A stretch of DNA of 47,869 nt, taken from positions 1 through 47,869 of the forward strand of contig CAMWUR010000009.1 of NCBI GenBank assembly GCA_947177485.1, read 5' to 3'. The position numbers were made by a program, and so were the translations under genes. This document shows, piece after piece, positions 1-47,869 of the stretch (its first letter is position 1; every line of letters starts with the position of its first letter). The notes beneath the pieces are model-generated. The model ran no database searches, was not told where the DNA came from, and worked only from the letters and a program-made list of their open reading frames with translations. Origin of the DNA: an uncultured Helicobacter sp. Lineage in GTDB: Bacteria; Campylobacterota; Campylobacteria; Campylobacterales; Helicobacteraceae.

Positions 1-81
1 TTTGTCATGTTGAGGCAAAGCCGAAACATCTCATGATTGACAACATAAGATTCTTCAGCCTAAAGGCTTCAGAATGACAAA
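1..81. repeat. Inverted pair of palindromic repeats
   Basis: Copy A reads on the plus strand from 1 and copy B on the minus strand from 81; both begin TTTGTCAT. Each folds into a hairpin of the same design: a five-base outer stem, a two-base GA/GA internal mismatch, an inner GGC/GCC-type stem and a three- or four-base loop. Hairpin A is 7-29 and hairpin B is 50-75. The outer stems differ between copies (GT/AC against TC/GA) but keep pairing, so the structure rather than the sequence is conserved. Longer complementarity (28-38 with 80-90) brackets the pair. It looks like a dispersed REP- or MITE-like element; I cannot name the family. Confidence 0.6.
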
Positions 82-124
82 TCATGAGATTTGTTTTGAG
101 ATTCTCAATGTAGTTGTTTTCTAA

Positions 125-202
125 GGGGGACAAGGGGGCTTATTTGCCAAAGTAAACAACAAAGTGTTTGCGTTTCTTATGATAGTTTATCCCCTTACCC
201 CC
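125..202. repeat. G-tract / C-tract long-range stem
   Basis: Two runs of five G (125-129 and 134-138) face CCCC (191-194) and CCCCC (198-202). GGGGG, AA and GGGG can pair with CCCCC, TT and CCCC, with one mismatch and one bulge, closing a loop of about 53 nt. A further CCCC lies at 206-209. Its function is unknown; it may be part of a second dispersed element. Confidence 0.4.
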
Positions 203-337
203 AAACCCCTGCATGCTATTCACTGGAATCGATGAGCAATGGTAGAATGCTTGGAGCTGCGACTTTAGTCGCACATATTGACGGGTACGAACGCAAAATT
301 AGCATTACAATGTAAAATTTTCAACATAAACAATCTC

Positions 338-826
338 TCACCACAGCTTCAATCGTTGGCTGTGGGTGAGCGCCACAGCAATAGCGTCTGTTACATCAAG
401 CGGCTTGATTTCGCCCTTGATTCCAAGAATCCGCTTGACCATAAACGCAACTTGTTCTTTTTTTGCCTTGCCATTGCCTGTTAGCGCTTTTTTGACTTGT
501 AATGGTGTGTATTCAGCAAAATTGCCAATTTCTTGTAAAATCTTGAGCGACAGCGCGCCACGAAATTGGGCAAGCTTGAGCACACTCTTTGGATTATAGG
601 CATAGAAGATGTCTTCAATCGCAACACAATCAATCCGATGATGGCGCAAAATGAGTTCGATTCCCTCGCAAAGCTCGAGAATCTGATGCTGCAAAATGCG
701 TTCATGAATCTTGATGATTCCAGCCTCGAGAATGCTCTGCGCGCGCGGCTTTGCGTGCAAGACGCAATACCCGCAATTGCGGCTGCCCGGGTCAATTCCA
801 AGAATCACACTTTCTGCACTATTCAC
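338..826 (-). CDS. ruvC: Holliday junction endonuclease RuvC
   Basis: RuvC cuts Holliday junctions as a dimer together with the RuvAB branch-migration complex. The 162-residue length is typical. The RNase-H-like fold shows its four acidic residues: D12 in [12 protein letters not shown]71 in [12 protein letters not shown], and D144 and D147 in [13 protein letters not shown]. The gene is divergent from dnaA, and its start codon overlaps the first TTCAC word of the upstream DnaA-box cluster. ruvC beside dnaA is also the arrangement at the origin of Campylobacter jejuni. No other gene is seen downstream within the window. Confidence 0.96.
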
Positions 827-936
827 AGCCTTTTCCCTTGTTGTTCACATGTTTTGTCGGCAGATTCTAGCCAAATATGCTATAATACGCGCTGAACTGC
901 CGATTTGTTCACATCTGTGAATTGTGTTATTCACAT
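820..936. other. oriC upstream part: DnaA-box cluster before dnaA
   Basis: Five copies of the Campylobacterota DnaA-box core TTCAC occur in about 115 bases: 822-826, 844-848, 908-912 and 930-934 on the plus strand, and 917-921 on the minus strand (read as GTGAA). Three of them (908-934) lie between the likely dnaA -10 element and the start codon, so DnaA bound here could also repress its own gene. Together with the cluster after dnaA this gives the bipartite origin described for Helicobacter and relatives. Individual box strengths cannot be judged from sequence. Confidence 0.75.
878..886 (+). promoter_or_regulatory. dnaA promoter, extended -10
   Basis: TGC followed by TATAAT (881-886) is an extended -10 of the Campylobacterota vegetative type. 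Transcription would start near 893, leaving a leader of about 57 nt that contains three DnaA boxes. Confidence 0.6.
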
Positions 937-949
937 CTCAAAGGGCACT

Positions 950-2245
950 ATGCAAAGCAAAGAAATTTTAGAACAACTTAGAGACGAAATCTCCGAACTC
1001 GAGTATGAGCATTATCTCAAACAGCTGCAATACATCGAAGAGATGTCATCGAGTAGCCACGCGGTGTTTAGCGCGCCCAATATTCTGATTGCAAATTGGG
1101 TGCGCACGAAATACATGCAACGAATTGCGCATCTTTTCGAGCTGCGCAATGGCAACACCACGACAATCGAGATTATCCTCGCCACGCAAAAAAAGTCGCC
1201 ACCCAAACAGAAAAACGTGAAACGTACGAGCATTCTCGATTTTACATGTACATTTGAAAACTTCGTTGTCGGCGGCTCGAATCGTATGGCACACAACGCC
1301 GCTTCTAATGTTGCAAAACATCAGGCGAAGTTTAATCCATTGCTCATCTATGGTGGCACAGGACTTGGCAAAACACATCTGCTGAATGCGATTGGAAACT
1401 ATGTGAGCCACAACAAAAGCGTGAATTATGTAACAAGTGAACAATTCCTCAATGACTTTGTGCACCATCTGCGCAACAAGACGATGGATAGATTCAAAGA
1501 AAAATACCGCTCGAATGATTATCTGCTGATTGATGATATTCAATTTCTCGCCTCCAAAGGCAAGGACACGTTGCAAGAAGAATTCTTCCATACCTTTGAG
1601 GAGCTGCACAACAACAAAAAGCAGATTGTGATGACATCAGACAAACACCCAAAATATATTGACAAACTCGATGAGCGGCTCAAAAGCCGCTTCCTTTCAG
1701 GGCTTGTGTGTGAGATTCTGCAGCCCGAGCTCGAAACAAAGATTCGCATTATCAAAAACATCTGCCAACGTGATAAAATTTTTCTGACAAATGATGTGAT
1801 TGAGTTCATCGCTACAAATATCAATAATAATATTCGCGAGATTGGCGGAAACATCTTACAGCTCAATGTTGCCGCAAACATCATCGGGCAAGACATCACG
1901 CTCGACTTTGCGCGCCAGCAGCTCAAGGAACACATTGTCGAAGAAAGCACAAACATCACTTTGGAACGAATCATCGACACCGTGGCACTCAATTACAATA
2001 TCAAACCCTCCGAGATTAGCAGCAAATCAAAGCGCAAAAAAATCGTCCTCTCGAGACGAATCGTCATCTATCTCGCTCGTCTGCTCACACCCAACTCAAT
2101 GCCATCTATCGCGCAAGGTTTGGGTATGAAAGACCACAGCTCTGTGAGCAAAGCCTACAAAGCCATCGAATCCGAAATCAAAATCAACAAAGATTTCAAG
2201 CTCGAGCTCGAAGAATTGCAAAGCAAGATTCGGCTGAAAAACTAA
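950..2245 (+). CDS. dnaA: Chromosomal replication initiator DnaA
   Basis: DnaA binds origin boxes, forms an ATP-dependent filament, melts the unwinding element and loads the helicase. The 431-residue protein has an N-terminal domain I (about 1-75), an AAA+ domain with Walker A GGTGLGKT (135-142) and Walker B LLIDDIQF, the arginine-containing LDERLKSRF segment, and a C-terminal domain IV with the box-recognition motif KDHSSVSKAYKAI. The frame is open back to 905, but I place the start at ATG 950: the extra 15 residues do not look like DnaA and AAAGGG lies just upstream of 950. The promoter and leader carry DnaA boxes, suggesting autoregulation. Confidence 0.97.
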   Translation: MQSKEILEQLRDEISELEYEHYLKQLQYIEEMSSSSHAVFSAPNILIANWVRTKYMQRIAHLFELRNGNTTTIEIILATQKKSPPKQKNVKRTSILDFTCTFENFVVGGSNRMAHNAASNVAKHQAKFNPLLIYGGTGLGKTHLLNAIGNYVSHNKSVNYVTSEQFLNDFVHHLRNKTMDRFKEKYRSNDYLLIDDIQFLASKGKDTLQEEFFHTFEELHNNKKQIVMTSDKHPKYIDKLDERLKSRFLSGLVCEILQPELETKIRIIKNICQRDKIFLTNDVIEFIATNINNNIREIGGNILQLNVAANIIGQDITLDFARQQLKEHIVEESTNITLERIIDTVALNYNIKPSEISSKSKRKKIVLSRRIVIYLARLLTPNSMPSIAQGLGMKDHSSVSKAYKAIESEIKINKDFKLELEELQSKIRLKN

Positions 2246-2278
2246 CAAAAATTATGGTACAATGCGCTTTTGAATGCT

Positions 2279-2376
2279 GTGAAAACAAGGGCGCAACACC
2301 AGCAATTTGTCCCATACATTTCACAACGCATGGAGCGATTGTACCCAATCATCAAAGGATTTTTCACATTTTCACG
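2279..2376. other. oriC downstream part: DnaA boxes between dnaA and dnaN
   Basis: TTCAC cores lie at 2320-2324, 2363-2367 and 2371-2375 on the plus strand and at 2279-2283 on the minus strand. The last two are tandem, eight bases apart, immediately before the GC-rich TCCC and the DnaA-trio. In H. pylori the unwinding site is likewise on the dnaA-dnaN side. Confidence 0.75.
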
Positions 2377-2380
2377 TCCC

Positions 2381-2414
2381 CTACTACTAAAAAAGAAATC
2401 TTTAATATAAAGGA
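2381..2414. other. DnaA-trio and AT-rich DNA unwinding element
   Basis: CTACTACTA at 2381-2389 reads 3'-GATGATGAT-5' on the minus strand, that is, three perfect DnaA-trio repeats. It follows tandem DnaA boxes and a short GC-rich spacer and leads into an A/T-rich run (2389-2410). Box, GC spacer, trio and AT tract in this order form the basal unwinding system defined in Bacillus subtilis and proposed for other bacteria. The dnaN ribosome-binding site AAAGGA lies at its far edge. Confidence 0.75.
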
Positions 2415-2422
2415 CACAATAT

Positions 2423-5856
<3,434 letters not shown>

Positions 5857-5864
5857 GGGTTTTG

Positions 5865-6242
5865 ATGCGTTATGGTGAGTTAGAAATTTCCAATTTTGAC
5901 CCGCAAAGTATTGAGCTTTGGGAAAACAAACACGAACGATTCTATACAATCAACATCACACTTCCAGAGTTTTCGTGCCTCTGTCCACGCAGCGGCTATC
6001 CTGACTATGCAGAGATTTTTGTGAGTTATGTACCTGCTGCATTTGTGGTGGAGCTCAAGGCGCTTAAACTCTATATCAATTCTTTTCGCAATCGCTATAT
6101 TAGCCACGAAGACAGCATTAACGAAATTTATGCGCTTTTGTGGGATAAGCTTGCACCCCAAAAGCTTCTTGTTCGTGCTGATTTCAACCCGCGCGGCAAT
6201 GTACATACGGTGATTGAAATTAATAGCGAGGAGCAGGTATGA
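5865..6242 (+). CDS. queF: NADPH-dependent preQ0 reductase QueF
   Basis: QueF reduces the nitrile of 7-cyano-7-deazaguanine to preQ1 in queuosine synthesis. This is the short (YkvM-like) type, 125 residues. The catalytic Cys and Asp lie in CLCPRSGYPDYAEI and the substrate-binding Glu in VVELKALKLY. The start is ATG 5865 after TAGGGG; a TTG one codon earlier is less likely. The stop overlaps the plsY start by four bases (ATGA), indicating coupled translation. Confidence 0.92.
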   Translation: MRYGELEISNFDPQSIELWENKHERFYTINITLPEFSCLCPRSGYPDYAEIFVSYVPAAFVVELKALKLYINSFRNRYISHEDSINEIYALLWDKLAPQKLLVRADFNPRGNVHTVIEINSEEQV

Positions 6243-6898
6243 CAATTCTTGCTTGGTTGCTTGATACGATTTTTTGGCTTTTGGGGAATCAGAATTTTCA
6301 ATTCTACCTCATTGCTTATTGTGTTGGCGGGATTCCTTTTGGGCTCGTCATTCTTCGGCTTTTCTATGGAATCGACTTGCGCAAAGTCGGCAGTGGGAGC
6401 ATTGGCGCAACGAATGTTTTGCGTGCATTGCAACAAAACAATATTGCGCATGCAAAGCTCATGGCATTGCTCACAGTTATTCTTGATGCTTCTAAGGGTG
6501 CAATAGTTGTACTTGCCGCGCGCGCATGTGATTTGGGCGTTGATGTACAATGGAGTGTTGCTGTTTTGAGTGTGATTGGGCATTGTTATAGTCCGTTTCT
6601 CAAGTTTGATGGCGGCAAAGGAATCGCCACAGGCGTGGGTGTTATGCTTGTTTTATTGCCGATTGAAGCAATACTTGGGCTTTTAGCTTGGTTTATTGTT
6701 GGCAAGTGGAGCAAAATTTCTTCGCTTGCATCTCTTGCTGGGTTAAGCGGGTTTTTGGTGAGTCATTATTTTTTTAATCCCACAATCCCCGGGATAGAAT
6801 CCCATGCACCTATTATTATTATTGCTGTGGTGATTATTTGGAAACATATCCCAAATATCCAACGAATCCTGCAAAGCAAAGAACAAAAAATCGTCTAG
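6239..6898 (+). CDS. plsY: Acyl-phosphate:glycerol-3-phosphate acyltransferase PlsY
   Basis: PlsY transfers an acyl group from acyl-phosphate to glycerol-3-phosphate, the first step of phospholipid synthesis, in the inner membrane. The 219-residue protein has about five hydrophobic segments and the family motifs VGSGSIGATNVLR and FDGGKGIATGVGVML. It overlaps queF by four bases, and folB starts nine bases after its stop, so queF-plsY-folB probably form one transcript. Confidence 0.94.
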   Translation: MTILAWLLDTIFWLLGNQNFQFYLIAYCVGGIPFGLVILRLFYGIDLRKVGSGSIGATNVLRALQQNNIAHAKLMALLTVILDASKGAIVVLAARACDLGVDVQWSVAVLSVIGHCYSPFLKFDGGKGIATGVGVMLVLLPIEAILGLLAWFIVGKWSKISSLASLAGLSGFLVSHYFFNPTIPGIESHAPIIIIAVVIIWKHIPNIQRILQSKEQKIV

Positions 6899-6906
6899 GA
6901 GAAACA

Positions 6907-7254
6907 ATGAAACCTAAACAAGAAATGGCAGTTCGAGTACGTGATTTGACTTTTGATACAATCATTGGATTATTACCAATCGAGCGTGAAAAACCACAAC
7001 GTGTGATTGTGAATTGCACGCTCTATTATCAATGCAAAAATGAAGTTTTTATTGATTATTCGCTTGTCAAAGACTATCTCATCACAACAATCCAACGCAA
7101 ACAATTCAAAAAGCTTGAAGAAGGAGTTGTGTTTCTGACAGAAGGTTTAAAAGATTTGTTTCCAAGTATCTATTGTTCTGAAGTCGAAATTATCAAGCCA
7201 CATATTTTTGATAATTGTAATGTTTCACTTTGTTTGACACAAAAATTTAAATGA
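6907..7254 (+). CDS. folB: Dihydroneopterin aldolase FolB
   Basis: FolB cleaves 7,8-dihydroneopterin to 6-hydroxymethyl-dihydropterin and glycolaldehyde in folate synthesis. The protein has 115 residues. Expected features are present: Glu in IGLLPIEREKPQ, Tyr in IDYSLVKDYL and the catalytic Lys in VEIIKPHIF. The frame is open further upstream (to 6838), but that part lies inside plsY; ATG 6907 has GGAG at a proper distance. The gene ends tail to tail with minC, one base apart. Confidence 0.88.
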   Translation: MKPKQEMAVRVRDLTFDTIIGLLPIEREKPQRVIVNCTLYYQCKNEVFIDYSLVKDYLITTIQRKQFKKLEEGVVFLTEGLKDLFPSIYCSEVEIIKPHIFDNCNVSLCLTQKFK

Positions 7255-7255
7255 T

Positions 7256-7828
7256 TTAAATAATTTCAAGCATTTTACCATCTTTAAAAATAGCTTTTTT
7301 GTTGCCGTCAAAAGCATTTGGGTCGAGAAATTCACCAGCAAAAAGCACGCTGCCTTGTCCAATTTTGGTGAGTAAGATAAATTCCCCTTCGCATTCCACA
7401 GCACCATCGATTTCACCATAGATTTGAAGGTTGCCTTTGGCATAAATACGTGCTCCACTATTGATTCGTCCATAAATAATCAAATCGCCTTCACAGAGAA
7501 TCTCCTCCCCACTACGAATAATGCGATTGAGAATCTGTGCTTGAATCGATTCTAGATTCGGTTGGTGTTCAAGATGAACTTCGTCTATAACTGAAGTAGT
7601 TTCTTGTTTTTTAGTAGGACGTTTGAGTTTTTCAAGAGTTTTGGATTCCATAAATAACAATCCACGTTCCTCGAGAAAGGCAACAAGTGTTGGCGTGATT
7701 TCCTGCGAAAGCAAAAGCAAAAAATTTTGCAATAAAATGCAATTGCGATTGATATATTCCATGAGCCGATTTTCCTCGCATGGTTCTATCTCAAATATCT
7801 TTAAATGACTTTGTCTGCCTTTGACCAT
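7256..7828 (-). CDS. minC: Septum-site inhibitor MinC
   Basis: MinC, recruited by MinD, blocks FtsZ ring assembly away from midcell. The 190-residue protein has a weakly conserved N-terminal domain (about 1-75), a charged linker, and the C-terminal beta-helical MinC domain (about 95-190) with GARIYAKGNLQIYGEIDGA and the following VECEG turn. The gene follows the M23 peptidase by 12 bases on the same strand. minD is not in this window. Confidence 0.9.
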   Translation of the reverse strand: MVKGRQSHLKIFEIEPCEENRLMEYINRNCILLQNFLLLLSQEITPTLVAFLEERGLLFMESKTLEKLKRPTKKQETTSVIDEVHLEHQPNLESIQAQILNRIIRSGEEILCEGDLIIYGRINSGARIYAKGNLQIYGEIDGAVECEGEFILLTKIGQGSVLFAGEFLDPNAFDGNKKAIFKDGKMLEII

Positions 7829-7840
7829 TTTGATTCCTCT

Positions 7841-9202
7841 CTAGCGGGAACGGGATTCGATGAGTGTCTTTGCATCTTTAATGATTTTAAAGAGATTATC
7901 ATTCATCCATTTAGAATCTAACCACTCTGTTGGATTGCTCTCAACTCCTTGAACAAGCGTGGCAAAGTGCAAATGGTCGCCCAATACAAGCCCTGTTAAA
8001 CCCGTATTTCCTAATTTTGCTCCTGCTTCCAAATGTTGTCCTTCATTCACATCAATACGGCTTAGGTGTGCATAGAGACTCATAAGCCCAAGCCCATGGT
8101 CGATAATCACCATATTGCCATAGATTCCATTGAAACCGGCGAATGCAACAACGCCTCCATTGCTTAGAATCACAGGTGCTTGCTTGATACTAGCAAAATC
8201 GATTCCTAAATGATACGATTCGCCGATGATGTTGCTCTCATACGCAAAATAGCGATGGTCGCCAAAACGTCCAACAGCAGCGCCATTGCGCAATGGATAG
8301 AATTTTGAGAGTGTGAAATCTGTTGGCAAAATCGCTGCTTGATTATAATTTTGCCCAACAAGATTGACAATCTCGACATTCTTATCGCGAATGGTCTTGT
8401 TGATATAATTGAACTTATCCGCAGGCAGTGCCAAGCTTTCGGGCGCAACTTGGTTAATCTCGCTAATAAGGCTTGTGATTTTCCCATCAATAAAATCATC
8501 ACTAATCTTAATAGTCGATGTTTTATATTCGCGTTTAACACGATAGAATGGCACAGGCATCACACTTCTATTTCCAGCTTTGTCTTCGACAATCACGCGT
8601 GCGTTGAAGTCGTTGTCGCGCACGTCCCACGCCACGAGCGCGGCGTAATATCCGCCCTCGGCAAAATACACGGGCTTGAATTGCCACCTGCCACCTTCAA
8701 GTGTGATTGCGGAAAGATTATCATCAAGCGCTTGAAAAACAACAAATGCGCTGCCTCCGCGAACGATTTTGTAAGAATGTGCGAGAATATCAATAAATGG
8801 TTTTTGTGTGTCTAGCACTGTGCGAATCGTTTTTTTGGTCGTATTACCAAAGCCAAAATAGCTATTATCTGTCGCGGTGATTTGAATCTCAACACCACCA
8901 TCTGAAAGAAACATCGTATTTTTTGGTGCGGGGATTTGTATTTCGATAAGCTTTGGGTTGTTTGGCGGGTTGGTGCTCTCGACAAGCCGACTTTCATTGC
9001 CCGAGACCATATAGACTTGGTAATTTTGGATTCCGCTTTCATCGCTAAGGGTGATTTGGATGGGATCTTTGAAATTCCAAAACACTTCGTCTGTAACATG
9101 AATCTGCGGAGGATTGTTCTCGAAACTATCAGGATTGAGCGCCACAACACTACCAAATGCCACAATCATAAACACAATCGCCGACAACAGGATTTTTTTC
9201 AT
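7841..9202 (-). CDS. Periplasmic M23 (LytM) metallopeptidase
   Basis: This is a probable peptidoglycan endopeptidase of 453 residues. A signal or anchor segment (4-22) is followed by an Ig-like region with repeated beta-strand patterns (about 30-225) and a C-terminal M23 domain. The zinc-site pattern is complete: H331 and D335 in YHLGIDFAS, and H410/H412 in GDHLHFA, with H379 in YAHLS also conserved, so it should be active. Relatives in Helicobacter and Campylobacter trim peptidoglycan and affect cell shape. Its start overlaps the rluB stop by four bases and minC follows, linking wall processing with division. Confidence 0.9.
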   Translation of the reverse strand: MKKILLSAIVFMIVAFGSVVALNPDSFENNPPQIHVTDEVFWNFKDPIQITLSDESGIQNYQVYMVSGNESRLVESTNPPNNPKLIEIQIPAPKNTMFLSDGGVEIQITATDNSYFGFGNTTKKTIRTVLDTQKPFIDILAHSYKIVRGGSAFVVFQALDDNLSAITLEGGRWQFKPVYFAEGGYYAALVAWDVRDNDFNARVIVEDKAGNRSVMPVPFYRVKREYKTSTIKISDDFIDGKITSLISEINQVAPESLALPADKFNYINKTIRDKNVEIVNLVGQNYNQAAILPTDFTLSKFYPLRNGAAVGRFGDHRYFAYESNIIGESYHLGIDFASIKQAPVILSNGGVVAFAGFNGIYGNMVIIDHGLGLMSLYAHLSRIDVNEGQHLEAGAKLGNTGLTGLVLGDHLHFATLVQGVESNPTEWLDSKWMNDNLFKIIKDAKTLIESRSR

Positions 9203-9951
9203 TTCATTCCCTCTAAAAATCGATGGAGTTTATTATACTCGGCTTTGTTTAAAAATCGCCATTTGGTTGGCTGAAGCGAAGACAGAGAAACAAACCCAAA
9301 TTCCACGCGTTTGAGGTCGAGTACTTCGAGTGAGAAAGCTGCGAAGAATCGCCGTAATTCGCGGTTTTGCCCTTCGCTAATCTGCACGCGCATGCGCGCA
9401 TAATTCTTTGATTCACCAAGCACTTTATACGACACGAATGGCGCAAAATCCATACTCACAATCTCGTTTTTGTGGTGCGCACCCTTGTGCGCATCGTCTA
9501 AATGCAGCCCTTGTTCCATTGCTTCAAAAACTGCTGGTGTCAACCTGCCGCCAAGCTTGAGATAATAGCTGCGCACGAGATTGCTATGCATGAGTGCATC
9601 GGCGACTTTTGCGCTATCAGTCAGCAGCAAGAGCCCTTCGCTTGCAAAATCGAGTCGCCCAATCGTGCGAAAATGTGCAAAGCCGCTTGGCAGAGAATCG
9701 AAAATCACGCGGCGATTGTGTTCATCACGTTTGCTCACAATCTCACCTTTGGGTTTGTGGTAGGCAATCACGGTAAAATGCTTGGTTGGCTTCAATGGTT
9801 TAGAATCGATGGTGATTCTATCCTGTGTTCCGACTTTCTGCCCGGCGGTTGCAAGCGCCTTGTTGACACGTACGCGTCCTTGCTCGATGAGCTTATCTGC
9901 CTCTCGGCGTGAATACGTGCTGTTGTGGGCGATGTATTGATTGATTCGCAT
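9199..9951 (-). CDS. rluB: rRNA pseudouridine synthase, RluB/RsuA type
   Basis: This enzyme isomerises a uridine in ribosomal RNA, most likely 23S. The protein has 250 residues: an N-terminal S4 RNA-binding domain (1-60) and a catalytic domain with the essential Asp D101 in GRLDFASEGLLLLTD. The exact target base (RluB, RluE, RluF or RsuA class) cannot be fixed by eye; RluB is the usual Campylobacterota annotation. The start ATG follows AAAGGAAC. It heads a three-gene minus-strand unit with the M23 peptidase and minC. Confidence 0.88.
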   Translation of the reverse strand: MRINQYIAHNSTYSRREADKLIEQGRVRVNKALATAGQKVGTQDRITIDSKPLKPTKHFTVIAYHKPKGEIVSKRDEHNRRVIFDSLPSGFAHFRTIGRLDFASEGLLLLTDSAKVADALMHSNLVRSYYLKLGGRLTPAVFEAMEQGLHLDDAHKGAHHKNEIVSMDFAPFVSYKVLGESKNYARMRVQISEGQNRELRRFFAAFSLEVLDLKRVEFGFVSLSSLQPTKWRFLNKAEYNKLHRFLEGMK

Positions 9952-9983
9952 TGTGTTCCTTTGAATTTTTAGTGCAGACGCAT

Positions 9984-9989
9984 TATAAT
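9984..9989 (+). promoter_or_regulatory. -10 element for the MATE gene
   Basis: TATAAT lies 25 bases upstream of the ATG at 10014, in the 62-base gap between the divergent rluB and MATE genes. GGAGG precedes the start codon. Confidence 0.5.
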
Positions 9990-10013
9990 TTTACATTATT
10001 TTGGAGGAATCCT

Positions 10014-11369
10014 ATGGCAGGCAACAAAATCGATTTACGCAATCAATCCATTATTCGTCTCTTTTTTACCTACTTTATCCCTTCTGTTTGTGCAATGCTT
10101 GCCCTCTCGACCAATGCAACAATCGATGGCATTTTTGTGGGGCAGATGGTTGGACCAAATGCTCTTGCAGCTGTTGGAATCGCGTGGCCCCTCTTTCCGG
10201 TGATGATTGCCTATGAACTGCTTTTTAGCATTGGCGGCGCGTCTTTGAGCTCATATTATATCGGCAAAGGCAAACCACAGCGCGCCCGAATGATTTTTAG
10301 CTCCATTTTTTATTTTGCGCTTGTCAGCGGCAGTATCATCGGTGTTGTGCTGTTTCTCTTTCGCTATGAAATGGCGCGATTCCTTGGCGCTTCAGCCGTG
10401 CTCGAGCCGCTCGTGGTTGAGTATATTGGTGTGATTTTTTTGGGTGGAATCTTCATCGTGTTGCAGCCCATGCTCGATATTTTCGCGATTAACGACAAGC
10501 GCCCTAACCTTGCGATGTTCGCGACAATCGCTGCGTCTTTGCTCAATATCGTATTAAATTATATCTTTATTTTTCTATGGGGCTGGGGGCTCTTTGGCGC
10601 AGCGCTCGCTACAGTACTTGGAAACGCGATTGGATTCTTTGTGCTGTTGCGCCATTTTGTGTTGCGGCAAGGTGAGATTTATTTCTTGCGCTATTTCAAC
10701 ATTCGTGCCTGCCTTGTCTCGGCAAAAAATGGAATCCCGCAATCCGTGGCAGAAATCAGTGCATCGCTCATGATGCTTGCTTTCAATCATGCATTGCGCG
10801 AAATCGCGGGTGAACGTGGTATTTCGATTTATAGTATTTTAATGTACACAGGAATTGTTGTTTTTACCGTGATTCTTTCAAGCGCGCAAAGCATTCAGCC
10901 TATTGCGAGCTTCAACTATGGCGCGGGCTGTATTGGGCGCATTCGTGCTGTATTTTATTTTGGGCTTGTGTTTTCACTCATACTTGGAATCGTGATGTAT
11001 GGGCTTTCAAGTATTTTTTCTCCACTGCTTGTGAGCATTTTTGTAAGTGAAGCTGCGATTCTCAACGACCCAATGCTTGCTGCTGATGTCGCACATGCAA
11101 TCGGAATTTATTATATCGGCTTCGTGCTGCTTGGAGTGAGCCTTTGTAGCGCGATTCTGCTGCAAAGTATTCAACGTCCTTGGCGTTCATTGTTGATTAC
11201 GTTGAGTTCAAGTCTGCTGTTTGCGATTCCGCTTGTGTTCATCTTGCCCAAATTTTGGGGTATTGATGGCATCTGGTGGAGCTATCCAATTGCGATGATG
11301 GCATCGAGCCTCATTGCATTATGTGTGATTTTCTACGAGCTGCGCAAAGGCGCGCTGCGCCTTATGTGA
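10014..11369 (+). CDS. MATE-family efflux transporter
   Basis: This is an inner-membrane multidrug or metabolite exporter driven by Na+ or H+. The 451-residue protein has about twelve hydrophobic segments in two halves and MATE-like features such as STNATIDGIFVGQMVGPNAL near the N-terminus and QSIQPIASFNYGAG in the second half. Start ATG 10014 has GGAGG nine bases upstream and a -10 at 9984; codons upstream to 9951 are in frame but unsupported. The substrate cannot be predicted. The last eight bases overlap the convergent ccsBA gene. Confidence 0.9.
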   Translation: MAGNKIDLRNQSIIRLFFTYFIPSVCAMLALSTNATIDGIFVGQMVGPNALAAVGIAWPLFPVMIAYELLFSIGGASLSSYYIGKGKPQRARMIFSSIFYFALVSGSIIGVVLFLFRYEMARFLGASAVLEPLVVEYIGVIFLGGIFIVLQPMLDIFAINDKRPNLAMFATIAASLLNIVLNYIFIFLWGWGLFGAALATVLGNAIGFFVLLRHFVLRQGEIYFLRYFNIRACLVSAKNGIPQSVAEISASLMMLAFNHALREIAGERGISIYSILMYTGIVVFTVILSSAQSIQPIASFNYGAGCIGRIRAVFYFGLVFSLILGIVMYGLSSIFSPLLVSIFVSEAAILNDPMLAADVAHAIGIYYIGFVLLGVSLCSAILLQSIQRPWRSLLITLSSSLLFAIPLVFILPKFWGIDGIWWSYPIAMMASSLIALCVIFYELRKGALRLM

Positions 11370-14184
11370 TACCATTTTTCAGGTTGCTTTTGAATCCTGC
11401 GCAAACGATGAGCGCGATTGTGCCGCCCACGAGATAATAGAGAAACGTGGGGATTGGCACAGGGTCGCCAGCGGCGTAAGAATGTAGCCCCGAAAGATAG
11501 AAGTTCACACCAAAATAGGTCATAAGGATTGCATAGAATCCTACAACGCTTAGCGAAGCGAGGATATAGGGGTTATCGCCGCCACGCACGAAGCGGGCAT
11601 GGAGAATTAAGGTATAGACAACAATCGAAATGAGTGACCATGTTTCTTTGGAATCCCAACCCCAATAGCGCCCCCAGCTTTCGTTTGCCCAGATTCCACC
11701 AAGAAATGTCCCAACGGTGAGCATTCCAAGCCCAACAATCAGGCTCAACTCATTCACGGCGCTTAACGTCTGAATCGAGCTATCGAGTTGTGCACGTTTG
11801 GGCGAACGTAGTAAAAAAAGCAACAAAATCACCGCGCCGAGCAGAAACGAAAGTGCGAGAAATCCATAGCTTGCCGTGATAATGGAAACATGGATATTGA
11901 GCCAATAGGATTTGAGCACGGGGACGAGATTGCCAATTTGTGGGTCCATGTCGCCCAAATGCGCGACAAAAAGCACGATTCCAGCCATAACAGATGCTGT
12001 CGCAAACGCAAGCAAAAATTTGCGCAACAAAAGCACGCCGCAGACGGCTGTTGCCCACGCGATATAAATCATCGATTCGTAGGCGTTGCTCCACGGGGCA
12101 TGCCCACCAACATACCAACGTATGCCGAGTGCAGCAGTGTTGAGAGCTAACACAAGCACGATGCATGCAGCGAGGATTTTATCTATTGTATCATTACCCT
12201 TTGTGTTGCGCAGAATCCGCACAAAACAAATCATAAACATGAGCAAGCCAAACAGGAGATAGAGATAGCATAGAATCTGAAAGGGATTGGAACGATTGAG
12301 CAGAATTTCAGCGCTGATTTTCGCGCTGCTTGGCAACAATGCCGCACCATATTCGGCTTGATAGTCAAGCAAGGGTTGCAAAGCAGCATTCGCTTCATCT
12401 TCGCTCCCACCTGCAACGAGATTATCGAGCGCTTGGAAATAGTTGCGAATCATGTGTAGAATTTTAGTACGTTCATTCTCGTTGAAAAGCGCGAGCTCGA
12501 CAGGTGAATACCATTTTGAAAGCAAGGTTGGGTCGTTTGCAACGTGGCTTTGAGTTGGTGGCAGAGGCAGGATTCGCAAAATTTCAGCGCTTAGAATCGC
12601 AAACATCGCCTCGAAACGTTCGTTGACGGCTAGAATGTCTTTGTCGAGCGTCCCACGTTCAGCGGGCTTTTTTAGATTAACTTCGGCAACAAGATTAAAA
12701 AGTTTATAGTAGCCATCTTGATACATATCATAAAACGATGCATATTTTTCGTTAGGATTCAAGCCCAAGATTTGTTTGAGAGCAGGTGTGTTAATGTAAA
12801 TCATTTTTACGCCTTTCCATTCTTCGGGATAGGCAAGCATTCCAAGTAGTAGTTGAATATTGTTCATCTCCAAAAATTTATCACGTTTGGTGATTTTGTG
12901 GATAAAATCGCTCGCTAGAGTATCTATGGGCTTAATGCGCCCGCCAAAATCTTGTACAAGCAGGCGCGCAAAATGATTCGCATGTTCTTTTGTGCGCGTG
13001 CGTACACCAAAAACAATGGCTTTTGTCAGGGTGCTTGCCTGCGCACGCATGTTTTCGAGCAAGGCAGCTTCGGGCATGTTTTCATGCGATTCGGCAATCG
13101 TTTCGGCGCGCAAAGTCGAGGGAATAAAACTGCAAAGAATCAATACAACAAAGCAGGTTGTCATGTTTTGACGTTTGACGAAATTCGATAGTTTTTTAAA
13201 TCGTCCTTTTGGGTCAAAAAGAATCCAGATAAAGGCAATAATAAGCATTGTATAGCCGATATATGTTGGAATCTTGCCCGGGTCATTGTTGACAGAAAGA
13301 CGTGTTCCAAGTTCATCGGGGTCATACGATTCTTGAAAAAAGCGATAGCCGCCATAATCAAGCGTGTGATTCATATAGATATGATAGGGCATGGTGATTC
13401 CTTTTTGGTCATCGATGACAACGACATGAGATGAATAAGACGAGGGAGCATGGGAACCGGGATAACGTTCCAGCTCAAAATCTTCAAGTTTGATTGCGAA
13501 AGGCAATTCAATATCTCGTTTTCCCCAACCCACCATAAAGCGTATGTCGCCAAATAAAAAGCGTTTGAATTGTCCATCACGAACAGCAATGGTTTGTTGG
13601 TTGCCTTTGTAGCCAATATTAATGAGAAGACGCGATTGATTATCTTTAGGATTGCTGCTATGTTCAAAGCCTCCATATGAAAAAGTGATGGTTTCGTCAC
13701 CAATGTCAAGGTCATAGGTAAAATCTTTGGAGTAGAGATAGGAAACTTGGAGTGGAAAGTCATAATAAACAGCAGAAAATTCTTTATTCACATCTCCTTT
13801 AAGTGCTCGTACGAGTAGAAATTTTTCACTTGATTGCATAACGGAGTTTGATTCGCCCTCGCGAATATGCAGCATTCCCTCAAACCCAATATAACGTGTT
13901 AATGCAGCACCAAGCAGAATGACAACAAAAGAAGCATGCAGAAGTAAGACAGAATAACGTTTACGTTTTGCGAGACTAAATCGATAGAGAATCAACAATA
14001 AATTGATGAGCAAAAAGGCATGTAATGCGGCAAACCAATTGCTTGAATAAATGATGACCTGTGCTGATTCTGTGCCATAATCATTTTCGATAAAAGTTGC
14101 GACAGCACATGCCGTGCCATAAGCAAAAAGCAGGAGATACGTAAGCCAAAATGAGCCGAGTTGCGCGATGAGAATTCTTATCAT
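11362..14184 (-). CDS. ccsBA: Fused cytochrome c synthase CcsBA (System II)
   Basis: CcsBA exports heme and ligates it to CxxCH motifs of periplasmic cytochromes c. The 940-residue protein joins an N-terminal CcsB (ResB-like) part, with several membrane segments and a periplasmic region, to a C-terminal CcsA part. The latter has GGHAPWSNAYESM, the tryptophan-rich WGRYWGWDSKETWSLI heme-handling motif near 837-852, and flanking conserved His residues. Fusion of the two subunits is established for Helicobacter. Its start overlaps the upstream redox lipoprotein by four bases, and hemH comes before that, so heme synthesis, thiol reduction and ligation are encoded together. Confidence 0.95.
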   Translation of the reverse strand: MIRILIAQLGSFWLTYLLLFAYGTACAVATFIENDYGTESAQVIIYSSNWFAALHAFLLINLLLILYRFSLAKRKRYSVLLLHASFVVILLGAALTRYIGFEGMLHIREGESNSVMQSSEKFLLVRALKGDVNKEFSAVYYDFPLQVSYLYSKDFTYDLDIGDETITFSYGGFEHSSNPKDNQSRLLINIGYKGNQQTIAVRDGQFKRFLFGDIRFMVGWGKRDIELPFAIKLEDFELERYPGSHAPSSYSSHVVVIDDQKGITMPYHIYMNHTLDYGGYRFFQESYDPDELGTRLSVNNDPGKIPTYIGYTMLIIAFIWILFDPKGRFKKLSNFVKRQNMTTCFVVLILCSFIPSTLRAETIAESHENMPEAALLENMRAQASTLTKAIVFGVRTRTKEHANHFARLLVQDFGGRIKPIDTLASDFIHKITKRDKFLEMNNIQLLLGMLAYPEEWKGVKMIYINTPALKQILGLNPNEKYASFYDMYQDGYYKLFNLVAEVNLKKPAERGTLDKDILAVNERFEAMFAILSAEILRILPLPPTQSHVANDPTLLSKWYSPVELALFNENERTKILHMIRNYFQALDNLVAGGSEDEANAALQPLLDYQAEYGAALLPSSAKISAEILLNRSNPFQILCYLYLLFGLLMFMICFVRILRNTKGNDTIDKILAACIVLVLALNTAALGIRWYVGGHAPWSNAYESMIYIAWATAVCGVLLLRKFLLAFATASVMAGIVLFVAHLGDMDPQIGNLVPVLKSYWLNIHVSIITASYGFLALSFLLGAVILLLFLLRSPKRAQLDSSIQTLSAVNELSLIVGLGMLTVGTFLGGIWANESWGRYWGWDSKETWSLISIVVYTLILHARFVRGGDNPYILASLSVVGFYAILMTYFGVNFYLSGLHSYAAGDPVPIPTFLYYLVGGTIALIVCAGFKSNLKNGIT

Positions 14185-14777
14185 TGTAGGCGCTCCTGTA
14201 TGAAATTGAGAAGTCGCGTATTGATGTCTTTTTCATCTTTTGCCCCTTTCCATTCTTGGCTTGCAACAAAATCGAGCATAGCAAGAAGTTGTTTTTCATC
14301 AATCGCTCCCGTATGTGTGAAAATTGTTTGTGAATCTTGATTGGCAAAGATAATCATTGGCGTGGGTCCTACGCGATAAATCCGTACCAAATCGGTGGTT
14401 ATAATCGGCTTGGGCGTTAGATTCGTTACAAATTGATGGGGCTTGATGTAGCTAAAGTTAATATAATAAGGTGCAAAATTTTGTTTGAGTTTGTCTTGAA
14501 TCTCTTCGGAATTTTTAATTGTTTTTTTAAGCTGGTCGCAATAGAGACAGCCATTAACTCCAAAGATAATCATCAGATATTTTCCTTCAGGGTCAATCGT
14601 GCGATTGTCTTTAATAATTCCTTCGAGTTCCGCATAAGAGGCTCTATCAAGATTATTGATTTTCTCAATCTCTGTTGCGCTCATCTCGCTGCCCAACGAG
14701 ACAATATTGTCCGATTCTTTTTCACAAGCACTCACCATAAATGCTGCTAAAATAAAAAGAGTTTGCCAAATGCGCAT
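14181..14777 (-). CDS. Thioredoxin-fold lipoprotein (HP0377-like, CcmG/DsbC type)
   Basis: This is probably a periplasmic thiol-disulfide protein that keeps apocytochrome cysteines reduced for CcsBA. The 198-residue protein has a lipoprotein signal with lipobox VSAC (Cys18), a thioredoxin fold with a CxxC pair C77-L-Y-C80, and a cis-Pro region VGPTPMIIF. In H. pylori the equivalent gene HP0377 sits between hemH and ccsBA exactly as here; that protein has been described with CcmG- and DsbC-like activity. The start ATG has AAGGAG upstream. Whether it also isomerises disulfides cannot be told from sequence. Confidence 0.86.
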   Translation of the reverse strand: MRIWQTLFILAAFMVSACEKESDNIVSLGSEMSATEIEKINNLDRASYAELEGIIKDNRTIDPEGKYLMIIFGVNGCLYCDQLKKTIKNSEEIQDKLKQNFAPYYINFSYIKPHQFVTNLTPKPIITTDLVRIYRVGPTPMIIFANQDSQTIFTHTGAIDEKQLLAMLDFVASQEWKGAKDEKDINTRLLNFIQERLQ

Positions 14778-14786
14778 TACTACTCC

Positions 14787-15719
14787 TTAATGTTGGATAA
14801 GATTTAAGATTGCCCGCACAAAGAGAGGAGAGTCGTTGAGACATGTACAGACTTCATACTTTTTGATGTTTTTTTCTTTTGCATATTGACGATATTGAAT
14901 CGAGAGTTCATAATCTGTTTCAGAGTTATCAATACTGAATGCAATAGGATAAACAAGCACCGATTCACCGCTTAATGTATCGAGTGCTTCTGATATAAAA
15001 GGCTTTGTCCAACGCACAGGTCCAATGTGGGATTGGAATGCATGCATAATTTTTTTAAACTTCATTCCTTTTGTTTCGAGCTTTTGACTTAAAATTGCAA
15101 TATTTTGCAAGATTTCTTGAATGTATGGGTCGCCTTTTTGCACAATTTTTTCAGGCAATCCATGTGCTGAAAAAAGCAACACAACATCTTGGCATTCCAT
15201 AGAGTATGCCACCAAAGATTCTTGAATGCGTGCTATGATAGCGTCATTATAATATGTGTCATCATAATAGCGGTCGATTGTGCGCAATTTTGGATAATAT
15301 GCGCATGCGTTGCATGCTTTTTGCACGGATTCTAGGGACGTGAGGGTTGTTGTTGTGGAATAATGAGGATACAGGCTAAAAAGTGTGATTTCTTCAAGGT
15401 TTGCTGTTTTAAAACGAGAGATGACATCATGGATAAATGGTGGTGTGTAGCTCATTGCAAAGTCAAAATGAGTCTCTGAATCCTGCTTGCTAAGAGCCTC
15501 AATGAGACGTTTTGTATGCGCAATAATGGGTGATTTACCGCCAATGAGGGAATAATTACGTATGGATTCTTTCACACGTAAAGCAACGATACAACGTGCG
15601 ATAATGGAGCGTATAATGGGATTGGAAATCGTTAGTATATTTTTATCGCAAAACATGTTGTATAGAAAGAGTGAGACCTCATCAAGATGATTGGGACCAC
15701 CCATATTGAGAAGCAGCAC
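14787..15719 (-). CDS. hemH: Ferrochelatase HemH
   Basis: HemH inserts Fe2+ into protoporphyrin IX to make heme. The catalytic His is in LLFSAHGLPEKIV and the conserved Glu in SIDNSETDYEL; the N-terminal LLLNMGGP is typical. The length is 310 residues from GTG 15719. The start is uncertain: AAGGAG (15740-15735) is 15 bases from GTG but six bases from an in-frame ATT at 15728, which would add residues matching the conserved KAVLLLNMGGP beginning. A stop (TGA) at 15734 limits any further extension. Downstream lie the redox lipoprotein and ccsBA. Confidence 0.94.
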   Translation of the reverse strand: MLLLNMGGPNHLDEVSLFLYNMFCDKNILTISNPIIRSIIARCIVALRVKESIRNYSLIGGKSPIIAHTKRLIEALSKQDSETHFDFAMSYTPPFIHDVISRFKTANLEEITLFSLYPHYSTTTTLTSLESVQKACNACAYYPKLRTIDRYYDDTYYNDAIIARIQESLVAYSMECQDVVLLFSAHGLPEKIVQKGDPYIQEILQNIAILSQKLETKGMKFKKIMHAFQSHIGPVRWTKPFISEALDTLSGESVLVYPIAFSIDNSETDYELSIQYRQYAKEKNIKKYEVCTCLNDSPLFVRAILNLIQH

Positions 15720-15770
15720 GGCTTTAATAATTCACTCCTTTGGAAACTAGGGATTTAACTAGAGTTTCGG

Positions 15771-15776
15771 TATAAT
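15771..15776 (+). promoter_or_regulatory. -10 element for the 15826-17436 gene group
   Basis: TATAAT lies 50 bases upstream of ATG 15826 in the region divergent from hemH. It probably drives the membrane protein, bcp and the SLT-like gene, which are closely spaced. Confidence 0.5.
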
Positions 15777-15825
15777 GCAATTTCCAAAAACCAAATGGTA
15801 TTTGATTTTTGTTAATGGAGAATTA

Positions 15826-16236
15826 ATGCCCACAGCCGTCTTGTTAGAAACCTTAGGCTATCACCAAATTTTTGCTTTTTTGCTTTTTATTCCCCCTGCC
15901 CTAGCGCTCCTTTTTTTATTTCAGATGCGTTCGTTTCCGCATCTTGTGCGGCGCATTCGCTTGCTCACTCCTGCATACAATTTCTTGCTTGCCTCTGCTG
16001 TATTTACGGGAATGATACTCGCATTCATGCAGCAAAATTATAGCGCACATGCAATGGCGATGACAGCCGTAAGCGCAATCATTGTGTGCAATGAGATTCG
16101 GCGCTACAAGCGTCAACGCGTGATTACAAGCTATGAAATTCTCGAGCAAGGCGCGTTTATCAAGTGGGCAAAAAAGAAATATGCCCTTGACATCGTCTTG
16201 TTGCTTGTGCTAGTATTGCTCACTTTTTATTTTTAA
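15826..16236 (+). CDS. Small four-helix membrane protein, unknown function
   Basis: I do not recognise the family. The 136-residue protein shows about four hydrophobic segments: LGYHQIFAFLLFIPPALALL, YNFLLASAVFTGMILAFM, a shorter one around MAMTAVSAIIVC, and a C-terminal DIVLLLVLVLLTFYF. A basic stretch (RRYKRQR) sits between the third and fourth. ATG 15826 has GGAG upstream; an in-frame start at 15775 would overlap the -10 box and is unlikely. bcp follows ten bases after its stop, so the two are probably co-transcribed. Confidence 0.72.
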   Translation: MPTAVLLETLGYHQIFAFLLFIPPALALLFLFQMRSFPHLVRRIRLLTPAYNFLLASAVFTGMILAFMQQNYSAHAMAMTAVSAIIVCNEIRRYKRQRVITSYEILEQGAFIKWAKKKYALDIVLLLVLVLLTFYF

Positions 16237-16246
16237 AGGAAACATA

Positions 16247-16723
16247 ATGCTGACAATAGGCGACACCGCACCGCTTTTTTGTTTGCCTAGCTCTGATGGC
16301 ACAGAGTTCTGTTTGCAAAATTTGCGCAATTCTTTTGTAGTTATTTATTTTTATCCTAAAGATTCTACTCCGGGCTGCACAACAGAGGCATGCGATTTTA
16401 GCACGAGTCTCGCGCACTTTGTCGAGAATGGCGCTTGTGTGTTGGGCATTAGCCCCGATTCGATGCAATCCCATCAAAAATTTATTAATAAACACGCGCT
16501 TACCATTTCCTTGTTGTGCGATGTTGACCATTCTGTTGCGCTCCAATATGGCGCATGGGGTGAGAAAAAGATGTATGGCAAAGTCTATGAAGGCATATTG
16601 CGTAGCACATTTTTGATTGACCCGCAGGGTAAAATTGCGTTTGTGTGGTACAAAGTCAAGGTCAAAGACCACGTGAAAGCCGTGCTTGACAAGCTCGTTG
16701 CGATTCGGAGTAATTTGGCATAA
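16247..16723 (+). CDS. bcp: Thiol peroxidase Bcp (peroxiredoxin Q)
   Basis: Bcp reduces hydrogen peroxide and organic hydroperoxides using thioredoxin. The 158-residue protein has a peroxiredoxin fold with peroxidatic C44 and probable resolving C49 in TPGCTTEACDF, preceded by YFYPKDS. The start ATG has AAAGGAAAC upstream. It is flanked by a membrane protein and a secreted SLT-like protein on the same strand. Confidence 0.93.
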   Translation: MLTIGDTAPLFCLPSSDGTEFCLQNLRNSFVVIYFYPKDSTPGCTTEACDFSTSLAHFVENGACVLGISPDSMQSHQKFINKHALTISLLCDVDHSVALQYGAWGEKKMYGKVYEGILRSTFLIDPQGKIAFVWYKVKVKDHVKAVLDKLVAIRSNLA

Positions 16724-16755
16724 AACTTGCTTTGCATGGAGAAATAGGAGGTTGC

Positions 16756-17436
16756 ATGAGATGGATTGTATTGTTACTCTTTACGTTTGCGTTTGGTGTT
16801 GGGCTTGAGAATCGATGTGTGCAAAATATCGAAGACCTTTCGGCACAGCAAATCAAGCTCTTGCGCAAAGTCTATAAATATGGTGAAAAGCTCGATTTGG
16901 GCTACACACTCGCGGCAATTGCATGGAAGGAATCATGCGCGGGCGAATACCGCATGAATTTCCAAGACCCAAGCGCGGGGATTTTCCATGCACATATTCC
17001 GACTGTGCTCAAGAGGTATCCACACCTTAGCAATGACGGATTCACGCAGAATCGCATTGGTGAACGGCTTGTGCGCGATGATGAATTTGCCGCAAAAGAA
17101 GCGATTGAACAGCTGTTGTATTGGAGAAAAGTGCATAATGGCGATTGGGAAAAGATTATCAAGTCTTACAACAAGGGCTTTAGCTGGCAAAAAGATAAAG
17201 AAAAAGACAAGCTCGCCAATGCCTATTTGCGTGATGTCACAATACGTTACAAGCAGCTCAAGCAGCAGCTGCACTCGGTGCGACCTAAGGCAAAAAGAAC
17301 CGCACAACAACAAAAACAACAGAGCGCAACGTCAAAAAATGCGGCAATACGTAGCTTTCATGATGGCTTTGTTGATTCATCGAGCCTGATGACACCATAT
17401 AGTCCTACGTCGTTCCAGCTTATGCCTGATTATTAA
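16756..17436 (+). CDS. Secreted SLT-like (lytic transglycosylase-like) protein
   Basis: The 226-residue protein has a clear signal peptide (about 1-19) and a helical domain. The stretch AAIAWKESCAGEYRMN followed by DPSAGIFH resembles the active-site region of SLT-type lytic transglycosylases, with E in WKES as candidate catalytic Glu. KSYNKGFSW later in the domain fits the usual N/Y-containing motif. The tail (from about residue 165) is Gln/Lys-rich and probably flexible. ATG 16756 follows GGAGG; an earlier in-frame ATG at 16732 lacks a better site. Enzyme activity is an inference; a catalytically dead or peptidoglycan-binding relative is possible. Confidence 0.68.
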   Translation: MRWIVLLLFTFAFGVGLENRCVQNIEDLSAQQIKLLRKVYKYGEKLDLGYTLAAIAWKESCAGEYRMNFQDPSAGIFHAHIPTVLKRYPHLSNDGFTQNRIGERLVRDDEFAAKEAIEQLLYWRKVHNGDWEKIIKSYNKGFSWQKDKEKDKLANAYLRDVTIRYKQLKQQLHSVRPKAKRTAQQQKQQSATSKNAAIRSFHDGFVDSSSLMTPYSPTSFQLMPDY

Positions 17437-17444
17437 AATTGCGC

Positions 17445-17450
17445 TATAAT
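17445..17450 (+). promoter_or_regulatory. -10 element for the pseudo-receiver gene
   Basis: TATAAT in the 36-base gap before ATG 17473; AAGGA precedes the start codon. The gene pair 17473-18347 therefore has its own promoter. Confidence 0.5.
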
Positions 17451-17472
17451 TAGAAAAAGCATAAGGAAAACA

Positions 17473-18057
17473 ATGCCACAAATCAGTGTCCTTGTCGCGG
17501 ATAGTAGCCCGATTACAAAAAAATTGATTTTGGGTGCTCTTAAAAAATTGAGTGTTCCACGTATCCTTGAGTGTCCAGATGGTGATACCGTGCTTGAATA
17601 TCTCAATGAAAATATGGAATTTAATGTCCTATTCTTGAACTCAAATGTTACAGGAATGGATTATCATACGCTCATTACGAAGATGAAGGGACGTGGTGTT
17701 ACAGACAAAATCACCATTTTTCTTGTTTCCAATCAGCTCAATGACGCGCAATATCGCTTGTTGCAAAACGATGGTGTGAAGCATTTTATCACAAAGCCAT
17801 TCAACGCTATCAAGCTTGAATCGATTATCACGCCCATTATTCGCACGCTGATGGACCCACAGCATCATCGTGGAATTTATGAGAATGAATACAAAGATGA
17901 GATTTTTGAGATTCTCCAAAAAGGCGTGAGATTTCAGGTGGTTGAGCAGCAGAATCTCCTTCTAACCAAAAGCGCTGATAAAGTGCTGAAAATCCCTCTT
18001 GATGCTTTTTTGCGCATTGTGCGTCTCGAACGGATTGTCAAACAAGGGCAGGAATGA
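17473..18057 (+). CDS. Receiver-like protein lacking the phospho-acceptor Asp
   Basis: The 194-residue protein has an N-terminal CheY-like receiver fold (about 1-125) and a C-terminal part of about 70 residues that I do not recognise. D10 and the switch Lys in HFITKPF are present, but the residue at the phosphorylation site is N56 in VLFLNSNVTGMD, where active receivers have Asp, and the second acidic residue near D10 is Ser. It therefore looks like a pseudo-receiver, constitutive or phosphorylation-independent, perhaps acting by protein-protein contact. The stop overlaps the start of the next gene by four bases, so the two products are probably made in parallel. Confidence 0.75.
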   Translation: MPQISVLVADSSPITKKLILGALKKLSVPRILECPDGDTVLEYLNENMEFNVLFLNSNVTGMDYHTLITKMKGRGVTDKITIFLVSNQLNDAQYRLLQNDGVKHFITKPFNAIKLESIITPIIRTLMDPQHHRGIYENEYKDEIFEILQKGVRFQVVEQQNLLLTKSADKVLKIPLDAFLRIVRLERIVKQGQE

Positions 18058-18347
18058 GAACGCAAAAAATCCAAGACCCAAAAAGTCTCGATATCGAGAG
18101 TTATTGGCAATTATTGGACATTCTCTTTAGCGCACATCAGTCTATCTCTGTTGATGAGGCGAACATTTTATTGCGGCTTTTTTCTAAAGACTCGAATGAG
18201 CAGACTGGAAATAGCCTTACATCTATCATTCAAACCATTGAATATTCACGTGCACAATTTAGCGAGATTCTCAATAACGCGCCCTCCGAGCAGCTACGTA
18301 ATGAGCTTAGACAGCGATTTGGTACTTTACGCTGCGGAAAAGATTAG
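18054..18347 (+). CDS. Small hypothetical protein coupled to the pseudo-receiver
   Basis: I do not recognise this 97-residue protein. It is hydrophilic, Ser/Gln/Glu-rich and probably helical, without a signal peptide or membrane segment. Its ATG overlaps the stop of the pseudo-receiver gene (ATGA), and its end overlaps the convergent glyS gene by four bases. The coupling suggests it is a partner or target of the upstream protein; that is inference. Confidence 0.65.
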   Translation: MRTQKIQDPKSLDIESYWQLLDILFSAHQSISVDEANILLRLFSKDSNEQTGNSLTSIIQTIEYSRAQFSEILNNAPSEQLRNELRQRFGTLRCGKD

Positions 18348-20389
18348 CTGATGCTAATCTCTTTGAAATCTGCAATTTTTAGGAACTCTTTATATATTCG
18401 CGCCAATAATGCTTTGCGGTTGTTACGTAATGTCAAATCGGGTGCATTCACAAGCACTTTGTCAAAATAGCGGTCGAGAATCTCACGAAGCGCTAAAAGC
18501 GCATGCAATTCTTCGGTCAAACTAGCATATTTGCGTGCTTTGAATGCCTCAAAGGCATGGTAAAGCTCGAGCTCTTCGCTTGCATTGAGAATCTCTGTTT
18601 GAATCTCTGGCAGATTGTCGAGATTGAGATCTTGTGTGATATTTGCCACGCGCTTAAAAATAGCGCCAAGCGCGCCAAGCTCATCTTGCTTCGCTGCGCC
18701 AAGCGCAACAAGTCGCTTGTCAATCGCACACAAATCCCGCTCGCCGCTTGCAAGCACAGCTGTGATAAGCGAAGCATTCACATCATAGAATGCCCCTAGA
18801 CGTTCCAAGATGAATTGCACAAGTTTAGCAGTGTCAAAGGCTGCATAATGCGGTGCGCATTGCTGCAATCGCTGTTGCACATCAAATTCTAAGCCAAAGG
18901 CAAGCACAATGCGTATGATTCCATTTGCGGCTCGCCGCAGCGAGAACGGGTCTTTTGAGCCGCTTGGAATCTTACCAATGCTAAAGAGCGCAAGGAGATT
19001 ATCGAGTCGATGGGCGAGTGCAAAAATTGCGGCAAATAGGTTGCGCGGCAGCGCGTCATCTTGACTTTTGGGCAAATATTGGTCGGCAATCGCGCCGACA
19101 ATGAGCGCGTCATACCCTAAATGCGCTGCCATTGAGCCGCCGATGATTCCCTGCAATTCGGTGAATTCAAACACACTCTCGCTCACAAGGTCTGCCTTTG
19201 TCAGCTGTGCTGCTTGTTGCAAAAGGTTCTGAATCGTTTTTTCGTCTTTCCCCGTGAGTTCTTGTAGTTTTTGCATATAGAGTGTGCCAAGCGACATCGC
19301 GATTGCGCTTTCGCGCTGCACTTTGTCTGCCATACTGCCAAGCCCCTCGACAAAGCGCACATTCTCGAGGGCTTGAGGCGCAAAGCCCTTGCGCAAATCG
19401 TTTTGGTAGAAAAATAGCGCGTCTGAAAGTCGTGCGCGCAATACGCGCTCATTGCCTTTGACAATCAGCGAATCATCGCCCCTAAAGGCATTACTCACAA
19501 CGATGAATCCATTGTGGAGTTTCTCGTCCTTGAAAAGCGGAAAATAACGTTGATTCTCCTTCATCGATGTGATAATCATCTCTTGTGGGATTGTTAAAAA
19601 ATGTGCATCAAAATGCCCAAGCAGCGCTGTTGGATATTCAGTAATCGCGACAATCTCGTTAAGCAACTCGGAATCAAGCCCCACGCGAATGTTGTTGCTC
19701 GCCTCAATCGTCTGTATTTGCTGCAAGATTCTTTGTTTGCGCATTTCCGAATCCAGAATTACGCCGTTTTGTTCCAACAGATTCTCATATTCAACTTGTG
19801 TCTCGAATCCAAGCGGCTCGAATCCAAGCGCACGATGCACGCAGGTTTTCTTTGCGCTCTTGATGGCAAAAAGCTCCATGTCGACAAGCACATCATCGAG
19901 CATAACGCAAAACGTGCGCACAGGGCGAATGAAGCTTTCAGAGAGGCTGCCCCAGCGCATCGTTTTGCCAAAATGCAGCCGCTGCACAAAGTCGCGCACC
20001 ACGTCGGCAATGATTGCGCGCGTTTCGCGCCCCTTGCTGTGCTTTTGATAATATAAGACTTCTTTGCCGTCTTTGTGCGTTGTTTGAATCGCGTCTTTGC
20101 TTGCGCCTGTACGTTTCAAAAATCCGTCAAAGGCTTTGCTTGGTGTGCCGTTGTGATAGGCAACACTCACAGGGGGACCGAAAAATTCTTCGATTCCGTC
20201 CTTTTGCTTTGCGTCTATCTGCCCGCGCACAACGAGCCGCCGCGGCGTGTAGTCAAAGCGGCATTGCCCGTCTATTTGTTGTGCATTCAAGGCAGCATAG
20301 AATTTGTCTAAGATGTTTGGCAGTTCTTTCAGAAACGGAATCGCAGGCAATTCCTCTGTGCCAATTTCAATGAATAATGCAATGCTCAC
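18344..20389 (-). CDS. glyS: Glycyl-tRNA synthetase beta subunit
   Basis: This is the beta chain of the bacterial alpha2beta2 glycyl-tRNA synthetase, needed with GlyQ to charge tRNA-Gly. The length is 681 residues, close to the family norm. It begins with the typical LFIEIGTEELPAIPF and contains FFGPPVSVAY and the SLRRAANGIIRI region. The start is GTG 20389 with GGAG upstream. glyQ is not in the window, which is common in this phylum. The next upstream gene on the strand (CorC) ends 21 bases before. Confidence 0.95.
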   Translation of the reverse strand: MSIALFIEIGTEELPAIPFLKELPNILDKFYAALNAQQIDGQCRFDYTPRRLVVRGQIDAKQKDGIEEFFGPPVSVAYHNGTPSKAFDGFLKRTGASKDAIQTTHKDGKEVLYYQKHSKGRETRAIIADVVRDFVQRLHFGKTMRWGSLSESFIRPVRTFCVMLDDVLVDMELFAIKSAKKTCVHRALGFEPLGFETQVEYENLLEQNGVILDSEMRKQRILQQIQTIEASNNIRVGLDSELLNEIVAITEYPTALLGHFDAHFLTIPQEMIITSMKENQRYFPLFKDEKLHNGFIVVSNAFRGDDSLIVKGNERVLRARLSDALFFYQNDLRKGFAPQALENVRFVEGLGSMADKVQRESAIAMSLGTLYMQKLQELTGKDEKTIQNLLQQAAQLTKADLVSESVFEFTELQGIIGGSMAAHLGYDALIVGAIADQYLPKSQDDALPRNLFAAIFALAHRLDNLLALFSIGKIPSGSKDPFSLRRAANGIIRIVLAFGLEFDVQQRLQQCAPHYAAFDTAKLVQFILERLGAFYDVNASLITAVLASGERDLCAIDKRLVALGAAKQDELGALGAIFKRVANITQDLNLDNLPEIQTEILNASEELELYHAFEAFKARKYASLTEELHALLALREILDRYFDKVLVNAPDLTLRNNRKALLARIYKEFLKIADFKEISIS

Positions 20390-20410
20390 AATCTACTCCA
20401 AAAGATTTTG

Positions 20411-21715
20411 CTAGGTTCGACGTTTGATTTTAATACGTTTGATGCGATTTCCGTCCATTTCGAGTACTTCAAAATCAGCGTTGAGGTCGCTGATTGTGTC
20501 TCCGACATTTGGAACTGTGCCAATGAGGCTAAAGACATATCCACCAATGCTCACTTCATCTTTGTGTGCATCAAACTCAAAGCCGATTTTTTCTTCAAGT
20601 GCAAAAATTTCATGTTTGCCATCGACTTCATAGCAATTGGGCTCGATTTCTTGAAACTCATTGAGAACGCGTGTGTCATGCTCGTCATGAATATCCCCAA
20701 TGATTTCCTCGACAATATCCTCCATTGTAATCATTCCCGATGTCCCGCCATATTCGTCAATCACAAGCGCGGTATGGATTCTGTCTTTGTTCATTGTGGT
20801 GAGAATCTTCGCAATCGGCGCACTCTCTGGGACGATAATCACAGGACGAATGATTTTTTCAAAATCAATTTGCTCGTTCTTGCATGCGAGTTTGAGCAAA
20901 TCGCGGATATGAATGATACCTTGAATATTGTCTTTGCTATCTGTGTAATATGGAAAACGTGTGTAGCCCGATTGCATAACAATGTCCATGTTTTGTTCGA
21001 GCGAGGCTTGGGCGTTGAGACAGACCATGTCGTTGCGTGGCGTCATGATTTCTTTTGCAACAGTGTCGGAAAACTCAACGGCATTTTTCATAATCTCGCC
21101 CTCGAGCATGTCGATATGTCCGCCTTTGAGCGATTCGCCAACAATGATTTTGAGCTCTTCTTCACTATGTGCGAGTTCGCTTTCTTTGGCAGGCTCGATT
21201 CGCAAACAACGTAAAAAGAAAAGCGCAGTGAGGTCAAAAAGCCGAATGAGTGGATAGAAAAGCACCCAAAAAAGATGCAACGGGCGAGCGATGAGTAGTA
21301 CAACGCGTTCGGTTTTAGCAATCGCAAGTGATTTGGGCACAAGCTCGCCAAGCACGACATGTAAAAAGGTGATGATTGTAAATGTAGCAACAATGCTGAT
21401 TGTCTTGCCCAAAACAGCGTTGCCGCCTGCAAGAAAGGTTAGAGGCGCAACCAACAAATGTTCCACGGCAGGTTCGGCAATCCACCCAAGCGCAAGCGAG
21501 GCAAGCGTGATTCCAAGTTGATTGGCACTAAGGTAGGTGTCGAGATGATCGGAGATTCTAAGTGCAAGCCGTGCAGTGTTATTGCCTCTTTTGACAAGCT
21601 CTTCGAGACGCGAGCGCCGCACTTTGACAATCGAAAATTCGGAGAGAACAAAAAAAGCATTCAAAGCAACCAACAGGAGAGCTAAAAATAGCATAAAGAG
21701 ACTATGCAGGTCCAA
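20411..21715 (-). CDS. CorC/HlyC-family CNNM + CBS membrane protein
   Basis: This is a probable Mg2+/Co2+ transport or efflux protein. The layout is a CNNM transmembrane domain (about 1-195; SANQLGITLASLALGW is typical), a CBS pair (about 205-330; MTPRNDMVCL, then IDEYGGTSGMITMEDIVEEI) and a C-terminal CorC_HlyC domain. The start is uncertain: the frame is open to a TTG at 21736, but GAGGAG (21727-21722) favours the TTG at 21715, giving 434 residues. The true substrate cannot be settled from sequence. Confidence 0.85.
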   Translation of the reverse strand: MDLHSLFMLFLALLLVALNAFFVLSEFSIVKVRRSRLEELVKRGNNTARLALRISDHLDTYLSANQLGITLASLALGWIAEPAVEHLLVAPLTFLAGGNAVLGKTISIVATFTIITFLHVVLGELVPKSLAIAKTERVVLLIARPLHLFWVLFYPLIRLFDLTALFFLRCLRIEPAKESELAHSEEELKIIVGESLKGGHIDMLEGEIMKNAVEFSDTVAKEIMTPRNDMVCLNAQASLEQNMDIVMQSGYTRFPYYTDSKDNIQGIIHIRDLLKLACKNEQIDFEKIIRPVIIVPESAPIAKILTTMNKDRIHTALVIDEYGGTSGMITMEDIVEEIIGDIHDEHDTRVLNEFQEIEPNCYEVDGKHEIFALEEKIGFEFDAHKDEVSIGGYVFSLIGTVPNVGDTISDLNADFEVLEMDGNRIKRIKIKRRT

Positions 21716-21755
21716 CAACAACTCCTCTAACAACAAAACAAGAAATATGTAAACG

Positions 21756-21761
21756 ATTGTA
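21756..21761 (-). promoter_or_regulatory. -10 element for the CorC-type gene
   Basis: On the minus strand TGC followed by TACAAT is an extended -10 about 40 bases upstream of the chosen TTG start. It faces the gmd promoter in the shared intergenic region. Confidence 0.45.
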
Positions 21762-21799
21762 GCATATTATTACTTAATGTTTTTTCAGATTAGTTGTGT

Positions 21800-21805
21800 T
21801 AGAAT
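21800..21805 (+). promoter_or_regulatory. -10 element for gmd
   Basis: TAGAAT, preceded by TGT, lies 36 bases upstream of ATG 21841. AAGGGG follows as a somewhat distant ribosome-binding site. Confidence 0.45.
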
Positions 21806-21840
21806 TTTGCTTGTAATGAGACAAAAGGGGCGAGACGTTG

Positions 21841-22872
21841 ATGTCTAAAAAGGCAATCATAACGGGGATTACTGGGCAAGATGGTGCATACCTTGCGGCG
21901 TTGTTGTTGGCAAAAGGCTATGCAGTTTATGGGATTTATCGACGTGTGAGTACCCCAAACTTTTGGCGTTTGCGAGCACTTGGAATCGAAAATCATGTCG
22001 CGTTGACACTGATTGAAACAGACATCACCGACAGCAGCGCTGTCTTTGCGTTGATTGAAAGCGTTGAACCCGATGAAATTTACAATCTTGCAGCACAATC
22101 TTTTGTCCCAAGCTCGTTTACCCAGCCGCTTGCCACAATGCATACCAATGCACTTGGAACGCTCCATCTGCTCGAAGCTATCCGAATCTGCAACCCCAAG
22201 ATTCGATTCTATCAAGCTTCAACCTCCGAGATGTTTGGTAATACAGGCTCACCCACACAAAACGAACAATCCTCCTTTTGCCCATGCAGTCCTTATGCCA
22301 CCTCAAAACTCTATGCGCATTGGCTCACAATCAACTATGCGCAAAGCTATCATCTTTTTGCATGTAGCGGAATCTTGTTCAACCATGAATCCCCTTTGCG
22401 TGGTATCGAATTTGTAACGCGCAAAATCACTGATTCTGTCGCTAAGATTTCGCTAGGCAAGCTAGAGTGTCTAGAGCTTGGTAATCTCTATGCGAAACGT
22501 GATTGGGGGTTTGCCAAAGAATATGTCGAGGGAATGTGGCAAATGTTGCAATATGAGACGCCAGAAACTTTTGTTTTAGCGACAGGCAAGAGTTATAGTA
22601 TCAAAGAATTTGTTGAATATTGTTTCACACTTGCAAAGATTCCAATCACATGGGAAAATAGCGGAACTGATGAGATTGCACGCGATGAGCGCGGCATTGT
22701 GCGCGTACGTATCAACCCAAAATATTACCGCCCAAGTGAAGTGGATTGCCTGATTGGCGATGCGAGCAAAGCTCATAAACTGCTTGGTTGGAAGCCTAGC
22801 TGCGATTTACAGCAGTTATGCAAGCTCATGCTCGAAGCAGACATGCAACACAATCTGCATACACAAGGATAA
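21841..22872 (+). CDS. gmd: GDP-mannose 4,6-dehydratase
   Basis: Gmd converts GDP-mannose to GDP-4-keto-6-deoxymannose, precursor of fucose, rhamnose or other deoxyhexoses in surface glycans. The 343-residue extended SDR enzyme has the nucleotide-binding ITGITGQDGAYLA, STSEMFG, and the catalytic YATSK with upstream Ser/Glu. The stretch RRVSTPNFWRLRAL after the first strand differs from the commonest GMDs, so a related sugar-nucleotide dehydratase is possible. ATG 21841 is preferred over a TTG one codon earlier. It overlaps the next glycosyltransferase at TAATG. Confidence 0.88.
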   Translation: MSKKAIITGITGQDGAYLAALLLAKGYAVYGIYRRVSTPNFWRLRALGIENHVALTLIETDITDSSAVFALIESVEPDEIYNLAAQSFVPSSFTQPLATMHTNALGTLHLLEAIRICNPKIRFYQASTSEMFGNTGSPTQNEQSSFCPCSPYATSKLYAHWLTINYAQSYHLFACSGILFNHESPLRGIEFVTRKITDSVAKISLGKLECLELGNLYAKRDWGFAKEYVEGMWQMLQYETPETFVLATGKSYSIKEFVEYCFTLAKIPITWENSGTDEIARDERGIVRVRINPKYYRPSEVDCLIGDASKAHKLLGWKPSCDLQQLCKLMLEADMQHNLHTQG

Positions 22873-23984
22873 TGAGAATCCTGCATTTGGGGAAATTCTA
22901 CCCCCCAACACATGGCGGCGTGGAGCGCGTAATTGCCGAGCTTGTCGAGGGTTGCAACGCCGCAGGGCTGCAAACCGATGTGCTTTGTGCGAATGAGACT
23001 TTGCGTTCGCAAACAACCTCCCATAAAAGCGGCGCGATGTCCTACACAATCACGCGCGCGGCGAGCTTTGGCAAGCTTGCGCGAACCGCGATTGCGCCGA
23101 TGATGATTGCACAATTGCGTTCGCTCGCTCCACAATATGACATCATTCATGTGCATCACCCAGACCCTATGGCAGCACTTGCTCTATTTTTGGTGCGTCC
23201 AAAAGCAAAAATCGTCTTGCAATGGCATGCCGACATCGTGCGGCAGAAGCGGCTTTTGCGATTCTATGCACCGCTTTTACAATGGCTCATTCGACGTGCT
23301 GATGTGGTTGTTGGCGCAACGCAGGCGCATATCAAAGATTCAGACTATGCCCCACAATTTGCACAAAAAAGTAGAGTGATTCCTTATTCCATTACGCCAC
23401 TTACACCACAAGAAAGTTACATACAACTTGATAAAAGATTTTTTAATGTTTTTGCGCTTGGACGTTTAGTCTCTTATAAAGGTTTTGAATATTTGATTCA
23501 TGCAGCAAGCATGCTCGATGAAAATTTTCGCATTTTCATCGGCGGCGGTGGCGCGCTATATCCGAATCTGTCGGCGCAAATCATGCGCCACAATCTCCAG
23601 AGTCGCGTGTTTTTGTTGGGCGCATTGAGCACGCAAGAAATCTGTAATTATTTTGAGCAATGCGATGCGTTCGTGCTGCCCTCAATCGAGCGCACGGAGA
23701 TGTTTGGAATCGTGCAGCTCGAGGCAATGGGCTTTGGCAAACCCGTTGTTGCAACGCAGATTCAACGTTCGGGCGTGCATTTTGTCAATGTGCATTTGCA
23801 GAGTGGGCTTATCGTCCCTATATGTGACTCACAAGCACTTGCCAATGCCTTATGCACTCTCAAAAACGACAAGGCACTTTATACGCAGCTTGCACAAGGT
23901 GCACAGGAGCGAATCCAAGCATTTCTACCCAAGCAAATAATCCCACAATGGCGCGCACTCTATCATGGGCTTTGCGAGGGCTAG
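22872..23984 (+). CDS. Glycosyltransferase family 4
   Basis: This is a GT-B fold transferase of 370 residues, probably adding a sugar to LPS or another surface glycan. It begins with the GT4-like HLGKFYPPTHGGVERVIAEL, has VFALGRLVSYKGFEYLIHA in the second half, and shows the E-x7-E pattern in ERTEMFGIVQLEAMGFG. The in-frame ATG at 22818 lies inside gmd; ATG 22872 overlaps the gmd stop (TAATG) and is the natural start. The acceptor and donor are unknown; the pairing with gmd suggests a GDP-sugar derived from mannose. Confidence 0.88.
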   Translation: MRILHLGKFYPPTHGGVERVIAELVEGCNAAGLQTDVLCANETLRSQTTSHKSGAMSYTITRAASFGKLARTAIAPMMIAQLRSLAPQYDIIHVHHPDPMAALALFLVRPKAKIVLQWHADIVRQKRLLRFYAPLLQWLIRRADVVVGATQAHIKDSDYAPQFAQKSRVIPYSITPLTPQESYIQLDKRFFNVFALGRLVSYKGFEYLIHAASMLDENFRIFIGGGGALYPNLSAQIMRHNLQSRVFLLGALSTQEICNYFEQCDAFVLPSIERTEMFGIVQLEAMGFGKPVVATQIQRSGVHFVNVHLQSGLIVPICDSQALANALCTLKNDKALYTQLAQGAQERIQAFLPKQIIPQWRALYHGLCEG

Positions 23985-23998
23985 GTCGATTCTAGCCC
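23978..23998. terminator. Hairpin between convergent genes
   Basis: GGGCTAG (23978-23984) pairs with CTAGCCC (23992-23998) around a seven-base loop, overlapping the glycosyltransferase stop. No T-run follows on either strand, so intrinsic termination is only a possibility. Confidence 0.35.
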
Positions 23999-24010
23999 AG
24001 AATAAAAAGG

Positions 24011-25849
24011 CTATTGTTTCAAGCCCAAGAGTGTGTTGATGATTTCATCAAGTGTCGAAACGACTTTCGCATTTGCTGTATAGCCTGCTTGGAATTGAAT
24101 CAAATTGGTGAGTTCCTCATCAAGGCTCACACCTGAAATGGCGTCATGTTCTTCTTTTGCAGACGTCAAAACAGCGGTTTTAAGCTCATTGTTTGCCTGC
24201 GCGTCTGCTGTGTCATTTGCGACTTGTCCAGCGAGGTTTTTGTAATATTCAAAGAGCTTGAACACATGGTCTGTGCCGTCATACTCGCGGAATGTAACAT
24301 TATCGTATTGCAGCTGAATCATCGCATTGGCAACATCATGGTTACCCGTTACATTTGCCTTGTATGCCTTGATTGTTGTTGGGTCTTCACGATAGTTGAG
24401 CGCAAGGTCGATGTCTCGCGCATCGCGCCCCGAGAAGAATCTATTGAGTCCAAGCGCGCCAGCAATATTGCTGCCTTTGTCTTCAATCCCGATGGTGATT
24501 TCTTTAATATTCAAAGCAGCTTTGGGATTGATTTGGAATGTGCGCGATTTGTTGTTATACACAGCCTCAAAATAATCATCAAAGTCATTATTTGCGTTGG
24601 CATCGTTGTTGTCATCAGAGTTTGTGTTGAGCTGCGTTAAAATATCGTTCATTGTGGTTTTGCCATCAATGGTGACTGTCTTGCGCGCAATCTCATCACC
24701 TGTGCTATTATAAAGCACAACGTCAAAGCTACCTTCGCGGAAAGGATATCCGGAGCTCACGACAGCCTCGTTAGCATCGAGATTCTCCATAAAATCGCCG
24801 CGAATATTGGGTGCTGCACTTTGGGCATAGATATTGTTGGTCGATTCGATAAGCCCAGCAGCAAAGGTGTCAAGCATGTTGATATAGCGCTGAATGTCCC
24901 CAAGTGTCGCAGTTGCACTTTTGCTCACATCAGCCACGCCTGTGGCGAGCAATGCGCCAAGTTTGCCTTCACGTAAATCGGAGGTCAGGTCTTTGTGCTT
25001 CCAATCTTGTTTGGTGTAGAGAAAATTGTAGAATCCTTCGGGATTCTTTGAGTTGTCAACAGCAAGCGGGTGAAAGGTTACGCCATCGACAAGAGTGTAG
25101 CCATGTGCAATTTTATAGCTATAATCCTCTGTAAAGTCGACAGAATCTGTGAACATACCATCGACTTTGAGTGCTTCTTTGAATGCTTGTCCACCGATGA
25201 GCTTGGAGAGTTGGAGCTCCTTTCGGTCGCGCTCATCGCGCAAATCATTTGCTGGAGTCAGCCTGTCTTCACGTTCATACATTGTGATTTGTCTGTTGAT
25301 ATTGGCAATCTCCTGCCCCAAATCATTGACTTTTTTGATGATGTCCGCTGCCTCTTCGTTGATGTCGAGCTGGAGTTGATAGAGGCGATTACGTGTTTCG
25401 CGAATTGTTGTGGCAAGCGTTTGTGTTTTTTCTGCTAGTACGATTCTTTGCGCAGGGTCGCTGGATTTTTCCGAAAAGTCTTTCCATGCATTGAAATACT
25501 CTTGCAAATCATTGTAAATACCCTTTTGCTGCACATCAGGGAGATAAGCAGAAACTTCACGCAAGACATCGTATTTGGTCTGGCTATACTCTTTTTCGCC
25601 CGAAGCTGTTACATAGCGGCTAAAGACGTATTCATCATGCAGGCGCTTGATTGTGTCGACATTGACACCGATTCCATACGTACCAAAATGACCAATATTG
25701 TTGAGCGATGTGTTGCTGGTTTGCACGACTTGTCGGCTATACAGCTCTGTGCTTGCGTTAGCAATATTGTGCCCTGTGGTGTCAACCATTGTCTGGTGAG
25801 CACTCAATCCTGTATAAGCAGTGTTGAGAGAAGTAAAAATACTTGGCAT
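24011..25849 (-). CDS. flgK: Flagellar hook-associated protein 1
   Basis: FlgK joins hook and filament. The 612-residue protein has the N-terminal motif SLNTAYTGLSAHQTMVDTTG with HNIANASTELYSRQ, a large variable middle part and the C-terminal LTNLIQFQAGYTANAKVVST coiled-coil segment. ATG 25849 follows AAGGAG. It is the last gene of a flgM-flgN-flgK unit. Confidence 0.96.
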   Translation of the reverse strand: MPSIFTSLNTAYTGLSAHQTMVDTTGHNIANASTELYSRQVVQTSNTSLNNIGHFGTYGIGVNVDTIKRLHDEYVFSRYVTASGEKEYSQTKYDVLREVSAYLPDVQQKGIYNDLQEYFNAWKDFSEKSSDPAQRIVLAEKTQTLATTIRETRNRLYQLQLDINEEAADIIKKVNDLGQEIANINRQITMYEREDRLTPANDLRDERDRKELQLSKLIGGQAFKEALKVDGMFTDSVDFTEDYSYKIAHGYTLVDGVTFHPLAVDNSKNPEGFYNFLYTKQDWKHKDLTSDLREGKLGALLATGVADVSKSATATLGDIQRYINMLDTFAAGLIESTNNIYAQSAAPNIRGDFMENLDANEAVVSSGYPFREGSFDVVLYNSTGDEIARKTVTIDGKTTMNDILTQLNTNSDDNNDANANNDFDDYFEAVYNNKSRTFQINPKAALNIKEITIGIEDKGSNIAGALGLNRFFSGRDARDIDLALNYREDPTTIKAYKANVTGNHDVANAMIQLQYDNVTFREYDGTDHVFKLFEYYKNLAGQVANDTADAQANNELKTAVLTSAKEEHDAISGVSLDEELTNLIQFQAGYTANAKVVSTLDEIINTLLGLKQ

Positions 25850-25859
25850 ATTCTACTCC

Positions 25860-26288
25860 TTAAGCGTCAACAGAGATGAAGCTAACATCTTTGGAAATAT
25901 GCCTACCGCGATAATCGCTTTCAGACGGAATGAGCTTGTCAAGCATCGAATGATAAAATTCACCTACTGCAGCAGACAAGCGCGCGAATCGGAGATTTTC
26001 TTCTTTGAGCTCAAAGAGGTGAGTGTTCAATGTGTCAAACAGCGCAACGGCTTCAGGACCAACGAGTTCACGCACTTCGACTCCCGGGCGCTGCTCCACG
26101 AGCCCTTGAATGATTTCTTTTGCGAGCTCTTTTTTGTGGAAAAAAGCGTCAATCAAATATTCTTTGGGCTTCATGCGCGCAAAAACTGCTTCATGCTTTG
26201 CTTGTTTGATGTCCTCGATATCTTCTTTGGTGATGGCAATGAGTGCTTGCACATCGGCAATGGAATCTTGAATATGGGTTTGTAGCAT
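25860..26288 (-). CDS. flgN: FlgN-like flagellar export chaperone
   Basis: This is probably the chaperone that escorts FlgK and FlgL to the export gate. The 142-residue protein is mostly alpha-helical and charged with no signal peptide, as expected of FlgN. Sequence similarity within FlgN is low, so the call rests mainly on size, helical character and location between flgM and flgK, an order also seen in Campylobacter jejuni. ATG 26288 has AAGGAG upstream. Confidence 0.72.
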   Translation of the reverse strand: MLQTHIQDSIADVQALIAITKEDIEDIKQAKHEAVFARMKPKEYLIDAFFHKKELAKEIIQGLVEQRPGVEVRELVGPEAVALFDTLNTHLFELKEENLRFARLSAAVGEFYHSMLDKLIPSESDYRGRHISKDVSFISVDA

Positions 26289-26312
26289 CTGTCGCTCCTT
26301 AAAGTTTAGCTA

Positions 26313-26534
26313 CTACTTCCCAAGCAAATTCCGTGCCATTTTTGCTGCACTGCCTCCTATATCGATTTTATATTCACCTTTTGCTAAGGCTTCTTTGATT
26401 TCAGCAACGCGTGAAGTCTCGATTTTATCGTCTTTATTTGCACGTTTTGCTGTTTGTTCATTGCTTTGCGTATTGCTCACAGCCTGACTTGCGGCTTGGA
26501 AAAACGCATTGTCATGTCGGATAGAGCCAATCAT
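26313..26534 (-). CDS. flgM: Anti-sigma-28 factor FlgM
   Basis: FlgM holds the flagellar sigma factor FliA (sigma-28) inactive until the hook is complete. The protein has 73 residues: a Gln/Asn/Ala-rich disordered N-terminus and the conserved C-terminal helices SRVAEIKEALAKGEYKID followed by AAKMARNLL. ATG 26534 (MIGSIRH) has a strong AAAGGAGGC; an ATG five codons earlier would overlap that site. A CGATATA element upstream suggests sigma-28 control. Confidence 0.88.
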   Translation of the reverse strand: MIGSIRHDNAFFQAASQAVSNTQSNEQTAKRANKDDKIETSRVAEIKEALAKGEYKIDIGGSAAKMARNLLGK

Positions 26535-26564
26535 AATGCCTCCTTTCATAAACGATTCATAGAC

Positions 26565-26571
26565 TATATCG
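26565..26571 (-). promoter_or_regulatory. Probable sigma-28 -10 element of flgM
   Basis: CGATATA on the minus strand, 31 bases before the flgM start, matches the Campylobacterota sigma-28 -10 core. An A-rich TAACAA-type -35 would lie in the end of the upstream small membrane gene. flgM is known to be sigma-28 dependent in H. pylori. Confidence 0.5.
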
Positions 26572-26579
26572 ACACAATA

Positions 26580-26873
26580 TTATTTTTTGTTAGGGTCAAA
26601 TGCGTCATTAATCCCTTGCAAGACTTTATCAACACTCGTGTTCGGTCGCACTTGTTCTGACTCTGGTGGGATATAGAGACTCACATTGGGTCCCCCGACT
26701 TTCATTGTATACATTGCCACAAATATCATCGTATAGGCAAACACAACAAAGCCAAGTGTTGGGACAATCCACGAAGCAAGGTCGAATCCTCTGTGTGTTC
26801 TAACCTCCATAGGTTGGCTCGAAGAAGCTGTTGCTGCTGCGGGCTTGAGTTTAGTTTTTTTGCGAAATGCCAT
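26580..26873 (-). CDS. Small single-pass membrane protein, unknown function
   Basis: I do not recognise this 97-residue protein. It has a basic, Ala/Ser-rich N-terminus (1-34), one membrane helix (about 35-57, WIVPTLGFVVFAYTMIFVAM) and a C-terminal tail of about 40 residues, which would be periplasmic by the positive-inside rule. ATG 26873 has GAGGAAAT upstream; the frame is open far beyond it, but that part overlaps nadD on the other strand. It lies between nadD and flgM; a flagellar role is possible but unproved. Confidence 0.7.
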   Translation of the reverse strand: MAFRKKTKLKPAAATASSSQPMEVRTHRGFDLASWIVPTLGFVVFAYTMIFVAMYTMKVGGPNVSLYIPPESEQVRPNTSVDKVLQGINDAFDPNKK

Positions 26874-26921
26874 ATTTCCTCGATTCGGCTGTTTTCTTGA
26901 TAATAGCCATTTTTGTTCCGC

Positions 26922-26927
26922 ATTATA
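26922..26927 (-). promoter_or_regulatory. -10 element for the 26580-26873 gene
   Basis: TATAAT preceded by TGC on the minus strand (extended -10), 48 bases upstream of ATG 26873 and only about 20 bases from the nadD -10 on the other strand. The two promoters probably face away from each other with overlapping footprints. Confidence 0.55.
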
Positions 26928-26947
26928 GCATAAGCTGTGAGCTAGTG

Positions 26948-26953
26948 TATAAT
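26948..26953 (+). promoter_or_regulatory. -10 element for nadD
   Basis: TATAAT lies 16 bases before ATG 26970; the leader would be very short but contains AAAGGAAAG as ribosome-binding site. Confidence 0.5.
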
Positions 26954-26969
26954 ATCGCAAAGGAAAGAA

Positions 26970-27581
26970 ATGCCACAACTGACCACAATTCCTAGGCATG
27001 TGATGTTTGGGGGTTCGTTTGACCCGCCGCATGTGGGACACAGCGCGATGGCAGAGCGGCTGTGTGCATGTGGAGTGCAACGGCTTTTTGTCGTGCCTAC
27101 GTTTTTGAGCCCCTTCAAGACGCAAAGCCTCTTTTGTGCCGAGTTGAGGTTGCGTTGGGCAAAAATCGTGTTTGCCAATCCCAAGATTGTTGTGAGCGAC
27201 TTTGAGATAGCGCGTGGTGCGCCCACACCGAGCCTGCATACTCTCGAGTATCTGCAACATCATGCAATCGGCGACACACAAAAGCTCGGAATCGTCATCG
27301 GCGCTGACCAGCTCGCTCGGTTACATGAATGGTTTGGATTTGAGATTCTGCGCCAAAAGGCTGTGTTTGTCATTTTTGCGCGTCCCAATTTTCCATGTGA
27401 TGCCGCGATTTTGCAGACAATCGATTTTTGTTGGGTGGATTTTTTTTGTCCTTACAGCTCGACACAGATTCGACAAGGGTTGCTTGAAAACAGGCGCGAG
27501 ATTCTGTGTGCGCTTGATTCTCGTATTGCTCACGAGGTTTGGCGGGAAGTTTTAGGGGAAGGGGACAAAAATAAGTTTTGA
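26970..27581 (+). CDS. nadD: Nicotinate-nucleotide adenylyltransferase NadD
   Basis: NadD makes deamido-NAD from nicotinate mononucleotide and ATP. The 203-residue protein has the nucleotidyltransferase signature GGSFDPPHVGHSAMAE and the C-terminal YSSTQIRQGL motif. A run of eight T (about 27439-27446) lies inside the gene in the VDFFCPY region; it is in frame here, and I see no sign of a frameshift. In Campylobacter nadD precedes rsfS; here rsfS lies 13 kb away. Confidence 0.93.
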   Translation: MPQLTTIPRHVMFGGSFDPPHVGHSAMAERLCACGVQRLFVVPTFLSPFKTQSLFCAELRLRWAKIVFANPKIVVSDFEIARGAPTPSLHTLEYLQHHAIGDTQKLGIVIGADQLARLHEWFGFEILRQKAVFVIFARPNFPCDAAILQTIDFCWVDFFCPYSSTQIRQGLLENRREILCALDSRIAHEVWREVLGEGDKNKF

Positions 27582-27627
27582 ATCCATTTTAATGTATAAT
27601 AATAAAATCAGGGCAAAAGGGGGAGAG

Positions 27628-28551
27628 ATGAGAAAGTTCTGGTTTTTGTTGTTAAGCGCGGCAATCTATGCGCAACCTGTTGAACATATTCCAATCCCTG
27701 GCGAAACAAGTCAAAATGCGCCACAACAACAATCCCTCGCGCCTGCTCGCAAACGTTCCAATCTCCCGATTCTGCTTGAATCGTCTGATTCAAGCATGCC
27801 AAGTTACATGATGCCAGCACCCGCACATGAGCTGCTGAAGCCTAGTCAAATCAACCGCTCAAATATTGGACTTGATGATGTCGTGCCGCAAAATGTCGTG
27901 CCTCTCGAGCTTTTTTCTGTACAAGAGCCGAGTTTAAATCCAAATAAAATCCATTTCTATCTCATAAGCGATGTTCCGCCGTGCATGAATTGTCGTAATC
28001 TTTCTGCGCGCAAACTTCGGCTTTTTTTGGGTCGACTCACTCTTACATTTCAGCCTATGGGGCTGTCTTTTGAGCCTATCAAGGGCAATCTCGCGCCAAG
28101 TGATGTGGCAGATGATGACTACCAATTGAGCTTTGAATACTACGATAGCTTGCAACAGCTGAATGCCTTTTTTGAACAACAAATTGCACATGTGAAGTCA
28201 CGTTTGCGGCAGATAACAATTGCAAACAATGAAACACTGCCCATCATTTTGCGCAAACTCGAGCCGCAATTCATTTTTGCATGCGAAGAAAATGGCAAGA
28301 AATATTGGGAAAATCGTTGGGTGGTCGACCGCGAGATTCTGTTCATGTCGGCAATCAGCGCGCAAAAGGGCGGCGATGTCTCACACCTTAGCGCGCTCAT
28401 CGGCGCTTGTTCGCTCACACCTCGTACAGGCGAACTTGAATCAGAGGCTTGTGCAAAGTGGCGTAAGTCGATTAACGGCTATCCCCCGCTTTTGAGTTGT
28501 TCGGTTCTGGGGAATGCGACAAATCTTGCGGGCGAAATTCTAGAGCATTGA
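27628..28551 (+). CDS. Secreted Cys-containing protein, unknown function
   Basis: I do not recognise this 307-residue protein. A signal peptide (about 1-15, cleavage after AIYA) is followed by a Pro/Gln-rich stretch (about 20-90) and a folded region with a CMNC pair in [16 protein letters not shown] and four further Cys in FACEEN, GACSL, EACAK and LSCSV. This suggests periplasmic disulfides or metal binding. ATG 27628 follows GGGGGAGAG. Its last 80 bases overlap the end of the convergent CetA-like gene. Confidence 0.7.
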
Positions 28552-29902
28552 GCACTCTTGCACTTTCATCTTCGATATTTTTCACGCTATCAAGAGTTGT
28601 TTGCAAGTTTTCTTGCGAATCGCTATTTTGAAGATATTGCAACGCAATGTTAGCAGATTCCGAGAGGTTTGCTGCAAATTGCTCCTCTTTTTCTTTGTCA
28701 AGTGTGTGTTCCAAGAAGCGTACTGTATCTGGGTCGGTAAATAGAGGCGAGATGGGTTCTTTTGGAATTGGATATTGTTTGCATGTGTGCAGGCTTAGGT
28801 AAAGAGTTGATTTGAACAAAATATGGTCCATTTTGACGACAGAGAGAACAAGTGCGTTGGACAAATTGCCAAAAAGTAAGGACAGCCGCTGGCTTTGAGA
28901 TTCCATGTCGCCAAATACGGTGTTAAAGTTTGCGATTTTGTCATGTGAGCCTTGTGCAATCTCGACAATCTCTTCACTCTCCTCTTGAATGCTCGTGATT
29001 CCTTGCTGAATCACCTGAATCACAGCCGAAATCTCTTGTGTTGCTTTTTGTGTGTGGTCGGCAAGGTTGCGCACCTCACCTGCAACAACGGCAAAACCCT
29101 TGCCATATTCGCCCGCTCGCGCTGCTTCAATCGCGGCATTGAGCGCTAAAAGGCTTGTTTTTTCGGCGATACTGCGAATGAGTGCAATGATGTTGTTGAT
29201 GCTTTGTGATTCATCAGCAAGCTGGCGAATTGCGTTGTTGTAGTTATGAATCAGCTCCATGAGTTCCTCGAATGAATGGGCGATATTATTAACATCGCGT
29301 ATGCTTTTTTCAGAGAGGTTTTTGATATAGCGCACAGAATCATCGACATCATGCATGCGTCTAATATTCTGGTTGAGGTCAGTGGTGATTTTGGAAAGAT
29401 TGTTGTTTTGGGATTCGAGGCTTAGGTCTGTCAAATCATGCGAAAACTTGCTTTGTAGGCTTTCCTTATGATGCTTTTCAATCGATTGCAATACGAGATT
29501 GAGCGAATGGATATTTTTCTCAAATGTTCCACGTAGTCCGTCAGCGATTGCTTTGCGGTAATATTCATGCTTTTCTGTGCTCACAATCGCTGTGTCAATC
29601 TCGCGCAAAAATGCCTCGAGATGGTCGAGGAGCATGTTGAGATTCCGCGCAATGTCTGTAACGATAAAATCGCCCTTGACAAGGACAGCACGTGGCTCGA
29701 GATTGCCATCACGTGCATGTTCGAGCACAGCAAGGAGTTGTTTGAGGCTTTTGTGAGTTTGGTGTTGCAGCCATAGCATAGCGCCCAAAGCAACAAGTGC
29801 GGCAATAGCGGCAACCATAGCGGGCATATAGATGTCCAAAAATCCCAACACAACAGCAACAGACATCAAGACAAATGCAATATACGAGGCGATTTGTGTC
29901 AT
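28472..29902 (-). CDS. cetA: CetA-like energy-taxis signalling protein
   Basis: This chemotaxis transducer has no periplasmic sensor. The 476-residue protein has two adjacent N-terminal membrane segments (about 4-45), a linker or HAMP-like region, and an MCP signalling domain with the conserved hairpin [20 protein letters not shown]. In C. jejuni CetA signals jointly with the PAS-FAD protein CetB; here the PAS gene lies directly upstream, two bases away. The AAAGGA site for this gene is inside the end of that PAS gene. Its C-terminal 26 codons overlap the convergent secreted-protein gene. Confidence 0.82.
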
Positions 29903-29904
29903 GA

Positions 29905-30432
29905 TTATCCTTTGTATTGGAGTTCGTAAATCACTTGGTTGTAGGATTTTTTGAAGCTTTTCAGAACATTATTGAGATATGCTTCGCCACCTTCCATTCC
30001 TTCGGTTTCCTCAATTTTTAACATTTCTTTATAGAGCCCATCGGCTGTTTGAATGCCTATGGCAGTGGGCTGCCTGCGTACAGAATAATAGCCGATGATG
30101 TTGTTGTTGGCATCATACGATGGCGTGATGTTTGCAAACACCCAATAGAAGCTTCCTGATTTCGAGAGATTCTTGACATAGGCAAAAATCTCTTTGCCAT
30201 TTTGAACATAGTCCCACAATAGCTTGAATACCGTGCGTGGCATATCGGGGTGGCGAATGATGCTGTGTGGCTGCATGAATAATTCTTTTTCAGTATAGCC
30301 GCTATAATGGATAAAATCGTCATTACAATAGGTGATATAACCATGCAAATCGGTTTTGGAGGTAATCAATGTCTGTGCAGCAATGCGTACTTCGTTGTTG
30401 GTATGGAATCTCTTTTTTCTTCGTCTCACCAT
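29905..30432 (-). CDS. cetB: CetB-like PAS redox sensor
   Basis: This is probably a cytoplasmic FAD-binding PAS protein that reports redox or electron-transport state to CetA. The 175-residue protein has one PAS domain (about 15-125) of the Aer type, with [20 protein letters not shown], the flavin-site motif [12 protein letters not shown], and [11 protein letters not shown] short helical tail follows. ATG 30432 has AAGGGAG upstream. It is nine bases downstream of the SurA-like gene and two bases before the CetA-like gene. FAD binding is inferred from the motif. Confidence 0.82.
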
Positions 30433-30441
30433 CTCTCCCTT

Positions 30442-31287
30442 TTAGTTTAGGCGCAAAATTGTAATTTTTGCTGCTGCACGCAATTTTTCAAAATGTTCTG
30501 CAAGCACTCTGCCTTCTTTTTCGCGCATAATTTTGCCAAAAATCAATTGCTTGGATTCTTCAAAGGGCATCGCGACACCACCGTTTTTTGCGAGCACCCA
30601 AAATGCAACAAATTCTCCACCAACATTAAAAATAGGCGTGAATTTCCCCACAGGCACTTCCATAAGCAGCGCTGTGAGCTGCGGATTGAGTTTTGCTGTT
30701 TCGATTTCTTCTGGCGCACTCACAATACCGCTTGGAGTCGGTGGGACGCTGCCTAACGGATATTTTTGCGACACAAGGTGCTCCAAAAGCTCACGTGAGC
30801 TTGCACCATAGCGAATAATCTTAATGTGTGTGGGAATGAGAAAATCGGCGCGGTGCTGTTCATAGTATTGTTGCAACTCGTTTTCATCGGCTAGCTCGAG
30901 GTTTTGTGAGACAATCATCGCATAGAGTTTTTTTTGCAAGACACGTTTTTTGACATCGTTGCGGTAATATTCCATATCGATACCTTGTGCTTGCAGGTTT
31001 TCACGCATCGATTCGACACTCTGGCGATTGCGCGCGGCGATTTCGTGCAGCATTTCATCGATTTCGAGTTCGCTTGCGCTAAGGTGATAACGTGCGACTT
31101 CTTCATCTTGGATTTTTTGAGTAATGAGCAGCTCGACTGCCTCTTCTTTGCTGACTTTTGCCATTTGTGCGGTTTTGTAGAGTTCGTAGAGTGTTACGGG
31201 CTCATCATTGACATAGAAAGCAATCCCATTGACGATATTGAGCGCATAACCAAGAGAACACAACACAAACACAAAAACCCAGCGCAT
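30442..31287 (-). CDS. SurA-like periplasmic chaperone / peptidyl-prolyl isomerase
   Basis: This is a probable periplasmic folding factor for outer-membrane proteins. The 281-residue protein has a signal peptide (about 1-16), a SurA-type N-terminal helical domain (NGIAFYVNDEPVTLYELYK onward, to about 140) and a weakly conserved parvulin-like region (about 150-245). Similar proteins exist in Campylobacterota (the Cj1289 and PEB4 group). The start is ATG 31287 with GAAGG upstream. Isomerase activity is uncertain because the parvulin part is poorly conserved. Confidence 0.8.
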   Translation of the reverse strand: MRWVFVFVLCSLGYALNIVNGIAFYVNDEPVTLYELYKTAQMAKVSKEEAVELLITQKIQDEEVARYHLSASELEIDEMLHEIAARNRQSVESMRENLQAQGIDMEYYRNDVKKRVLQKKLYAMIVSQNLELADENELQQYYEQHRADFLIPTHIKIIRYGASSRELLEHLVSQKYPLGSVPPTPSGIVSAPEEIETAKLNPQLTALLMEVPVGKFTPIFNVGGEFVAFWVLAKNGGVAMPFEESKQLIFGKIMREKEGRVLAEHFEKLRAAAKITILRLN

Positions 31288-31318
31288 AAACAACCTTCAA
31301 AATAGGAATCAATAACGC

Positions 31319-31324
31319 ATTATA
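31319..31324 (-). promoter_or_regulatory. -10 element for the SurA-like / CetB / CetA genes
   Basis: TATAAT on the minus strand, 32 bases before ATG 31287. It probably drives the three closely spaced genes downstream. Confidence 0.5.
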
Positions 31325-31358
31325 GCCTATTTCTGCTGCTTTTTATTGCATGCTAGCG

Positions 31359-31445
31359 CTAGTTTTTGTATGCCCAATAGAGAAATCCCCCTATACCGAT
31401 GAGCACGACTAATGTTAAAAAAATCACCAAGATAATATCAAGCAT
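31359..31445 (-). CDS. 28-residue single-pass membrane peptide
   Basis: The open frame encodes a peptide beginning MLDIILVIFL and ending WAYKN, almost entirely one hydrophobic helix with a small Gly-rich break (GIGG). Its ATG lies inside the last codons of recG (overlap of eight bases, different frame), and AGGAG is placed seven bases upstream, as for a coupled gene. No homolog is known to me. It is followed by about 70 bases before the SurA-like gene. Small hydrophobic peptides in this class can act as transporter subunits or toxins; nothing here decides it. Confidence 0.6.
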   Translation of the reverse strand: MLDIILVIFLTLVVLIGIGGFLYWAYKN

Positions 31446-33219
31446 TCTCTTTCTCCTGTCTGCAAATTTTTTGGGCAAGTTTTAGAATTTCCATATCAGT
31501 TGTGGGGTCAAAGAACACAAGCCCCATACCACTCTGTCGCTCGCCACCGAGAATGTCGCCGCTTTTGCGCAGACTCAAATCGAGCTCGGCAATTTCAAAG
31601 CCATTGTTTGTCGCGGCAAAGGATTCGAGGCGACTTATGTTGTCGCTATGGGTAAAAAGATAGCAGTAGCCATCTCTTCCTGTGCGGCTCACGCGCCCGC
31701 GCAGCTGGTGCAATGTGGCGAGCCCAAAATGTTCTGCTCCTGAAATCACGATTGTGCACAAACGGGGCAACGAGATTCCAACCTCGATGACCGTTGTGGA
31801 AAGCAAGATTTTGCCATTTTCGCGAAAATCAAGCAAAACCTTGTCTTTGTCTTTATCCTTGCTGTGTGTTAAATGCACGATTCCAAATTCTTTTTCCCAA
31901 AACTCTTGTGCCTCTGCGAGCGAACGGTAGGGCATTGTGTCACTTTCTTCGCGCAAGGGATAGATGATTGCCGCTTGTCTGCCCTGCTCGATTTCGTGGT
32001 GGAGATGAGATAGGAGTTCGCGGAATCCATCTTTTCGGATAATTTTTGTCGTAACATTGCGCACAAAGGGTTGTTGTTTGATGAGACTAAGCCGCACGAA
32101 GTTGGATTCTATCATTGCAAGAGTGCGTGGAATCGGGGTTGCCGAAAATTGTATCATGTGCGGACGAATGGGCATTTTAGCGAGAAGATTGCGATGGCGC
32201 ACGCCAAAACGATGTTGTTCGTCAATCATCACGAGCACAGGCTCGCGCGGGAGTTTGCGCGAAAGCAGTGCATGCGTGCCGATGAGCAGGTTTGCGCTCT
32301 GAAAATTGGGCGGATTCTTGCCTGCAAGAACGAGTGCGATGTTGAGATTTGGCAAGAATTTTTGTGCCTCTTCATAGAGTTGGTGCGCGAGCAGAACGCT
32401 TGGTGCAAGCAGCACGCAGAGGCAAGGAAAGACCATAAATGCGCATGCAAACATCACGACACTTTTGCCACAACCCACATCGCCCATCACGACTCGACGT
32501 GTCGCATTCTTGCTGTGTAGGTCGTTTTCGATGTCCAAAATGGCTTTGCGTTGGTCGCCTGTGAGCACAAAGGGTAGGGAATTGATGAAATCTTGCGGTG
32601 AACGCAATGGGATTTTGGGGGCAGGGAACTCGCGCACAATGGGACGTTTGCGCAGATAGTTTGTGATTTCGACAAACTTGAGTGCCTCGAGTGTTTGCAT
32701 GTCAAAGCCGCCATTCTCGCAAAAAGCCTGCACAAATTCTTGCGTGGGGTGAAACACGGCTTCGATGGCGTGCGCATAGTGCGCGGGAATGCCTTCGCCA
32801 ATAAGGGCAGTTTCGGTGATATGTTCTTGCAAAAAGGCAAGCGCCTTGTGTTGTGCGATTCCTTTGGGCAAGGCGATACGTGGCACGATTCGCTCGCTTT
32901 TTTGCAGAATCTTTGGCTGTATGAGCACAAGCCCGTCTTTGTGGTCGGTTTTTGCACTCACAATATGCGAGCTGCCGGCGCGAAAAACCATCATGTGATA
33001 GTGCTTTGGGTGAAAAATGAGAATCTTTGCATAGCGATTCCAATCGGGTAAGAAGACGTCGACGTGCGCAAACCTCGCATGTGCAGAATAACGCAAAATC
33101 TCGACTTTTGCAACAAGTGGCGATTGCGCAAGGTCGTTGCTTAGGAATTGGTTATCATAGCCTTTTGGTACGAGTAGCGCGAGCTCAAGCAGATTTTCGC
33201 AACCCAACCTTTTCCACAT
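31438..33219 (-). CDS. recG: ATP-dependent DNA helicase RecG
   Basis: RecG remodels stalled forks and branch-migrates junctions. The 593-residue protein is shorter than E. coli RecG (693) because it begins close to the wedge domain. The wedge/OB region (about 30-150) is followed by two helicase lobes with Walker A GDVGCGKS, the DEQH box IDEQHRFG, FSATPIPRTL and the QLRGRVSRTGRDGYCYLF motif. ATG 33219 has AAGGAAAAA upstream, 12 bases after the phospholipase gene. Confidence 0.93.
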   Translation of the reverse strand: MWKRLGCENLLELALLVPKGYDNQFLSNDLAQSPLVAKVEILRYSAHARFAHVDVFLPDWNRYAKILIFHPKHYHMMVFRAGSSHIVSAKTDHKDGLVLIQPKILQKSERIVPRIALPKGIAQHKALAFLQEHITETALIGEGIPAHYAHAIEAVFHPTQEFVQAFCENGGFDMQTLEALKFVEITNYLRKRPIVREFPAPKIPLRSPQDFINSLPFVLTGDQRKAILDIENDLHSKNATRRVVMGDVGCGKSVVMFACAFMVFPCLCVLLAPSVLLAHQLYEEAQKFLPNLNIALVLAGKNPPNFQSANLLIGTHALLSRKLPREPVLVMIDEQHRFGVRHRNLLAKMPIRPHMIQFSATPIPRTLAMIESNFVRLSLIKQQPFVRNVTTKIIRKDGFRELLSHLHHEIEQGRQAAIIYPLREESDTMPYRSLAEAQEFWEKEFGIVHLTHSKDKDKDKVLLDFRENGKILLSTTVIEVGISLPRLCTIVISGAEHFGLATLHQLRGRVSRTGRDGYCYLFTHSDNISRLESFAATNNGFEIAELDLSLRKSGDILGGERQSGMGLVFFDPTTDMEILKLAQKICRQEKENA

Positions 33220-33231
33220 TATTTTTCCTTG

Positions 33232-34782
33232 CTAAATCTGATTTTCGGGCAGAATCTTCGCGCAGAGATTCAAGATTTTGAGAAAAATGCTCGTATCGGG
33301 CGCATGTTTGTGCGTTCTCAAAACGCCGAATCTATCACGTCCTTGCCAAATCGTGCGTTGATTTTTGAGCGAGACTTTCCACGAAGATTCCATATCGCTA
33401 TTGATGGTTTCACAAACCCTTTTTGCGAAATGTTCATTATCGAAAATCGCGACAATTTCGGTATTGAGACAATTAGAACGTTGGTCGAGATTGAAACTGC
33501 CAATCCATGTGATTTTTTCATCGAAAACCAAAACCTTGCTATGCAAAGACGAGCCCGATTTGATCTTCCCACGAATGCCTGATTTTTTGTTTTTGCCATA
33601 ATAAGGATATTCATAAATCGCGACACCACTTTGCAAAAGCTGTTTGCGATATTTTTCCCATTTTGCATAAACGGCGACAGAATCGACGGACGAAAGCGAG
33701 TTTGTCAGAATGCGAATCTGCACGTCTCGTTTGAGAAGTTCTTCGTTCATGCGCAATCCATTTTCGCCTGGCACGAAATACGCCGCGGCGATGTCGAGTT
33801 TGTGTTTGGTGTGTTGCGTGATTTCAACGAGTGCGCGCGTAATTGGGTGGTCTGTCGTTCCTCTTTCAATCTTTTGTGGCACATCGGCGATGAGCTCGGC
33901 ATGTCCCCAAAAGATTTGGAATGTTCCATTTTGATAGGATTCGAGGAATTGTTCCATAATTTGATGATATTTTTCCCAGTCTTTTGGGTGTTTTTCCATT
34001 TTATGTCGGATTGTTTTTCTTAGGTTTTTGAGATAGTGTTCCATCGAAGCTTTTGAGGGAATCCATGTTGCAGGAACAGAACGATGATAATGCCAATATA
34101 ACGTAAAGCTCTCTGTGGCTTTTTGGGCGAGTGCGCCAACAAAAACGACATCAGTATCGACAAAATTCACATTCTTGTCGCTATCAAAATAATTATCGGC
34201 AATATTACGTCCCCCAACGATACAGGCAAAATTATCCACCACGAAAAGTTTATTGTGCATTCTATGCGTGATTCTGCCAAAGTCGAGTGCCATTTCTAGG
34301 AGGCGCAACAAACGATTGCGGCTGCGGTAGGGGTTGAAAATCTTGACTTCGATATTGGGGTGCGAATCCAGCGCGATAATGTCCGAAAAATCTGAATCCA
34401 GCCCGTTGTCGTCAACGAGAATCTTCACGCAAACACCGCGGTTTGCCGCGCGCCAAAGCTCGAACATGAGCAGCCGCGATTCGGAATCGTTTTGGTAGAT
34501 ATAGGTTTGGAGGAGAATGCTCTTTTGGGCAATGCGCGCGAGTGCTGTTCTGTGCAGCAGCGCTTCGGTGGCGTTGCTTACAAACAGCGCGCCAACCTTG
34601 CCTGCGTTCTGTTCCGTTTGGGCAAAAACCTGTGCAACCTGCGTTGCGAGCGGGTCAAAATTATTTGGAATCTCGGGGCATTGGAATGCAATTTTTGTCT
34701 CATGAATGCTCGCAACCAACGAGTATTTTTTGACGATAAAACAAAAAAGCACAAAGAAAATCCCAAGCCAAAATAAATCCAA
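33232..34782 (-). CDS. Phospholipase D family protein (cardiolipin synthase C-like)
   Basis: This membrane-anchored PLD-superfamily enzyme probably makes or remodels cardiolipin. It has an N-terminal membrane helix (LFWLGIFFVLFCFIV) and two HKD motifs, HRMHNKLFVVD and SLHSKVLVFDEK, each followed by a GGRN or GSFN turn. I choose TTG 34782: AAGGA lies six bases upstream, and a TATCAT -10 overlaps the alternative GTG at 34809, which would put that start outside the transcript. The length is 516 residues. Other PLD activities such as nuclease are less likely given the anchor and two full motifs. Confidence 0.85.
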   Translation of the reverse strand: MDLFWLGIFFVLFCFIVKKYSLVASIHETKIAFQCPEIPNNFDPLATQVAQVFAQTEQNAGKVGALFVSNATEALLHRTALARIAQKSILLQTYIYQNDSESRLLMFELWRAANRGVCVKILVDDNGLDSDFSDIIALDSHPNIEVKIFNPYRSRNRLLRLLEMALDFGRITHRMHNKLFVVDNFACIVGGRNIADNYFDSDKNVNFVDTDVVFVGALAQKATESFTLYWHYHRSVPATWIPSKASMEHYLKNLRKTIRHKMEKHPKDWEKYHQIMEQFLESYQNGTFQIFWGHAELIADVPQKIERGTTDHPITRALVEITQHTKHKLDIAAAYFVPGENGLRMNEELLKRDVQIRILTNSLSSVDSVAVYAKWEKYRKQLLQSGVAIYEYPYYGKNKKSGIRGKIKSGSSLHSKVLVFDEKITWIGSFNLDQRSNCLNTEIVAIFDNEHFAKRVCETINSDMESSWKVSLKNQRTIWQGRDRFGVLRTHKHAPDTSIFLKILNLCAKILPENQI

Positions 34783-34799
34783 TATCTTTCCTTTTTGTG

Positions 34800-34805
34800 A
34801 TGATA
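34800..34805 (-). promoter_or_regulatory. -10 element for the phospholipase D gene
   Basis: TATCAT preceded by TGC on the minus strand. Transcription would begin near 34793, just before the ribosome-binding site of the TTG start at 34782. Confidence 0.45.
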
Positions 34806-34854
34806 GCACAAAAATTCAAAGATTGGATTCAGTCAGATAGAAGCCGCAAACTGC

Positions 34855-34860
34855 TAGAAT
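34855..34860 (+). promoter_or_regulatory. -10 element for mop-hldD-hldE
   Basis: TAGAAT preceded by TGC (extended -10), 26 bases upstream of ATG 34886. GAGGAG precedes the start codon. Confidence 0.55.
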
Positions 34861-34885
34861 CAGCCATTTTACGCGAGGAGAACTC

Positions 34886-35065
34886 ATGAAAATCAGTGCA
34901 CGCAATCAAATCAAAGGCAAGGCTATCAAGCTTGACATCGGCGGCGGGAACATCATCTCCGCGACCGTGTCTCTCGAATCTGTCAAGGAGCTTGGAATCA
35001 AAGAGGGCAAGAAGGCTGTGGCGATTATCAAGGCAACATCTGTGATGATTGGCGTCAAAGAATGA
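34886..35065 (+). CDS. Short Mop-type molybdate-binding protein
   Basis: The 59-residue protein resembles the Mop/TOBE family of molybdate-binding proteins: SARNQIKGK at the N-terminus, LDIGGGNIISATV in the middle and AIIKATSVMIGV near the end. As I recall the family, typical members have about 68-70 residues, with a segment of about ten residues between KGK and the DIGGG region that is absent here. The gene is intact and in frame with GAGGAG upstream. Its stop overlaps the hldD start (ATGA), an unexpected coupling of a molybdate protein to LPS heptose genes. Confidence 0.78.
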   Translation: MKISARNQIKGKAIKLDIGGGNIISATVSLESVKELGIKEGKKAVAIIKATSVMIGVKE

Positions 35066-36045
35066 AGCACATCAATGACACACTAGAGGGGCGCACAATC
35101 CTCATCACAGGCGGCGCAGGATTTATCGGCAGCAATCTCGCGCATTATTTGCAGCGCCACCACAACGCGCGCGTGATTGTCTTTGACAAATTCCGCGAGG
35201 GCAACCACAGCCTAAGCCTCGGGCATTTTCGGAATCTGATTGGTTTCAATGGCGAAGTGATTGCGGGCGACATCACGAACAAGCGCGACCTTGAGTTTTT
35301 GCAGAGCTTGCCTTTTGATTGCGTGTTCCACGAAGCGGCAGTGTCAGATACGACATGCATGAATCAAGAACTGATGGTGCGCACAAATGTGAATGCGTTC
35401 TTGGAGCTTTTGCGCATTGCAAATGAGAAAAAGGCACATGTCGTCTATGCGTCAAGTGCTGGCGTGTATGGCAACACTCCTGCGCCAAATTGTGTGGGCG
35501 GGGGCGAGATTCCCGAGAATGTCTATGGATTCTCCAAACTCTCGATGGACAGAATCGCAATGCAATTTGCGGCACAAAACCCACAGATGAAAATCATCGG
35601 GTTGCGCTATTTCAATGTCTATGGCGACCGCGAGGCACACAAGGGCAAGACGGCTTCGATGATTCTGCAAATGACGATTCAAGCGTTTTTGCACCACAAA
35701 GTGCGGCTGTTTACTGATGGCAACCAAAAGCGCGATTTTGTCTATATCGAAGACGTGATTCAGGCAAATATGAAAGCGCTGCTTGCCAAACATAGCGGCG
35801 TGTATAATGTCGGCTCGGGCATCGCGCGCAGTTATAATGAGATTGCAAAAGCGCTCAAGGAGATTTTGAAGCTGCATTTCAAGATAAAATATATCGACAA
35901 TCCATACTCCTTTTTCCAAGAGCACACATGCGCCGATATTGCCAGCACAAAAATCGACCTTGACTATGTCCCGCATTTTAGCCTCGAAGACGGCATTCTC
36001 GCCTACAAAGATTCACTCTTGCGCACAGCAAAAAGCCTCATATAA
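35062..36045 (+). CDS. hldD: ADP-glyceromanno-heptose 6-epimerase HldD (RfaD)
   Basis: HldD epimerises ADP-D-glycero-manno-heptose to the L-glycero form used in LPS inner core. The 327-residue extended SDR protein has GGAGFIGSNLAHYL, YASSAGVYGN and the catalytic YGFSKLSMD (Tyr and Lys). The start overlaps mop and the stop overlaps hldE (TAATG), so the three are translationally linked. gmhA and gmhB, which often accompany these genes, are not here. Confidence 0.95.
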   Translation: MKHINDTLEGRTILITGGAGFIGSNLAHYLQRHHNARVIVFDKFREGNHSLSLGHFRNLIGFNGEVIAGDITNKRDLEFLQSLPFDCVFHEAAVSDTTCMNQELMVRTNVNAFLELLRIANEKKAHVVYASSAGVYGNTPAPNCVGGGEIPENVYGFSKLSMDRIAMQFAAQNPQMKIIGLRYFNVYGDREAHKGKTASMILQMTIQAFLHHKVRLFTDGNQKRDFVYIEDVIQANMKALLAKHSGVYNVGSGIARSYNEIAKALKEILKLHFKIKYIDNPYSFFQEHTCADIASTKIDLDYVPHFSLEDGILAYKDSLLRTAKSLI

Positions 36046-37490
36046 TGGAATCCGCCTTTTTCGATTTGCTCGAAGCGCATGCGCTATGCGTGCTTGTCGT
36101 GGGCGATGTGATGATTGACCATTATGTTTGGGGCGAATGCGAGAGAATCTCTCCCGAAGCGCCTGTGGCAGTCGTTGATGTCAAAAGCGAAAGCAGGCGG
36201 CTTGGCGGGGCGTGCAATGTGATGCACAATCTGCTTGCGCTTGGTGCGTCTGTGATTCCGTGTGGCGTTGTGGGCGATGATTTGGTGGGTGCAGAGATTT
36301 GCCGCAAGCTTTCTGAAATGGGAATCGATACAACGGGGCTTGTCTCGCAAAACAATCGCCTAAGCACGCAAAAAACGCGCATTATTGCTAGCAATCAGCA
36401 GGTTGTGCGCGTGGATTGGGAACAAAGGCATGACATCAGCGCGCAAAGCGAGGAGCAGATTCTTGCGTTTGTGCGTGACGTTATTGCACGTGTTGATTGT
36501 GTTGTACTCTCGGACTATGCCAAAGGCGTGCTCACGTCCTCACTCACCCCACAGATTATTGCATTGGCAAACGCGGCAGGCAAGCGCGTTTTGGTGGACC
36601 CCAAAGGCAGCGATTATCGCAAATATCGCGGTGCAACTCTGCTCACACCCAACAAAAAAGAGGCACAAAGTGCAACGGGAATCACGATTGCACGTGGCGA
36701 TGATACGTGCTTGCGGCAGGCATTGCTCGTCTTGCGTGAGCAATGCGCGCTCACCTATCCGCTCATCACGCTTAGCGAAGAGGGAATCGGGATTTTGCAT
36801 AATGGTGAGCCCTTGCGTGTCCCAACCATTGCACGTGAAGTCTATGATGTAACAGGTGCGGGCGATACCGTGATTGCTGCGCTTGCTTTTGTGTTGTGTT
36901 GTGGTGAATCGATTGTCAAGGCGGTGCAATTTGCTAATGCCGCTGCTGCCGTTGTTGTGGGCAAGATTGGGAGCGCAACGGCGACTTTAGCCGAGATTCG
37001 CCGCTATGCGCATGTGAATCGGGCGCACAGCAAGCGCGTGTTTGCCGAGAATCTCGCCACACTTGTGGCAAAACTTCGCAGCGAGGGCAAAACAATCGTT
37101 TGGACGAATGGTTGCTTTGATATTCTGCATTACGGGCATGTTGCCTATCTGCAAGAGGCACGTGATTATGGCGATGTGCTGATTGTGGGCGTGAATAGCG
37201 ATGATTCTGTACGTGCGCTCAAAGGCAAAAGCCGCCCCATTAACATGCTCGAGGATAGAATCGGCGTCCTTTGTGCGCTAAGTGCCGTTGATTTTGTCAT
37301 TAGCTTCGAGGAGCAAACGCCGCTTGCGCTCATTGAAGCTATCAAGCCCGATGTTTTGGTAAAGGGCAGTGATTATGAGGGCAAAGAGATTGTGGGCGCA
37401 GAGTTTGCGGGCGAAGTGCGGCTTGCAAAATTGCTTAGTGGCAGAAGCAGCAGCGCTGTAATCGCAAAAATCCAAGCGGTGCAACCCTAG
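36045..37490 (+). CDS. hldE: Bifunctional heptose kinase / adenylyltransferase HldE
   Basis: HldE phosphorylates heptose-7-phosphate at C1 and later transfers AMP to heptose-1-phosphate, the steps before HldD. The 481-residue protein has an N-terminal PfkB-type kinase domain (about 1-315; VVDVKSESRRLGGACNV and the anion-hole DVTGAGDTVIAAL) and a C-terminal nucleotidyltransferase domain (about 335-481) with TNGCFDILHYGHVAYL. Both active-site motifs are intact. It is the last gene of the mop-hldD-hldE unit and ends seven bases from the convergent chemoreceptor. Confidence 0.95.
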   Translation: MESAFFDLLEAHALCVLVVGDVMIDHYVWGECERISPEAPVAVVDVKSESRRLGGACNVMHNLLALGASVIPCGVVGDDLVGAEICRKLSEMGIDTTGLVSQNNRLSTQKTRIIASNQQVVRVDWEQRHDISAQSEEQILAFVRDVIARVDCVVLSDYAKGVLTSSLTPQIIALANAAGKRVLVDPKGSDYRKYRGATLLTPNKKEAQSATGITIARGDDTCLRQALLVLREQCALTYPLITLSEEGIGILHNGEPLRVPTIAREVYDVTGAGDTVIAALAFVLCCGESIVKAVQFANAAAAVVVGKIGSATATLAEIRRYAHVNRAHSKRVFAENLATLVAKLRSEGKTIVWTNGCFDILHYGHVAYLQEARDYGDVLIVGVNSDDSVRALKGKSRPINMLEDRIGVLCALSAVDFVISFEEQTPLALIEAIKPDVLVKGSDYEGKEIVGAEFAGEVRLAKLLSGRSSSAVIAKIQAVQP

Positions 37491-37497
37491 ATTCTGC

Positions 37498-39606
37498 TTA
37501 GTATTTTTTCTTGTTTGCATCTTCAAGGATTTGGTTTGCAATCAAGCTGATTTCCCGCGTAATCTCGTTTGTATTGTTTGCAATCTGGACGTTTTCTTGA
37601 GCGATTTCTTGGATATGTGCAATCGAATCGTTGACTTGCGTGAGATTTTGGGATTGCGTTTTGATACTATCGCTCATGTCTGTAACGCCTTGCACGAGGA
37701 TATTCATATTTGCCTCGATTTCATTGAGGCTCTTGCCTGTGCGCTCGGCGAGCTTACGCACCTCGTCAGCCACAACGGCAAAACCACGTCCATGTTCACC
37801 CGCGCGCGCCGCTTCAATCGCAGCATTGAGCGCGAGCAAGTTCGTTTGGTCGGCGATGTCATGAATGATTGTTACAATCCCGCGAATATCGTCCGTTTGT
37901 TTGCTCACATCAATTGTTTTTTCGTTAATCATCTGCATCGAATCATTGATTTCATCGAGTGAAGATGCCGATTGTGTGAGCGAAGCAGTCTGCTGTTCGC
38001 TCGAATGCGTGAGTTTTTGCATGGCTTCATTGAGTTTATCGTTTTTGTTTGCAAGTTCGTTTGCAAATTCATTTGAAGAGCGCAACATTTTCTTAATCTC
38101 CTCACCCAAGATGTTGGCGATGAGTTCTATTCTGCCTTGCGCATTTTCAACTTGTGTCGTGAAATCGAGATCGCGATAGCTTTCAAATACGCGTTTGATT
38201 TCATTGATATTTGTTCCAATATTTGTTTGTAACACATGAATCATTTGATTAAGCATATTGCGCAATTCTAATAATTGCGGATTCATGGGCTCTGTATGGA
38301 TAGACATATCCAAGCTGCCTTCTTCGATTGCCTTAACAACACCAACGGTCTCTTTGACGGTTTCGTTGTCTTTGCGTAGAGATTCTTGAATCTTTGTGAT
38401 ATTGATATTCACGGCTTGCCCAATCTTGCCCAGCTCATCGTATGCGTGGATTTTTAGCGGCGTTACCTGCTCTTTTTCGTGGTTGATGTAGGCAAAGAAG
38501 TCCATAAGGGTGTTGAATAGCACATTCAGTCGGTTGATGATGACGTTTTTGGTGTAGAGGAAAACAATGAGAATCACGGCTGCAACGAAGATAATCGTCA
38601 TGGCGATAGCGATGATTTGTAGATTCACAAGCGGCGCAAGTACAGAATAGAATGGAACGGTGGTTACCATTGTCCATGCCATAAGCGGTGTGCCGTTGTC
38701 GTTGCCGATTGTGAAAGGCTTGATAGCCGCATAGCTTTCAAGGTTTATTCCATCGCTTCTGTATTCTTGCACGCTTTCTTGTTGTGATTTGCTTGCCTCT
38801 AAAATATGTTGTACGCTCTGGTGTTGGTTGATGTTGCTTAGATTTTTACCCAGAATTTCGCGGTTGCTATGGATAGCAATCGTGCCATTTTGGGTGATGA
38901 CAAAACGCGAATCGTCTTCAAAAACGTTGAAACGTTCATTGAGTAATGCTTTAGACATTGTGTATAAATCGACAATCACACCCAAAACACCCATTACATT
39001 GCCATTTTTGTTGATAATCGGCATTACAATGTTGACTGCAAAAACGTCCAAATCATCGATGATAAGCTCCGAGGGTTCGCCAAAAATGATACGTTTTTGT
39101 GTCATCGCTTGAACAACTTCAGGTGTTGCAATAATGACATCTGTTGGTTCAATAATCGTTGATGCGCCTCGTTTATTGATTTCGGGTTTGTCGATGAGAA
39201 TGAGGAATTTGTCGTTTGGAGTGAAAAAATCTTCATTGTCTGTTTTTGGGAAGTATGTTTCGGGATTTGTGAGGTGGATGTAGCCATAATTACTCCATGC
39301 ATTGCTTTCGAGCATATTCTTGATTTTGTGTTCAAGCGCCGTGATTTCAAACGTTTGCGAATCGAGTTCATCTGTGAGGTTGTAGCCTGTGGTTTGCAGT
39401 GCAGTGATGGCTTGTTCAAAATTGCCCTGAATGTAGTTTGCATAGCGAGAGGAATTGATGCTAAGCGTACGTTTGGATTCGTCAATCATTGTTGATGAAA
39501 CATTGAACATAATGGTGCTTGAGAGGGCGATAGTGCCTCCAAACACGGCAATCGAAATAATGATAACAATTTTTGTGCCTATGCGGAGATTACTAAAATA
39601 GCGCAT
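37498..39606 (-). CDS. Methyl-accepting chemotaxis protein with dCache-type sensor
   Basis: This transmembrane chemoreceptor has 702 residues. Membrane helix 1 (about 9-33) is followed by a large periplasmic region of about 290 residues that looks like a double Cache domain, helix 2 (about 325-350), a HAMP-like linker, and the cytoplasmic signalling domain with the hairpin [20 protein letters not shown] and [19 protein letters not shown]. The C-terminus (EDANKKKY) carries no methylation pentapeptide tether. The ligand is unknown; dCache receptors often bind amino or organic acids. ATG 39606 has AAGGAC upstream. Confidence 0.9.
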
Positions 39607-39654
39607 TAATGTCCTTCGGAGTTATAGTGGTTTTGTGCTATATGGTAAGCCGTA

Positions 39655-39660
39655 ATTATA
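39655..39660 (-). promoter_or_regulatory. -10 element for the dCache chemoreceptor
   Basis: TATAAT on the minus strand preceded by TGA, about 49 bases upstream of ATG 39606. Confidence 0.45.
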
Positions 39661-39751
39661 TCACATTTGCGATTTAATGTAAATATTTTTTAATGAGACA
39701 AAATGCACGGGGCGGAATCCAATTTGCTTCAGACTCAAAAGGAAATTGTGG

Positions 39752-39757
39752 TATAAT
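39752..39757 (+). promoter_or_regulatory. -10 element for the HDOD gene
   Basis: TATAAT preceded by TGG (extended -10), 65 bases upstream of ATG 39822. The rest of the 215-base region between 39607 and 39821 shows no gene or structured RNA I can identify. Confidence 0.5.
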
Positions 39758-39821
39758 TTCGCAAAAATGCCCAAATACAAGATTGCGGCTATGTCATTTG
39801 CCAACTTGAAGGAGCGTATTG

Positions 39822-40679
39822 ATGAAAGAAATACTTTCAAATGTGATTGATAGCCTTCCCCCCTTACCAGAAACTGTAACCAAACTGCAGTCCTATATGG
39901 CTGCAGCAGGATGTGAAGTGAATATGCAAACAGTGGTTGATATTCTTTCCAAGGATCCACTGATTACAGCGGAGCTTTTGCGGCTTGCAAATTCCCCATT
40001 CTATGGATTTTCGCGTGAAATTACAACAATCCAGCAAGTTGTTTCGTTGCTCGGTGTAACCAACATCAAAAATGCAGTGATTGCGAGCTCGATTCGTAAC
40101 AAAATGCAAGTCGATGTCTCGCCTTATGGGCTTGATACTAAAGCTTTTTTGGCGCAATGCAGTGCCGAATCGAATTTCATCACAGATTGGCTCAACGAAG
40201 AGGACAAAGCGCTTGCGCAGCTGCTTGTGCCATGCTCTATGCTCATGCGTCTTGGTATGATTCTCATTGCAAATATTCTCATTAGAAGCCATAAAGACAC
40301 AGAATTTCTCGCCGCACTCAAAGTCAATAATTTCAAAAATATCTCGCTACTCGAGGACGAATTTTGTGGTGTTGATAGCCTCTCGTTTCTTGGTTTTCTG
40401 TTTGACCATTGGAAATTTGATGAAACACTCATTCAAACGATTGCCTATATCCCAGCACCCCATGCAGCCACAGATGAAGTGAAGCGCAATGTCTATGCGC
40501 TTGCAATTGCGAATCAGGTCTTTGACCCCTACGATGGAGGTAGCGTCTATCGCATGAGCGTTGTCAAGGGGCTTTTCAAAGAAGCAAGCGATAGAGATGT
40601 GCATTATAACTATGACAATTTTGTGAAGCGAATCCCAAACAGCGCGCGCGCAAATCTTGAGCAACTCATCGAGCTATAA
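39822..40679 (+). CDS. HDOD-domain protein
   Basis: HDOD proteins are non-catalytic relatives of HD phosphohydrolases, often linked to motility or signalling. The 285-residue protein carries the HDOD signature from about residue 10: LPPLPETVTKL, LSKDPLITAELLRLANSPFY, then ITTIQQVVSLLGVTNIKNAV. No GGDEF, EAL or receiver domain is attached. ATG 39822 has GGAG upstream; the TTG one codon earlier is less likely. Placement beside a chemoreceptor hints at a motility link, but that is inference. Confidence 0.85.
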   Translation: MKEILSNVIDSLPPLPETVTKLQSYMAAAGCEVNMQTVVDILSKDPLITAELLRLANSPFYGFSREITTIQQVVSLLGVTNIKNAVIASSIRNKMQVDVSPYGLDTKAFLAQCSAESNFITDWLNEEDKALAQLLVPCSMLMRLGMILIANILIRSHKDTEFLAALKVNNFKNISLLEDEFCGVDSLSFLGFLFDHWKFDETLIQTIAYIPAPHAATDEVKRNVYALAIANQVFDPYDGGSVYRMSVVKGLFKEASDRDVHYNYDNFVKRIPNSARANLEQLIEL

Positions 40680-40687
40680 GGACGCGC

Positions 40688-41029
40688 TTGGCAGATTTCT
40701 TGCAACAACGTGTTGAGAAAATTGTGTCTCTACTCGAAAACAAAAAAGCCGAATCTGTGCTATGGTTTGACTTGCGCGAAAGCGGTTACTTTGTCGATGC
40801 TGTTGTTCTCGCAACAGCCTTTGTCGACAAGCATGCGCTTGCGTTGCTCGATGAGCTCAAAACACATCTCAAACCTTTGGGCGAGGAGTTTTTAAGCGTT
40901 GATGAGGGCAGCGACTGGATTGTTGTCGACTTAGGCGACATTCTTGTTCACCTCTTCACCGAGAATCATCGCAAAAAGTTCAACCTCGAAGAATTCTTGG
41001 GTGCGTTTGTGAAGCAGCGCACGGGCTAG
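40688..41029 (+). CDS. rsfS: Ribosomal silencing factor RsfS
   Basis: RsfS binds L14 on the large subunit and blocks joining with the small subunit in starvation. The length (113 residues) and the pattern are typical: VLWFDLRESGYFVDAVVLAT, then DEGSDWIVVDLGDILVHLFT and the RKKFNLEEFLG end. The start is TTG 40688 with AAGGA upstream; no ATG fits. The 3' end overlaps the convergent pdxJ by four bases. Confidence 0.9.
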   Translation: MADFLQQRVEKIVSLLENKKAESVLWFDLRESGYFVDAVVLATAFVDKHALALLDELKTHLKPLGEEFLSVDEGSDWIVVDLGDILVHLFTENHRKKFNLEEFLGAFVKQRTG

Positions 41030-41823
41030 CTTTTGCTACGTTCCTTGTCGATTGCGCAAAGAATCTCGCTAATCGCCCTCTCTAGCCCCACAAATACGGC
41101 GCGCCCGATGATACTATGCCCGATATTGAGCTCGCTAATTGCTTCGATTTTTGCAATTTCACCCACATTTTGCGCATTGAGCCCATGTCCAGCAGCGACA
41201 GAGAGCCCGAGATTGCGCGCAAACTCGGCAACTTCATGCAGATTTTGCACACATGAATCCAGCTCGCTTTTGAGTTCCTCGCGGCTTTTTTGCAGCGCTT
41301 TAATGCTGTGCCGCGTGCGTGGGAGGTTGGTATATAACATAAGCCAAAGATTTGCATAATGTCCCGTGTGCAGCTCGACTTTGCGTGCACCAAGCGCATG
41401 GCTTTTTTGCATATTCTCGCGCGTGGGGTCCACAAACAATGCGGGCGTGATTCCTATGTTTGCAATCTTTTCGATTGCTCGAGCGATTCTGTGCTCGTTT
41501 GTGAGCAATTCCAATCCGCCTTCGGTTGTGATTTCTTCGCGCCGTTCGGGCACGAGTGTGATGCTGTGTGGGCGATTCTTGCACAGAAACTCGAGGATTT
41601 CTTCATTCAATGACGATTCGACATTCACAGGCAGGCTCGATTGCGCAAGAATCGCGCAAACATCGTCCTCGCAAATATGCCGCCTATCTTCGCGTAAATG
41701 GATTGTTACCTGATTTGCTCCTGCTGCTTGTAGGTAGGGTAGGGCATAGAGTGGATTGGGTTCGCTAATCTGCCGTGATTCACGAAGCGTGGCGATATGG
41801 TCGATATTCACACCTAGTTTCAT
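41026..41823 (-). CDS. pdxJ: Pyridoxine 5'-phosphate synthase PdxJ
   Basis: PdxJ condenses 1-deoxyxylulose-5-phosphate with the PdxA product to make pyridoxine 5'-phosphate. The 265-residue TIM barrel starts with the conserved KLGVNIDHIATLRESR and shows VTIHLREDRRHI, LVPERREEITTEGG and AAGHGLNAQNV. ATG 41823 has AAGGAG upstream; the 12 extra in-frame codons before it are unsupported. pdxA, which sits beside pdxJ in H. pylori, is not present here. Confidence 0.95.
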   Translation of the reverse strand: MKLGVNIDHIATLRESRQISEPNPLYALPYLQAAGANQVTIHLREDRRHICEDDVCAILAQSSLPVNVESSLNEEILEFLCKNRPHSITLVPERREEITTEGGLELLTNEHRIARAIEKIANIGITPALFVDPTRENMQKSHALGARKVELHTGHYANLWLMLYTNLPRTRHSIKALQKSREELKSELDSCVQNLHEVAEFARNLGLSVAAGHGLNAQNVGEIAKIEAISELNIGHSIIGRAVFVGLERAISEILCAIDKERSKS

Positions 41824-41845
41824 CGGAGCTCCTTTTTGTGTTACT

Positions 41846-41851
41846 ATTTTA
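41846..41851 (-). promoter_or_regulatory. -10 element for pdxJ
   Basis: TAAAAT on the minus strand about 23 bases before ATG 41823. It nearly overlaps the -10 of the divergent Ppx/GppA gene at 41855. Confidence 0.35.
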
Positions 41852-41854
41852 GAG

Positions 41855-41860
41855 TACAAT
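41855..41860 (+). promoter_or_regulatory. -10 element for the Ppx/GppA gene
   Basis: TACAAT 26 bases upstream of ATG 41886. Confidence 0.4.
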
Positions 41861-41885
41861 TGCTAAAAATGCTTTGGAATCATCA

Positions 41886-42806
41886 ATGCGGGCTATGGGA
41901 ATTGATTTGGGCAGCAACACGTTACGTGCGGTACTGCTTGGCGACAAAAACGAGATTCTGTGGGAGTTTGAATGCGTTGTGCGCACGGCAGAGGGGTTTG
42001 CCAAAGCACCCGTGATTCTGCCCCAAACCATCGCGCGCTTGTGCGAGAAAATCCGCGCAATGCAAGCGGATTTGTATGACAAGACAAAGCTAGAATTTGC
42101 AAAGTTGCCCACACTTGCTCTTGCCACAGCGGCTTTGCGCAAGGCGCGCAATCAGCAAGAGGTGCTTGCCGCTCTTGCCGAGCTTGGAATCCCATTTCGC
42201 GTCATCAGCGCCGAGCAAGAGGCGGTTTTCACGTTGAATGCTGCACTTTTTGCATTGCGCTATGCCGCGCCAAAGAATCTAGGCGCGCCATTTTTGTTGC
42301 TCGACATCGGCGGCGCTTCGACAGAGATTTGCTTGTATTGTGGCGATGGGCAATATCTGAACGCATTTGGAGATTGCTCGTTGTTGTCCAAAAGCTTTGA
42401 TATTGGAATCGTAACATTGAGCGAGCGCACCGAAGCTGACAAAAACGTCGCGCTCGATTCTTTCCATGCGCATCTGCAGCATTGGCTTGCAAAACTGCAA
42501 TCGCCGCTTCCTCAAACACTTCTCGCATCAGGTGGTGTGCCACAAGTCCTTGTGAATCTCGCAAACGATACACCACAACATGCACCGCAAACATTGCATA
42601 GAGACGAGATTGCACGTGTGAGCGCGTTCTATCCCACACTTTCTGTGTCCGAGCAGATTGCGCGCGTGGGCGCGGGACGTGAAAGCTTGATACTGCCCGG
42701 AATTGCGCTTTTTGATGTTGTCTTGCGTGTGCTAGGTTTGCAACAATGTCTTGTTGTGCAAGAGAGTTTGCGCGAGGGCGCTGCGCTGTATATCAAGTAT
42801 TTTTAG
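41886..42806 (+). CDS. Ppx/GppA family phosphatase
   Basis: This exopolyphosphatase or pppGpp phosphohydrolase-like protein has 306 residues, shorter than full-length Ppx (about 500) and consisting of the actin-like ATPase fold only. Motifs are MGIDLGSNTLRAVLLG at the N-terminus, the Glu-containing VISAEQEAVFTL, and FLLLDIGGASTEICLY. It lacks the C-terminal HD-like domain. The start is uncertain among TTG 41874, ATG 41886 and ATG 41895. Which phosphate substrate it prefers is not predictable. Confidence 0.85.
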   Translation: MRAMGIDLGSNTLRAVLLGDKNEILWEFECVVRTAEGFAKAPVILPQTIARLCEKIRAMQADLYDKTKLEFAKLPTLALATAALRKARNQQEVLAALAELGIPFRVISAEQEAVFTLNAALFALRYAAPKNLGAPFLLLDIGGASTEICLYCGDGQYLNAFGDCSLLSKSFDIGIVTLSERTEADKNVALDSFHAHLQHWLAKLQSPLPQTLLASGGVPQVLVNLANDTPQHAPQTLHRDEIARVSAFYPTLSVSEQIARVGAGRESLILPGIALFDVVLRVLGLQQCLVVQESLREGAALYIKYF

Positions 42807-42817
42807 GGATTTTTTGT

Positions 42818-42823
42818 TAGAAT
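42818..42823 (+). promoter_or_regulatory. -10 element for ilvI-ilvH-lpxD
   Basis: TAGAAT preceded by TGT, 27 bases upstream of ATG 42850. The leader is short and shows no leader peptide or attenuator. Confidence 0.5.
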
Positions 42824-42849
42824 CCCATAGTTTTATGAAAGGAGAACCA

Positions 42850-44580
42850 ATGAGGCTGAACGGTTCTGAAATGGTGATTGAAGCACTGCGAAACGAGGAC
42901 GTCAAGGTCGTTTTTGGCTATCCCGGTGGTGCTGTTATGAATATCTATGACGCAATCTACAAGCAAAACTATTTTGAGCATATCCTAATGCGCCACGAAC
43001 AAGCCGCCGTGCATGCCGCCGATGGCTATGCGCGTGCGAGTGGCAATGTCGGCGTGGCAATCCTCACATCAGGTCCGGGCTTTACAAACGCCATCACAGG
43101 AATTGCCACCGCCTATGCCGATTCGATTCCGCTTGTGATTATCAGCGGGCAGGTGCCCACAGGGCTCATCGGCACGGACGCCTTTCAGGAAATCGATGCA
43201 GTTGGAATCTCGCGCCCATGCACGAAGCATAACTATCTCGTGCGGCACATCGAAGACTTGCCACGTATTCTCAAAGAGGCGTTTTATATCGCCAAAAGCG
43301 GGCGTCCGGGTCCTGTGCATATCGACATTCCCAAAGACATTACGGCAACAAGCGGCGAGTTTGAATACCCCACAGAAATCGCGCTCAAAACCTATAAGCC
43401 TAACTACAAAGGTAATGCGAAACAGATTAAGAAAGTTGCCGATGCGATAAGCCGTTCTAAAAAACCGCTACTTTATCTTGGCGGCGGAATCGTGCATTCC
43501 AACGCGAGCGAAGTCGTGCGTGCGCTCGTGCATAAATTGCAGCTGCCTGCTGTCGAAACACTCATGGCGCGCGGCGTGCTCGAATCAAGCGACCCAATGC
43601 TGCTGGGAATGGTTGGCATGCATGGCAATTATGTCTCCAATATCGCGATGAGCGAGACAGATTTGCTGATTTCTATTGGTGCGCGATTTGATGACCGTGT
43701 AACAAGCAAGTTGAGCGAGTTTGCGCGCTATGCCGAGATTGTGCATATTGACATCGACCCAAGCAGCATTGCCAAGATTGTCGATGTGCATTATCCGATT
43801 GTGGGCGATGTGAATGATGTCATTAGCGAGCTCATCACGCTCACCCATGAAGACTGGCGCGCAACATGGAAAGGCTGGCGCATGCAGCTCGAACGTTATA
43901 ATGCACTCCATCCACTCGGCTATGTCGATAGTGATTCACCGCTCAAGCCACAATGGGTTGTGGAGCGAATCGGGCAGATTCTGGGCGAACGCGCAATCAT
44001 CGCAACTGATGTGGGACAGCACCAAATGTGGACGGCGCAGTTCTATCCCTTTAGCTTCGCGCGACAGTTCATTACAAGCGGTGGGCTTGGTACAATGGGC
44101 TTTGGATTACCCGCTGCAATGGGCGTTCGCCTCGCGTGCCCGCACAAAATCGCTGTGAATATCACAGGCGATGGTTCGATTCTCATGAATATTCAAGAGC
44201 TCATGACGGCTGTCGAGGCGCGCATTCCCGTGATTAATGTGATTCTAAATAACAACTATCTCGGAATGGTGCGGCAATGGCAGACTTTTTTCTATGAGAA
44301 ACGTTATGCACACACCGATTTGAGTTTGCAGCCCGATTTTGTACGACTCGCCGAGTCATTTGGTGGAATTGGATTTGTCTGCAATACCAAAGAAGAATTT
44401 GATGTTGCGCTTGCGCAGGCTGAAGAGAGCGGCAAGGTCGCGCTGCTTGATGTACGTATTCATCGGCTTGAGAATGTCTTGCCGATGGTGCCCACAGGCA
44501 GCGGGCTTTCAAATATGATGCTCGATTACTATGACGAAACAACACCAATGAATACTGTGGCAGCCAAGTGCCCGCGCTAA
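42850..44580 (+). CDS. ilvI: Acetolactate synthase large subunit
   Basis: This is the ThDP-dependent catalytic subunit making acetolactate or acetohydroxybutyrate for valine, leucine and isoleucine. The 576-residue protein has the catalytic Glu in RHEQAAVHAADGYAR, the central FAD/nucleotide-binding domain, and the ThDP motif GDGSILMNIQELMTA with downstream NNNYLGMVRQW. ATG 42850 follows GGAGAACC; the open frame back to 42751 lies inside the Ppx gene. ilvH follows 11 bases downstream, and lpxD after that, as in C. jejuni. Confidence 0.96.
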   Translation: MRLNGSEMVIEALRNEDVKVVFGYPGGAVMNIYDAIYKQNYFEHILMRHEQAAVHAADGYARASGNVGVAILTSGPGFTNAITGIATAYADSIPLVIISGQVPTGLIGTDAFQEIDAVGISRPCTKHNYLVRHIEDLPRILKEAFYIAKSGRPGPVHIDIPKDITATSGEFEYPTEIALKTYKPNYKGNAKQIKKVADAISRSKKPLLYLGGGIVHSNASEVVRALVHKLQLPAVETLMARGVLESSDPMLLGMVGMHGNYVSNIAMSETDLLISIGARFDDRVTSKLSEFARYAEIVHIDIDPSSIAKIVDVHYPIVGDVNDVISELITLTHEDWRATWKGWRMQLERYNALHPLGYVDSDSPLKPQWVVERIGQILGERAIIATDVGQHQMWTAQFYPFSFARQFITSGGLGTMGFGLPAAMGVRLACPHKIAVNITGDGSILMNIQELMTAVEARIPVINVILNNNYLGMVRQWQTFFYEKRYAHTDLSLQPDFVRLAESFGGIGFVCNTKEEFDVALAQAEESGKVALLDVRIHRLENVLPMVPTGSGLSNMMLDYYDETTPMNTVAAKCPR

Positions 44581-44591
44581 AAGGAGCTTCT

Positions 44592-45062
44592 ATGCATGAA
44601 CGGCGAGTGATTTCAGTTACAGTTATCAACGAAAGCAGCGTCTTGTCCCGTATTTCTGGGCTTTTTGCGGGCAGGGGCTACAATATCGAATCGCTGTGTG
44701 TCGCGCCCATACCCGATAGTGATTTATCGCACATTACTCTTAGTACAAGTGGCGATTCACGCGTGCTTGAGCAGATTCTCAAGCAATTGCACAAACTCAT
44801 TCCCGTACTCACGGTAACCGAGCATAGCGCGATGATAGCCAAAGAAATGGCGCTCATCAAGTTCCCGCCGCAAACGCCGCTTGCCGAAATCGAGGCTTTA
44901 GCGCGCAGCTTTGGTGGTGAGATTGCCGCAGGAGACGCGAAACAAGTTGTTTTGGTTGCCACACGTTCGCCCGCACGAATCGATGATTTGATTGCGCTTG
45001 CAAAACGATTTAAGCCTAAGGAAATCATTCGTAGCGGTGTTTTGGCAATGGAACGTAGCTAG
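44592..45062 (+). CDS. ilvH: Acetolactate synthase small regulatory subunit
   Basis: This subunit stimulates IlvI and carries valine feedback inhibition. The 156-residue protein has an N-terminal ACT domain (SVTVINESSVLSRISGLFAG, then RGYNIESLCVAP) and a C-terminal ACT-like domain from about residue 78. ATG 44592 has AAGGAG upstream. Expected valine sensitivity is a family property. Confidence 0.95.
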   Translation: MHERRVISVTVINESSVLSRISGLFAGRGYNIESLCVAPIPDSDLSHITLSTSGDSRVLEQILKQLHKLIPVLTVTEHSAMIAKEMALIKFPPQTPLAEIEALARSFGGEIAAGDAKQVVLVATRSPARIDDLIALAKRFKPKEIIRSGVLAMERS

Positions 45063-45070
45063 GAGAAAGT

Positions 45071-46051
45071 ATGAAACTATACGAAATCGCAGAATATCTT
45101 CAGTTGCCACTTCCCAAAGGTGGCGAAATCGACATTCATTCTTTAGCTTCGCTTGATGAAGCAAAGAGTGGACAAATCAGTTTTGTGATGCACAGTAAAT
45201 ACATTCCGATGCTCGCAAGAAGTCAGGCGAGCGCACTGCTTGTACGTGAGTGCGATGTTGTCGAGCTAGAACGACACAATGCGTCTATTATCCCGCTTGT
45301 GTGCGATGACCCACATGTGGCTATTGCACGGCTTTCAAAGTTGTTTGCGAAGCCTTTGTTTGGCGGGAATCAGAATCCACCAAAGATTGACCCAAGTGCA
45401 CAGATTCTCCCAAGCGCAAGCATTGGTAATGGTGCGACCATCGGAGCACGTACAATCATTATGCAAAATGTTGTCATTGGCGAAGATGTTCGTATTGGAG
45501 ATGATTGTGTTCTTTATCCAAATGTTGTGATTTATCCCAATACCATACTCTGCAACCGCGTCTTTATCCACGCAAGCAGCGTGATTGGTGCCGATGGCTT
45601 TGGCTATGCGCGCTGCAAAAAGACGGGCGAAAATATTAAAATTTACCATAATGGTATTGTCTATCTCGAAGATGATGTCGAAGTTGGCGCAAATAGCGCT
45701 ATCGACAGAGCTGTTTTTGGGCAAACGCGAATCAAGAAAGGCGCAAAGATTGATAATCTCGTGCAGGTTGGGCATAATTGTGTCGTTGGCGAGTCTTCGC
45801 TTATTGCTGGGCAGGCGGGGCTTGCGGGCTCGACAACGCTTGGGAAGAATGTCGTGATGGCAGGGCAGAGTGGCGCAGCAGGGCATTTGCATATTGGGGA
45901 CAATACCACACTCACAGTGCGTTCTACTGCCTCAAAAAGCCTTGCTCCGAATAAAGTCTATTCGGGTTACCCCTCGTATGAGCATAAAGAATGGCTAAAG
46001 ATGCAAGCATTGTTGAGAAAAATGACAAATATTAAACGTTGGGGTTCATAG
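45071..46051 (+). CDS. lpxD: UDP-3-O-acylglucosamine N-acyltransferase LpxD
   Basis: LpxD adds the N-linked hydroxyacyl chain to UDP-3-O-acylglucosamine, the third step of lipid A synthesis. The 326-residue protein has an N-terminal uridine-binding domain (about 1-100) and a left-handed beta-helix of hexapeptide repeats (about 105-290) with catalytic His in NLVQVGHNCVVGE. ATG 45071 has AGGAG upstream, eight bases after ilvH. The stop is immediately followed by the next gene, which starts two bases later. Confidence 0.95.
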   Translation: MKLYEIAEYLQLPLPKGGEIDIHSLASLDEAKSGQISFVMHSKYIPMLARSQASALLVRECDVVELERHNASIIPLVCDDPHVAIARLSKLFAKPLFGGNQNPPKIDPSAQILPSASIGNGATIGARTIIMQNVVIGEDVRIGDDCVLYPNVVIYPNTILCNRVFIHASSVIGADGFGYARCKKTGENIKIYHNGIVYLEDDVEVGANSAIDRAVFGQTRIKKGAKIDNLVQVGHNCVVGESSLIAGQAGLAGSTTLGKNVVMAGQSGAAGHLHIGDNTTLTVRSTASKSLAPNKVYSGYPSYEHKEWLKMQALLRKMTNIKRWGS

Positions 46052-46052
46052 T

Positions 46053-47869
46053 GTGAAAGAGAAATTTCCCACCGTCAAGGAGGCGCTCGAGGCGGCAAAG
46101 GCACAAAAGGAAACCAAAGCAGGTTCGCTGCCTGAATCGGCGCAGCCCAACCAAAACAGCGAAGCCAAAAATTTCGAAAAGCTCGAGAACATCACTGAAA
46201 ACCTCAAACTGAAAGATTCAAAGAATCGTTTGCATGATGAATCGCGCGAACCCGAGAAGGATTGGGGCGAGATTGTGAATGCAATCTATGAAGAACGAGA
46301 GCAGGACGAAATCTTGCCACGTTCCAAAACCACATTGAGTCTCAAAGACATTGCGCACAAAGTAACACAAGAAGCAAGAGAGGAATGGAGCAACGTCAAG
46401 CAAAAAACGCAGAACGTGATGGAAAAAATGGGGAGTTTTTTTCGGCGCGGGATTAACGAAATGAACGATTCGGCGCGCGAGTTGCAATCAATTTTGCCGT
46501 TTGCAACATCTGCAAGCGAGGATATGCAGACACCAGAATCGCCCAAAAGCCCGGCTGCACGTGATGCCGATTCAAAACCATTACAAAAAGAAGAGCAGCA
46601 GCGCGATGTGGAATCGGACGCAATGTTTCACATGAAACCTTTACGCGCACAAGCCTTTATGCGCTATGACCCAGAGCCCATTGATATGCCCAAACACAAG
46701 GGCGCTGCAATGCACATTCCAGAATATCTCGCCATTCCTCTATCGGAGAAATTCCCAAGCAAAGAGAAAGGTATTCCTACGATTGATACTCAATACACCA
46801 GTCGTGTGCGTTTGCTCCCCGCCCAAAAAACTGACGAACAAGCTAAAGAGCAGTCGCAAACAATACAGCCAAGCGCAAACAATGAGACTCGCCCATACAA
46901 AGTGGACTCTTCGTTACCCAAAACCATTATCTATCGTTCGCGCACATCGATACGCAAGAATCTCGATACACCCACGTTGCGACACAAGCAAAGCGCAGAA
47001 AGACTCAATGCCGCAATGCGTGAGCAGCAGACGACAGGATTTGATGTGCAGGTGAGTGGCGATTATTCTCCATTTCGCGAAACAGGGATTATTGAGAGTT
47101 TGCGCATTGACCTTTCGAGCCCGCCCTATAATGGTCCAAGGCTTCCCAACCCGCCAACACCACATTTTGTTACCACAGAATCGGAGCGGTTTTATCAATC
47201 CTTGTTGAACGATTCTGTGCCCGAGCATGAAGAAGAGCTAGAAATAGCGGAGCAAAACGAGGACGTAGAAGACGAGATTCAAGAACAAGAATGGCAGAAA
47301 TATCAAGAATTGCTCGATGAATCGTTTGCCGCCATCGAACACATGCATGACGCACCAACAGCGAACGCGACACAACATGTCGAATCTACACCACCGCCCC
47401 AAACGCAGCCCGCGCAACCTCTCGCACAGCATGTGGCGCAGCCAATGGCGCAGGCAGGGCAGGGGACAATGCCAAACGATGTCGCCCAAGCTGACCACGT
47501 GAACGCGCCCGTTCCCGAACCGCTCCCGCCAGCAGCCTCTGCTCCCGCCGCTTTGCCCGCGCCGCTCGAATCGATACCAGCAGAATCACCTTTGCCCACA
47601 GCGCCCGCGCAGAGCCATTTTGCGTGGCAGCAGAATGCGCAGAGTTATGTTGGCGCGTGGCAGTCGCCGTTCTCGCAGACTGTGCCGCAAACGCGCCCAA
47701 GCCCAACACCCTTTATCTTGCCCGCCGTTTCTATCGCGCCAGCGCCCCAGCCAGCGCAGAATCCCGCACTCGCGATTCCACCCCAAACGTTTGCAATGGC
47801 GCAAAACTCCATTCCAGCGCCAGCAGAATCGGTTGCGCCCCAACCACCCGCCGCCCCCGCTGCATATCC
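46053..47869 (+). CDS. Long, probably disordered Pro/Ala/Gln-rich protein (3' end outside window)
   Basis: The frame is open from GTG 46053 to the window end (at least 605 codons) with no stop; GGGG lies about ten bases upstream. There is no signal peptide or membrane segment. Residues 1-95 are Lys/Glu-rich; about 105-150 could form amphipathic helices (WSNVKQKTQNVMEKMGSFFR); about 395-430 is acidic; from about 430 on it is Pro/Ala/Gln-rich with many PAP, PAQ and QPA triplets. I do not recognise the family. The linker-like composition resembles the linker of FtsK-type translocases, but no motor domain is visible, so that remains a guess. Confidence 0.7.
   Translation, partial: MKEKFPTVKEALEAAKAQKETKAGSLPESAQPNQNSEAKNFEKLENITENLKLKDSKNRLHDESREPEKDWGEIVNAIYEEREQDEILPRSKTTLSLKDIAHKVTQEAREEWSNVKQKTQNVMEKMGSFFRRGINEMNDSARELQSILPFATSASEDMQTPESPKSPAARDADSKPLQKEEQQRDVESDAMFHMKPLRAQAFMRYDPEPIDMPKHKGAAMHIPEYLAIPLSEKFPSKEKGIPTIDTQYTSRVRLLPAQKTDEQAKEQSQTIQPSANNETRPYKVDSSLPKTIIYRSRTSIRKNLDTPTLRHKQSAERLNAAMREQQTTGFDVQVSGDYSPFRETGIIESLRIDLSSPPYNGPRLPNPPTPHFVTTESERFYQSLLNDSVPEHEEELEIAEQNEDVEDEIQEQEWQKYQELLDESFAAIEHMHDAPTANATQHVESTPPPQTQPAQPLAQHVAQPMAQAGQGTMPNDVAQADHVNAPVPEPLPPAASAPAALPAPLESIPAESPLPTAPAQSHFAWQQNAQSYVGAWQSPFSQTVPQTRPSPTPFILPAVSIAPAPQPAQNPALAIPPQTFAMAQNSIPAPAESVAPQPPAAPAAY

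Follow-up and report, generated by a model that had tools for sequence, protein, structure and literature searches.

A head-to-head REP heterodimer in Helicobacter and a GIY-YIG nuclease as candidate partner of CGTC/TGTC-tagged REPs

The window analysed here is a stretch of 47,869 nucleotides that forms the start of a contig (C9) of an uncultured Helicobacter genome, which comprises 2.04 Mb in 97 contigs. It opens with a pair of inverted hairpins, after which ruvC, dnaA, dnaN and gyrB come next, and its DnaA shares 96–97% identity with the DnaA of two Helicobacter MAGs. Another contig of the same genome (C18) was placed just upstream of the window by synteny with a Helicobacter MAG (L011). Because many contigs start or stop near a copy of the repeat, it probably breaks the assembly. 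The features are:

1–31, plus strand: copy A, a TGTC-tagged REP hairpin, TTTGTCATGTTGAGGCAAAGCCGAAACATCT, with the outer pair GT/AC (type A), the inner hairpin GGC-AAA-GCC and a tandem G.A/A.G mismatch
32–47: spacer of the dimer, 16 nt, head-to-head arrangement
48–81, minus strand: copy B, a TGTC-tagged REP hairpin, TTTGTCATTCTGAAGCCTTTAGGCTGAAGAATCT, with the outer pair TC/GA (type B) and the inner hairpin AGCC-TTTA-GGCT
257–274: palindrome CTGCGACTTTAGTCGCAC, of the same REP family as the flanks of the only Y1 (RAYT-like) gene in this genome (L009)
1349–1418, minus strand: sub-threshold Rfam match to AsdA, the antisense RNA of dnaA (29.3 bits, gathering score 52)

The initial annotation had described two inverted hairpins at the window start, and both were found as described; the blocks common to the two, the change from GT/AC to TC/GA and the tandem G.A/A.G mismatch are likewise present in copies A and B. 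In positions 1–81, two units of a high-copy, TGTC/CGTC-tagged REP form one head-to-head heterodimer, and this copy of the dimer is intergenic. In a single folded unit, tandem G.A mismatches separate an outer stem of 5 bp from an inner one, and the inner hairpin varies in sequence and length (about 7 to 19 nt) while its complementarity is kept. Sequences identical to copy A are present at other sites of the genome, the inner hairpin of copy B is shared by 13 copies in 738 kb of the genome, and spacers resembling positions 32–47, for example CATGATTGACAACATG and its variants, occur in other A–B dimers.

The pattern of the repeat was found twice in the window (shuffles: mean 0.01, 0/100 reaching two). 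The search for further copies in the genome that the initial annotation had proposed returned 117 exact matches and 212 with a shorter pattern, against none for a reversed control pattern. For the analysis of the stems, 131 copies were taken from stretches of this genome totalling 738 kb, which are not a random sample because they were picked around known copies. Both variable base pairs of the outer stem are complementary throughout in 128 of these 131 copies; they read TC/GA in 63 copies (type B), GT/AC in 54 (type A) and AT/AT in 10 (type C), and very few copies depart from these types. The stem pairs A4-T and T5-A are invariant, as the search pattern itself demanded of both. Pairing at individual positions was scored over 155 distinct copies drawn from several genomes: it reaches 98.1% at outer pair 1, 97.4% at outer pair 2 and 94% at inner pair 2, where shuffles give 47%, 77% and 48%, respectively. 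Every pair tested lies above the shuffle mean, mostly by a wide margin. A formal covariation score amounted to 0.222 and 0.422 in two gap-free sets (shuffles 0.100 and 0.164, respectively); 0/500 shuffles reached the score of either set, and slid controls were far lower. Since REP copies share descent, these counts are not independent events. Compensatory change in the stem, as originally claimed, is borne out by strong covariation. On the tag strand, G.T pairs outnumber A.C mismatches by about 40 to 16 (p = 0.002), so that the TGTC strand is likely the folded one, an excess that does not tell single-stranded DNA from RNA.

Head-to-head arrangement predominates, accounting for 43 of the 60 close pairs of the source genome, and all 88 head-to-head dimers examined, from five genomes, are heterodimers of one B unit and one A or C unit (43/43 in the source genome, 11/11 in G019, 26/26 in G003, 6/6 in G001 and 2/2 in G021). 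Same-strand neighbours at most 70 bp apart are always of one type in the latter four genomes. Di Nocera et al. 2013 (PMC3733652) described a superfamily of CGTC-tagged REPs without a dedicated transposase, with CGTC, TGTC or CCTC as tags and TGTC as a stated variant of CGTC; heterodimers are common in its groups CGTC-2 and CGTC-3 and were left unexplained, and no tyrosine transposase gene was flanked by its REPs. The Helicobacter REP agrees with these elements in the unpaired TGTC tag outside the stem at one end of the palindrome (TTTGTCAT in the copies), in A-T and T-A as the first two stem pairs, and in its predominantly head-to-head dimers, its heterodimers, its intragenic units and the lack of a linked tyrosine transposase. 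However, the continuous stem of 8–9 bp, the loop of 4–5 nt and the tail near CCA described in PMC3733652 are not found in the Helicobacter REP, in which tandem G.A mismatches interrupt the stem, the inner hairpin is variable in length, the tail is CT and arrays are common. Because of the 5-bp stem, the G.A/A.G mismatches, the inner hairpin and the tail CT, it falls outside CGTC families 1–4, and Helicobacter is not among the taxa named in that study. The window feature is a new form of CGTC/TGTC REP.

A part of the family resides inside genes. By ORF coordinates, long open frames contain 29 of the 131 copies, or 25 when the margin is stricter, and the host genes are mostly those of restriction-modification (HsdM, HsdS, HsdR, Mod), besides a polbeta/GIY-YIG ORF and a saccharopine-dehydrogenase-like ORF. 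Nearly all type C copies (9/10) lie in genes, and nearly all type A copies (54/56) lie between them (p = 1e-8). Sense B units within genes of the source genome, G003, G019 and G009 have an inner length of 1 mod 3 in 51/51 cases, compared with 22/46 outside genes in the source genome (p = 2e-10), and the reading frame is therefore preserved. Within genes of the source genome, B units are always sense and A or C units always antisense. Among intergenic copies the strand bias relative to gene direction is weak (21 to 10), and the strict polarity inside genes is therefore more likely an effect of reading frame or descent. In G021 the polarity in genes is reversed: A units are sense, B units antisense.

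Arrays were also found inside HsdS, HsdR, type ISP and similar genes of G019, G003 and G009. In G021, in-frame arrays occupy IspDF, UreF, UreD, a Maf glycosyltransferase and PEP carboxylase (L192, L193, L194). Alignment to solved structures places about 95 residues between residues 639 and 652 of E. coli PEPC, and about 190 residues within UreH. Palindromes in frame within protein-coding genes are likewise known from the Rickettsia palindromic elements RPE-4 and RPE-6, themselves CGTC REPs (PMC3733652); this likeness holds for the family elsewhere and not for the window copy, and unlike in Rickettsia the insertions of the source genome are mainly in restriction-modification genes and show strict strand polarity. 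Two loci with arrays are of note for their organization. At L037:4088-5239, one ORF between HsdM and HsdS genes holds no fewer than seven REP units together with an MntA-like nucleotidyltransferase domain and a GIY-YIG domain; at L092:3961-5208, the N-terminal part of an HsdS gene, including its REP array, is tandemly duplicated, an arrangement which suggests that REP arrays may favour recombination among HsdS specificity domains.

The hairpins had been proposed to be either a mobile palindromic element or a structured RNA. The first of these readings is well supported by copy number, a patchy distribution among close relatives of the source genome, sites with and without the element, dimers and clusters. 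For the family, as distinct from the window copy, REP presence differs between related genomes, and obligate A/B or C/B heterodimers and arrays lie in intergenic space or in frame. Intergenic regions within the genus are a mosaic of several repeat families with about 86% identity, and the clean comparisons with and without REPs therefore come from plasmids and from coding genes, such as the type ISP gene of G019, whose orthologue in G029 is free of arrays. A cis-acting role at the RNA level, in which the hairpins would be retained as transcription terminators, mRNA stabilisers or regulators, would account for the covarying stems, the G.T excess on the tag strand and the stable RNA structure of the entire dimer (minus strand, z -5.2). 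Against it speak the patchiness, the many copies in frame within genes and the Rfam search, which returned sub-threshold chance matches and no family above threshold. By crude gene calls, the distribution of intergenic copies over unidirectional (31), divergent (13) and convergent (10) gaps simply reflects the length that each kind offers; positions downstream of genes are not preferred and divergent gaps are not avoided. The structured-RNA reading therefore finds no support, and we regard a function in cis as improbable; gene context likewise does not favour a terminator or 3'-end role.

A RayT-like transposase had been suggested as partner, and an ordinary RAYT (Y1 HUH transposase) mobilises GTAG REPs and REPINs. 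The BIMEs and REPINs of E. coli and Pseudomonas resemble the Helicobacter REP as inverted dimers, in mosaic clusters and as non-autonomous high-copy elements, but they carry a GTAG tag and come with a RAYT, whereas the Helicobacter REP has neither a GTAG or GTGG tag (its tag being TGTC) nor an associated RAYT, its candidate enzyme being a GIY-YIG nuclease. One Y1 gene is indeed present in the source genome (L009), but it is flanked by palindromes of the GTGCGACTTTAGTCGCAC type, a family other than the TGTC REP, and no RAYT gene flanked by the same REP was found. Moreover, Y1 genes are absent from the element-rich genomes G009, G019, G021 and G030, the Y1-rich G031 lacks the element, and Di Nocera et al. 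saw no tyrosine transposase gene between CGTC REPs (PMC3733652). The RAYT association was dropped on these grounds. Mobilisation by a RAYT is largely refuted and highly improbable, and would require activity in trans of the lone Y1 gene.

A better candidate than a RayT-like transposase is a subfamily of GIY-YIG nucleases of about 95 aa with the consensus YIGVTSxLxxRxYEH..REKxLK..NPxWxDLY. In the source genome, one intragenic array of the window's REP type encloses a GIY-YIG domain; among relatives, nearly all genomes have a UvrC-sized GIY-YIG match and a few have a small standalone protein. Across 397 Campylobacterota genomes, CGTC/TGTC palindromes lie within 350 bp of 23 of the 24 strong-subfamily loci, the exception being L239, whereas none of 30 control loci is flanked by them (0/24 UvrC, 0/5 weak GIY-YIG hits and 0/1 YhbQ-like). 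On plasmids, tagged palindromes were found on at least one side in 15/15 fetched loci, which represent Alpha-, Beta- and Gammaproteobacteria, Cyanobacteria and Bacteroidota. The plasmid genera with hits include Rhizobium, Sinorhizobium, Shinella, Sphingobium, Novosphingobium, Azospirillum, Neisseria, Aeromonas, Photobacterium, Planktothrix and Spirosoma, and overlap with the species for which Di Nocera et al. named CGTC REPs (N. aromaticivorans, A. lipoferum, S. meliloti and Neisseria; PMC3733652). In a set of 23 Bacteroidota genomes, three of the five stronger GIY hits are flanked by palindromes, two have degenerate palindromes only, and none of the weaker hits is flanked. At many plasmid loci the upstream REP is on the plus and the downstream REP on the minus strand, with tags pointing outward; orientations at the Campylobacterota loci are mixed. 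The subfamily shares the GIY-YIG domain and its conserved motif residues with GIY-YIG homing endonucleases and UPF0213/YhbQ proteins (nearest solved chain: UPF0213 protein BH0048, 1zg2), but the YhbQ-like and UvrC loci checked lack flanking REPs, and the REP-flanked proteins form a separate subfamily. Altogether, the association between REPs and GIY-YIG genes is strong, while the direction of dependence is inferred. The REP, REPIN and RAYT literature searched, a scope that left preprints and most subscription journals outside, does not mention GIY-YIG, and so we make no claim of priority.

Several sites suggest, from sequence comparison, that REP-GIY-REP is a mobile unit. In A. lipoferum, a GIY gene lies between sufB and sufC with a REP dimer on each side, and four other Azospirillum have no gene there. 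Similarly, S. meliloti Ak57 carries a GIY gene between gltA and lpxB, and Sinorhizobium K101 has none at that site. In S. meliloti and Shinella the unit sits at unrelated loci, and the homology between the two runs precisely from one REP to the other. Beside the S. meliloti unit, a REP, the 5' leader, the last part of the GIY gene and a second REP remain (L265:1163-1321), which represents an internal deletion and is the single case of such a derivative. A second S. meliloti GIY gene on the same replicon is flanked by REPs of a different type, and this gene, like that of A. lipoferum, belongs to those flanked by whole dimers instead of single REPs.

On the whole, the best explanation is that the window dimer belongs with REP-GIY-REP as the autonomous form and that the candidate nuclease mobilises the REPs, to which we would give even chances. 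The hairpin with its 5' TGTC tag would be the recognition site of the enzyme, and the dimer a non-autonomous (MITE-like) mobile element. The autonomous form would be a REP-GIY-REP unit of about 375–390 bp encoding the nuclease of ~95 aa, which would cut at REP hairpins; after the cut, REP-bounded units may spread via strand transfer or repair. Dimers could then result when the nuclease gene is deleted from within the unit, of which S. meliloti offers the one observed instance. The broader proposal, that CGTC/TGTC REPs of many phyla are ends and deletion derivatives of a minimal REP-GIY-YIG-REP of ~380 bp, moved by this nuclease of ~95 aa and not by a DDE/HUH transposase, is tentative and in our estimate somewhat more likely wrong than right.

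Conversely, the GIY gene may be a homing gene exploiting REPs, because most REP-rich Campylobacterota lack it: of 32 genomes that carry ten or more TGC-type copies, 23 have no strong hit to the subfamily, among them G246 (731 copies), G110 (251), G373 (157) and G267, which has GIY fragments only. The element-rich G009, G019 and G021 contain a single, UvrC-sized GIY-YIG match each, and G030 adds one sub-threshold hit. The mixed orientations at the Campylobacterota loci and the unflanked gene of L239 likewise count against mobilisation by the nuclease. A free-standing homing endonuclease with REP arrays as its homing site would be a parasite of REPs that spread otherwise, and it would also fit the GIY copies between two whole dimers and a weak, below-cutoff match to a group I intron endonuclease model. 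Against this reading speak the REP-to-REP homology between units of S. meliloti and Shinella whose loci are unrelated, the deletion derivative that retains both REPs, and GIY genes present where REPs of their own type are sparse, for example around S. meliloti gltA. In addition, a GIY gene tends to be flanked by the REP type that is abundant in its genome: at least five TGC copies occur in 8/8 genomes with a TGC-REP-flanked GIY gene versus 2/16 other GIY genomes (p = 6e-5), a count that in part includes the flanking copies themselves. We consider homing unlikely, though by far less so than a function in cis or mobilisation by a RAYT.

The arrays inside genes show hairpins that are kept in structure and in reading frame together, and those within restriction-modification genes, and within PEP carboxylase and UreD of one species, represent proteins tolerating DNA-level parasites. 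CGTC-tagged REPs occur in at least five phyla; for lack of a linked transposase, the means by which they spread has been an open question since 2013. If mobilisation by the GIY-YIG nuclease is true, the enzyme reported missing for the CGTC/TGTC REP superfamily would be identified. With a nuclease gene that recurs between REPs, is absent from the corresponding sites of relatives and has left a deletion derivative, the question of their spread becomes directly testable, and the candidate nuclease is the part deserving follow-up.
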